40,902 nt of DNA from Clostridia bacterium (GTDB lineage Bacteria; Bacillota; Clostridia; Oscillospirales; CAG-272), in NCBI GenBank assembly GCA_017522125.1, contig JAFXAC010000046.1, positions 1-40,902 of the forward strand, written 5' to 3'. Below the pieces are notes generated by a model. That model saw nothing but the letters and a program-made list of their open reading frames with translations, ran no database searches and had not been told where the DNA came from. The translations under genes and the position numbers were made by a program. Positions 1 through 40,902 of the stretch are shown here, one piece after another (positions within the stretch are counted from its first letter, which is position 1; each line of letters opens with the position of its first letter).

Positions 1-5
1 AAAAT

Positions 6-1082
6 ATGGAACTCAAAAACAAATTAAAAGATTTACGCGCGACTCACGGCATGACGCAAGAGGCTGTTGCCGAGCGTCTCGGCGTTTCATCGCAAACCGT
101 CTCAAAGTGGGAGCGCGGACTATTGTCACCCGATATTGCTCTTTTACCCAAAATCGCCTTGCTTTTCAAATGCTCTATCGACTCCTTGTTCGATATGGAA
201 TTGGTTTGGAGCATCGAGCATCGGCGAGAGTTTGAAGCGAAAATTCATGAGCTTCATGCCAAAAAGGATTGGGAAGGCGTATATCAGGCGTGGATTCGTG
301 AAATAGAATTGAATCCCGACAATTACGGAAACTATCCCGACATTATGCTTCACGTATACCGGAAAAAGCTTTACGATAAAGATCGTGTTGAAAAAATGAT
401 ATCTCTTGCCGAACATGCTGAAAAGTGTTGTACCGATGATGATAAACGCAATGAGATCTACCGAATTATGCTTCAGCTTTGCTCCGAGTCGAAAGATCCT
501 GCCATTCGTGAAAAAGGAAAGTATTATTACAAAAAGTTGCCGTCCTTACGGCATAGCCGAGAGGTATACGCGAAATTTGTAATGGACGGCGAAGAATACA
601 GAGCGCAAGTCTTGAAAAATATTATTTATACGGTCGATCTTGCAGAATGCTCAGTGCGGCAACTGATCTTTCCGGATATGCCGTCACTGGAAAAGCTTTT
701 TTACTATCAAAAGGCGGCAATGCTGTTGGAAACGGTATTAGATGGGAAATATGCGGGATTTTATGATCCAACGCTTATGTCCGATTATGCAGAGATTGCA
801 AAGATATACGTTCAACTTGGGCAAACGGATATGGCAGAAGAATATATCAATCGGATTATTGCTACGCTGGAAAAGCATATGATAGAATCCGAGAAAGAAA
901 ACAAATCCAAAATCCTGTACTCCACAACGTTGCGAAACGCCGTTCCGACAGAACAGATATGCCAAAAGTTTTTGCAAAACATGGTAAACATTCCGGAATT
1001 TGAACAATTCACTGATGTGACAATCCCTTTGCTTAACAAGTGGGAAAAACATTTTATTTTTGATGGGGAGACACCAAAATGA
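6..1082 (+). CDS. XRE-family transcriptional regulator with helical repeat region
   Basis: 358 aa. Residues about 5-60 form a classic XRE/Cro-CI helix-turn-helix, with a TQEAVAERLGVS helix pair and the SQTVSKWERG recognition segment. The rest, about 65-358, is mostly helical and looks like a TPR-type sensor domain, with pieces such as NPDNYGNYPDI and YVQLGQTDMAEEYINRI. Seen: DNA-binding N-terminus and repeat-like C-terminus. Inferred: a regulator whose C-terminal part binds a peptide, protein or other signal. Its stop overlaps the ATG of the next gene (ATGA), so the two are very likely co-transcribed and translationally coupled. Only five bases precede the ATG in the window, so the promoter and ribosome binding site are out of view. 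The target is unknown. Confidence 0.85.
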   Translation: MELKNKLKDLRATHGMTQEAVAERLGVSSQTVSKWERGLLSPDIALLPKIALLFKCSIDSLFDMELVWSIEHRREFEAKIHELHAKKDWEGVYQAWIREIELNPDNYGNYPDIMLHVYRKKLYDKDRVEKMISLAEHAEKCCTDDDKRNEIYRIMLQLCSESKDPAIREKGKYYYKKLPSLRHSREVYAKFVMDGEEYRAQVLKNIIYTVDLAECSVRQLIFPDMPSLEKLFYYQKAAMLLETVLDGKYAGFYDPTLMSDYAEIAKIYVQLGQTDMAEEYINRIIATLEKHMIESEKENKSKILYSTTLRNAVPTEQICQKFLQNMVNIPEFEQFTDVTIPLLNKWEKHFIFDGETPK

Positions 1083-1696
1083 AATACATAGTATATATAG
1101 CAGTACTTTTTGTTGGCGGACTTATATTTTTGCCTCGAACGGGAACAACAAAAATACGAAATCTGCCTTTTTTGCTTTTTATACTCTCGCTCGTTTTGAT
1201 ATTCATATTGATTCGTTTTTTCAAATATGTTCTTCTGGTTGTGAAAACCCAAAAGCAACTCAAAAAGAGCGGAATAAAGGAAGCAAAAATCAAGTTTCTT
1301 CCTTGGGCTTCCTTTTTTCACGGTCATTACAGTATTACATTTTTCCACGAAAACAAGATCGCACAAATTATTCTGCTTTCAAGGAAAAGGAAATATCAAC
1401 GCTATCATTTTGACAGTGTAAATAAAATAGAGTTTTATCGATCAAATCGAGTGGTTTTCAACAACATAAAAGCAAAAGGTGCAACCATTTCTAAGCTTGT
1501 AGAAACTAATTTGGTGGGAAAACAGAGATTGAAATGGGACGATGCCGCAGAAGTCCGCATAATCATTTTTGATAAACTTCCAAAGCAAATCACGGATTGT
1601 GTGAAAAAGGAGAATATTGGTACAGGAGAGCAAATATGCGCCTCCCATATGTATCTATTAGATTTGTCAACTTTTTGTGATTATATGAAGAAGTAA
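1079..1696 (+). CDS. Hypothetical membrane protein, partner of the XRE regulator
   Basis: 205 aa, family not recognised. Two hydrophobic segments lie at about residues 3-20 and 27-50, followed by a basic stretch (VKTQKQLKKS) and a soluble domain of about 150 residues facing, by the positive-inside rule, probably the cytoplasm. The ATG overlaps the stop of the upstream XRE gene by 4 nt, so the pair forms an operon. A regulator coupled to a small membrane protein is a recurrent layout in Firmicutes for signal- or stress-responsive modules, but no function can be assigned from the sequence. AT-rich, like the rest of the left 4.3 kb. Confidence 0.75.
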   Translation: MKYIVYIAVLFVGGLIFLPRTGTTKIRNLPFLLFILSLVLIFILIRFFKYVLLVVKTQKQLKKSGIKEAKIKFLPWASFFHGHYSITFFHENKIAQIILLSRKRKYQRYHFDSVNKIEFYRSNRVVFNNIKAKGATISKLVETNLVGKQRLKWDDAAEVRIIIFDKLPKQITDCVKKENIGTGEQICASHMYLLDLSTFCDYMKK

Positions 1697-1745
1697 ATTC
1701 AATTCATAGAGGATTGGGGAAGAATTCACAACCTTTATTTCTTCT

Positions 1746-1925
1746 ATGAAAACGCCTATTCCCAAGCACCTTACATCTGTTCCCGAGCTTTTCAGATACC
1801 ACGAAGCAACCAAGTATTTCGTTATGTCTATTGTTCGTGAAGCGTATAACAAGGGCTTGCATTTAAAGGACGTTGATTATTGTTGTCCGCCCGCGGTCTT
1901 GGTTTATGCTTGCGAGGGAGAATGA
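1746..1925 (+). CDS. Small orphan reading frame or gene remnant
   Basis: 59-codon frame beginning MKTPIPKHLTSVPELF and ending VLVYACEGE. There is no convincing Shine-Dalgarno before the ATG, and the frame stays open upstream to a TAG at 1707-1709 without another standard start, so it may be the tail of a decayed gene rather than an intact one. The amino-acid composition (charged helical centre, REAYNKGLHLKDVDY) looks protein-like. It ends 33 nt before the next gene. Not recognised; it fills most of the otherwise empty 1697-1958 interval. Confidence 0.3.
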   Translation: MKTPIPKHLTSVPELFRYHEATKYFVMSIVREAYNKGLHLKDVDYCCPPAVLVYACEGE

Positions 1926-1958
1926 TAAATGCGCGCCTCGCGAAAGGGGGGATGTACG

Positions 1959-2456
1959 ATGAAACGCGCTGTTGGAAATGTTTTGATTTACATCCTGTCA
2001 TTAATAGCGGCAATAATTTTCGGATTTTTGTATATAAAGGTATTCAAGTTCTCGCTTGTTGTTATTGCCGCTTTTTTCGTTTTTTTAGCCGTATACGCCT
2101 CCTTTATTGCTTTCGGATGGAAAAGTATGCAAAAGCTTAACGCCTACGAGCAAAGGCTTATTCATTTTGGGTTGAACAAGGAGGATGAAAGGAAAGTTTT
2201 ATTTTATTCGCTGTCCGCCCTTTCTCCTATGTGGCTTTGCATTTTCCTCGTATCCTGTATTCCGCTGTTTACTAACGGCGTTTGGATGGTTACTATCTTT
2301 CCGTGCATATTCCTCAGCTGTATGCCCGCCGCTACCGTTTTGGAGGAATATTATGGATTGACGCGCAAAAAGCTGCCGTTCGTGCTGCTGTTCGTGCTTT
2401 TCGCCGTGATATGCTGTCTTTTAGGGATAGCTGTATCTAATTTGGTTTTTAATTAA
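1959..2456 (+). CDS. Hypothetical multi-pass membrane protein
   Basis: 165 aa with four or five hydrophobic segments (about residues 5-27, 30-50, 82-103, 108-125 and 140-163) separated by a charged cytoplasmic-type loop (KSMQKLNAYEQRLIHFGLNKEDERK). The start at 1959 is chosen because a strong AAAGGGGGG ribosome binding site lies at 1944-1951; the in-frame ATG at 1929 has no such site. No family recognised. It is followed directly by a strong hairpin terminator, so it ends its transcription unit. Confidence 0.65.
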   Translation: MKRAVGNVLIYILSLIAAIIFGFLYIKVFKFSLVVIAAFFVFLAVYASFIAFGWKSMQKLNAYEQRLIHFGLNKEDERKVLFYSLSALSPMWLCIFLVSCIPLFTNGVWMVTIFPCIFLSCMPAATVLEEYYGLTRKKLPFVLLFVLFAVICCLLGIAVSNLVFN

Positions 2457-2465
2457 TAAAGCACA

Positions 2466-2512
2466 CCGCCGAGAGCAACCGTTCGGTCGCTCTCGGCGGC
2501 GTTTTATGTTTT
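2466..2512 (+). terminator. Rho-independent terminator, copy 1 of a repeated palindrome
   Basis: An 11-bp stem CCGCCGAGAGC/GCTCTCGGCGG (2466-2476 with 2489-2499), extended inside the loop, is followed by GTTTTATGTTTTTT. It ends the membrane-protein gene at 2456. An almost identical palindrome recurs at 4358-4395. Confidence 0.85.
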
Positions 2513-2586
2513 TTGCGAATTCAACTGATATTTTTGTTATTCTGCGATAAATCTCCGTTTCGGAGAAATAATAAAATATGGCTCTC

Positions 2587-2615
2587 TTGACTCTACTGTT
2601 GGTTTCGTGTACAAT
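2587..2615 (+). promoter_or_regulatory. Sigma-A-type promoter of the tandem XRE gene pair
   Basis: TTGACT at 2587-2592 and TACAAT at 2610-2615 are separated by 17 bp, about 45 bp before the ATG at 2661. A GAGGTG ribosome binding site precedes that ATG. The rest of 2513-2660 shows no gene. Confidence 0.65.
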
Positions 2616-2660
2616 ATAGTCACAAGCTCCGGAACTTGAATTTTTTCGAGAGGTGAAAAC

Positions 2661-3524
2661 ATGTACGAATGTAAGATTGCAGAAAATTTGGTGAAGCTTC
2701 GCACTTCAAAGGGAGCGACGCAGGAGGATGTGGCGCAAATCCTATCTGTATCAAATAAAACTATTTCAAAATGGGAGAATGGCGCCTCTACTCCTGATCT
2801 TTCCATGCTTGTAGAGCTTTCAAAGTATTATGGAGTTACTACCGACACGCTGCTCGGGCTTTCCGAGGACAAAAAGCAAAGCACGGCGGAAGAAATCCGC
2901 TCTTTGTTTGAAGGGCTTGATCGCCGCGAATCTGTGCTAAAAGCATTTGAAGCGGTAAAAGCACTTATTCCGGCCATGTATGGAACAGTATCCCAATATA
3001 GTGATGATGTATATGATAGAGAAAATGTTTTTCCGTCTGAGATATCGCATTTTTATCGTTCTAACATATCGCTTCATGAGTTTTTTGAGTTTGTAGCAAG
3101 CTCTGAAAACGTAAACGTAGCGGTAATGATGCTCCGCAACAAAGCTGATTTTGCATGGATGAATGATCCGCGTAAGCAAGCAAAGATCGTAAAAATATTC
3201 AAATTCTTGTCGAGTGAAGATTCTTTGTCTGTTCTTTATTATATTCACTCCACCGCTTGCTCTGAAAACTTCACGGCAGACTATGTTGCGCGTAATACAG
3301 GACTCAAAGAAGAGCGCGTTACAGAAATTCTCGATGAATTCTGTTCTGTGGGAGATTGCAGTTGGGTAACGGCACATCTTGTTGAAGGAGAGGTCAGAGT
3401 TTATGAGTGCTACGGTGATGGTATACTCTTGTCCTTAATTGCTATTGCTTTCGAGAGAATGTGCGGTAGACAATCCTATAACTATAACTTTAACGGAAGA
3501 TGCAAAATGATAGGAGGTAAATAA
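2661..3524 (+). CDS. XRE-family regulator, first of a tandem paralogous pair
   Basis: 287 aa. N-terminal XRE helix-turn-helix at about residues 5-62 (TQEDVAQILSVS, then NKTISKWENG). A less conserved middle leads to a C-terminal segment at about 190-275 that reads like a second winged-helix fold (LYYIHSTACSENFTADYVAR, then TGLKEERVTEILDEF). The neighbouring gene has a matching C-terminal block, so the two are paralogs or two halves of a heteromeric regulator. Only one base separates this stop from the next ATG, indicating one mRNA. Sigma-A-type promoter at 2587-2615 and a good ribosome binding site. Target and signal unknown. Confidence 0.8.
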   Translation: MYECKIAENLVKLRTSKGATQEDVAQILSVSNKTISKWENGASTPDLSMLVELSKYYGVTTDTLLGLSEDKKQSTAEEIRSLFEGLDRRESVLKAFEAVKALIPAMYGTVSQYSDDVYDRENVFPSEISHFYRSNISLHEFFEFVASSENVNVAVMMLRNKADFAWMNDPRKQAKIVKIFKFLSSEDSLSVLYYIHSTACSENFTADYVARNTGLKEERVTEILDEFCSVGDCSWVTAHLVEGEVRVYECYGDGILLSLIAIAFERMCGRQSYNYNFNGRCKMIGGK

Positions 3525-3525
3525 T

Positions 3526-4353
3526 ATGAGTTTATCGGGTAATATCAAAAGACTGCGTCTTGAAAAGAATTTGACACAAGAGCAGCTTGCTACAAAGCTT
3601 GGCGTGTCGGCACAAGCGGTGTCCAAATGGGAAACAAGCGAAACGTATCCCGATGGGGCGCTTCTTATTCCTCTCGCTAATGAGCTTGAAGTTTCTCTTG
3701 ACGAGCTTTTCGAAAATGAATCGGTTACGATGGCAGATGTTTCGGGAAAAATTGTAAAACTGATTCATAACACCGAGGCAAAAGAGCGATTCAACGTTGC
3801 GCGTGATATCGGTTGGCAGATTGAGCGCGGCTTGTTTAACTGCCGCATGGAGATAGAAAAGAAGTACGATCCAAACGAAATCAAGAATCAGAAAAACGCA
3901 TCCTACATTCTTGACGATAATGGATTTACAATTGTTTCCAATGGAAAAGAGCCTTTCTTTTCCGTGTTTCCGCAACCTGCGGATGGCTACGGACATTTTC
4001 TGAATGATCAGGATGACCTGCAAAAAATCTTTGCGGCGCTGTCTCATACGGATACAATGAACGCTTTGATATATTTGTATCACAAAAACGAGAATTACGT
4101 ATTTGAAAGTGATGTTCTTGCCAAAGACTGCGATATACCGAGTAATAGGATTGAAGAAGTGTTGAATGAATTGTTCTTCTTAAAGTTAGTATGGAAGCAG
4201 AATATTGCTATTAACGGAAAAGAGCGCACGTTGTATTCTTCAAAACCGAGCCACAAGATTATAGCACTGTTTATCATGGCAAGGCAGATCGGCTATAAAG
4301 GAGCATATTGCTTGCAATCTCATATCAGAAATACGCCGTTTATTAAAGAATAA
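3526..4353 (+). CDS. XRE-family regulator, second of a tandem paralogous pair
   Basis: 275 aa. XRE helix-turn-helix at about residues 5-62 (TQEQLATKLGVS, then AQAVSKWETS). The C-terminal block at about 165-255 (IYLYHKNENYVFESDVLAK, CDIPSNRIEEVLNELF) parallels that of the upstream gene and resembles a winged-helix or dimerisation fold. It starts one base after the upstream stop, with AGGAGG at 3513-3518 as ribosome binding site. It ends at a bidirectional terminator shared with convergent spo0A. The pair probably binds as dimers or a heterodimer and may autoregulate; this is inference. Confidence 0.8.
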   Translation: MSLSGNIKRLRLEKNLTQEQLATKLGVSAQAVSKWETSETYPDGALLIPLANELEVSLDELFENESVTMADVSGKIVKLIHNTEAKERFNVARDIGWQIERGLFNCRMEIEKKYDPNEIKNQKNASYILDDNGFTIVSNGKEPFFSVFPQPADGYGHFLNDQDDLQKIFAALSHTDTMNALIYLYHKNENYVFESDVLAKDCDIPSNRIEEVLNELFFLKLVWKQNIAINGKERTLYSSKPSHKIIALFIMARQIGYKGAYCLQSHIRNTPFIKE

Positions 4354-4357
4354 AATG

Positions 4358-4401
4358 CACCGCCGAGAGCAACCGTTTGGTTGCTCTCGGCGGTGATTTT
4401 T
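4358..4401. terminator. Bidirectional terminator between the XRE pair and spo0A (palindrome copy 2)
   Basis: A perfect 17-bp stem, 4358-4374 paired with 4379-4395 around loop GTTT. It is followed by ATTTTTAAT on the plus strand and by CATTTTATT on the minus strand, so it can end both convergent transcripts. The core GCCGAGAGCAACCG matches copy 1 at 2466-2499. Confidence 0.88.
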
Positions 4402-5161
4402 AATATAGCTTGTGCTTCAGGCGCAGGTTGTCGGCTATCATGGCGATAAACTCCGAGTTCGTGGGCTTGCCGCGGTTGTTTTGAATGGTATAGCCAAAAT
4501 AGGAATTCAGCGTTTCCACGTCGCCGCGATCCCACGCGACCTCAATAGCGTGGCGGATAGCACGCTCTACGCGCGAGGTGGTGGTCTGATACTTTTTGGC
4601 AACTGTGGGGTAGAGCACCTTCGTTACCGAATTGATAACGTCGCTGTCGCGTATAGTTAAGAGTATCGCCGTTCGTAGATACTGATAGCCCTTTATGTGC
4701 GCGGGCACGCCTATCTGATGTATTATTTTCGTTACCTGCGTTTCGATATCGGGCGTGCGCTCGTCAATGCGCGCGCCGCGCCCCTTCAAAAGCCCCGTGA
4801 TATGCTCGCCAAGGCTTGCTGTGTCCACGGGCTTTGGCAGACACAGCGCCGCGCCCGCATTGGTCGCCTCCACGAAAATATTCTGATTGCTGATCATCGA
4901 AATAATTATAAATATCGGAGAATGCTCGCCCGTCGGATCGAGCGCGCGACATTGGCGCAGAACGCCTATGCCGTCAAGCTTTGAAAGCCAAACGTCAAGA
5001 AGCACCACGTCGGGGCGCAGCTGCGTTATTTTTGCCATCGCGTCCTCACCGTTCGTTGCCTCCATAATATTGCGAAAGCCGAGTCGGCGCAAGCCTTCGG
5101 CAATAATCTGCCTTTCGCTCGCGTTTTCGTCAGCAATAAGTATTCTCGTGTTTTGTTCCAT
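4400..5161 (-). CDS. spo0A: Spo0A, master sporulation response regulator
   Basis: 253 aa. Residues 1-125 are a receiver domain: an acidic pair in IADEN, phospho-acceptor Asp in VVLLDVWL, a Ser at the conserved Thr/Ser switch position (ISMIS) and the invariant Lys in LPKPVD. Residues 145-253 are the Spo0A-specific DNA-binding domain with the hallmark stretches [29 protein letters not shown] and [13 protein letters not shown]. Once phosphorylated by a phosphorelay or orphan kinases, family members bind 0A boxes and control entry into sporulation. AGGAGG precedes the ATG and there is a candidate promoter at 5201-5229. The spoIVB gene that commonly precedes spo0A is not here. The acidic pair is Asp-Glu instead of the Asp-Asp of Bacillus subtilis, and the usual Met-Pro after the phospho-Asp is replaced; neither need abolish function. 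Confidence 0.97.
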
Positions 5162-5200
5162 TCCTTTTTTCCTCCTGAATGCATTTCTTTTGACAACAAT

Positions 5201-5229
5201 ATATTACCATAAAATGGAAATTTTTGCAA
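5201..5229 (-). promoter_or_regulatory. Candidate spo0A promoter with nearby TGGTAA repeats
   Basis: On the minus strand, TTGCAA (5229-5224) and TAATAT (5206-5201) are spaced 17 bp, with a TGG extension before the -10 element. The upstream interval to 5350 has no gene. It holds four TGGTAA motifs (plus-strand TTACCA at 5204, 5250, 5283 and 5292) and two direct copies of ATGTTGTGTTTT (5302-5313 and 5334-5345). Confidence 0.5.
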
Positions 5230-5345
5230 TAGGAATGAAAAGGAAAAAATTACCAAACTTTATAAGTACTAATTGTATATATTTACCATAATTACCACAA
5301 AATGTTGTGTTTTTTATCGAAAGATAGCGGAATATGTTGTGTTTT

Positions 5346-5381
5346 GATAAAAAAGAAGCGGCAATTCTTGCCGCTTCTTTT
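5346..5381 (-). terminator. Terminator of the lon-to-GNAT gene array
   Basis: A perfect 14-bp stem (5351-5364 with 5368-5381, loop TTC) overlaps the stop codon of the gene ending at 5380. Read on the minus strand it is followed by TTTTTTATC. It separates the long upstream array from spo0A. Confidence 0.9.
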
Positions 5382-5769
5382 AGTTATGTGAGCACGGGTG
5401 GTCGAAAAATCCGCGCAGGTCGACCGCATACCGTCCGCTTTCGTTTTGTTTAAACCCGATAGCGCCGACGAGGAGCTTGTTTTCCTCGTTTACGGGAGCG
5501 TCAAAAAACGCCGTTTCGCCGCCGCATATCTCGATAAACGACATTGCGGCTCTGCCGAGGACGAAAAGCGTTTGAAAATCCGCACCGTCCTTTGCGTCGA
5601 GCGAGGATATGATGCCGCCCTCGGGCTTCAGGGAAAACTGACATATCCCCATAAGCTCGCCCTCAACGTATGCGGCGTAGCAGAGCAGCTCCTCGCGGTA
5701 CTCTGCGTTGCAGGCGGCGCAAGCCGCCTCCTGCTCTTGCTTTGTCTGTATAGGAAGAACCTCTAACAT
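5380..5769 (-). CDS. Small GNAT-like protein, function uncertain
   Basis: 129 aa. The pattern of strands and the segments CYAAYVEGELMGICQFSL and VGAIGFKQNESGRY resemble the central and C-terminal strands of GNAT acetyltransferases, but the acyl-CoA loop (Q/RxxGxG/A) is not clear. Catalytic activity is therefore doubtful. AGGAAGTG serves as ribosome binding site, 14 nt after the RluB-like gene. It is the last gene before a strong terminator. Confidence 0.6.
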   Translation of the reverse strand: MLEVLPIQTKQEQEAACAACNAEYREELLCYAAYVEGELMGICQFSLKPEGGIISSLDAKDGADFQTLFVLGRAAMSFIEICGGETAFFDAPVNEENKLLVGAIGFKQNESGRYAVDLRGFFDHPCSHN

Positions 5770-5783
5770 TTCAAATCACTTCC

Positions 5784-6539
5784 TTAATAATTATTATGCG
5801 TGTCGTCGCTGCCCGACTTCGCCATTCTGCGAAGGAGCGCGACCTCATCGTCGCGGAGCTGTCGCCAGCTACCCGGTGCGATCCCGTTCACCGATACGCA
5901 GCCTATCCTTATGCGGCGCAGGCGCGTTACCGTAAGCCCTGCGATCTCGCACATTTTGCGTATCTGTCGGTTTCTGCCCTCAAGCAGAACCATTTCAAGA
6001 TGTCCGCCGTCGGCGTTTGAATCAAGAACCCCCACCTCAACGGGCATAATTGGCGTTCCGTCTATCTCAAGCGGCGAGCGCAAAAGCTCAAGCGCCTTTT
6101 GGTCGAGCTTGCCGCTTACGCTTACGCGGTAGAGCTTTGGTACGTGGTGACGCGGATGCATCAAAAGATTGGCAAACTCGCCGTCGTCGGTAAGTAAAAG
6201 CAAGCCCTCGGACGCCATATCAAGTCTGCCGATGGGGTACAGACGCTTGCCCGCGTCGGCAACAAGCTCGGTTACCTGCTTTCGCCCCTTCTCATCGCTC
6301 ATCGTGCAAACGTATCCGCGCGGCTTGTTAAGCGCGATAACGGTCTTTGGCTCGCCGCGCTTAAGTACCACGCCACGACCGTTCCAAACGACCTTATCCT
6401 TGCCGGGCTCCACCTTGTCGCCAAGGCTCGCCACGATCCCGTTTACCTTAACGTGTCCCGCCTCGATCTCCTTTTCGGCGGCACGGCGCGATAGCACGCC
6501 GCAATCGGTAAAATATTTTTGAAGTCTTATTTTTTCCAT
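5784..6539 (-). CDS. rluB: RsuA/RluB-family pseudouridine synthase
   Basis: 251 aa. An S4 RNA-binding domain at about residues 1-60 (IRLQKYFTDCGVLSRRAAEK) is followed by the catalytic domain. Its signature is YPIGRLDMASEGLLLLTDDG, where the Asp of GRLD is the conserved nucleophile. NKPRGYVCT and the RNRQIRKMCE motif near the C-terminus are also typical. Family members isomerise a uridine in 16S (RsuA) or 23S (RluB) rRNA; in Firmicutes the gene near scpAB is usually assigned to RluB, which I infer here from context. Ribosome binding site AAGGAAAAT just before the ATG. Confidence 0.93.
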   Translation of the reverse strand: MEKIRLQKYFTDCGVLSRRAAEKEIEAGHVKVNGIVASLGDKVEPGKDKVVWNGRGVVLKRGEPKTVIALNKPRGYVCTMSDEKGRKQVTELVADAGKRLYPIGRLDMASEGLLLLTDDGEFANLLMHPRHHVPKLYRVSVSGKLDQKALELLRSPLEIDGTPIMPVEVGVLDSNADGGHLEMVLLEGRNRQIRKMCEIAGLTVTRLRRIRIGCVSVNGIAPGSWRQLRDDEVALLRRMAKSGSDDTHNNY

Positions 6540-6554
6540 ATTATTTTCCTTATA

Positions 6555-7721
6555 TCAAGAAACAAAAAAGTCCTTTATCCTTTGCCACAGACTGCCACGC
6601 GGCTTTCTTGCGGCGGAGTATTCCGTCACTATGGTACTCTCGCCGATGGGCGCACCGTCGCAGTAAAATACTACGCGCCCAACGCGATCTCCCGCGGCAA
6701 CGGGGGCAACGAGCGTGCGCTCCATCTCGATCTCGTGCGTTATCTCGCCGTGCTGAGTGCGCAGTACGGCAATGGGAGAGGTGGCGCAAACGCACCGCAA
6801 CGACTCCTGCTCGCCGCCCGCTATCGCTACGGACAGCTCGCCGTCAACGGTGAGCCGCACGGCGCAAAGCTGGTCAAAGCCCGCGTCAAGCAGAGCAGTG
6901 TGATCCTGCCAATCGTCGGGATCGGCAAGCGTAACGGCAACGAGGCGAAGCCCCTCTCGCTCTGCCGCGGAAACGAGGCATCTGCCGCTTGCACGCGTGT
7001 ATCCCGTTTTACCGCCGAGCGAGCCCTCGTAGGAGCGAAGCAGGCGGTTGTGATTTACGAGAAGCCTTGCGCCCTCAGGCCCGCCTACCGTGGTTTTGTA
7101 GGTCGCGCTTATTTTTGAAAACGCTTCGTTTTCGAGAGCCGCCGCCAATATCAGCGCAAGGTCACCCGCGCTTGTGTAATGCCCCTCGGCATCAAGCCCG
7201 TGGGGATTGACGAAATGCGTGTTTTCAAGCCCAAGCTCTGCGGCTTTCGCGTTCATAAGCGCGGCAAAAGCCTCCACGCTACCCGCTACCGCCAAAGCGA
7301 CCGCCGTTGCGGCGTCGTTTGCCGATTCAAGCATAACGCAGTACAAAAGCTCCTCAAGAGTAAATTCCTCGCCCTCGGTCAGATATACCGACGAGCCCTC
7401 GACTCCCACCGCCTCGGCAGGTATAGTCACCTTGTGCGACAGCGGCAAAGCCTCGATAGCGACGAGCGTGGTCATCACCTTTGTCGTGCTTGCGGGGCTC
7501 ATTCTCTCGTTGCCGTTGCGCGACCAAAGTATTCTTCGGCTACCGTTGCTTGCGTCAAGCAGTACGGCGGCGCTTGCGGAAACCGTGGGCGCGTCAAAGG
7601 GCAGGGAAGCGCATTGAATTTCGCTCCCCTCGGGCGTTGCGCCCGTTTGCTCGGCGCACGATGGGGCGAGTAAGAGCAGACAAACCAAAAGCAGCGCAAA
7701 AATGCGACGAAAAGCAGACAT
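6555..7721 (-). CDS. dacF: D-alanyl-D-alanine carboxypeptidase, DacF/PBP5 type
   Basis: 388 aa. N-terminal signal peptide (about residues 1-23, ending LLLLAPSCAEQ; the Cys could be a weak lipobox). The peptidase S11 domain shows SPASTTK with catalytic Ser and Lys, the SxN motif as SAN and the third motif KTG in GGKTGYT. A C-terminal PBP5-like beta domain follows, and the end RGSLWQRIKDFFVS is amphipathic and could attach to the membrane. The enzyme trims the terminal D-Ala from peptidoglycan stem peptides outside the membrane. Its place between gerW/ytfJ and rluB agrees with the sporulation-linked DacF group; that subgroup assignment is inference. Confidence 0.92.
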   Translation of the reverse strand: MSAFRRIFALLLVCLLLLAPSCAEQTGATPEGSEIQCASLPFDAPTVSASAAVLLDASNGSRRILWSRNGNERMSPASTTKVMTTLVAIEALPLSHKVTIPAEAVGVEGSSVYLTEGEEFTLEELLYCVMLESANDAATAVALAVAGSVEAFAALMNAKAAELGLENTHFVNPHGLDAEGHYTSAGDLALILAAALENEAFSKISATYKTTVGGPEGARLLVNHNRLLRSYEGSLGGKTGYTRASGRCLVSAAEREGLRLVAVTLADPDDWQDHTALLDAGFDQLCAVRLTVDGELSVAIAGGEQESLRCVCATSPIAVLRTQHGEITHEIEMERTLVAPVAAGDRVGRVVFYCDGAPIGESTIVTEYSAARKPRGSLWQRIKDFFVS

Positions 7722-7777
7722 AGCATACCTCGATATAATTTAAAGTAATAAATTATATTGAGGCAAGAGATTATCTA

Positions 7778-8227
7778 TTACTCGGCTTCTTTTTCGTCCT
7801 TTTCTTCTTCTTCGGTATCGGAGCTTTTCTTTGCAAAAATTTCCTTTACCTTGGCAATTATAGCGGGGCTGCGCTCGATAACGTCAGCAACCTGCTCAAT
7901 GGGGCCGGGGGCTTGTGTTGCGCCGACGTTTATCATATTGACAGTGCCGTCGGGGCTGATGGTAAGGAAGCAAACGGGGGTTATCGAAAGTCCCGTTCCG
8001 CCGCCACCGCCGAAGTTTTGCAGGCGCGATTTTACGGCCTCCTCGTTCTTGCCCGTGAAATCAAGTCCGCCGGAGGCAAAGCCCATAGATATCTTTGAGA
8101 TGGGAATTATAGTTACTCCCTGCGGAGCGTTGATGGGCTCGCCTACCACGGTGTTTGCGTCAACCATGGAGCGAATGCTTTCAAGGGAAGTGCTGATTAT
8201 GTCCTGAAGCTTGTTTTCATGTGCCAT
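7778..8227 (-). CDS. ytfJ: GerW/YtfJ-family sporulation protein
   Basis: 149 aa. The recognisable family core includes the start HENKLQDIISTSLESI, GEPI, VTIIPISKISMGFASGG, a Gly run (FGGGGGTG) and ITPVCFLTI. The acidic-basic tail after residue 125 is low complexity. Bacillus YtfJ (GerW) is made in the forespore and needed for normal germination; the biochemical role is unknown. Gene order with the DUF2953 gene upstream matches ytfI-ytfJ of Bacillus. Ribosome binding site AAAGGATC. Confidence 0.92.
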   Translation of the reverse strand: MAHENKLQDIISTSLESIRSMVDANTVVGEPINAPQGVTIIPISKISMGFASGGLDFTGKNEEAVKSRLQNFGGGGGTGLSITPVCFLTISPDGTVNMINVGATQAPGPIEQVADVIERSPAIIAKVKEIFAKKSSDTEEEEKDEKEAE

Positions 8228-8268
8228 AACGGTAAGATCCTTTCATAATATAAATGTGTAAATGCTTT

Positions 8269-8907
8269 TTATTTCATATGCCGCACGTATGCGAACAGAG
8301 TTCGCAAAAGAACGTCAAATATTTGCCATACGCGCAGAGAAAATCCGATCTCCACGTCTGCCGTGGTCTTTTCGGAAAGATAATCGGCGTGTATATCAAC
8401 GTCTGCCTTTGCGGGTGAGCGCAGAGTGCCCGTTGAATCAAGCAGAGCCGCAATGTACGCGACCGTCTGCGAGATCGCACCGTAGAGAATGGCGGTGGTC
8501 GCCGCATCACCCGTCGCAACGTAGACGTGAAGCCGCGCAACGCGCACGCGAAGGTGCTTTGAGAAACGCTTGACGGCAGTGCTTACGATGTCCTTTATCA
8601 GAGATATCGTTTCGCCAAGCGGACGCTTGGTGGACTGCCCCTTGGCACGCGCTTCCTTTTCGGCGGCCTTGGCATCTGCCTTCGCCTTGTCGCGCTTTCG
8701 CTTTTCTAAAATTTTGGCGCGTTTTTTCGGTGAGTAATCCGAAATTTTTATTTTTTTCTTTTTTCTTGGAAGTATCCTTATGGGAATGCCCAAAACGCGG
8801 ACGGTTACGCTGAGCGTATCACTATAGCTTATCACAACCTCGCCGCGTATCATCATAATGGCAACGATAAATAAAATTATCCCACCGATGATGTAAAGAG
8901 CCGTCAA
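8269..8907 (-). CDS. ytfI: DUF2953 (YtfI-like) membrane-anchored protein
   Basis: 212 aa with a TTG start, chosen because GAGGTG lies 7 nt upstream. One N-terminal membrane segment (about residues 3-20, LYIIGGIILFIVAIMMI) is followed by a very basic linker rich in Lys (PRKKKKIKI, KRKRDKAKADAKAAEKEARA). The C-terminal DUF2953 region contains ILYGAISQTVAYIAAL. Immediately upstream of gerW/ytfJ, as in Bacillus. Function unknown; presumed sporulation-associated by context. Confidence 0.82.
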   Translation of the reverse strand: MTALYIIGGIILFIVAIMMIRGEVVISYSDTLSVTVRVLGIPIRILPRKKKKIKISDYSPKKRAKILEKRKRDKAKADAKAAEKEARAKGQSTKRPLGETISLIKDIVSTAVKRFSKHLRVRVARLHVYVATGDAATTAILYGAISQTVAYIAALLDSTGTLRSPAKADVDIHADYLSEKTTADVEIGFSLRVWQIFDVLLRTLFAYVRHMK

Positions 8908-8935
8908 GGGCGCTCACCTCCCTAAAAAACAATAT

Positions 8936-9538
8936 TTATTCTTCCTCGCTGTCCTCGCGCTCCTCGGCACTCTGCTCGGAGAGAGCGTCGACGGCGGCAA
9001 GCACGCTTTCCGCCTCGGGAAGCTGGGAAATATCCTCAAGACCGAATACGCGAAGGAATTTTTGCGTAGTGCCGAGCAGGGAAGGTCTGCCCGGCGCATC
9101 AAGCTTTCCAACGGTTTCAATAAGCTCCTTATCCATAAGCGAGCCTACTGCATACGCCGAGTCAACGCCCCTTACCGTGTCGATAAAGGAGCGCGTAACG
9201 GGCTGATTGTACGCAATTATAGCAAGTACCTCAAGAGAGGATGCGGAAAGGTTGCCGCCGCGACGGATGCCGAGCGCCTCTCTTATGTAGGGCGCGTAGT
9301 CCTCGCGCGTGCAAAGCTGGCAGGCATCGTCGAAGATGAGCATCATAATGCCGCGCGTGGTGTCGGAGTTATACGAGGCGGCAAGATGCTCCGCCATTCT
9401 TTTGGTGTCGCGCGGCGTGAGAGAAAGCACCTCGCCGAGCTTATCGTATTTTACGGGGTGTCCTGCGGCAAAGAGTATTGCCTCAAGTGCGCCCTCAAGC
9501 TGTTTTATTTCTGTCAGTTTTTCTATCTGTTCCATCAT
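8936..9538 (-). CDS. scpB: ScpB, segregation and condensation protein B
   Basis: 200 aa (199 if the second ATG is used, which has better spacing from GAGGTG). Two winged-helix domains: LEAILFAAGHPVKYDKL begins the first, and LEVLAIIAYNQPVTRSFIDTVRGVDS is the hallmark of the second. The C-terminal tail is very acidic. ScpB dimers bind ScpA, which bridges SMC head domains in the bacterial condensin complex. Directly downstream of scpA; smc itself lies at 28016 in this window. Confidence 0.95.
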   Translation of the reverse strand: MMEQIEKLTEIKQLEGALEAILFAAGHPVKYDKLGEVLSLTPRDTKRMAEHLAASYNSDTTRGIMMLIFDDACQLCTREDYAPYIREALGIRRGGNLSASSLEVLAIIAYNQPVTRSFIDTVRGVDSAYAVGSLMDKELIETVGKLDAPGRPSLLGTTQKFLRVFGLEDISQLPEAESVLAAVDALSEQSAEEREDSEEE

Positions 9539-9552
9539 TTCACCTCAATTTA

Positions 9553-10341
9553 TCAGGCATCGTAGTCACTGCTGTCGAAATCGTCCACAAGGTTGCCCGA
9601 ATAGTCGGGATTTATCGCAAAGCAGGAGTCAAGACCGTGAAGATTTTCAAACTCGTCCTCCTTTTCAATAAGGACGAGTCGGCGCATACGCACAAGCTCA
9701 AGCACGCCGATGAATATCGCCACGAGATCGGGGCGGCTGTCGGCGTCGTCAAGAAGCTCGCCAAGCGAGGGACGCGCATTCTCAACTTCAAAATGCTTCA
9801 TTATTCCGAGTATCTTCAGATGTACGGGGATAATGGGGCGCGCAACTATGGGGCGCACCAGCTTATCAGCCACGTCGTCAATGCTTCTTGCGTACGTCAG
9901 CATACGGCGCATCGCGTCGTAAAGCACCGCCGCGTCCTGATCGGCAACGTAGGTCTTGTCGACGCTTATCTCGTCGGTGTCCTTTGCCATTCTTCCGCTG
10001 TAGGTCTTGTACCTTTCGCCAAGCGTAACAGCCGCCTTTTTCGCGGCGGCGAGCCTTGCGATAGCCTTGGCAAGCCTTGCGCGCGGGTCCTCCTCCTCGG
10101 GAGCTTCACGCGGCAGAAGCATCTTGCTCTTTATAAGCATCAGCTCACTTGCCATATTGAGAAATTCAACCGCGAGGTCCATATCCATCTCTTGCGCGGC
10201 GGCAATGTATTCAACGTACTGATCGCATATCAGGGAAATGGGAATGTCCTCTATTTGTACCTTGTTCTTGTGAATGAGATTCAAAAGCAGGTCAAGAGGT
10301 CCTTCAAATTTTTCAAGCTTATATGTGATAATATCGTCCAT
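9553..10341 (-). CDS. scpA: ScpA, kleisin subunit of bacterial condensin
   Basis: 262 aa. The N-terminus YKLEKFEGPLDLLLNLIHKNKVQIEDIPIS is the ScpA signature (SMC-neck-binding part). Next come the helical region AVEFLNMASELMLIKSKMLLP and a C-terminal winged helix for the SMC head. The product links the SMC ATPase heads with ScpB. It lies 14 nt upstream of scpB in the same orientation. Confidence 0.95.
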   Translation of the reverse strand: MDDIITYKLEKFEGPLDLLLNLIHKNKVQIEDIPISLICDQYVEYIAAAQEMDMDLAVEFLNMASELMLIKSKMLLPREAPEEEDPRARLAKAIARLAAAKKAAVTLGERYKTYSGRMAKDTDEISVDKTYVADQDAAVLYDAMRRMLTYARSIDDVADKLVRPIVARPIIPVHLKILGIMKHFEVENARPSLGELLDDADSRPDLVAIFIGVLELVRMRRLVLIEKEDEFENLHGLDSCFAINPDYSGNLVDDFDSSDYDA

Positions 10342-10364
10342 ATATAGTAAAAATTCCTTTCACG

Positions 10365-11072
10365 TCAGCCGAAAAACGGTATCAGCTCGACAAGAAAATA
10401 AAGTCCGCGAAGAATAAGGTCGCTGATTATCGAAAGAGGCGTGGTAAGAATACCCGTCCACAAAAGCACGAGCAGAGCAAGCATAATGTATCGCTCGTAC
10501 TTCATTATTCCGAAGTACCACTTGGACGGCAGAAAAACGTACGCGACGCGCGAGCCGTCAAATGGCGGAATGGGAAGCAGATTGAATACCGCAAGCATCA
10601 CGTTAAGGCTTGCCCCCATCTGGAAGAACAGAAGGAACAGCGAAACGAAATAGTAGAGCCGCTGGTTTGCAAAGATCTGCTCGACGAACTGAAGTGCAAT
10701 GGCGTTCGATATCTCAAAAAGGAGAACGAAAGCAAGCGCCAAAAGGAGATTGGATATAGGTCCTGCGGCGGCGGAGAGTGCCATATCTCTGCGCGGGTTT
10801 TTGAAGTTGCGCGAGTTTATCGGCACGGGCTTCGCCCAGCCGTAGCCGAAAAGAAGCATACAGGCAAAGCCTATGGGGTCAAGGTGCTTTGCGGGGCTCA
10901 GCGTCAGCCTGCCAAGATTGTACGCGGTGCGGTCACCGAGCTTTTTGGCGACCCAGCCGTGTGCGCATTCGTGTATGGTAAGTGAAAAAAGCACGATGGG
11001 AAGAACAAGGAGAAGGGAAATTATATAGTCCTTCAGTTCTCCTCGTCCGCCAAGCAAAAGGTATCTGAACAT
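10365..11072 (-). CDS. Site-2-protease-family (M50) membrane metalloprotease
   Basis: 235 aa, five or six hydrophobic segments. The zinc-binding HExxH is in LTIHECAHGWVAKKLGD at about residues 34-50, and the second motif NLLPIPPFDGSR lies near residue 170, matching N/DxxPxPxxDG of the M50 family. This is the short YwhC-like group without a PDZ domain. A GGAG ribosome binding site precedes the ATG. Substrate unknown. In Clostridia this gene is commonly found next to scpA, as here. Confidence 0.92.
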   Translation of the reverse strand: MFRYLLLGGRGELKDYIISLLLVLPIVLFSLTIHECAHGWVAKKLGDRTAYNLGRLTLSPAKHLDPIGFACMLLFGYGWAKPVPINSRNFKNPRRDMALSAAAGPISNLLLALAFVLLFEISNAIALQFVEQIFANQRLYYFVSLFLLFFQMGASLNVMLAVFNLLPIPPFDGSRVAYVFLPSKWYFGIMKYERYIMLALLVLLWTGILTTPLSIISDLILRGLYFLVELIPFFG

Positions 11073-11081
11073 AATAACTCC

Positions 11082-11684
11082 TTAAATGCCCGTGGCGGCA
11101 AGTATCTCGCGCCACAGCTCATCCTTTCCCTCTCCCGTTTTTGAGGAGAAGGGGATTATTTTCACGCCCTCGGGAATTTCGGGAGTGGCGCGAAGTGCCT
11201 CAAGCGCCTTGGCGCGATTGGTCTTGTTGGGCTTATCCGCCTTTGAAGCAACCACGACGAAGGGAATATCCATCTGCGTAAGATAGTTAAGCATCATTTT
11301 GTCGTCGGCGGTAGGGCCTACCTCAAGGTCGACAAGCTGTACCGCCAGCTTTAAAAGATCGAAATTTGGGTTTTTCGTAAAATATCCGTCCGTTATGGCA
11401 GACCACTGCTTTTTGTCGGACGCGGCACGGCGCGCAAAGCCGTAGCCCGGCAGGTCTACGAGCATGAGCTTTGCGTCGATATCGTAGAAATTGACCGTTA
11501 TGGTCTTTCCCGGCGAGGAGCTGACACGCGCAAGCGAGCGTCTGCCAAGCAAAGCGTTAATGAGTGAGCTTTTTCCGACGTTTGAGCGTCCCGAAAAGAC
11601 CACCTGCGGCTGCGGCTTTGCGGGAAATTGGTCAACTCTGCCCGCAGATATGAAAAGGTAAGCCTTTTGAAGATTGAGAGCCAT
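11082..11684 (-). CDS. ysxC: EngB/YsxC ribosome-biogenesis GTPase
   Basis: 200 aa. G1 P-loop GRSNVGKSSLINALLG at about residues 31-46, the switch region TITVNFYDI, G3 VDLPGYG, G4 ASKADK (T/SKxD form) and a late G5. An essential TRAFAC-class GTPase that helps assemble the 50S subunit. It starts 2 nt after the lon stop, the conserved lon-ysxC order of Firmicutes. Ribosome binding site AAGAGGT overlaps the end of lon. Confidence 0.96.
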   Translation of the reverse strand: MALNLQKAYLFISAGRVDQFPAKPQPQVVFSGRSNVGKSSLINALLGRRSLARVSSSPGKTITVNFYDIDAKLMLVDLPGYGFARRAASDKKQWSAITDGYFTKNPNFDLLKLAVQLVDLEVGPTADDKMMLNYLTQMDIPFVVVASKADKPNKTNRAKALEALRATPEIPEGVKIIPFSSKTGEGKDELWREILAATGI

Positions 11685-11686
11685 TT

Positions 11687-14128
11687 TTACCTCTTATTAT
11701 CCTTGCCGCGTATAACGGGAGCGTTTAGCGGCTTTTGCGGAATAAATATAGTTTCTGTTTTGTCGTTAACCGTTCTTTGCGTTGTCGCGCCGCCCTTGGC
11801 AAGCGCAACGGCAAGAACGTCCCTTGCGTGCTTGCAGGGGATAAAGGTCAGCTTTTCCTTGACCTCGGAGTCCACCTCGTCAAGGTTTGAAAGATTCTCG
11901 TCGGGTATAAGCACCGTGGTAACACCCGCGGCGTAAGCCGCCATAGTCTTTTCGCGCAGACCGCCGATGGCAAGCACGCGACCCGTAAGTGTCACCTCGC
12001 CCGTCATGGCAACGTCCTGACGCACGGGAATGCCCGAAAGCGCGCTGACGAGGGCGCAAGTCATAGTCACGCCCGCAGAAGGTCCGTCCTTGGGAACTGC
12101 ACCCTCGGGAACGTGGATATGTATGTCACGCGTTTTGTAAAAATCGGACGGAATGCCGTATTCCGCGGCTATCGATCGCACGAAGGTGAGTGCCGCACGC
12201 GCGGACTCCTTCATAACGTCGCCGAGCGAGCCCGTAAGCTCAAGCTTGCCAGTGCCGTCAAGCACGGCAACCTCTACCTTTAACATATCGCCGCCCATTT
12301 CGGTGTATGCAAGTCCGTTTACAACGCCGACAAGGTCGCCGTCGCCAATCTTCTCGGGCAGGAGCTTTCTGCCGCCGAGGTAGGACTCAACGTCCGCCCT
12401 GTCTATTTTTACGGTTTTTATCTTTCCGTCACTCTCGATGATGCGACGTGCCGCCTTGCGGCAAAGCTGCGCGACCGTTCTTTCAAGGTTACGCACGCCC
12501 GCCTCGCGGGTGTAGCAGTCGATAAGCTCGTATATCGCCTCGTCACTTATCTTCACCGTGCGGCGCGACATACCGTGACGCTTGAGCTGCTTGGGAACGA
12601 GATGACGCTTTGCTATCTCCAGCTTTTCGCGGCGCGTGTAGCTTGACAGCTCAATGACCTCCATTCTGTCGATAAGGGGGCGGGGAATAGTGTCAAGCGT
12701 GTTTGCCGTGGTTATGAAAAGGCAGTCGGAAAGGTCGAAGGGAAGCTCCACGAAATGGTCGCGGAAGGTCTTGTTCTGCTCGGGGTCAAGCACCTCGAGC
12801 ATAGCGGATGAGGGATCTCCGCGCGAATCCGACGAGAGCTTATCTATCTCGTCAAGGAGTATGAGCGGATTTTTTACCTTTGCCTGAATAAGTGCGTTTA
12901 TTATCCTACCGGGCATCGACGCAACGTAGGTCTTTCTGTGTCCGCGTATGTCGGACTCGTCGCGCACGCCGCCAAGGGATACGCGCACGTATTTTCTGTT
13001 CATGGAGCGCGCAATGGACTCGGCGATAGAGGTCTTACCCGTTCCGGGAGGGCCTACAAGGCATATTATCTGGTTGCGAAGCGAGGGATTAAGCTGCTTT
13101 ACAGCCAAAAATTCAAGTATGCGCTCCTTGACCTTGAAAAGACCGTAATGGTCGTCGTCAAGTATCTTCTTCGCCGCCGAAACGCTCACTCTGTCGCGCG
13201 TGCTTTCGTTCCACGGGATCTCAAGCACCGTTTCTATATAGGTACGCAAAACGGTCGCCTCGGCAGAACCGAAGGGCGTTTTGGAAAGACGGTCGTTTTC
13301 CTTTAAGAGCTTTTCCTCTATTTCCTCGGGGAGCTTCGCTTCCTTTATTTTAGAAGTAAAATCGTCGGGATCGTCGTCCTCGCCAAGCTCGTCCTCGATG
13401 ACCTTAAGCTGCTCGCGCAGATAATACTCGCGCTGATTTCTTGCAATATTTCCGCGCGTGCGCTGTTGGATATCCTGCTCGCATTCAAGCAGAATGCACT
13501 CGCTGTTGATGAGCTTTATAAGAAGCGCCGAGCGCAGATAGGGGTCAAATTCCTCAAGCACCGCCTGCTTGTCGGCGGTACGCACGAGAAGTGCGGATGC
13601 AACGAAGTCGGAAAGCAGAGAGATGTCCTCAATGCTCTTGACTGCAAGGCGTATCGCGCCCGTGACGCTCTGGAGATACTCGGTCATTCTGTCAAGGGCG
13701 GCGCGTATCTCACGCGCGTAAGCCTCGCCGCGGATTCCGCCGCCGTCGGGAAGCTCTACGGTCTTTGCCATTACGGACGCGGTAATAAGGTCACCCGTCT
13801 TGTAGTATTCCTTGGCTGTCGCTCTCTGGCGGCACTCGCAAATAAATCTTACGGAGGGGGCTTTGTCAGCGCCGCCCTTCGTGCTTTGGCGTATTCTTGC
13901 GACCGTTCCTACGGAATATAGGTCGCTCGGGGCAGGGGAGTCCTCGGTCGGCGTTTTCGTGCAAACGAGCAGAACGAGCATTCCCGTTGCCTCAGCGGAC
14001 TCAAGCGCGGCTACAGCCGCCGCGTCCTCTGACTCGAAATCTATGGGTATGTTCGGAAAAGCGACGGCATCGTTCAAGGGAACGACGGGAAGCGTCAGCT
14101 TTTCGGCTTTTTCTACGTATTGGGGTAT
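11687..14128 (-). CDS. lon: Lon ATP-dependent protease, probable AUA start
   Basis: About 813 aa if translation starts at an ATA codon at 14128-14126. LON N-domain beginning KLTLPVVPLNDAVAFPNIPI, AAA+ module with Walker A GPPGTGKT near residue 356 and Walker B ILLDEIDK, then the protease domain with catalytic Ser in DGPSAG (about 682) and Lys in GLREKTMA (about 724). The only standard start in the frame, TTG at 14077, would delete the conserved LPVVPL strand and has no ribosome binding site. GAAAGGA at 14142-14136 sits 7 nt before the ATA, and the frame is closed by TGA at 14143-14141. Degrades misfolded and regulatory proteins in the cytoplasm. First gene of a minus-strand array leading to ysxC. 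Confidence 0.95.
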   Translation of the reverse strand: MPQYVEKAEKLTLPVVPLNDAVAFPNIPIDFESEDAAAVAALESAEATGMLVLLVCTKTPTEDSPAPSDLYSVGTVARIRQSTKGGADKAPSVRFICECRQRATAKEYYKTGDLITASVMAKTVELPDGGGIRGEAYAREIRAALDRMTEYLQSVTGAIRLAVKSIEDISLLSDFVASALLVRTADKQAVLEEFDPYLRSALLIKLINSECILLECEQDIQQRTRGNIARNQREYYLREQLKVIEDELGEDDDPDDFTSKIKEAKLPEEIEEKLLKENDRLSKTPFGSAEATVLRTYIETVLEIPWNESTRDRVSVSAAKKILDDDHYGLFKVKERILEFLAVKQLNPSLRNQIICLVGPPGTGKTSIAESIARSMNRKYVRVSLGGVRDESDIRGHRKTYVASMPGRIINALIQAKVKNPLILLDEIDKLSSDSRGDPSSAMLEVLDPEQNKTFRDHFVELPFDLSDCLFITTANTLDTIPRPLIDRMEVIELSSYTRREKLEIAKRHLVPKQLKRHGMSRRTVKISDEAIYELIDCYTREAGVRNLERTVAQLCRKAARRIIESDGKIKTVKIDRADVESYLGGRKLLPEKIGDGDLVGVVNGLAYTEMGGDMLKVEVAVLDGTGKLELTGSLGDVMKESARAALTFVRSIAAEYGIPSDFYKTRDIHIHVPEGAVPKDGPSAGVTMTCALVSALSGIPVRQDVAMTGEVTLTGRVLAIGGLREKTMAAYAAGVTTVLIPDENLSNLDEVDSEVKEKLTFIPCKHARDVLAVALAKGGATTQRTVNDKTETIFIPQKPLNAPVIRGKDNKR

Positions 14129-14183
14129 ATCTATTTCCTTTCAAAATTATAAGCATTCATTGGGCATAATACCCGATTATAAT

Positions 14184-14189
14184 ATTATA
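14184..14189 (-). promoter_or_regulatory. Candidate lon-proximal -10 element
   Basis: A perfect minus-strand TATAAT (14189-14184) lies 56 nt before the lon start in a very AT-rich stretch. No convincing -35 element is seen at the right distance, so this is tentative. lon may also be read from the upstream promoter at 14410-14438 by read-through. Confidence 0.35.
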
Positions 14190-14249
14190 GCATATTTTTT
14201 TGCAAAATTCTATAATTTTATTAAATAATATATAAACTTTTTGCAAAAA

Positions 14250-14404
14250 GCAAAAAAATAAGCGGGAAAGCTCCCGCAGAAAATAAAAAAGCAACAACGG
14301 CGACCGATCCTTGCGCGTTTTGATATCATAAGCTTGATAGTCCGCAAAAAAAGGTGACCGTTGTGCATTCGAGGCCGATGGCGGATTATTATCCGCTTCT
14401 CGTG
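14250..14404 (-). ncRNA. Candidate structured small RNA or lon leader/attenuator
   Basis: On the minus strand, a promoter (TTTACA 14438-14433, 17 bp, TATAAT 14415-14410) predicts a start near 14404. The next about 155 nt contain a 5-prime hairpin (GCGGAT/ATCCGC inside CGAG/CTCG) and a long imperfect stem, GCACAACGGTCACC near 14366-14353 with GGTCGCCGTTGTTGC near 14305-14291. That stem encloses a TATCA/TGATA hairpin. The unit ends in a terminator GCGGGA-GCTT-TCCCGC plus a U-run at 14277-14252. No plausible coding frame. It is either an independent small RNA or a terminated leader upstream of lon; I do not recognise the family. Confidence 0.55.
14252..14277 (-). terminator. Terminator of the candidate structured RNA
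   Basis: Minus-strand 6-bp GC-rich stem GCGGGA/TCCCGC with loop GCTT, followed by TTATTTTTTTG. It has U residues only in the minus direction, so it acts on transcripts heading toward lon. Confidence 0.75.
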
Positions 14405-14409
14405 AGGAC

Positions 14410-14438
14410 ATTATACATCATTTTTCGGCGTTTGTAAA
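14410..14438 (-). promoter_or_regulatory. Promoter of the candidate structured RNA upstream of lon
   Basis: Minus-strand TTTACA (14438-14433) and a perfect TATAAT (14415-14410) are separated by exactly 17 bp. Confidence 0.7.
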
Positions 14439-14589
14439 TTATGAGTTTTGACAAATATCGTCCAAAAATTTCGTGCAAAAATCCCAAAGTAGAAAATTTT
14501 GCTCCAAAAGGGCGAAATTTCTGTTTATTTTTACAATGACATTCAGAACGACATTTCCTTATTTTTACTTTTTAGCACAAAACAAGCAG

Positions 14590-14610
14590 TATTGTGCATT
14601 TTGCACAATA
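14590..14610. promoter_or_regulatory. Perfect inverted repeat upstream of the GH25 lysozyme gene
   Basis: TATTGTGCA and TGCACAATA (9 bp each) are separated by TTT. It lies 47 bp upstream of the -35 element of the downstream gene, a position suited to an operator or activator site. The symmetric form suggests a dimeric DNA-binding protein. No gene occurs in 14439-14736. Confidence 0.45.
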
Positions 14611-14657
14611 TACACCCCGATTGTTTCCACAGTTTGTTAGAAAAGTGCAAAATAGTA

Positions 14658-14686
14658 TTGACAATTTTTTGTGTGCGTGATAAAAT
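14658..14686 (+). promoter_or_regulatory. Sigma-A promoter of the dockerin lysozyme gene
   Basis: Perfect TTGACA (14658-14663), 17 bp spacer and TAAAAT (14681-14686) preceded by TGA, an extended -10. The start codon is at 14737. Confidence 0.8.
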
Positions 14687-14736
14687 TATCTTGTAATGTT
14701 TTTTTCAAAAAATACATAGTGAGGTACGTGACTAAA

Positions 14737-16611
14737 ATGAAAAAACGAATAGTATCAGCTATTTTGGCAGTCGTTATGGTGCTTGCATCTCTCATCGCTG
14801 TCGCTCCCACGGCGTCTGCCGCTACGGGCTACGATCGCGGCTATACCGAGGGCGCGGGCGGCACGGGAAAGGTCGTTTCCAAGGGTATCGATATTTCCTC
14901 ATATCAGGGAAGCAACTTTAATTTTACTGCACTTAAAAACTGTGGATACGATTACGTTATCCTTCGTTGTGCAACGGGCTACAATAGTGCTACATATGTA
15001 GACCCCACTTTTGAGTCCAACTATACCCGCGCAAAGGCTGCGGGACTCGGCGTTGGCGTTTATTACTTCTCATACGCCTCCACCGTCGCAGGTGTTCAGA
15101 AGGAGATGACTCATCTTCTCAGCGTTATAAAAGGAAAGCAGTTTGAGTATCCCGTTTATTTCGACTTTGAGAACGCTGATACCAAATCCGCTATCGGCTC
15201 AAGTGTTACCACGGCAAAGAGTCTTTGCTATACCGCGCTTGACGCTATTGCCGAGGCAGGCTTCCTCGCGGGTCTTTACGGCTACGCGGGCTGGTTCGAC
15301 CCCGGATACAACGGTTGGTTTGCAAGCGGCGTTGCCGAGATCGCCGAGAAATATGACGTTTGGATAGCAAACTACTATAGACCCACAGATGAAACGAGCT
15401 ACGCTTGGGATCACCCTAAGAGCACGTTATATCCCACCACATACGGTATGTATCAGTATTCCTCCGACGGCAACAGCACGCTCAAGGCTAACGTTTACAA
15501 CGGTAAGCTCGACCTTAACGTTTGCTATAAGGATTACCCCTCTATCGTAAAAAAGTACGGCTTCAGCGGCTATGCCGCAGAGGGCACTCTGACCACCGAG
15601 GACTACGTTCCCTACGGTGAGACCTCTACCGCAAGCTGGTCTGCTGTTGCAAACGCGGCTTCCTATAAGTACAAGGTTACTCTCTACGATTATAATTGGA
15701 GCGAAAGCACCGCGCAGGTCGTTTATTCGGGAACTACTGCGGCGCAGTCCATCACTATTCCCGCACAAAGCACGGGCTGCTATATGAAGGTGGAGGTTAC
15801 CGCAAGTAACTCAAGCACTCCTATGGTGTCCTACTCCCGCCTTGGTCCGGGCAAGGAATACATAAACCTCAGCGCCGTCAACGGCAGTATAAACGTTTCC
15901 AACAGTATGATAATCACCTCGTCACAAGCGGCAACGAGTCCTGTATATTGGCTTGTATGCCTATGCTCGCCTCAAGGAGATGGAGTATATAAGGTAACCA
16001 AGCGTTGGGAAAACGAAACGTGGGATAAAGCTGCAAAGGCTACTGGCGACGACGTTCTTTTTGCTATTCATATGGACTACGCAAACTTTGATTACGCCGA
16101 AACGAATTTTGCCGTAGGCAAGACCGTTACCATCGCGGGTGTCAGCGGCACGTCGCTTTTGAGTATGCCCTATATCACCCTCGGTAGCGCATTGCCCGTT
16201 CAGGTCGAGCCTCTTGCTCCCACCGACACCAACCTTTCCATCAGCGGAACGTGCGTAAAGGGTGTCAGTGCTGGCGCAAGCGTCAGCGATTTTGCCGCTT
16301 CCTTCAACCACGACGCTTCAAGCCTCGTTGTTAAGAACGCGTCCGGCACTGCCGTTACCACGGGTACGCTTGCCACGGGTTACACCGTAAGCCTCGTTAT
16401 CAACGGCTCAGTTATTGAAAGCTATGCCGTAGTAGTAAGCGGTGATATCAACGGTGACGGACTTTCCACCGCGGCTGACGTGCTTACCGTAGCTATGAAG
16501 ATCAAGAGTCAGGCAACCCTCTCGGGCGCATACCTGTCCGCGGCTGACGATAACGGCTCGGGTGCTGTTGATTCAAGCGACTATCTCGCAATAAAAGAAC
16601 TTGTAGATTAA
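14737..16611 (+). CDS. Secreted GH25 lysozyme with C-terminal dockerin
   Basis: 624 aa from the ATG at 14737, chosen because the MKKRIVSAILAVVMVLASL signal peptide begins there and GAGGT lies upstream. Cleavage is probably near APTASA (about residue 29). The GH25 muramidase domain at about 45-255 has DISSYQG and the catalytic pair in VYFDFEN. A beta-rich middle (about 290-520) resembles fibronectin/Ig-like carbohydrate-associated modules. The last 55 residues form a type-I-like dockerin with two calcium loops, DINGDGLSTAADVL and ADDNGSGAVDSSDYL. The enzyme should cut the MurNAc-GlcNAc bond and could dock to a cohesin-bearing protein or complex. A paralog follows. Confidence 0.92.
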   Translation: MKKRIVSAILAVVMVLASLIAVAPTASAATGYDRGYTEGAGGTGKVVSKGIDISSYQGSNFNFTALKNCGYDYVILRCATGYNSATYVDPTFESNYTRAKAAGLGVGVYYFSYASTVAGVQKEMTHLLSVIKGKQFEYPVYFDFENADTKSAIGSSVTTAKSLCYTALDAIAEAGFLAGLYGYAGWFDPGYNGWFASGVAEIAEKYDVWIANYYRPTDETSYAWDHPKSTLYPTTYGMYQYSSDGNSTLKANVYNGKLDLNVCYKDYPSIVKKYGFSGYAAEGTLTTEDYVPYGETSTASWSAVANAASYKYKVTLYDYNWSESTAQVVYSGTTAAQSITIPAQSTGCYMKVEVTASNSSTPMVSYSRLGPGKEYINLSAVNGSINVSNSMIITSSQAATSPVYWLVCLCSPQGDGVYKVTKRWENETWDKAAKATGDDVLFAIHMDYANFDYAETNFAVGKTVTIAGVSGTSLLSMPYITLGSALPVQVEPLAPTDTNLSISGTCVKGVSAGASVSDFAASFNHDASSLVVKNASGTAVTTGTLATGYTVSLVINGSVIESYAVVVSGDINGDGLSTAADVLTVAMKIKSQATLSGAYLSAADDNGSGAVDSSDYLAIKELVD

Positions 16612-16616
16612 ATTTC

Positions 16617-16653
16617 AAGGGGCTGTCGGCACTCGCAGACAGCCCCTTTGTAA
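16617..16653 (+). terminator. Hairpin after the dockerin lysozyme gene
   Basis: An 11-bp stem AAGGGGCTGTC/GACAGCCCCTT (16617-16627 with 16638-16648) with only a short T-run. Probable terminator, perhaps leaky toward the second lysozyme gene. Confidence 0.7.
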
Positions 16654-16669
16654 ACGAAAAGGCATGATG

Positions 16670-17914
16670 ATGAAAAGATTTATTTCCGTACTTTTGATAT
16701 TTGTTCTCGCCGTCGGGGGCGTTTCCGTATCTGCACTCGCGGCGGATGAGAACGGCTATGATCGCGGATATTCCGAAGGAATGAAGGGCAAGGGCAAGAA
16801 GATAGCCATGGGGCTTGATATTTCCGAGCATCAGGGCGGTAGCTTTGACTTCGAGGCTGTGAAAGCCGCAGGCTTTGACTACGTTATCCTTCGTTGCGGT
16901 TATTCGTCAAGCCCCAAGAGCGGTGCGCGTATGGACTATCATTTTGAGAGAAACTATACCGCCGCACGCGAGGCGGGACTTGATATAGGCGTTTACCTTT
17001 ATTCCTACGCAGGAACCGTCGCGGAGGCGAGGGACGACCTTGCGAATTTCCTTAAATATATAAAGGGGAAAAAGTTTGAATATCCCGTGTATCTCGATTT
17101 TGAAAACAACGAGGCGCGTCAGGAAATGGGCTCCGATCCCGCCGTGGCAAAGCAGATATGCCTTACCATTCTCGACGGACTTGCCGACGCAGGATATCTC
17201 GCGGGGCTTTACACATACGCGGCGTGGGCGGACCATAGCTATAACGGCTGGTTTGCCGACGAGGTCGACGAGATAGGCAAAAAGTACGATTTCTGGATGG
17301 CTAACTACTCCAAAAACGACGGCACGCTGAATATAGATAACGCGACGAGATATTCCAAAAAATACGGTATGCATCAGTATACGTCAGCGCGTAAGATAAA
17401 CGGATATGCGGGTAATCTCGACGCTAATATCTGCTTCAAGGACTACCCCGCAATAGTCCGCGCGTACGGCTTTAACGGCTACGCGGCGGAGGGGGCGGAA
17501 AACGTCACCTTCAAAACGGGCGGGCCTATAAAGGACCTTGAGATAGTCGTCGACACCTCTACGGCGGGCTGGTACAGCATTTCGGGCTCGCTCGGAATGC
17601 GCCGCGTGCGTATGGGCCCCGACAAGTCCTACGAGATGCTCGATCCCGTTGGGGACGGCGAGGCTTTCTACGTTTTGGGTACTTATAACGGCTGGGGAAA
17701 GATCGACGCAAACGGGATCGACGGCTGGGTGAATATGGAAAACGCCGTTCCCGCCGAAGCCCCCGTCACCACTTCACACGATACTACTGCCGAAGCAACT
17801 GCTGCCGCGGAAACTACCGTGAGTACGCAGGGCGGCTGCGGCGCTGTCGGCGCGAGTGCGCTTGCGGCTTGTGCCGTGGCTCTGATTGCGCTAAAACGCA
17901 AAAAAGAAGATTAA
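16670..17914 (+). CDS. Cell-surface GH25 lysozyme with SH3-like domain and C-terminal anchor
   Basis: 414 aa from the third of three consecutive ATGs (16664, 16667, 16670); AAAAGG at 16657-16662 best fits 16670. Signal peptide about 1-24 (VLAVGGVSVSALA). GH25 domain about 35-245 with DISEHQG and catalytic VYLDFEN, clearly paralogous to the preceding gene including the GYDRGY lead-in. A small SH3-like domain follows at about 285-360 (WYSISGSLGMRRVRMGP, GWGKIDANGIDGWV). Then comes a Thr/Ala-rich linker, the motif GGCG, a hydrophobic segment (ASALAACAVALIAL) and a basic-acidic end KRKKED. The tail looks like a membrane or sorting anchor, so this copy is likely cell-bound where the first is dockerin-borne. 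Confidence 0.9.
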   Translation: MKRFISVLLIFVLAVGGVSVSALAADENGYDRGYSEGMKGKGKKIAMGLDISEHQGGSFDFEAVKAAGFDYVILRCGYSSSPKSGARMDYHFERNYTAAREAGLDIGVYLYSYAGTVAEARDDLANFLKYIKGKKFEYPVYLDFENNEARQEMGSDPAVAKQICLTILDGLADAGYLAGLYTYAAWADHSYNGWFADEVDEIGKKYDFWMANYSKNDGTLNIDNATRYSKKYGMHQYTSARKINGYAGNLDANICFKDYPAIVRAYGFNGYAAEGAENVTFKTGGPIKDLEIVVDTSTAGWYSISGSLGMRRVRMGPDKSYEMLDPVGDGEAFYVLGTYNGWGKIDANGIDGWVNMENAVPAEAPVTTSHDTTAEATAAAETTVSTQGGCGAVGASALAACAVALIALKRKKED

Positions 17915-17921
17915 AATTATA

Positions 17922-17951
17922 GCAGGAAACGCCCCCCGCGGCGTTTCCTGC
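17922..17951 (+). terminator. Hairpin after the second lysozyme gene
   Basis: A perfect 12-bp stem GCAGGAAACGCC/GGCGTTTCCTGC with loop CCCCGC. On the plus strand it is followed by A residues rather than a U-run, so it is only a probable terminator or 3-prime-stabilising hairpin. Confidence 0.55.
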
Positions 17952-17980
17952 AAAAAAATCAAAAAAATTTCAAAATACTA

Positions 17981-18009
17981 TTGACACCGCCCCGAAAAAG
18001 TGGTATAAT
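17981..18009 (+). promoter_or_regulatory. Strong sigma-A promoter of infC-rpmI-rplT
   Basis: Perfect TTGACA (17981-17986), 17 bp spacer, perfect TATAAT (18004-18009), with the extended -10 TGG. Confidence 0.92.
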
Positions 18010-18015
18010 ACATCG

Positions 18016-18130
18016 AAATCAAAGAAGAACGCTCCGTTCTCACCCTGCCGCACGGCGAGCAGGCGTTAATAAACGATGCCCCTTGGGGAGCTTGTGCGCG
18101 GAGAGTTTTTCCGTGCCCTTTTTATTTTCC
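18016..18130 (+). promoter_or_regulatory. L20-type autoregulatory leader with attenuator
   Basis: The about 120-nt untranslated leader between the promoter and infC folds into GC-rich hairpins. It ends in GCGCGGA/TCCGTGC (18096-18102 with 18110-18116) followed by CCCTTTTTATTTT, a terminator-like attenuator. In Firmicutes, ribosomal protein L20 binds such leaders to repress infC-rpmI-rplT. The position and terminator are seen; the L20-binding role is inferred from the operon. Confidence 0.75.
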
Positions 18131-18144
18131 GGAGGTGAATCAAA

Positions 18145-18660
18145 ATAGCAGCCAAAGAAACTTTACTCAATGAGAACATTCGCTTCAAAGAGGTCAGAGT
18201 TATAGGTCCCGACGGCGACCAGCTCGGCATAATGAGCTCTGATGCGGCGTGTACCGTTGCATACAATCAGGGACTCGATCTCGTTCTCATTTCCCCCAAC
18301 GCTCAGCCCCCCGTATGCCGCATAGTGGACTACGGAAGATACCGCTTCGAGCAGGAAAAACGCGAGAAGGAAGCGAAAAAGAAGCAGAACATTATCGAGG
18401 TTAAGGAGGTTCAGCTGTCCTGCCGTATCGAAACGCACGATTTCGAAACCAAGGTGAAGCACGCTGTAAGATTCCTTAGCGATGGCAACAAGGTCAAGGT
18501 AGTGCTTCGTTTCAGAGGTAGAGAGATGAGCCATCAGGAGCGCGGCAAGGAAGTCCTTGAGCAGTTCCGTGAGGCAGTAAAGGAATACGGCACTGTCGAT
18601 AAGATCCCCGTGCTCGACGGCAGACTTATGACTATGATCGTTTCGCCCGTCAAAAAATAA
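18145..18660 (+). CDS. infC: Translation initiation factor IF-3, AUA start
   Basis: 171 aa starting at ATA (18145-18147), 6 nt after a perfect GGAGGTGA Shine-Dalgarno. This gives the typical N-terminus AAKETLLNENIRFKEVRVIG, which any later ATG would delete. The N-domain (DGDQLGIMSSDAA) joins by a Lys/Glu-rich linker (EQEKREKEAKKKQ) to the C-domain with CRIETHDFETKVKHAVRFL and VVLRFRGREMSHQERG. IF-3 binds the 30S subunit and rejects non-AUG initiation. A non-canonical start on infC itself is the known basis of its autoregulation in other bacteria. First gene of the infC-rpmI-rplT operon. Confidence 0.97.
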   Translation: MAAKETLLNENIRFKEVRVIGPDGDQLGIMSSDAACTVAYNQGLDLVLISPNAQPPVCRIVDYGRYRFEQEKREKEAKKKQNIIEVKEVQLSCRIETHDFETKVKHAVRFLSDGNKVKVVLRFRGREMSHQERGKEVLEQFREAVKEYGTVDKIPVLDGRLMTMIVSPVKK

Positions 18661-18721
18661 GCAGGCATTTCGGCGCAAGCCATCAATCAAAAAAGAAATA
18701 TTAAGTTAAGGAGATAAAACA

Positions 18722-18916
18722 ATGGGAAAAATTAAAACTCATAAGGCTTCCGCCAAGCGTTTCTCCGTTACGGGTAACGGCTTGGTAAAAATGAACCACT
18801 CACACCACCGCCACAAGCTCGGCATCAAGGATCAGAAGAGAAAGAGACATCTTCGCTCCGGCACTTACGTTGAGGGCAAGGTAGCATCTAATATCCGAGT
18901 TCTTATCAACAAGTAA
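18722..18916 (+). CDS. rpmI: Ribosomal protein L35
   Basis: 64 aa, very basic, of normal L35 length. It starts MGKIKTHKASAKRFSVTGNG and contains the conserved HHRHKLGIK region. AAGGAG precedes the ATG. Middle gene of the infC-rpmI-rplT operon; part of the 50S subunit. Confidence 0.97.
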   Translation: MGKIKTHKASAKRFSVTGNGLVKMNHSHHRHKLGIKDQKRKRHLRSGTYVEGKVASNIRVLINK

Positions 18917-18940
18917 GAAAGTAACAGGAGGTATTGAACA

Positions 18941-19294
18941 ATGGCAAGAGTTAAAGGCGCAATGATGACGCGCAAGAGAAGAAATAAAGTTCTGAAGGCA
19001 GCCAAGGGTTACTGGGGCGCAAAGAGCAAGCACTTTAAGATGGCTAAGCAAGCCGTTATGAAGAGCGGTAACTACGCTTTCATCGGCCGCAAGCAGAAGA
19101 AGAGAGATTTCCGCCGTCTGTGGATCGCTCGTATTTCCGCTGAAGCTAAGGTTAACGGAATGAACTATTCCACCTTTATCCACGGTCTCAAGAAGGCTGG
19201 CATCGACCTTAACCGTAAGATGCTCGCTGAGATCGCAGTTGCTGATAAGGCAGGCTTCGCAGCACTCTGCGAGCAGGCAAAGGCAGCTCTCTGA
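18941..19294 (+). CDS. rplT: Ribosomal protein L20
   Basis: 117 aa. [19 protein letters not shown] and [20 protein letters not shown] are L20 signatures, and the C-terminal half ends with [21 protein letters not shown]20 is an early 50S assembly protein and in Firmicutes the repressor of its own operon through the leader. AGGAGG ribosome binding site. Last gene of the operon. Confidence 0.97.
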
Positions 19295-19310
19295 TCGATT
19301 ATAGTATAGT

Positions 19311-19346
19311 GACTGTCGCGAGCGCACGCCCGCGGCAGTCGTTTTT
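19311..19346 (+). terminator. Terminator of the infC operon
   Basis: Stem GACTGTCGCG/CGCGGCAGTC (19311-19320 with 19331-19340), followed by GTTTTTG. Confidence 0.85.
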
Positions 19347-19368
19347 GTAAAACCATTTGAGGTATGAT

Positions 19369-20208
19369 ATGTCAGGTGAAGCCGTATATATAAGCTCCCG
19401 TCAAAATCCGTACGTTATGCGCGTTGCATCGCTTTCGGAGAACAAGGGCAGGGCGCGCGAGGGACTTTTTAAGTTTGGTGGGTTCAAGCTCTTTTCCGAG
19501 GCTGTGGCTTGCGGTATCGTCATCGAGCGCGTAATTCTGCGCGAGGACGCCGCCCCAAGGCTTGAGGGAGAGGTGCGCCGTATTATGCCGAAAGCGGATA
19601 TCTGTGTTTTTTCCGAGTCAGCTTTCGATAAGGTCAGCGACGAAAAATCGCCCGAAGGCATAATAACTGTTGCAAAACGTATTGACAAAATTACAAAAAT
19701 TGCTACAATAGATAATATAGCAAATCTTTTACCCCCCGACGCCACGGTAATTGCGCTTGAATCCTTGCGCGATCCGGGCAACCTCGGAACGATAATTCGC
19801 TCTGCGGCGGCGTTTGGAATCGACACTCTTATTCTGTCCGCTGATTGCGCTGACGTCTATAACACGCGCACCGTGCGCGGCGCGATGGGCGCGCTTTTCT
19901 CGCGCAGGATACTCATCACCGACGATTTTTCCGCATTGATAAGAAAGCTCTCCGAGGGCGGCAGACGCACGCTTGCGGCAACGCTTTCGCCCGACGCGGA
20001 AACTCTTGGCAGCGCGGAGCTTTTAAGGACGGACTGCGTTGTGATAGGTAACGAGGGACACGGGCTGTCGGACGAAACGGTAAGGGCTTGCACTAATGCC
20101 GTTATTATCCCTATGAGGAGCGGCGTGGGGGTCGAATCTCTTAACGCGGCAACTGCGGCATCTATATTTATGTGGGAATTAACCAAAAATGAAGGACGTT
20201 CTTTATGA
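19369..20208 (+). CDS. TrmH/SpoU-family RNA 2-prime-O-methyltransferase
   Basis: 279 aa from the ATG at 19369, which has GAGGT 5 nt upstream; an upstream TTG overlaps that site. The N-terminal substrate-binding domain (about 1-110) contains REGLFKFGGFKLFSEA. The SPOUT catalytic domain carries the three family motifs: ALESLRDPGNLGTIIRSA, VIGNEGHGLS and IIPMRSGVGVESLNAATAAS. It transfers a methyl group from S-adenosylmethionine to a ribose 2-prime-OH of rRNA or tRNA; the exact nucleotide cannot be told from sequence. It overlaps dprA by 20 nt. An AT-rich insert around residues 105-125 contains a promoter-like sequence. Confidence 0.93.
   Translation: MSGEAVYISSRQNPYVMRVASLSENKGRAREGLFKFGGFKLFSEAVACGIVIERVILREDAAPRLEGEVRRIMPKADICVFSESAFDKVSDEKSPEGIITVAKRIDKITKIATIDNIANLLPPDATVIALESLRDPGNLGTIIRSAAAFGIDTLILSADCADVYNTRTVRGAMGALFSRRILITDDFSALIRKLSEGGRRTLAATLSPDAETLGSAELLRTDCVVIGNEGHGLSDETVRACTNAVIIPMRSGVGVESLNAATAASIFMWELTKNEGRSL
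19682..19709 (+). promoter_or_regulatory. Promoter-like element inside the TrmH-family gene
   Basis: Perfect TTGACA (19682-19687) and TACAAT (19704-19709) with a 16-bp spacer, in a locally AT-rich part of an otherwise GC-richer gene. It points toward dprA and topA and could give them a second start point. Coincidence is possible. Confidence 0.35.
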
Positions 20209-21433
20209 CACTTGGCTTACTACCGTCTTAAGTGCGGGTAGCGTCGAGTATAAAAAGCTCTTCTCATATTTTCCCGACTCGTACGAGATCTATCGGGCAG
20301 ACGAGGCAGAGCTTGAGGCGGCAGGCGCATCGCCAAAGCTGATATACGCTATGCGACGCAAGGACCTTAGTCGCGCCGCCAAGATAACCGAATACTGTAA
20401 CAGACAGGGCATAGAGCTTATCACCTGCTTTGATAAGCGTTATCCGCAAAGGCTTTCGAGCATTCAAACGCCGCCGTTTGCCTTTTACGTAAAAGGGGAA
20501 ATGCCCGATATAGACGACGGCTTCAACGTTGCCGTCGTCGGAACTCGAAAAATGAGCGAATACGGAATGAGGAGCGCGTATAAAATATCATACGAGCTTG
20601 CCGCCGCAGGCGCTCGTATAATCAGCGGAATGGCGCTCGGTATTGATTCCGTTTCCGCCTGTGCCGCCATTGAGGCTGGCGGAAGCACGTTTGCCGTGAT
20701 GGGCTGCGGACTCGACCGCGCCTATCCACCCGAGCACGGAAAGCTTATGGAGATAATAGCGCAAAACGGCGCGGCGTTCAGTGAATTCCCGCCTGGAACG
20801 CCTCCGTTGGGATCGAATTTTCCAATAAGAAACAGAATAATAAGCGGTCTTTGCCAAAGCATCCTCGTTGTCGAAGGAAACGAGCGAAGCGGAGCGCTTA
20901 TCACTGCAAAGGCAGCTATAAGGCAGGGCAGGGCGGTGTATGCTATTCCGGGCCACATCGATTCCCCTATGTCAGTGGGCGTGAACTCCCTTATACAATC
21001 GGGTGTTAGGATCGCGCTTGGCTCCGACGATATACTTGAGGATGCAGAGGGGCTTTACGGCAGCTTCTTCAACGAAAGCGCATATGCCCACGCGCAGGGA
21101 AGATCGGCGTACCGCGACGGAGTGCTTGAGAAATACGGCGTAGCGTCGGTTGGCTCAAGCTCTGCACCCGCGCCCGTAAAAAGAGCGAAGAATGCGCAAA
21201 AGCCTACAAGTGCGCCGCCTCCCCAAAAAGAAGAAAAGACCGAGGAGATCGTGGGGCTGAGCCCCGACGCCCGTCGCGTGCTTGAGTATATGCCGAAGGG
21301 CGAGGCTGTTCCTCTTGATTATTTTGAGGGCTTGGAATTTTCTTCGGCACAGTTGACAAGAATACTTTTCGGACTTGAGCTTTCGGGCGCAGTAAGAAGC
21401 GCACCCGGTGGAGCTTACGTCCGCCTTAAATAA
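20189..21433 (+). CDS. dprA: DprA/Smf DNA-processing protein
   Basis: 414 aa. An N-terminal helix-hairpin-helix-like part is followed by the Rossmann-type DNA-binding core with VAVVGTRKMSEYG, ISGMALGIDSVSA and VEGNERSGALITAKAA. After a Pro/Ala/Lys linker, the C-terminal winged-helix domain (about 350-414) is the DprA C-terminal fold. DprA loads RecA on incoming single-stranded DNA during transformation; it is also widespread in bacteria not known to be competent. It overlaps the upstream methyltransferase gene by 20 nt and precedes topA, the common Firmicutes order. Confidence 0.95.
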   Translation: MKDVLYDTWLTTVLSAGSVEYKKLFSYFPDSYEIYRADEAELEAAGASPKLIYAMRRKDLSRAAKITEYCNRQGIELITCFDKRYPQRLSSIQTPPFAFYVKGEMPDIDDGFNVAVVGTRKMSEYGMRSAYKISYELAAAGARIISGMALGIDSVSACAAIEAGGSTFAVMGCGLDRAYPPEHGKLMEIIAQNGAAFSEFPPGTPPLGSNFPIRNRIISGLCQSILVVEGNERSGALITAKAAIRQGRAVYAIPGHIDSPMSVGVNSLIQSGVRIALGSDDILEDAEGLYGSFFNESAYAHAQGRSAYRDGVLEKYGVASVGSSSAPAPVKRAKNAQKPTSAPPPQKEEKTEEIVGLSPDARRVLEYMPKGEAVPLDYFEGLEFSSAQLTRILFGLELSGAVRSAPGGAYVRLK

Positions 21434-21454
21434 AGAAAGGTAATATCATCGCAA

Positions 21455-23775
21455 ATGAAGAATCTCGTTATCATAGAATCTCCCCCCAAGGCGCATACTA
21501 TACAAAGTTGTCTTGGACAGAATTATAAGGTAGTAGCGTCGAAGGGACACGTAAAGGACCTTCCCAAAAGCTCCTTCGGAATTGATATAGATAATGATTT
21601 TGCCCCCCACTATATAAATATTCGCGGCAAGGGCGATCTTATCAAGGAGCTTAAAAAGGAAGCTAAAAACGCAAACAAGGTCTTTCTCGCGACCGACCCT
21701 GACCGCGAGGGCGAGGCTATTTCGTGGCATCTTGCGTCCGCACTTGATCTCGATCCTGCAAGGACCTACCGCGTTACCTTCAACGAGCTTACGAAGTCCG
21801 CTATAAAAACGGCTATCAAGGCTCCGAGACAGATAGATATGAACCTTGTAAACGCACAGCAGTCCCGTCGAATACTCGACAGAATAGTTGGCTACAAGCT
21901 CAGCCCTCTGCTTTGGAAAAAGGTTCGTCACGGTCTGTCGGCGGGACGCGTTCAGTCCGTTGCCACAAGGCTCGTCGTGGAGCGTGAGGAGGAGATACGC
22001 GCATTTGTTCCCGTTGAGTACTGGACGGTAGCCGCCAAGCTTTCTGCGGGCGGTACTGAATTTGCAGTTCGTTATTTCGGTGATAGTGCGACGGGCAACA
22101 AGGTAAAGCTTTCAAGCGAGAGCGAGGCTATGGCTGTCGTAAACGCCGTAAAGGGCAAGGATATGACGGTCAAGTCCGTAAAGCGCGGCGTTAAGTACAA
22201 AACGCCCGCACCTCCGTTTACCACCTCACTATGCAGCAGGAGGCTTCGCGCAAGCTCGGCTTCCAATCCGCAAGGATAATGCGCACCGCGCAGGAGCTTT
22301 ACGAGGGAATAAATCTCGGCACTGCAAACGGCGGCACGCAGGGTCTTATAACCTATATGCGTACCGACTCCTTGCGAGTTGCCGAAGAGGCGCAGGATGC
22401 TGCACGCGAGTTTATAAAAGAGAAGTACGGTGAGGGATATTGCCCCGAAAACCCGCGCGTATATAAGACGAAATCCACCGCGCAGGACGCACACGAGGCT
22501 ATCCGTCCCACAAGACCCACGCTCACCCCTGCCGACGTAAAGGCGTACCTTACCCCCGACCAGTTCAAGCTATATAAGCTGATATGGGAGAGATTTGTGG
22601 CAAGCCAGATGGAGTCCGCAAAGCTTGACACTCTGAACGTTGATTTTGAGTCCGCAGGACACCTTTTCCGCACGGGCGGATATACCGTAGCCTTTCAGGG
22701 CTATATGGCTGTTTACGAGGAATCAAGCGACGATGCAAGCAAGAATGCCGACGAGCTTGACGATATAAAGAACATCAGAATTCCCGACGTTAAGGAGGGG
22801 GCATCTCTGCCTTGCACCGACGTCAGCGCAGACAGACATTTTACCGAAGCACCGCCGAGATACACCGAGGCAACGCTTATCAAGGTGCTTGAGGAAAAGG
22901 GAATAGGCAGACCGAGTACGATAACGCCCACTATTACGACCATAATTGCTCGCGAGTACGTGCGCCGCGAGGGTAAATCCCTCGTTCCTACGCAGCTTGG
23001 CGAGGTCACTACGGCTCTTATGAAATCGGAGTTTGCCGATATAGTTGACTATAAGTTTACCGCTAATATGGAGGATAAGCTCGACGGTATTGAAAACGGC
23101 GACACCTCTATGTTAAGCGTCCTTTCGGACTTCTGGGCGGATTTTGAAAAGGAACTCAAGGCTGCCGAGGAAAAGCTCGGACAGGAAAAGACCGAGATCC
23201 CCGCAGAGCTTACCGACATCATCTGCGACAAGTGCGGAGCAACGATGGTGGTAAAGAGCGGAAGATTCGGCAGATTTGCCGCTTGTCCGAACTACCCCGA
23301 GTGCAAGAACACCAAGCGCCTTGACAAAAACGGTGCGGTAGCGGAGAAGAAGCCCGCCGTCGTTGCCGACTTCAAGTGCGAGGTCTGCGGCGGCGATATG
23401 GTACAGCGTCACGGCCCTTACGGCACGTTCTACGCTTGCTCGAATTATCCCAAGTGCAAGTTTATCAAGCAGCAAACGCGCACGCTTGACGTTCCTTGCC
23501 CCAAGTGCGGCGGCAAGATACTCATCAAGCAGGCGAGAAATAAATCCGTTTTCTACGGCTGTGAGCATTATCCCGAGTGCGATTTTTCAAGCTGGGACGC
23601 TCCTACCGCTGAAAAATGCCCGAGCTGCGGCAAAATGCTCTTCAGGCGCAAGGGCAAGAATCCTGGGCTCGTGTGCGCCGACCGCGCGTGCGGCTATTTC
23701 AAGGAGGAGATCCTTCCCGAAACCGATGCGCCCGAGCTTCCCCCCACACCCACCGACGCAGACCTGCCGTTTTAA
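21455..23775 (+). pseudogene. topA: DNA topoisomerase I, interrupted by a one-base frameshift
   Basis: About 773 aa across two frames. The first frame (21455-22279) has the TOPRIM motifs (VIIESPPKAHTI, LATDPDREGEAISWHLA) and runs normally to TPAPPFTTS. It then becomes nonsense after 22228. The second frame resumes at once with MQQEASRKLGFQSARIM and carries the catalytic Tyr in GLITYMRTDS. Four C-terminal Cys4 zinc ribbons follow, starting CDKCGATM, CEVCGGDM, CPKCGGKI and CPSCGKML. Adding one A between 22228 and 22229 restores the family motif TTSTMQQEASRKLGF. topA relaxes negative supercoils and is normally essential, so a sequencing or assembly error is more likely than true loss; ribosomal frameshifting is possible. 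Confidence 0.93.
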
Positions 23776-23778
23776 GCT

Positions 23779-25125
23779 ATGAGTGAGATCACGGTAAACG
23801 TTTACGGCGCAGGACTTGCGGGCTGTGAGGCGGCGTGGCAGATAGCAAATCGCGGCGTTAAGGTGCGACTTTACGAAATGAAGCCGCACAAGCACACTCC
23901 CGCGCACAAAACGGAGGGCTTTGCGGAGCTTGTATGCTCCAATTCTCTGCGCTCTGACAGCGTTACAAACGCCGTCGGACTTCTCAAGGAGGAGATGCGC
24001 AGAATGGGCTCTCTAATCATCGAGGCGGCAGATGCCACTCGCGTTCCTGCGGGCTCGGCGCTTGCGGTAGACCGCGACGCATTTTCTGCATATATCACCC
24101 GCAAAATTGAGGAACACGAAAACATTGAGATAGTTCACGCGGAGATGGATTCTATTCCCGACGGCGAGCTTACGGTAGTCGCTACGGGCCCTCTGACATC
24201 CGACGCTATGGCGGACTATATAAGGGACAGCCTTGGTTGCTCGGGACTTCACTTTTTCGATGCCGCCGCACCCATAGTTGACGGCGCAAGCATCAATACC
24301 GACGTTGCCTTTTTCGCCTCACGCTACGATAAGGGCGACGCGGATTATCTGAACTGCCCTATGACCAAGGAGCAGTACGACGCCTTTTACGACGCGCTCG
24401 TTTCGGCAAGGGAAGCCGAGCTTCACGATTTTGATAAAAAGGAGCAGGGAGACTTTACCGTATTCGAGGGCTGTATGCCCGTCGAGGTGATGGCGCGCCG
24501 TGGCAGAGATACTCTGCGCTACGGGCCGCTGAAGCCCGTCGGACTTAACGATCCGCGTCACCCCGAGGTGAAGGAATACTACGCCGTGGTACAGCTTCGC
24601 CGCGAGGACGCCGAGGGAAGTATGTTCAACCTCGTCGGATTTCAGACACACCTTGCGTTCCCCGAGCAAAAGCGAGTTTTCGGCTTGATACCCGGGCTTG
24701 AAAACGCGGAGTTTCTTCGCTATGGCGTAATGCACAGAAACACATATCTTGACTCCCCAGGACTTCTTGACTCGGATTATTCAATGCTAACTCGCAAAAA
24801 CGTCTATTTCGCAGGACAGATGACGGGAGTTGAGGGATACGTGGAGTCCGCAGGCTCAGGGCTCGTTGCGGGTATTTGCGCCGCGCGTCAGGCTCTTGGG
24901 CTGGAAAGCGTGAAATTTCCCACGTTCACTATGCTTGGCGCTATGGCAAGCTACGTTTGCCACGGCGGAAGCGGAAAATTCGTTCCGATGAATGCAAATT
25001 TTGGAATCATTCCCCCTCTCGAATACAGAGTAAAGGGCGGCAAGATGGCAAAATACGCCGTTTATGCCGAGCGCGCACTTGCGGCGCTTGATGAATTTAA
25101 GGAAAAATATGAGAATCATTGTTGA
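23779..25125 (+). CDS. trmFO: TrmFO, folate-dependent tRNA uracil-54 methyltransferase
   Basis: 448 aa, normal length. FAD-binding [17 protein letters not shown] at the N-terminus, the signature [11 protein letters not shown], the conserved Cys in [15 protein letters not shown] and the C-terminal flavin motif [19 protein letters not shown]. Uses methylenetetrahydrofolate and FAD to make ribothymidine at position 54 of tRNA. It starts 3 nt after topA; topA-trmFO is a conserved Firmicutes order. Its 3-prime end overlaps plsX by 17 nt. Confidence 0.96.
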
Positions 25126-26137
25126 TTGTATGGGCGGCGACAAGGCCCCCCTCGAAGTGGTAAAGGGCGCGTATCTTGCGTCACTTGAATATAACGCCAG
25201 CTTCATTCTTGTTGGTGACAGGGCGGCTATTGAAAAAATAGCCGAAACGGAGCAGATGGATCTGCGCCGTTTTGACATAGTTCACGCGAGTGGCGTGATC
25301 AATATGGAGGACGATCCGATTTCGGTCGTCAGGGCAAAGAGCGATTCAAGCATGAGCGTTGCCCTAAAACTGCTTTCCGAGGGAAAGGGCGACGCCGTAG
25401 TAAGTACGGGAAACACGGGTGCGCTATTTACGGGCGCTACGCTTATCGTCAGAAAGGTCAAGGGCATTCGCAGGGCGGCTATCGCCAGCATTCTGCCTAT
25501 GAATCCCCCCGTTCTCCTGCTTGATTCGGGTGCTAACGTCACCGTTACCGACGAGTATCTTGAGCAGTTTGCTATTATGGGCAGTATTTATATGCAAAGA
25601 GCGTACGGACTTAGTGCGCCCCGCGTCGGACTGCTTAATAACGGAGTGGAGGAGTGCAAGGGCACGGAGCTTCAGCTCAAGGCGTATGCAAGGCTCTCCG
25701 AGTCGCCGTCGATAAATTTCGTCGGCAACGTTGAGGCGAATCAGATACCCAAAAATGCCTGTGACGTTCTCGTTACCGACGGATTTACGGGTAATATTCT
25801 GCTCAAATCCATAGAGGGAATGGGCAAGATGATGCTAAGCACTATGAAGGAGCTTTTCTACGCCGATACGCGAACGAAGATCTCGGCTATTTTTGCAAAG
25901 CACAAGGTGGCGGATATCAAAAAACGCTTTGATCCCACCGAACACGGCGGTGCGCCGATACTCGGCATATCCAAGCCCGTTATCAAGGCTCACGGCTCGT
26001 CTAACGCCAACGCCGTCAAGAACGCGGTGCGTCAGGCTATAAACTACGCCGAAAAGGGCGTTATAGTAAGCATAGCAAGGGAAACCAAGCTGTTTACCGC
26101 TACTAAAACAACAAACGAAAGCGAAAGTTCAAAATGA
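25109..26137 (+). CDS. plsX: PlsX, acyl-ACP:phosphate acyltransferase
   Basis: 342 aa from the ATG at 25109, supported by AAGGA 5 nt upstream and the standard start [20 protein letters not shown]. Further family segments are [28 protein letters not shown]-like stretches around [10 protein letters not shown], and [16 protein letters not shown]. Makes acyl phosphate from acyl-ACP, the first step of the PlsX/PlsY route to phosphatidic acid. It overlaps trmFO upstream and rnc downstream (ATGA). The acpP gene that usually sits between plsX and rnc is absent. Confidence 0.95.
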
Positions 26138-26871
26138 GTAATATAAATGCGGAGCTTCCGCGCGAGCGTAGCTTTCTTGAGGAACGGATAGGCTACCGTT
26201 TCTTGAGTGCGGAGCTTTTGACCGAAGCACTTACTCACTCCTCGTATTCCAACGAACACGGGGGTGCAAAGCAATTTCCCTGCAACGAAAGACTTGAGTT
26301 TCTCGGGGATTCGGTGCTGTCGGTAATAACCAGCGAATATATATACGAAAGATTCAGCGCCTCTCCCGAGGGCGACCTCACGAGGATGAGGGCGGAGCTT
26401 GTTTGCGAAAAGGCACTTGCCGCCTTTGCGGAGGAGATAGGTCTTGGCGATTTTCTTCTTCTCGGTCGCGGCGAGGAAAAGGGCGGCGGCAGAAGCCGCA
26501 AGTCCATTCTCGCGGATGCGTTTGAGGCGCTTATAGCCGCAGTTTACCTTGATTCCGCAAGCACGGGCGACGGCAGAGATGCCGTGCGCGCATACCTTTT
26601 GCCCCTTATAGATAAGAGGCTCGGAATGCTTTTGAACGAGTGGCACGGTGCGGATTATAAGACCTTGCTCCAACAGCTCGTTCAGCGCTCGGAGGGCGAG
26701 GTCCTTGAGTATATCACAGTGGACGAGCAGGGCCCCGATCACGCGAAGGTGTTCACGGTCGAGGCAAGGCTTAACTCCAATATCATCGGCAAGGGCGACG
26801 GCGCAACGAAGCGCGCCGCGGAGCAAGCCGCCGCAAAGCAGGCGCTCGTCCTTTTCGGTGAGCTGAAATAA
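26134..26871 (+). CDS. rnc: Ribonuclease III
   Basis: 245 aa. The signature NERLEFLGDSVLSVITSEYI at about residues 49-68 holds the catalytic acidic residues, and the second set is in ILADAFEALIAAVYLD. The double-stranded-RNA-binding domain at about 165-240 has DYKTLLQQLVQ and GKGDGATKRAAEQAAAKQAL. Processes rRNA precursors and double-stranded RNA. The ATG overlaps the plsX stop. Confidence 0.96.
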   Translation: MSNINAELPRERSFLEERIGYRFLSAELLTEALTHSSYSNEHGGAKQFPCNERLEFLGDSVLSVITSEYIYERFSASPEGDLTRMRAELVCEKALAAFAEEIGLGDFLLLGRGEEKGGGRSRKSILADAFEALIAAVYLDSASTGDGRDAVRAYLLPLIDKRLGMLLNEWHGADYKTLLQQLVQRSEGEVLEYITVDEQGPDHAKVFTVEARLNSNIIGKGDGATKRAAEQAAAKQALVLFGELK

Positions 26872-26884
26872 TACCGTAATCGAT

Positions 26885-26930
26885 ACGGAGCCGTAGGCGG
26901 CGTTGCCGCGGCTCCGTGCTTTTGGTTTTT
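26885..26930 (+). terminator. Hairpin between rnc and the radical SAM gene
   Basis: Nested stems ACGGAGCC/GGCTCCGT (26885-26892 with 26910-26917) and GCGGC/GCCGC inside, followed by GCTTTTGGTTTTT. Probable terminator, perhaps partial. Confidence 0.7.
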
Positions 26931-26942
26931 CGGAGAAAGAAA

Positions 26943-27983
26943 ATGGCACATAAAAATATACCGATATTTATCCCGCATCTCGGCTGTCCCAACGGTTGTG
27001 TTTTCTGCGACCAAAGGGCAATATCGGGGCAGATCGAGTTTTGTGAGGCAGACGTGGAGCGTCAGCTTGCCGAGTCCGTCGCTACGCTCCGAGAGGGCGA
27101 CGAGGCGGAGATAGCCTTTTTCGGCGGCTCGTTTACGGGCATCGAGCGTGGGCTTATGATGCGCCTGCTTGAGATGGCACAGCCGTATCTTGCATCGGGC
27201 AAGGTCGGCTCCTTGCGTTGCTCCACGCGCCCCGATTATATAAACGACGAGATACTTGCTATCCTTGCGCACTACGGCGTGCGCACGGTCGAGCTTGGTA
27301 TCCAAAGTACGTCGGATGAGGTGCTTGCGGCAAGCAAGCGCGGACATACCGCTGACGTGGCTATGCACGCCGCGGCGGCGCTCAAGGCGGCGGGATTTAA
27401 TTTTATAGGTCAGATGATGATAGGACTTCCCGCGTCGAATATCGAGCGTGAGATAGCAACGGCGCGCGATATTTGCGCTATGGGTGCTGACGGCGCAAGG
27501 GTGTATCCAACCGTCGTTTTTGCGAACACGGAGCTTTCAAATATGTCCGTTTCGGGCGAGTACGAGCCTCTTACGGAGGAGGACGCAGTACGTCGCACGG
27601 CGGCGGTGCTTGAGGTGTTCGACGCTATGCGCGTTCCCGTTATCCGCGTCGGTCTGCACTCGGGCGAGAGCTTATCTTCACCCGAAAAGGCGGTTGCGGG
27701 CGCACGCCACCCTGCAATGGGTGAGCTTGCGATGGGAGAGGTCACCTTTCATAGAATTTGCGCAGAGTTGGAGCGCTTTTTTGAAGGTCGAAAAGTTCTT
27801 GAACCAAAGCAAACTCTTGTTATTTTCGTGCCAAAGGGAGCGACCTCACGCGCCGTGGGGCAAAATAAACGCAATATTTTGCGGATTCGTGAAAAATATT
27901 CCGCGCAATATCAAATAAATCGCATAAAAATTATTGAAAAAAGTTCATTAATAGGTTATAATATTATGATAGACGTTTTATAA
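26943..27983 (+). CDS. Radical SAM protein of the Elp3/YhcC-like group
   Basis: 346 aa from the ATG at 26943, with GGAG 7 nt upstream. The [4Fe-4S] motif is CPNGCVFC at about residues 15-22 in HLGCPNGCVFCDQR, followed by a radical-SAM TIM-barrel (AEIAFFGGSFTGI, VELGIQSTSDEVLAAS). The C-terminus past residue 290 is basic and AT-rich. A radical SAM gene in this position next to rnc and smc is seen in many Clostridia. It is related to coproporphyrinogen-oxidase-like and Elp3-like proteins, and the substrate is not known. Its last codons contain the likely smc promoter. Confidence 0.9.
   Translation: MAHKNIPIFIPHLGCPNGCVFCDQRAISGQIEFCEADVERQLAESVATLREGDEAEIAFFGGSFTGIERGLMMRLLEMAQPYLASGKVGSLRCSTRPDYINDEILAILAHYGVRTVELGIQSTSDEVLAASKRGHTADVAMHAAAALKAAGFNFIGQMMIGLPASNIEREIATARDICAMGADGARVYPTVVFANTELSNMSVSGEYEPLTEEDAVRRTAAVLEVFDAMRVPVIRVGLHSGESLSSPEKAVAGARHPAMGELAMGEVTFHRICAELERFFEGRKVLEPKQTLVIFVPKGATSRAVGQNKRNILRIREKYSAQYQINRIKIIEKSSLIGYNIMIDVL
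27934..27962 (+). promoter_or_regulatory. Promoter for smc-ftsY inside the radical SAM gene
   Basis: TTGAAA (27934-27939) and perfect TATAAT (27957-27962) spaced 17 bp, within the AT-rich 3-prime end of the radical SAM gene, about 55 nt before the smc start. Confidence 0.65.
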
Positions 27984-28015
27984 CTTATTTACATAAAACT
28001 TCGGAGGTTAATTCT

Positions 28016-31000
28016 TTGTATCTGAAGCAAATTGAAATGCAGGGCTTCAAGTCATTCCCCGATAGGACGCGACTTGTCTTTGAGCCCGGCGCAACGGTCA
28101 TTATAGGACCTAACGGAAGCGGAAAATCGAATATTTCCGACGCCATGCGCTGGGTGCTTGGTGAGATATCGTCGAAGTCCCTTCGCGGCGCGAAGATGGA
28201 GGACATCATCTTCGGCGGCTCCGACAGCCGTAAGCCTATGGGATATGCCGAGGTCTCGGTTACCTTTGACAATACCGCCACCGTGGGAAGGCTTGACTGC
28301 CCCTACGACGAGGTCACGGTAACGCGCCGTTATTATCGCAACGGCGACAGCGAATACTTCATAAATCGAAAGAGCGTAAGACTGCGCGATATTTACGAGC
28401 TTTTCTTGAACACGGGTATCGGCCGTGACGGTTATTCCATAATCGGTCAGGGTAGGATAGCCGAGATAGTTTCCCGTAAGAGCGACGAGCGTCGCGGCAT
28501 CTTTGAGGATGCGGCGGGTATTGCAAAATTCCGCCACCGCAAGAACGAGGCTGAAAGGAAGCTTGCCGCGACAGAGAATAATATGGAGCGCGCGCAGGAC
28601 GTCATCGACGTTATCGGAAGCAGGCTTGGCACGCTTGAGCGCGAAAGCATAAAGGCTAAGAGATTTCTTGAATACAGCGAAATAAAGCGCAAGGCTGACG
28701 TTCAGCTCTGGCTTTACGATACCGAGTTTTTGCGCAACGATATTGCCAAGGCTGAAAACGAGCTGAGGCTTACCGATATCGAGCTTGACGAGGCGGCTGA
28801 GGCCGTGGCATCTCTTGAAGCGCAGGAGGAAAGGCTAAATACTCTCGCAACGGAAAACAAGGCGGAATCCGCAAGGATATTCGAGGAGATAAGGCTCAAG
28901 ACACGCGCAAATTACGAGCTTGACTCCGAAATAAAGGTTACCGAAACCAAAATAACTCACGCAGAGGCATCTGCCGTGTCCGATAAGGATGCCGCGGCGG
29001 CTCTGCGCGCATCCGCCAAGGCGGAGCAGGATAACGCCGCCTCAAAGGAGGCGGAGGCACAAAAGCTTGCGGACGAGGCAAGAAGGCTTGAGGCAGAGGA
29101 AAGGGAAACCACCGAATCCGCCGCAAGAACAGAGCTTGCCGCCGAAAAGCTTGACGATGCTATTGCCGTCGCGTTTGATGAGATTTCCGCATCCAAGGCG
29201 GAGCTGTCGGACGTCAACGCAAGGCTTGAGCTTCTTGGCAAGGCGGGCGACGAGGAGCAGGACAGGGACGAGGCGGCGCGCCGCGACGTAGGCGAGCGCG
29301 AGAGAATAGCCGCACAGCATACTGCCGAGTGTGCCGACAGCGAGCTTGCGATAGCGCAGTACGACGCAAAGCTTGCCGAGAACGGCGCAATACTTGAAAA
29401 AAAGCAAAAACGCTCAGCCGAGATGCACCAAAGGAGCGATTCCGCAAGTGCCGAGCTTTCCTCGCTCAGCGTAAAGCGCGACACTCTTTCGGGTAAGATA
29501 GAGGCGCTCCGCCGAATGGAGGAGCATTTTGAGGGTTATAACAATAGCGTAAAGCACGTTATGCGCGCATACCGCGAGGGCAGGATAAACGCAGGTCGCA
29601 TCCACGGTCCGCTTTCCTCGCTCATTCAGGTAGAAAGCCGCTACGTTACCGCTATCGAAACTGCCCTCGGTGCGGCTATACAGAATATAGTCGTTGAGGA
29701 CGAAAGAACGGCAAGAGCCGCTATCGAGTGCTTGAAGCGCGACAGCGCGGGTAGAGCGACCTTCTTCCCGCTTACGTCCGTAAAGCCCATCGGAAGCCCC
29801 TCGCGCGAGATGCAGGAGGCGGCAAGCTGCAAGGGCTATATAGGCATAGCGTCACAGCTTGTGTCCGCGGATAGCGTTTATTCGTCGATACTCTCGTCGA
29901 TGCTTGGCAGGATAGTTATATTTGACACCCTTGAAAACGCTACCGAAATGGCGAAAAGGGTCAGATACAGCGTTCGTACCGTCACCCTTGACGGTCAGCA
30001 GATAAACCGCGACGGCTCGTTTACGGGCGGCTCGGTACGCACGGGAAGCGGAATACTTACCCGCGCCGACGAGATAAAGCGAATGAGCCGCGAGCTTGCC
30101 GATGCTACACAAAAGAGCGAAAAGCTCACAAAAATGCTTGAAACGCTGAGCGTCGAGCTTGCCTCGCTCGACGAGGAGATAGCGTTTGATGAAAACGAGA
30201 TAAAGCTTATCGAAACTTTGCGTGCCGTAGAGGAAGCAAAGCTCGAAAAGGCACGCGAAACGCTTGAGGCTGACCGCGAGCTTCTTGAAAAATTCCGCGC
30301 TGACCTTAAAAACGTTGCGGGCGAGCAGGAAAGAAGAAGGGCAGAAATTGCCACGCTGAGCGTAAAGGCACGCGAGCTTGAAGAAAAGATAAGCGAGCTT
30401 GAGGCGTACCGCGCAGAGCGTGCCGAGGAGCACGGAGGCTTGCTTGTTGAAAGGGATTCCCTTAAAGCAAAGGCTATGCGCATAACGGTACGCATATCCG
30501 AGCTTCGCCGCGATATAGAGGGCTGTAACGCAATGGCGGATATGGCTCACGGCAAGGCAAAGAGCCTTGAGGCGGATGCCGCCGAGAAGGATGCCCGCGT
30601 AAGCGAGAGCCGCCGTATCGTAAAGGAGCTGAAGGAAAAGCTTGCAAGCATACTCGCCGCGCAGACCGAGAGCGAGGAAGCGCTTTCCGAGCTTAATCGC
30701 CGCCGTGACAGCAGCGAGGCGGGTGGAATGGAGCTTGAGCGCAAGCTTGCCGATATCCGCCGCGTTTCACGCGACCGTCAGGCGCGCAAGGACGAGCTTA
30801 TGCAGGCAAAGCTACGCCGCGAAACCGCGCTTGCACAGCTTCGCTCACAGCTTGACGCGACCTCGCAAAAGTTCTGGGACGAGCACGAGCTTACTCGCGC
30901 ACAGGCGCTTGAGTTCGGCTACGAGCCGCTGACGGCAGAGGAGCGCCCCGCAGTACTTCAGATACAGACCGAATACCGCAACAAGATAAGAAATATCGGC

Positions 31001-31630
31001 GCGACGAATCCCGCCGCTATCGAGGAATATCAGACCGAGCGTGCAAAATACGACGAGTTGACCGCGCAAATGGCGGATCTCGTCAAGGCGAAGAACGAGC
31101 TTGAAAAGGTTATCGTTCAGCTTGAAAGCGAGATGAAAAAGGCGTTTGTCACCTCGTTCGATCAGATCAACGAGAACTTTAAAAAGACCTTCGCCGAGCT
31201 TTTCGGCGGCGGATCTGCCGAGCTGCTCCTGACCGACCCCGACAACGTGCTTGAAAGCGGAATTGAAATAAAGGCGGCACCCCCGGGAAAGATCATCAAA
31301 TCGCTGATGCAGCTTTCGGGCGGCGAGCAGGCGTTTATCGCTATCGCGCTCTTCTTTGCGATACTGCAGGTCAACCCCACGCCGTTCTGCATTCTCGATG
31401 AGATAGAAGCGGCGCTTGACGAGGTAAACGTCGAGAGATTTGCACAGTACATCAGACGTTACTCGGACGATACGCAGTTCATACTTATCACACACCGCCG
31501 CGGCACGATGAACGCCGCAGACCGCCTTTACGGCGTAACGATGCCCGAGTCGGGCATTTCCAAGATACTCACCCTTGACGTTGCCGACATCGTCAACAAG
31601 AAGGGCGGTATCTGGGACGAGCTTAATTAA
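28016..31630 (+). CDS. smc: SMC, chromosome segregation ATPase
   Basis: 1204 aa from a TTG start with GGAGGT 7 nt upstream; this gives the invariant N-terminus YLKQIEMQGFKSFPDRT. Walker A GPNGSGKSN at about 32-40. Two long coiled coils at about 165-500 and 680-1010 flank a hinge at about 515-650 (GRIHGPLSSLIQV, FTGGSVRTG). ABC signature LSGGEQA is near residue 1100 and Walker B/D-loop CILDEIEAALDEVN near 1125. Together with ScpA and ScpB (9553 and 8936 here) it forms bacterial condensin. ftsY follows, as in other Firmicutes. Confidence 0.97.
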   Translation: MYLKQIEMQGFKSFPDRTRLVFEPGATVIIGPNGSGKSNISDAMRWVLGEISSKSLRGAKMEDIIFGGSDSRKPMGYAEVSVTFDNTATVGRLDCPYDEVTVTRRYYRNGDSEYFINRKSVRLRDIYELFLNTGIGRDGYSIIGQGRIAEIVSRKSDERRGIFEDAAGIAKFRHRKNEAERKLAATENNMERAQDVIDVIGSRLGTLERESIKAKRFLEYSEIKRKADVQLWLYDTEFLRNDIAKAENELRLTDIELDEAAEAVASLEAQEERLNTLATENKAESARIFEEIRLKTRANYELDSEIKVTETKITHAEASAVSDKDAAAALRASAKAEQDNAASKEAEAQKLADEARRLEAEERETTESAARTELAAEKLDDAIAVAFDEISASKAELSDVNARLELLGKAGDEEQDRDEAARRDVGERERIAAQHTAECADSELAIAQYDAKLAENGAILEKKQKRSAEMHQRSDSASAELSSLSVKRDTLSGKIEALRRMEEHFEGYNNSVKHVMRAYREGRINAGRIHGPLSSLIQVESRYVTAIETALGAAIQNIVVEDERTARAAIECLKRDSAGRATFFPLTSVKPIGSPSREMQEAASCKGYIGIASQLVSADSVYSSILSSMLGRIVIFDTLENATEMAKRVRYSVRTVTLDGQQINRDGSFTGGSVRTGSGILTRADEIKRMSRELADATQKSEKLTKMLETLSVELASLDEEIAFDENEIKLIETLRAVEEAKLEKARETLEADRELLEKFRADLKNVAGEQERRRAEIATLSVKARELEEKISELEAYRAERAEEHGGLLVERDSLKAKAMRITVRISELRRDIEGCNAMADMAHGKAKSLEADAAEKDARVSESRRIVKELKEKLASILAAQTESEEALSELNRRRDSSEAGGMELERKLADIRRVSRDRQARKDELMQAKLRRETALAQLRSQLDATSQKFWDEHELTRAQALEFGYEPLTAEERPAVLQIQTEYRNKIRNIGATNPAAIEEYQTERAKYDELTAQMADLVKAKNELEKVIVQLESEMKKAFVTSFDQINENFKKTFAELFGGGSAELLLTDPDNVLESGIEIKAAPPGKIIKSLMQLSGGEQAFIAIALFFAILQVNPTPFCILDEIEAALDEVNVERFAQYIRRYSDDTQFILITHRRGTMNAADRLYGVTMPESGISKILTLDVADIVNKKGGIWDELN

Positions 31631-31647
31631 CGAAAGGATAACTGAAA

Positions 31648-32553
31648 TTGGGCTTTTTTGATAAACTTAAAGCAGGACTTGGAAAGACCAAAAACGCGCT
31701 CTTCGGTCAGATAGACAACGTGCTTCGCAGCTTTGTTAGGATCGACGAGGAGGCGCTTGAGGAGCTTGAGGAGATCCTGATATGCGCCGACGTCGGCGTA
31801 AATGCCGCCGAGGAGATCATCGACGAGCTTCGAGAGAGGATAAAGGACGATAGGATAAAAACGCGCGAGGACACCGTCGCCGCTCTGCGTGAGATCATCA
31901 CGGAGATGATAGGCGAGGGCGAGCCGCTATCGCTCAACACCACTCCGTCCGTCCTTCTCGTTATAGGTGTAAACGGAGCGGGAAAGACCACTTCCGTCGG
32001 TAAGATATCAAACAGACTTCGCGCCGAGGGCAAAAAGGTGGTAGTAGCCGCCGCGGATACCTTCCGTGCCGCCGCCATCGATCAGCTTGCCGTATGGTGC
32101 GACAGAGCAGGCGTTGAGCTTATACGCCAAAGCGAGGGCTCGGACCCTGCCGCCGTTGTGTACGATGCCGCAAATTACGCGCGTAGCCACAATGCAGACG
32201 TGCTGATAGTTGACACCGCGGGCAGACTTCACAACAAGAAAAACCTTATGAACGAGCTTGCCAAGATCAATCGCGTTATCGACCGCGAGCTTCCCGGCGC
32301 GGCAAGGGAGAACCTTCTCGTGCTTGATGCTACCACGGGACAGAACGCTATCCTTCAGGCAAAGGAATTCAAAAACGCCGCAGAGCTTACGGGACTCGTC
32401 CTTAACAAGCTCGACGGCACGGCAAAGGGCGGCATAGTCCTTTCTATCAGACGCGAGCTTGGACTTCCCGTCAAGTTCATCGGAGTCGGTGAAAAGATAG
32501 ACGATATGCAGGAGTTCGATGCCGAGGAATTCACAAAGGCACTTTTTGAATGA
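31648..32553 (+). CDS. ftsY: FtsY, signal recognition particle receptor
   Basis: 301 aa from a TTG start with GAAAGGATAA upstream. It is the short form without the acidic A-domain. NG domain: G1 [14 protein letters not shown] near residue 107, [13 protein letters not shown] near 188, and [15 protein letters not shown] near 252. Binds the Ffh-4.5S RNA particle at the membrane and, with it, hydrolyses GTP to hand over nascent membrane proteins. 17 nt after smc. Confidence 0.96.
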
Positions 32554-32554
32554 T

Positions 32555-33178
32555 ATGAAGATACTTATCGCATCAAAAAACAAGGGCAAGATAGCCGAGC
32601 TTCAAAGGCTTCTTTCCGCGCATATCACGGGTGAGAGCATCGAGCTTGTGTCACTTGACGACGTCGGCTTCGTTGGAGATATCGAGGAGAACGGAAGCAC
32701 GTTTGCCGAAAACGCTATGATAAAGGCAAATGCCGCCGCGGCATTTTCGGGGCTTATTTCCGTCGCTGACGATTCAGGTCTTGAGGTCAATGCGCTCGGT
32801 GGCGAGCCTGGGATATACTCGGCACGCTACGCGGGCGAGGCGCACGACGACAGCGCAAACAACGAAAAGCTGCTTTCGCGCCTTGCGGATAAAAACGACC
32901 GCAGTGCCGCATTCGTTTGCTGTATGGCGTGCGTTTTCCCCAAGGATTTTGCAAAATACGGTGAGGATTTTACCGTTTTCGGCAAATGCGAGGGCGAGAT
33001 AATACGTGAATACCGCGGCGAGGGCGGCTTCGGATACGATCCGCTGTTCCTCGTCAGTGCGCTTGGCAAGACCTTTGCCGAGATGAGTGCGGACGAGAAA
33101 AACGCAGTAAGCCACCGCGGAAAAGCCGTTGAGCTTTTAGGGCTTGAGCTTTGCGCCCGAATAAAAAATAAAATTTAA
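32555..33178 (+). CDS. rdgB: XTP/dITP diphosphatase (RdgB/HAM1)
   Basis: 207 aa from the ATG at 32555, one base after the ftsY stop. There is no clear ribosome binding site, suggesting coupling to ftsY. Start [17 protein letters not shown], then [33 protein letters not shown] and GGFGYDPLF, all HAM1 signatures. Hydrolyses non-canonical purine nucleoside triphosphates such as ITP and XTP to monophosphates, keeping them out of DNA and RNA. Confidence 0.95.
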
Positions 33179-33187
33179 GGAAAAACA

Positions 33188-33478
33188 ATGAGTCTTACTT
33201 CAAAGGAGCGAGCATATCTTCGCTCGCTTGCCGTGAACGAGCCTACTATTATGCAGGTCGGTAAGGACGGCATAACCGAAAATCTTGTAAAAACCGTGTC
33301 GGACGCACTTGAGGCAAGGGAGCTTATCAAACTTTCCGTGCTTGAAAACAGCGAGGAATCTCCTCGAAGCGCCGCAGAGGCACTTGCCGATGCAACGGGC
33401 GCTGACGTAGTCTGCACGATAGGACGTAAAATGGTCCTTTACCGTGAGTCCGAAACTCACAAAAAAATAGAATTATGA
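33188..33478 (+). CDS. yhbY: YhbY-like RNA-binding protein (CRM domain)
   Basis: 96 aa, a single CRM domain. MSLTSKERAYLRSLA, the conserved GKDGIT, LEARELIKLSVLEN and IGRKMVLYR are typical, the IGxxxxLYR end being diagnostic. Members associate with pre-50S ribosomal particles. AAGGAAAAAC precedes the ATG. The stop overlaps the nadD ATG by 4 nt. Confidence 0.93.
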   Translation: MSLTSKERAYLRSLAVNEPTIMQVGKDGITENLVKTVSDALEARELIKLSVLENSEESPRSAAEALADATGADVVCTIGRKMVLYRESETHKKIEL

Positions 33479-34095
33479 TAAACGGCATTCGTCGCATAGG
33501 AATATACGGCGGCACGTTTTCACCACCTCACAAAGGACACGTGGAGGCGGCGCGCGCTTTTATGAAGCAGATGCGCCTTGACTATCTCTACGTTATCCCC
33601 ACCGCAATTCCGCCACACAAGCAGCTTGATAACACGGTCGACGCGCGCCACCGCCTGCGTATGTGCGAGCTTGCATTTGCGGACGTCGAGGGCGTTATAG
33701 TCAGCGACACGGAGATAAGGCGCGGCGGCGTAAGCTACACCGTCGATACCTTGCGCGAGCTTAGCGCACCCGACGCACGTCTGTTTTTGCTCTGCGGAAC
33801 GGATATGCTCCTGACGCTTGACAAATGGCGTGAGGCAGAGGAGATATTCCGCCTTTGCTACCCAATATACGTCAGACGCGAGAACGATCCGATAGTCAGC
33901 GCGCGTATCCTTTCAAAAATATCGGAATATACCGAAAGGTATAATGCCGTAGTTCGCCGCGTGCTAGTAGAGCCTATCGAGATATCCTCTACGGAGATCA
34001 GACGCAGACTTGCGTCAGGTGAGCGAGTGGACGGATTTTTGCCGAGCGCGGTGGAGGATTATATCCGCCGTAACCGACTTTACGGAGCAGAATAA
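33475..34095 (+). CDS. nadD: Nicotinate-nucleotide adenylyltransferase
   Basis: 206 aa. Nucleotidyltransferase motif GGTFSPPHKGHVEAARAF (HxGH as HKGH) at about residues 11-28, YVIPTAIPPHKQ, and the C-terminal ISSTEIRRRLASGE. Converts nicotinate mononucleotide and ATP to deamido-NAD in NAD synthesis. ATGA overlap with yhbY; the yqeK-rsfS genes follow in the usual Firmicutes order. Confidence 0.96.
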   Translation: MINGIRRIGIYGGTFSPPHKGHVEAARAFMKQMRLDYLYVIPTAIPPHKQLDNTVDARHRLRMCELAFADVEGVIVSDTEIRRGGVSYTVDTLRELSAPDARLFLLCGTDMLLTLDKWREAEEIFRLCYPIYVRRENDPIVSARILSKISEYTERYNAVVRRVLVEPIEISSTEIRRRLASGERVDGFLPSAVEDYIRRNRLYGAE

Positions 34096-34096
34096 G

Positions 34097-34735
34097 ATGT
34101 TTAACCCCACAGACGAAAGATTGGACGAGCTGCGAGAGCAGATAAGACAAAGCCTTACTCCCAAGCGTGCAGGGCACATCCTTGCCGTTGAGGATATGGC
34201 GGTGCGTCTTGGCAAGCTTTATGCGGACGACGACGAGAGTGAGCGCGTGCTTCGCGCCGCCGCACTCTTGCACGACGTAACGAAGGAGAAAAAGGGCGAG
34301 GAGCAGCTTGCTCTTTGCCGAGAACACGGCATTACGCTTACTGCCGAGGAGCTGTGCGCCCCCAAAACGCATCACGCCCGCACGGCGACGGAAAAGATAC
34401 GCGCAGATTACCCCGACCTTGCGGACGGCAGAGTATTGTCTGCGGTGCGCTACCACACCACGGGAAGGGCGGATATGAGCATATATGAAAAGCTCATTTT
34501 CCTTGCCGACTATATCGACGACAGCCGCACGTTCCCCGATTGCGTAAGGCTTCGCTCACTTTTTTGGGACGCAGAGCCTGAAAAAATGACGCAAGAGGAG
34601 CGAAATACACATCTTGACACCGTGCTGATAATTGCCTTTGATATGACGATATCGGGTTTAGTTGAGGACGGCGCGGTCATTCACCCTGACACCATTGCGG
34701 CGAGAAATTATCTCGTCAGCCATAAAAATATATGA
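34097..34735 (+). CDS. yqeK: YqeK, HD-domain nucleotide phosphohydrolase
   Basis: 212 aa from the ATG at 34097, one base after the nadD stop, with GGAG about 9 nt upstream. HD motif in AALLHDVTKEKKGEEQ at about 55-70; other metal ligands are suggested by KTHHARTA and VRYHTTGRADM. Members of this family symmetrically cleave diadenosine tetraphosphate (Ap4A). Conserved neighbour of nadD and rsfS. Confidence 0.92.
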   Translation: MFNPTDERLDELREQIRQSLTPKRAGHILAVEDMAVRLGKLYADDDESERVLRAAALLHDVTKEKKGEEQLALCREHGITLTAEELCAPKTHHARTATEKIRADYPDLADGRVLSAVRYHTTGRADMSIYEKLIFLADYIDDSRTFPDCVRLRSLFWDAEPEKMTQEERNTHLDTVLIIAFDMTISGLVEDGAVIHPDTIAARNYLVSHKNI

Positions 34736-34757
34736 AAAACTCATCGGAGGAAAAATA

Positions 34758-35174
34758 ATGGATAACGAAACTGTAAAGGTCCCCGAGATCAAGCTCGACG
34801 AAGCGGGAAGACCTATGTCGGACTCTCTCGCAGAGGAGATCTACCATATTCTTGACGCCAAGAACGCCGAGAACGCATCGGTCATAAAGGTGGCTGAAAA
34901 GACCGACCTTACCGACTATTTCGTTCTTGCAACGGCAAAGTCCACTACCCACGTTCGCGCACTTGAGGACGAGGTCGAATACCGCATAGGACTTGCGGGC
35001 ATCAAGCCCGACCGCGCCGAGGGCAGGGGTGCGGGCAATTCGTGGATGGTAATTGATTACGGAAATGTCATCGTTCATATCTTCAACCGCGAGGCACGCG
35101 AGTTTTATAATATCGACAAGCTCTATTCCGATGCGGAAAAGATAGAGATAAAGTCACGCATCAGCGAAGAATAA
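34758..35174 (+). CDS. rsfS: Ribosomal silencing factor RsfS
   Basis: 138 aa from the ATG at 34758, with GGAGG 7 nt upstream. The core LTDYFVLATAKSTTHVRALEDEVE and GRGAGNSWMVIDYGNVIVHIF is the RsfS/Iojap signature. A 25-residue N-terminal extension precedes the domain. It binds L14 on the 50S subunit and blocks subunit joining under starvation. Between yqeK and leuS. Confidence 0.95.
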   Translation: MDNETVKVPEIKLDEAGRPMSDSLAEEIYHILDAKNAENASVIKVAEKTDLTDYFVLATAKSTTHVRALEDEVEYRIGLAGIKPDRAEGRGAGNSWMVIDYGNVIVHIFNREAREFYNIDKLYSDAEKIEIKSRISEE

Positions 35175-35193
35175 ATCACTTGGGAGAAAAGCT

Positions 35194-37608
35194 ATGAAGT
35201 ACAATTTCAGCGAGATAGAAAAGAAATGGCAGGACAGATGGGATGCCGAGGGCGCATTCCGAGCCGCAGATCCCGGCGAGGCCGGCTCTGAAAAGAAGAA
35301 GTTCTACGCACTCGTCGAGTTCCCGTACCCCAGCGGAGCAGGAATGCACGTAGGACATATCAAGGCATATTCGGGCCTTGAGGTCGTTTCGCGTAAGCGC
35401 CGTATGGAGGGCTACAACGTAATGTTCCCCATGGGCTTTGACGCCTTTGGTCTGCCTACCGAGAACTACGCTATAAAGACGGGTATGCACCCCCGTGCCG
35501 TTACCGATAAGAACATCGAAAAGTTCACCTCTCAGCTTCGCCGCGTAGGCTTTGCTTTTGATTGGAACAGAGTCGTCGATACCACCGAGGAGGACTATTA
35601 CAAGTGGACTCAGTGGATATTCCTTAAGATGTTCGAGGCAGGACTTGCCTTCCGCGACACCGCGCTCGTAAACTATTGCCCCTCTTGTAAGGTCGTTCTT
35701 TCCAACGAGGACTCGCAGGGCGGCAAGTGTGATATCTGTCACAGCGACATTATTCAGAAGTCCAAGGACGTATGGTATCTGCGAATCACCGAATACGCCG
35801 ACAAGCTCCTTTTCGGGCTTGACGGAGTTGACTATCTGCCAAATATCAAGCAGCAGCAGGTCAACTGGATAGGACGCTCCGAGGGCGCGTTTGTAAACTT
35901 TACCCTCACGGGTAAGGAGGATAAGCTCCGCATCTACACCACCCGTCCCGACACCCTTTTCGGAGTTACCTTTATGGTAATGGCTCCCGAGCATCCCCTT
36001 ATCGATAAGTACGCCGACAGCATAAACAATATGGCTGATATAGAGGCTTACCGCACCGAGTGCGCAAAGAAGACCGAGTTTGAGCGCACTCAGCTCGTCA
36101 AGGAAAAGACGGGCGTGCGCATCGACGGTCTTACCGCAATAAACCCCATAAACGGCAAGGAGATACCGATCTACATTGCCGACTACGTTATGATGGGCTA
36201 CGGTACGGGTGCTATTATGGCAGTTCCCGCACACGATACGCGTGACTTTGAGTTCGCTCGCAAGTTCGGCATCGACGTCATCGAGGTCATCAAGGGCGGC
36301 GATATCGAAAAGGAAGCGTACACGGGCGACGGCGAGGTCGTAAATTCGGGCTTCCTTAACGGATATAATAATAAGAAGGATTCCATCCGTCGCGCGATCG
36401 AGGAGCTCCAAAAGCTCGGAACGGGCGAGGGCGGCGTTCAGTATAAGATGAAGGATTGGGCGTTCAACCGCCAGAGATATTGGGGCGAGCCTATCCCGAT
36501 CGTACATTGTCCTCATTGCGGAATGGTTCCCGTTCCCTACGAGGAGCTTCCGCTTCGTCTGCCCAATATGACGGAGTTTGCCCCCGGTCAGGGCGGCGAA
36601 TCTCCCCTTGCACGCATCGAGGAATACGTCAACTGCACGTGTCCCAAGTGCGGCAAGCCCGCCAAGCGCGAGACCGATACCATGCCCCAGTGGGCAGGCT
36701 CATCGTGGTACTTCCTGCGCTACATCGACCCGAAGAACAACGACGCGCTTGCCGACAGAGCAAAGCTCGATTATTGGCTTCCCGTCGATTGGTACAACGG
36801 AGGTATGGAGCACGTTACGCGCCATATGATCTACTCCCGCTTCTGGCATAAGTTCCTTTACGATATCGGGGCAGTTCCCACCGCCGAGCCCTATGCAAAG
36901 AGAACGGCACAGGGACTCATCCTCGGTCCTGACGGCGATAAGATGAGTAAATCCAAGGGCAACGTAGTTGACCCCAACGACGTTGTAAACGAGTTCGGTG
37001 CTGACGTTCTCCGTACTTATATCCTCTTTATGGGCGACTACGGCTCTGCCGCACCTTGGTCCGAAAGCAGCGTTAAGGGCTGTAAGAGATTCCTTGACAG
37101 AGTTGCCGACCTTTACGATATCGCGAAGGGAAGCGGCGCAACCGCAGAGCTTGAAAGTGCCTTCCACAAGACCATCAAGAAGGTCAGCGAGGACTATGAG
37201 GCAATGAAGTTCAATACCGCTATCGCGGCTCTTATGGGACTCATCAACGATATATTCGACCACGGCTCTCTTACACGCGACGAGCTTAGCGTATTTATCA
37301 AGCTCCTTTGCCCCGTTGCTCCCCACCTTTGCGAGGAGATCAACGAAAAGCTTGGCAACAAGAAGCTCCTTTCTCTCTCCGAGTGGCCCACCTACGACGA
37401 GGCAAAGACCATCGACTCTACCGTTGAGATAGCGGTTCAGGTCAACGGTAAGCTTCGCGGAACCATTATGCTTCCCGTGGATTGCCCGAAGGACGACGCT
37501 ATCGCCGCCGCTATGGCTGACGAGCGCGTTGCCGCCGCTATTGAGGGAAAGACTGTTATAAAGCAGATCGCCGTTCCCAACAAGATCGTCAATATCGTAG
37601 TTAAGTGA
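35194..37608 (+). CDS. leuS: Leucyl-tRNA synthetase
   Basis: 804 aa, typical bacterial length. Class I signature HVGHIKAY (HIGH-like) near residue 50, editing (CP1) domain with YTTRPDTLFGVTFMVMAPEH, second signature KMSKSKGN near 587 and a C-terminal anticodon-binding part ending VQVNGKLRG and IKQIAVPNKIVNIVV. A treble-clef/zinc-like CPSC...CDIC cluster is seen near 165-185. Charges tRNA-Leu. The last gene of the long plus-strand run, followed by a hairpin. Confidence 0.98.
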   Translation: MKYNFSEIEKKWQDRWDAEGAFRAADPGEAGSEKKKFYALVEFPYPSGAGMHVGHIKAYSGLEVVSRKRRMEGYNVMFPMGFDAFGLPTENYAIKTGMHPRAVTDKNIEKFTSQLRRVGFAFDWNRVVDTTEEDYYKWTQWIFLKMFEAGLAFRDTALVNYCPSCKVVLSNEDSQGGKCDICHSDIIQKSKDVWYLRITEYADKLLFGLDGVDYLPNIKQQQVNWIGRSEGAFVNFTLTGKEDKLRIYTTRPDTLFGVTFMVMAPEHPLIDKYADSINNMADIEAYRTECAKKTEFERTQLVKEKTGVRIDGLTAINPINGKEIPIYIADYVMMGYGTGAIMAVPAHDTRDFEFARKFGIDVIEVIKGGDIEKEAYTGDGEVVNSGFLNGYNNKKDSIRRAIEELQKLGTGEGGVQYKMKDWAFNRQRYWGEPIPIVHCPHCGMVPVPYEELPLRLPNMTEFAPGQGGESPLARIEEYVNCTCPKCGKPAKRETDTMPQWAGSSWYFLRYIDPKNNDALADRAKLDYWLPVDWYNGGMEHVTRHMIYSRFWHKFLYDIGAVPTAEPYAKRTAQGLILGPDGDKMSKSKGNVVDPNDVVNEFGADVLRTYILFMGDYGSAAPWSESSVKGCKRFLDRVADLYDIAKGSGATAELESAFHKTIKKVSEDYEAMKFNTAIAALMGLINDIFDHGSLTRDELSVFIKLLCPVAPHLCEEINEKLGNKKLLSLSEWPTYDEAKTIDSTVEIAVQVNGKLRGTIMLPVDCPKDDAIAAAMADERVAAAIEGKTVIKQIAVPNKIVNIVVK

Positions 37609-37615
37609 TAATACT

Positions 37616-37651
37616 TTACGAAACCGAGCAAGGACTTGCTCGGTTTCGTAA
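37616..37651 (+). terminator. Hairpin after leuS
   Basis: Long perfect stem TACGAAACCGAGCAAG/CTTGCTCGGTTTCGTA (37617-37632 with 37635-37650). It is followed by A residues on the plus strand, so terminator function rests on the stem alone. Confidence 0.65.
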
Positions 37652-37678
37652 AAAAATACAAAAAAATCATATTTTCTA

Positions 37679-37707
37679 TTGACAATGGAAAACTAATGAT
37701 GTATAAT
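37679..37707 (+). promoter_or_regulatory. Strong sigma-A promoter of rpsU
   Basis: Perfect TTGACA (37679-37684), 17 bp spacer, perfect TATAAT (37702-37707). An untranslated stretch of about 35 nt precedes the rpsU ATG, with GAGGGAGGG as ribosome binding site. Confidence 0.92.
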
Positions 37708-37747
37708 ACTTATGTTAATTTTTTAGTGGCGAGGGGAGGGAAAAAGA

Positions 37748-37924
37748 ATGGCAGAAGTAAAAGTCAGAGAAGGCGAGTCGCTTGACAGCGCTCTTCGTCG
37801 TTTCAAAAGACAGTGCGCTCGCTCAGGCGTCCTCGCCGAGCTCCGTAAGAGAGAGCATTACGAGAAGCCCAGCGTAAAGCGCAAGAAGAAATCCGAAGCC
37901 GCAAGAAAGCGCAAGTATAAATAA
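37748..37924 (+). CDS. rpsU: Ribosomal protein S21
   Basis: 58 aa, very basic. [21 protein letters not shown] followed by [17 protein letters not shown] and a Lys/Arg-rich tail is the S21 signature. Part of the 30S subunit near the Shine-Dalgarno helix. Own strong promoter, followed by a terminator. Confidence 0.97.
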
Positions 37925-37936
37925 TTACTTGTATAT

Positions 37937-37962
37937 AAAAAGGGCTCTATGAGCCCTTTTTG
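37937..37962 (+). terminator. Terminator after rpsU
   Basis: AAAAAGGGCTC/GAGCCCTTTTT (37937-37947 with 37951-37961), loop TAT, ending in a U-run. There is no room for another promoter before nagB at 37991, so read-through probably feeds it. Confidence 0.88.
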
Positions 37963-37990
37963 TGTTATATGTAAAAGAAAGGATAGCGAA

Positions 37991-38725
37991 ATGAGCATAA
38001 AAGGCAGGATCATTGTATGCCGTGACTACGATGATATGTCACGCCGCGCCGCCGAGTTTTTTGCTGAATATATAAGGAGCAATTCAAGGGCAGTTTTGGG
38101 GCTCGCTACGGGCTCAACACCCGTCGGAACGTATAAATACCTTGTTGAAGAATACCGCGCGGGTAAGCTTGATTTTTCGGGAATTACCACCTTCAATCTT
38201 GACGAGTACTATCCTATGGCTCCCGACCATACTCAAAGTTATCGCTATTTTATGGATACCAACCTTTTCGATCACGTTAATATTAACAAGGCAAACACAA
38301 ACGTGCCTGACGGGCTTTGCGCCGATCCCAAGGCTTACTGCGAGGAATACGACCGCCGCATAGCCGCCGCGGGAGGCATTGACGTACAGCTTCTCGGAGT
38401 CGGAAAGAACGGTCATATCGGCTTTAACGAGCCTGCACCTTACCTTGTCGGCGGAACGCATCTTGCCGAGCTTAAGGATGATACGATTGCCGCAAACTCA
38501 CGCTTTTTCGATAACGTTGCCGACGTTCCGCGCAAGGCTATCACAATGGGTATCGACGCTATTATGAATGCAAAAAACGTCGTGCTTTTGGCATCGGGTA
38601 AGGGCAAGCACGAGGCTATAGCCGCGCTCCTTGGAGGCGTATATACCACCGAGATCCCCGTAACTCTGCTTCGCGGACATCGCGGACTCACGGTCTTCTG
38701 TGACGAGAACGCATATAACGGTTGA
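37991..38725 (+). CDS. nagB: Glucosamine-6-phosphate deaminase
   Basis: 244 aa from the ATG at 37991, with AAAGGA upstream. GLATGSTPVGTYKYLVE is the phosphate-binding loop, TFNLDEYYPM holds the catalytic Asp and GVGKNGHIGFNEPA the catalytic His. Converts glucosamine-6-phosphate to fructose-6-phosphate and ammonia in amino-sugar use. The residues of the Escherichia coli allosteric site are not obvious, as in other Gram-positive NagB. Lies between rpsU and a UPF0340 gene. Confidence 0.95.
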   Translation: MSIKGRIIVCRDYDDMSRRAAEFFAEYIRSNSRAVLGLATGSTPVGTYKYLVEEYRAGKLDFSGITTFNLDEYYPMAPDHTQSYRYFMDTNLFDHVNINKANTNVPDGLCADPKAYCEEYDRRIAAAGGIDVQLLGVGKNGHIGFNEPAPYLVGGTHLAELKDDTIAANSRFFDNVADVPRKAITMGIDAIMNAKNVVLLASGKGKHEAIAALLGGVYTTEIPVTLLRGHRGLTVFCDENAYNG

Positions 38726-38746
38726 TTATTGAAACGGAAAAGAAAA

Positions 38747-39298
38747 ATGAAAGAATTTTATGAAAACGTAAAAAAAGACGCTGAAAAGCTCCTCATTGAG
38801 CTTCTTGATACCGCGGGACTTCGTGCTGGAGATATTCTCGTTGTCGGCTGCTCCACCTCGGAGGTCGCTGGCGGTACTATAGGCAAAAATTCCTCTGCCG
38901 ACGCGGCGGACGCGATATTTGACGCCTTTACCCCCATTCTTCGTAAGAAGGGGATATTCCTTGCGGCTCAGTGCTGTGAGCATCTTAATCGCGCACTGAT
39001 CGTTGAGCGCGAGTGCGCCGAAAAATACGGACTTTGCGAGGTCTGCGTCCTTCCTCAGCCACACGCGGGCGGCTCTTGGGCTACGCGTGTATGGGCGGGA
39101 CTTGACGCGCCCTGCGCCGTTGAGTGCATCAGCGCACACGCGGGCATTGATATAGGTCTTACCCTTATCGGTATGCACCTTAAGGCAGTTGCCGTTCCCG
39201 TCCGCACAAGCGTAACGAGGCTTGGCGAGGCAACGGTCGTTACCGCGCGCACCCGACCGAAGCTTATCGGCGGCGAGCGAGCAAAATATCCTATGTAA
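38747..39298 (+). CDS. ywlG: UPF0340 (YwlG) family protein
   Basis: 183 aa from the ATG at 38747; an upstream TTG at 38729 lacks a ribosome binding site. Characteristic segments VVGCSTSEVAGGTIGK, LAAQCCEHLNRALIVE, PQPHAGGSWAT and SAHAGIDIGLTLIGMHLK match the TIGR01440/UPF0340 family. Function is unknown. 21 nt after nagB, so probably co-transcribed, and followed by a strong terminator. Confidence 0.92.
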   Translation: MKEFYENVKKDAEKLLIELLDTAGLRAGDILVVGCSTSEVAGGTIGKNSSADAADAIFDAFTPILRKKGIFLAAQCCEHLNRALIVERECAEKYGLCEVCVLPQPHAGGSWATRVWAGLDAPCAVECISAHAGIDIGLTLIGMHLKAVAVPVRTSVTRLGEATVVTARTRPKLIGGERAKYPM

Positions 39299-39340
39299 AA
39301 AAATCCGCGCAAAGAAGCAGCTTTGCGCGGATTTTTTCTT
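39298..39340 (+). terminator. Terminator after the UPF0340 gene
   Basis: A perfect 17-bp stem AAAAAATCCGCGCAAAG/CTTTGCGCGGATTTTTT (39298-39314 with 39321-39337), loop AAGCAG, ending in TTTTTTCTT. Confidence 0.92.
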
Positions 39341-39369
39341 TCGGGGCGACAAAAAGTTGCACATTTCGA

Positions 39370-39399
39370 TTGACACAGCGGCAAAAGATGTGGTATAAT
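39370..39399 (+). promoter_or_regulatory. Sigma-A promoter of the MinD-like gene
   Basis: Perfect TTGACA (39370-39375), 18 bp spacer, perfect TATAAT (39394-39399) preceded by TGG. GGGGAGGT ribosome binding site at 39418-39425. Confidence 0.9.
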
Positions 39400-39433
39400 A
39401 GGATTAATAATATTATCGGGGAGGTATTTGCCA

Positions 39434-40258
39434 ATGCATTACGGTGTGTCTGCCGCACACGGCGGAAAAACACAAAGCTATTGTCTTGTGACCTCCTGCA
39501 AGGGCGGAGTTGGCAAGTCTACCGCTACTGCAAATCTCGCAATGTCGCTTGCGACGCTTGGCAAGAGAGTGCTTGTGGTGGATTGTGACTTTTCAAACCG
39601 AAGCCTTGACTTGATCTTCGGATGCGAGGATAAGGTGCTTTTTGACGTTTGCGATCTCGTTATGGGGAGGGCAACTCCCGCGCAGGCTATCCTTATCGAT
39701 CCCCGAAACGCCGCACTCGGATTTATTCCCGCGCCGCTTATCAAAAGGGACAGCTTCACTCCCGAGGAGTTTTCGGATGCCGTAATAAAGGCGGCGGAGC
39801 ATTTTTGTGCCGATATCGTTATGATAGATACCCCAGGAACGTCGGACGATACGCTTACTCTCGTTGCTAACGTTGCAAACTGTGCGCTCATCGTGGCTTC
39901 ACATCAACCGACATCGGTAAGAGGTGCGGAAAAAACGGGCTACGTTTTGGAGGAGCTTGGCGTTAAGCAGCAGTTTTTGCTCATCAACCGCTATGACAGC
40001 GATGAGGTGCTTGCAGGCAACCGCCCCGGGCTTAACGAGCTTATAGACAAAACGCACATACCCCTTATCGGTGTGATCCCCGAAAGCCGCCGCCTTGAGC
40101 TTGCGCAGGAAAAGGGAAGGCTTGCAAGCGAGCTTCGCAGAGATAAGGAGGGCGCACGCGCCGCGTTTGACGAAACCGCGCGCCGCTTGTGTAACGAGCG
40201 TGTGCCGCTGATGTCGTATGTTTCAGAGAAAAAACGAAGGAAATTGCTTTATACATGA
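39434..40258 (+). CDS. MinD/ParA-like ATPase without min partners
   Basis: 274 aa from the ATG at 39434, 8 nt after GGGGAGGT; the TTG at 39428 is too close to that site. Deviant Walker A SCKGGVGKSTATANLAMSL at about residues 20-38, switch I-like VDCDFSNRSLDLIFG, Walker B-like DIVMIDTPG. The fold and the NRSLDL stretch are closest to MinD. The C-terminus ends KKRRKLLYT, which is basic but a poor match to the amphipathic MinD membrane helix. No minC or minE is visible. An MGS-domain gene follows, echoing the min-rodA-mgsA order of some clostridia, so this may be a remnant min locus with a changed role. Confidence 0.85.
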   Translation: MHYGVSAAHGGKTQSYCLVTSCKGGVGKSTATANLAMSLATLGKRVLVVDCDFSNRSLDLIFGCEDKVLFDVCDLVMGRATPAQAILIDPRNAALGFIPAPLIKRDSFTPEEFSDAVIKAAEHFCADIVMIDTPGTSDDTLTLVANVANCALIVASHQPTSVRGAEKTGYVLEELGVKQQFLLINRYDSDEVLAGNRPGLNELIDKTHIPLIGVIPESRRLELAQEKGRLASELRRDKEGARAAFDETARRLCNERVPLMSYVSEKKRRKLLYT

Positions 40259-40282
40259 CCGACCAAAAAGAAAGGACGTAAA

Positions 40283-40693
40283 ATGGAAATAGCTATTGTA
40301 GCGCACGATACTAAAAAGGAACTTATGGCTGAGCTTTGCATTTCGTACTGCGGAATACTTTGCAAGCACAATATTTGCGCCACGAGCAGCACCGCAAAAT
40401 ACATTGCGGATGCCACGGGACTTGAGATAGAAAGACTTTTGTCGGGCGACCTCGGAGGAGAGGAGCAGCTTGCGCAGAGGATATCTTATAACGAAATAGA
40501 CCTTCTTATCGATTTCAGGGATACCCGTCCCGACTCCGTATTTGATACAAAATCGCATCAGCTTCTTCGCCTTTGCGATATGTATAACGTTCCGTTTGCC
40601 ACTAATCTCGGCTCTGCGGAGGCGCTTATCATCGCGCTTGACCGCGGCGACCTCGATTGGCGTCAGTTCGTCAACCCCAAGCACAACAAATAA
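40283..40693 (+). CDS. Methylglyoxal-synthase-like protein with altered active site
   Basis: 136 aa, clear MGS fold: MEIAIVAHDTKK (His19 equivalent kept), the phosphate-loop region ICATSSTAKYIADATG, LSGDLGGEEQLAQRI, IDLLIDFRDTRP and NVPFATNLGSAEALI. Compared with Escherichia coli MgsA, the catalytic Asp71 is Glu (GGEEQ), His98 is Phe and Asp101 is Lys (SVFDTKS). The protein may therefore not make methylglyoxal efficiently and could be a regulatory or sensing MGS domain. Ribosome binding site AAAGGACG. It follows the MinD-like gene by 24 nt. Confidence 0.85.
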   Translation: MEIAIVAHDTKKELMAELCISYCGILCKHNICATSSTAKYIADATGLEIERLLSGDLGGEEQLAQRISYNEIDLLIDFRDTRPDSVFDTKSHQLLRLCDMYNVPFATNLGSAEALIIALDRGDLDWRQFVNPKHNK

Positions 40694-40706
40694 TTTTCAA
40701 AACGCC

Positions 40707-40735
40707 TTGACAACAAGGGGCTTTTGATGTATAAT
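40707..40735 (+). promoter_or_regulatory. Sigma-A promoter of the T-box leader
   Basis: Perfect TTGACA (40707-40712), 17 bp spacer, perfect TATAAT (40730-40735). Confidence 0.9.
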
Positions 40736-40741
40736 TCGAAT

Positions 40742-40902
40742 ATGCAGAGGACACGCTCTGCGATGGCAACGTCAACAGAGAGGGAGGGCAGGTGAAAGCT
40801 CCCGTCGAAGCGTCGCAAGGGTACCACCGCTGTGTCAGCTTTAATATTTTTCTGAGTTAAAAATGCGGGTGGAACCGTGCTTATAAAGCACCCCGACAGC
40901 GA
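40742..40902 (+). promoter_or_regulatory. T-box leader, cut by the window edge
   Basis: After a 5-prime hairpin (GCAGAG/CTCTGC near 40744-40761), a compact stem I appears. GCGA/TCGC pair at its base and GGGAG/CTCCC higher up, with the AGAGAG strand and the GGTGAAA distal-loop motif at 40791-40797. The T-box itself is GCGGGTGGAACCGTGC at 40865-40880, followed by an antiterminator/terminator arm, GTGCTTATAAAGCAC. Uncharged tRNA should favour read-through into a gene beyond 40902, probably an aminoacyl-tRNA synthetase or amino-acid gene. The specifier codon cannot be called safely. Confidence 0.85.

Follow-up and report, generated by a model that had tools for sequence, protein, structure and literature searches.

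A conserved, probably independently transcribed small RNA of a Clostridia family and its predicted pairing, in one genus, with spoVD-murE/murF mRNA

Upstream of lon (TIGR00763 profile match; 11687–14128, minus strand) on a contig from a Clostridia bacterium lies a segment dense in pairing potential, for which a preliminary description had offered three readings: a new small RNA, a divergent 6S-type RNA, or a leader that attenuates lon in response to heat, a metabolite or a protein. Here, we ask which of these the segment is and on what it might act. From the analysed stretch of 40,902 nucleotides (the window) and its relatives, we conclude that it very probably encodes a single-copy, independently transcribed, trans-acting sRNA whose linker, in this genus, is predicted to pair with the spoVD-murE/murF mRNA.

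The sRNA gene stands alone at window positions 14403–14281 on the minus strand, and its layout comprises, from 5′ to 3′, a promoter and a small hairpin, then an exposed linker, and finally a long hairpin that forms an intrinsic terminator with the U-run behind it; an own promoter and terminator are present in nearly all members. The promoter is of the sigma-70 type (TTTACA-17-TATAAT; 14438–14410, minus strand) and agrees with the consensus at 11 of 12 positions, which confirms the consensus promoter of the preliminary description. Across 64 family loci, the −35 box (14433–14438, minus strand) reads TTTACA or TTTACT in 60, the spacing is 17 in 61, and the promoter pattern recovers TATAAT or TACAAT at the place matching the −10 box (14410–14415, minus strand) in 63. 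Transcription would start at around 14403 on the same strand. In family loci, the −35 box is also preceded, at a distance of some 15–20 bases, by a conserved, AAAAATCGTC-like box that may be the site of a regulator.

Within the transcript, the 5′ hairpin P1 (GCGGAU AAUA AUCCGC; 14381–14396, minus strand) emerged from the fold and from relatives; its pairing is maintained and its sequence variable within the genus, and it is missing in some genera. Next comes the stretch GGCCUCGAAUGCACA (14362–14376, minus strand), made up of the linker and the first five bases of the main hairpin—the predicted seed for the spoVD-murE/murF mRNA. It is near-invariant in 13 species and has an abrupt 5′ edge, beyond which the sequence is random. 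The main hairpin P2 (14291–14366, minus strand) is the conserved domain, matched by the covariance models R1 and R2 with 70.6 and 71.8 bits, and bears at its tip the near-invariant apical module GCGGACUAUCAAGCUUAUGAUAUC (14322–14345, minus strand) with the hexaloop ANCUNA.

As a U-run directly follows the long hairpin in relatives (in the window UUUUUUAUUU; 14290–14281, minus strand), we regard this hairpin as the primary terminator. The intrinsic terminator named in the preliminary description does exist—a second GC hairpin at 14277–14262 with a U-run after it (GCGGGAGCUUUCCCGC plus U-run; 14252–14277, minus strand)—but it is neither the first nor the conserved one, and the relatives aligned have no counterpart directly 3′ of the U-run. 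Since P2 terminates first and the second hairpin lies beyond it, the RNA should measure about 120 nt, or about 150 nt with read-through, instead of the roughly 155 nt proposed earlier; the richness in pairing claimed for it was borne out (predicted fold of −52.3 kcal/mol; z = −3.8 against dinucleotide shuffles). A switch in which the 5′ AAGCGGA pairs with TCCCGCTT of the terminator had likewise been suggested. Its two partners would come from P1, whose sequence varies, and from the second terminator, and the sequence of neither is conserved. The segment had further been described as lacking a coding frame. An 84-aa ORF does cross it (14411–14157, minus strand); this ORF, however, begins within the −10 box, ahead of where any transcript would start, and its frame would be disrupted by indels in the alignment of relatives, so that the element can still be read as non-coding.

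Compensatory changes in the ACAACGG/CCGTTGT stem had been put forward as the mark of a functional RNA, and such changes are present. When the alignment was fitted to the model, both sides had changed in 22 of 25 pairs, with 291 compensated cells versus 85 in shuffles and 37–72 in slid controls. Model-free support comes from an independent MAFFT alignment, made without the model, in which 14 of 25 pairs changed on both sides (106 compensated cells versus 44 in shuffles). On alignment A2, where the 3′ arm was misaligned, RNAalifold returned no more than the apical stem, a problem solved by aligning the trimmed hairpins. The tip is almost invariant (GCGGANUAUCAANCUNAUGAUAYC); for the first 64 members, which were found by the tip pattern itself, this invariance partly reflects selection by the search. 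Members found by the model (L112–L139) nevertheless retain CA-ANCUNA-UG or a near variant, with covariation in the outer pairs of their tip stem. Family-wide, no part is more conserved than the apical module, whereas stems and linker drift, and this near-invariance points to a putative partner.

How widely is the RNA distributed? A nucleotide search recovered the element from each of the genus's 13 genomes, bearing out its expected presence in close relatives, and in one genome of another genus of the same family. A 19-base pattern taken from the hairpin tip and run on a public genome set matched 68 contigs, 64 of them from Clostridia and carrying the element, the other four having neither hairpin nor promoter. 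Covariance models built from these members detected it in 54 of the 118 genomes sampled from this GTDB family, spread over 33 of 71 genera and always as one copy per genome. The within-family count is a lower bound, given the stricter filters used in these searches. The models gave no match outside the family among genomes sampled from the order (295) and the class (391). As far as sampled, the element is thus single copy and confined to one GTDB family. The apical pattern was not found in viral contigs, and a viral origin was rejected on this ground.

Could the RNA nonetheless be a cis-acting leader or attenuator of lon that senses heat, a metabolite or a protein? In the window, and in most family loci that show lon, it does lie upstream of that gene in the same orientation, and in many genomes it sits between a divergent infC-rpmI-rplT operon and lon, usually facing the latter. 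This position is not constant, however, as a leader or riboswitch would demand: the RNA is inverted relative to lon in ten loci (L005, L006, L009, L013, L038, L066, L067, L068, L069 and L079), and convergent or unrelated genes follow it in seven others (L056, L060, L065, L075, L076, L088 and L093), where the form of the RNA is kept. Moreover, the second −10 element noted earlier before lon holds up as part of a separate lon promoter candidate (TTGCAA-18-TATAAT; 14205–14176, minus strand) downstream of both terminators, and the conserved domain is itself a terminator hairpin, with no conserved antiterminator seen. Because of the inversions and the changed neighbours we rejected the lon leader, a reading that we now consider very unlikely. 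Judged by sequence comparison, the RNA is a structured, conserved and family-restricted unit independent of lon.

The neighbourhood itself offered some further observations. At the position homologous to the lon start (14128–14126, minus strand) the window reads ATA, where several relatives have ATG, and a Shine-Dalgarno-like AAGGAAA lies a few bases upstream. infC directly adjoins the RNA in many relatives, unlike in the window, where two glycosyl hydrolase family 25 (lysozyme-like) genes intervene (14737–16611 and 16664–17914, plus strand), the former carrying a dockerin domain.

Known RNA families did not account for the element. At gathering score, Rfam 15 yielded no family in the window and, in 15 relatives, only tRNA genes in the flanks; a permissive scan gave only weak matches far below the gathering scores. 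Together with the model built from relatives, which finds the RNA family-wide, these searches carried out the check outlined in the preliminary description and agree with its first proposal, a new small RNA. Its 6S alternative did not hold. The element resembles 6S RNA (RF00013) in being a stand-alone, structured, single-copy RNA, but it lacks the large central bubble and any Rfam match, and the genome has an RF00013 match at another place (G000:C98; 37.9 bits, below the family cut-off); in most relatives, too, such matches lie away from the element. Similarly, the bacterial small SRP RNA (RF00169) shares the long hairpin and a similar length, yet the element has no RF00169 match and the SRP RNA of the genome is encoded at G000:C51; both identities were rejected. 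The raiA motif RNA (ModT), for which a phenotype is known in Clostridioides difficile (PMC11706538), is likewise a conserved structured non-coding RNA of Bacillota; the present element differs in matching no Rfam family and in its restriction to one Clostridia family as sampled. No earlier description of the RNA surfaced in the open-access full texts searched. What we found are the sequence hallmarks of a trans-encoded sRNA: an intergenic, non-coding gene with its own promoter and intrinsic terminator, independence of neighbouring genes, and—in 13 of 13 genomes of the genus—a conserved accessible seed complementary to an mRNA from another locus.

This complementarity came from searching the 13 genomes of the genus for the 13-nt complement of the seed with one mismatch allowed. 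In every genome the complement recurs in the spoVD-murE-murF-mraY segment, each time on the sense strand (the spoVD identification falls below its equivalog cut-off). Five genomes (G001, G003, G005, G009 and G012) carry it around murE codons 40–45 (FVCIRG). In the other eight (G000, G002, G004, G006, G007, G008, G010 and G011), murE is absent there and the site falls into the spoVD-murF spacer, the end of spoVD in G002 and G006 being read from the complement-search result. Over the 13 genomes, the total of one-mismatch sites did not exceed the reversed-pattern control; the evidence therefore lies in the location and conservation of the site, not in its number. The predicted duplexes reach −30 to −39 kcal/mol, compared with a mean of about −10 to −11 for other windows of the three loci tested. 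In seven of the eight murE-less genomes, the site falls within the loop region of a hairpin with a long stem, the sequence of which varies from species to species. This hairpin was considered as a terminator, an assignment that we did not adopt, with a clear U-run after the stem in G004, G007 and G010 only.

Further copies of the complement were noted. Three species (G004, G008 and G010; L191, L197 and L201) also carry the complement in the 5′ leader of a DUF6133 gene, which may be a second target; in G008 a CpaB-like gene comes next. G008 harbors two more exact 13-nt copies (G008:C148:8186 and G008:C150:1589; L198 and L199), one of which is inside an ATP-synthase-like coding region, and a one-mismatch copy at the start of a ribonucleotide reductase-like gene in two species (L172 and L186) is probably a coding coincidence.

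The site is conserved at the nucleotide level. In the five species of the murE group, all five consecutive site codons are identical, compared with identical codons in only 16 of the 215 murE columns with identical amino acids. In murE-less spacers, pairwise identity amounts to 0.92 over the site versus 0.28 around it, and the conserved stretch coincides with the 15 nt paired in the predicted duplex. The G004 and G010 RNAs read GGUCUC and are matched by GAGACC in the mRNA, a compensatory change that represents a single evolutionary event in two sister species. G001 retains a G-U pair in the duplex, and G007 has lost two adjacent inner pairs to mismatches. In the genus, these patterns place the predicted mRNA site under nucleotide-level selection.

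Outside the genus, perfect complements of 13–14 nt occur in murE of G015 and G027 (and, with one G-U, of G080), and a further perfect complement lies in the spoVD-murF spacer of G017. A mur complement score of at least 35 was reached in 4 of 28 genomes, versus 1.5% of swapped pairs, with G015, G017, G066 and G131 as the best cases; in most other genera the mur complement did not rise above swapped controls. Predicted mur targeting accordingly holds for the genus and is not extended to the whole family, the signal elsewhere being weak. In another clade, a second seed was sought in the conserved P1 loop, and discarded as no second complementary site was found.

Might these patterns arise without a regulatory RNA duplex? 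An exact short sequence common to separate loci could be a DNA operator, with one transcription factor recognizing the shared 13–15 nt in both the sRNA gene and the mur operon. Yet the sRNA gene carries the sequence solely in antisense orientation, whereas it is in sense at all mur sites (13 of 13) and in each of the three DUF6133 leaders, and it lies within transcribed regions, in an RNA hairpin loop in most murE-less genomes, making an operator highly improbable. Nor do we put much weight on the reverse direction of control, in which the mur mRNA site would act as a sponge for the sRNA: the site keeps clear of ribosome-binding sites and can be displayed by a hairpin, as a sponge might, but nothing was found in favor of the mRNA acting on the sRNA, and we deem this improbable.

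The more serious contender, though still a less likely one, is that the RNA works by binding or sequestering a protein, following a CsrB-, 6S- or SRP-like logic, such that the apical module binds one conserved protein and pairing is secondary. The family-wide prominence of the apical module over the drifting stems and linker fits this idea, as does a mur complementarity that is not general outside the genus. Binding at the apical module would, however, leave unexplained why, in the genus, linker and mRNA site share their conservation and the edges at which it stops. The two roles—scaffold and seed—can coexist.

We thus return to the trans-acting, base-pairing sRNA. In the mechanism we propose, the 3′ domain P2 would serve as a fixed scaffold, an intrinsic terminator hairpin with a near-invariant apical module, and the accessible linker with the first P2 bases as the base-pairing region. 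Over about 15–17 bases, the linker of this genus would pair with the spoVD-murE/murF mRNA, which belongs to the division and cell-wall cluster, at murE codons ~40–44 or, where murE is absent there, in the spoVD-murF spacer. We infer that the duplex forms in cells and controls murE/murF; most likely, the sRNA controls peptidoglycan-precursor genes in trans. Since none of the sites overlaps a start codon, we would, with greater reserve, favor altered stability or processing of the mRNA between spoVD and murF over a block of the ribosome site. As an analogy, the nearest functional precedent would be StsR of the alphaproteobacterium Rhodobacter sphaeroides, whose targets are the 5′ leader of the dcw cluster and the leader-derived sRNA UpsM, with pairing that opens the structure to RNase E and alters dcw expression (PMC8307010, PMC5089854). 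Here, unlike for StsR, the site is internal—within murE codons or the spoVD-murF spacer—and no homology is claimed.

Uncultured gut Clostridia have been little studied for their small RNAs, and the RNA described here forms a new, well-supported family that has a concrete target candidate in cell-wall synthesis. More tentatively, we picture a lineage-specific sRNA in which a dedicated, putative RNA-binding protein reads the fixed terminator scaffold and the linker provides an exchangeable seed; in this genus the seed would control peptidoglycan-precursor synthesis, and the mRNA site would have been kept as an RNA element after murE left the operon. The persistence of the site where the operon lacks murE is an evolutionary trace of unusual clarity, left by an sRNA–mRNA interaction.
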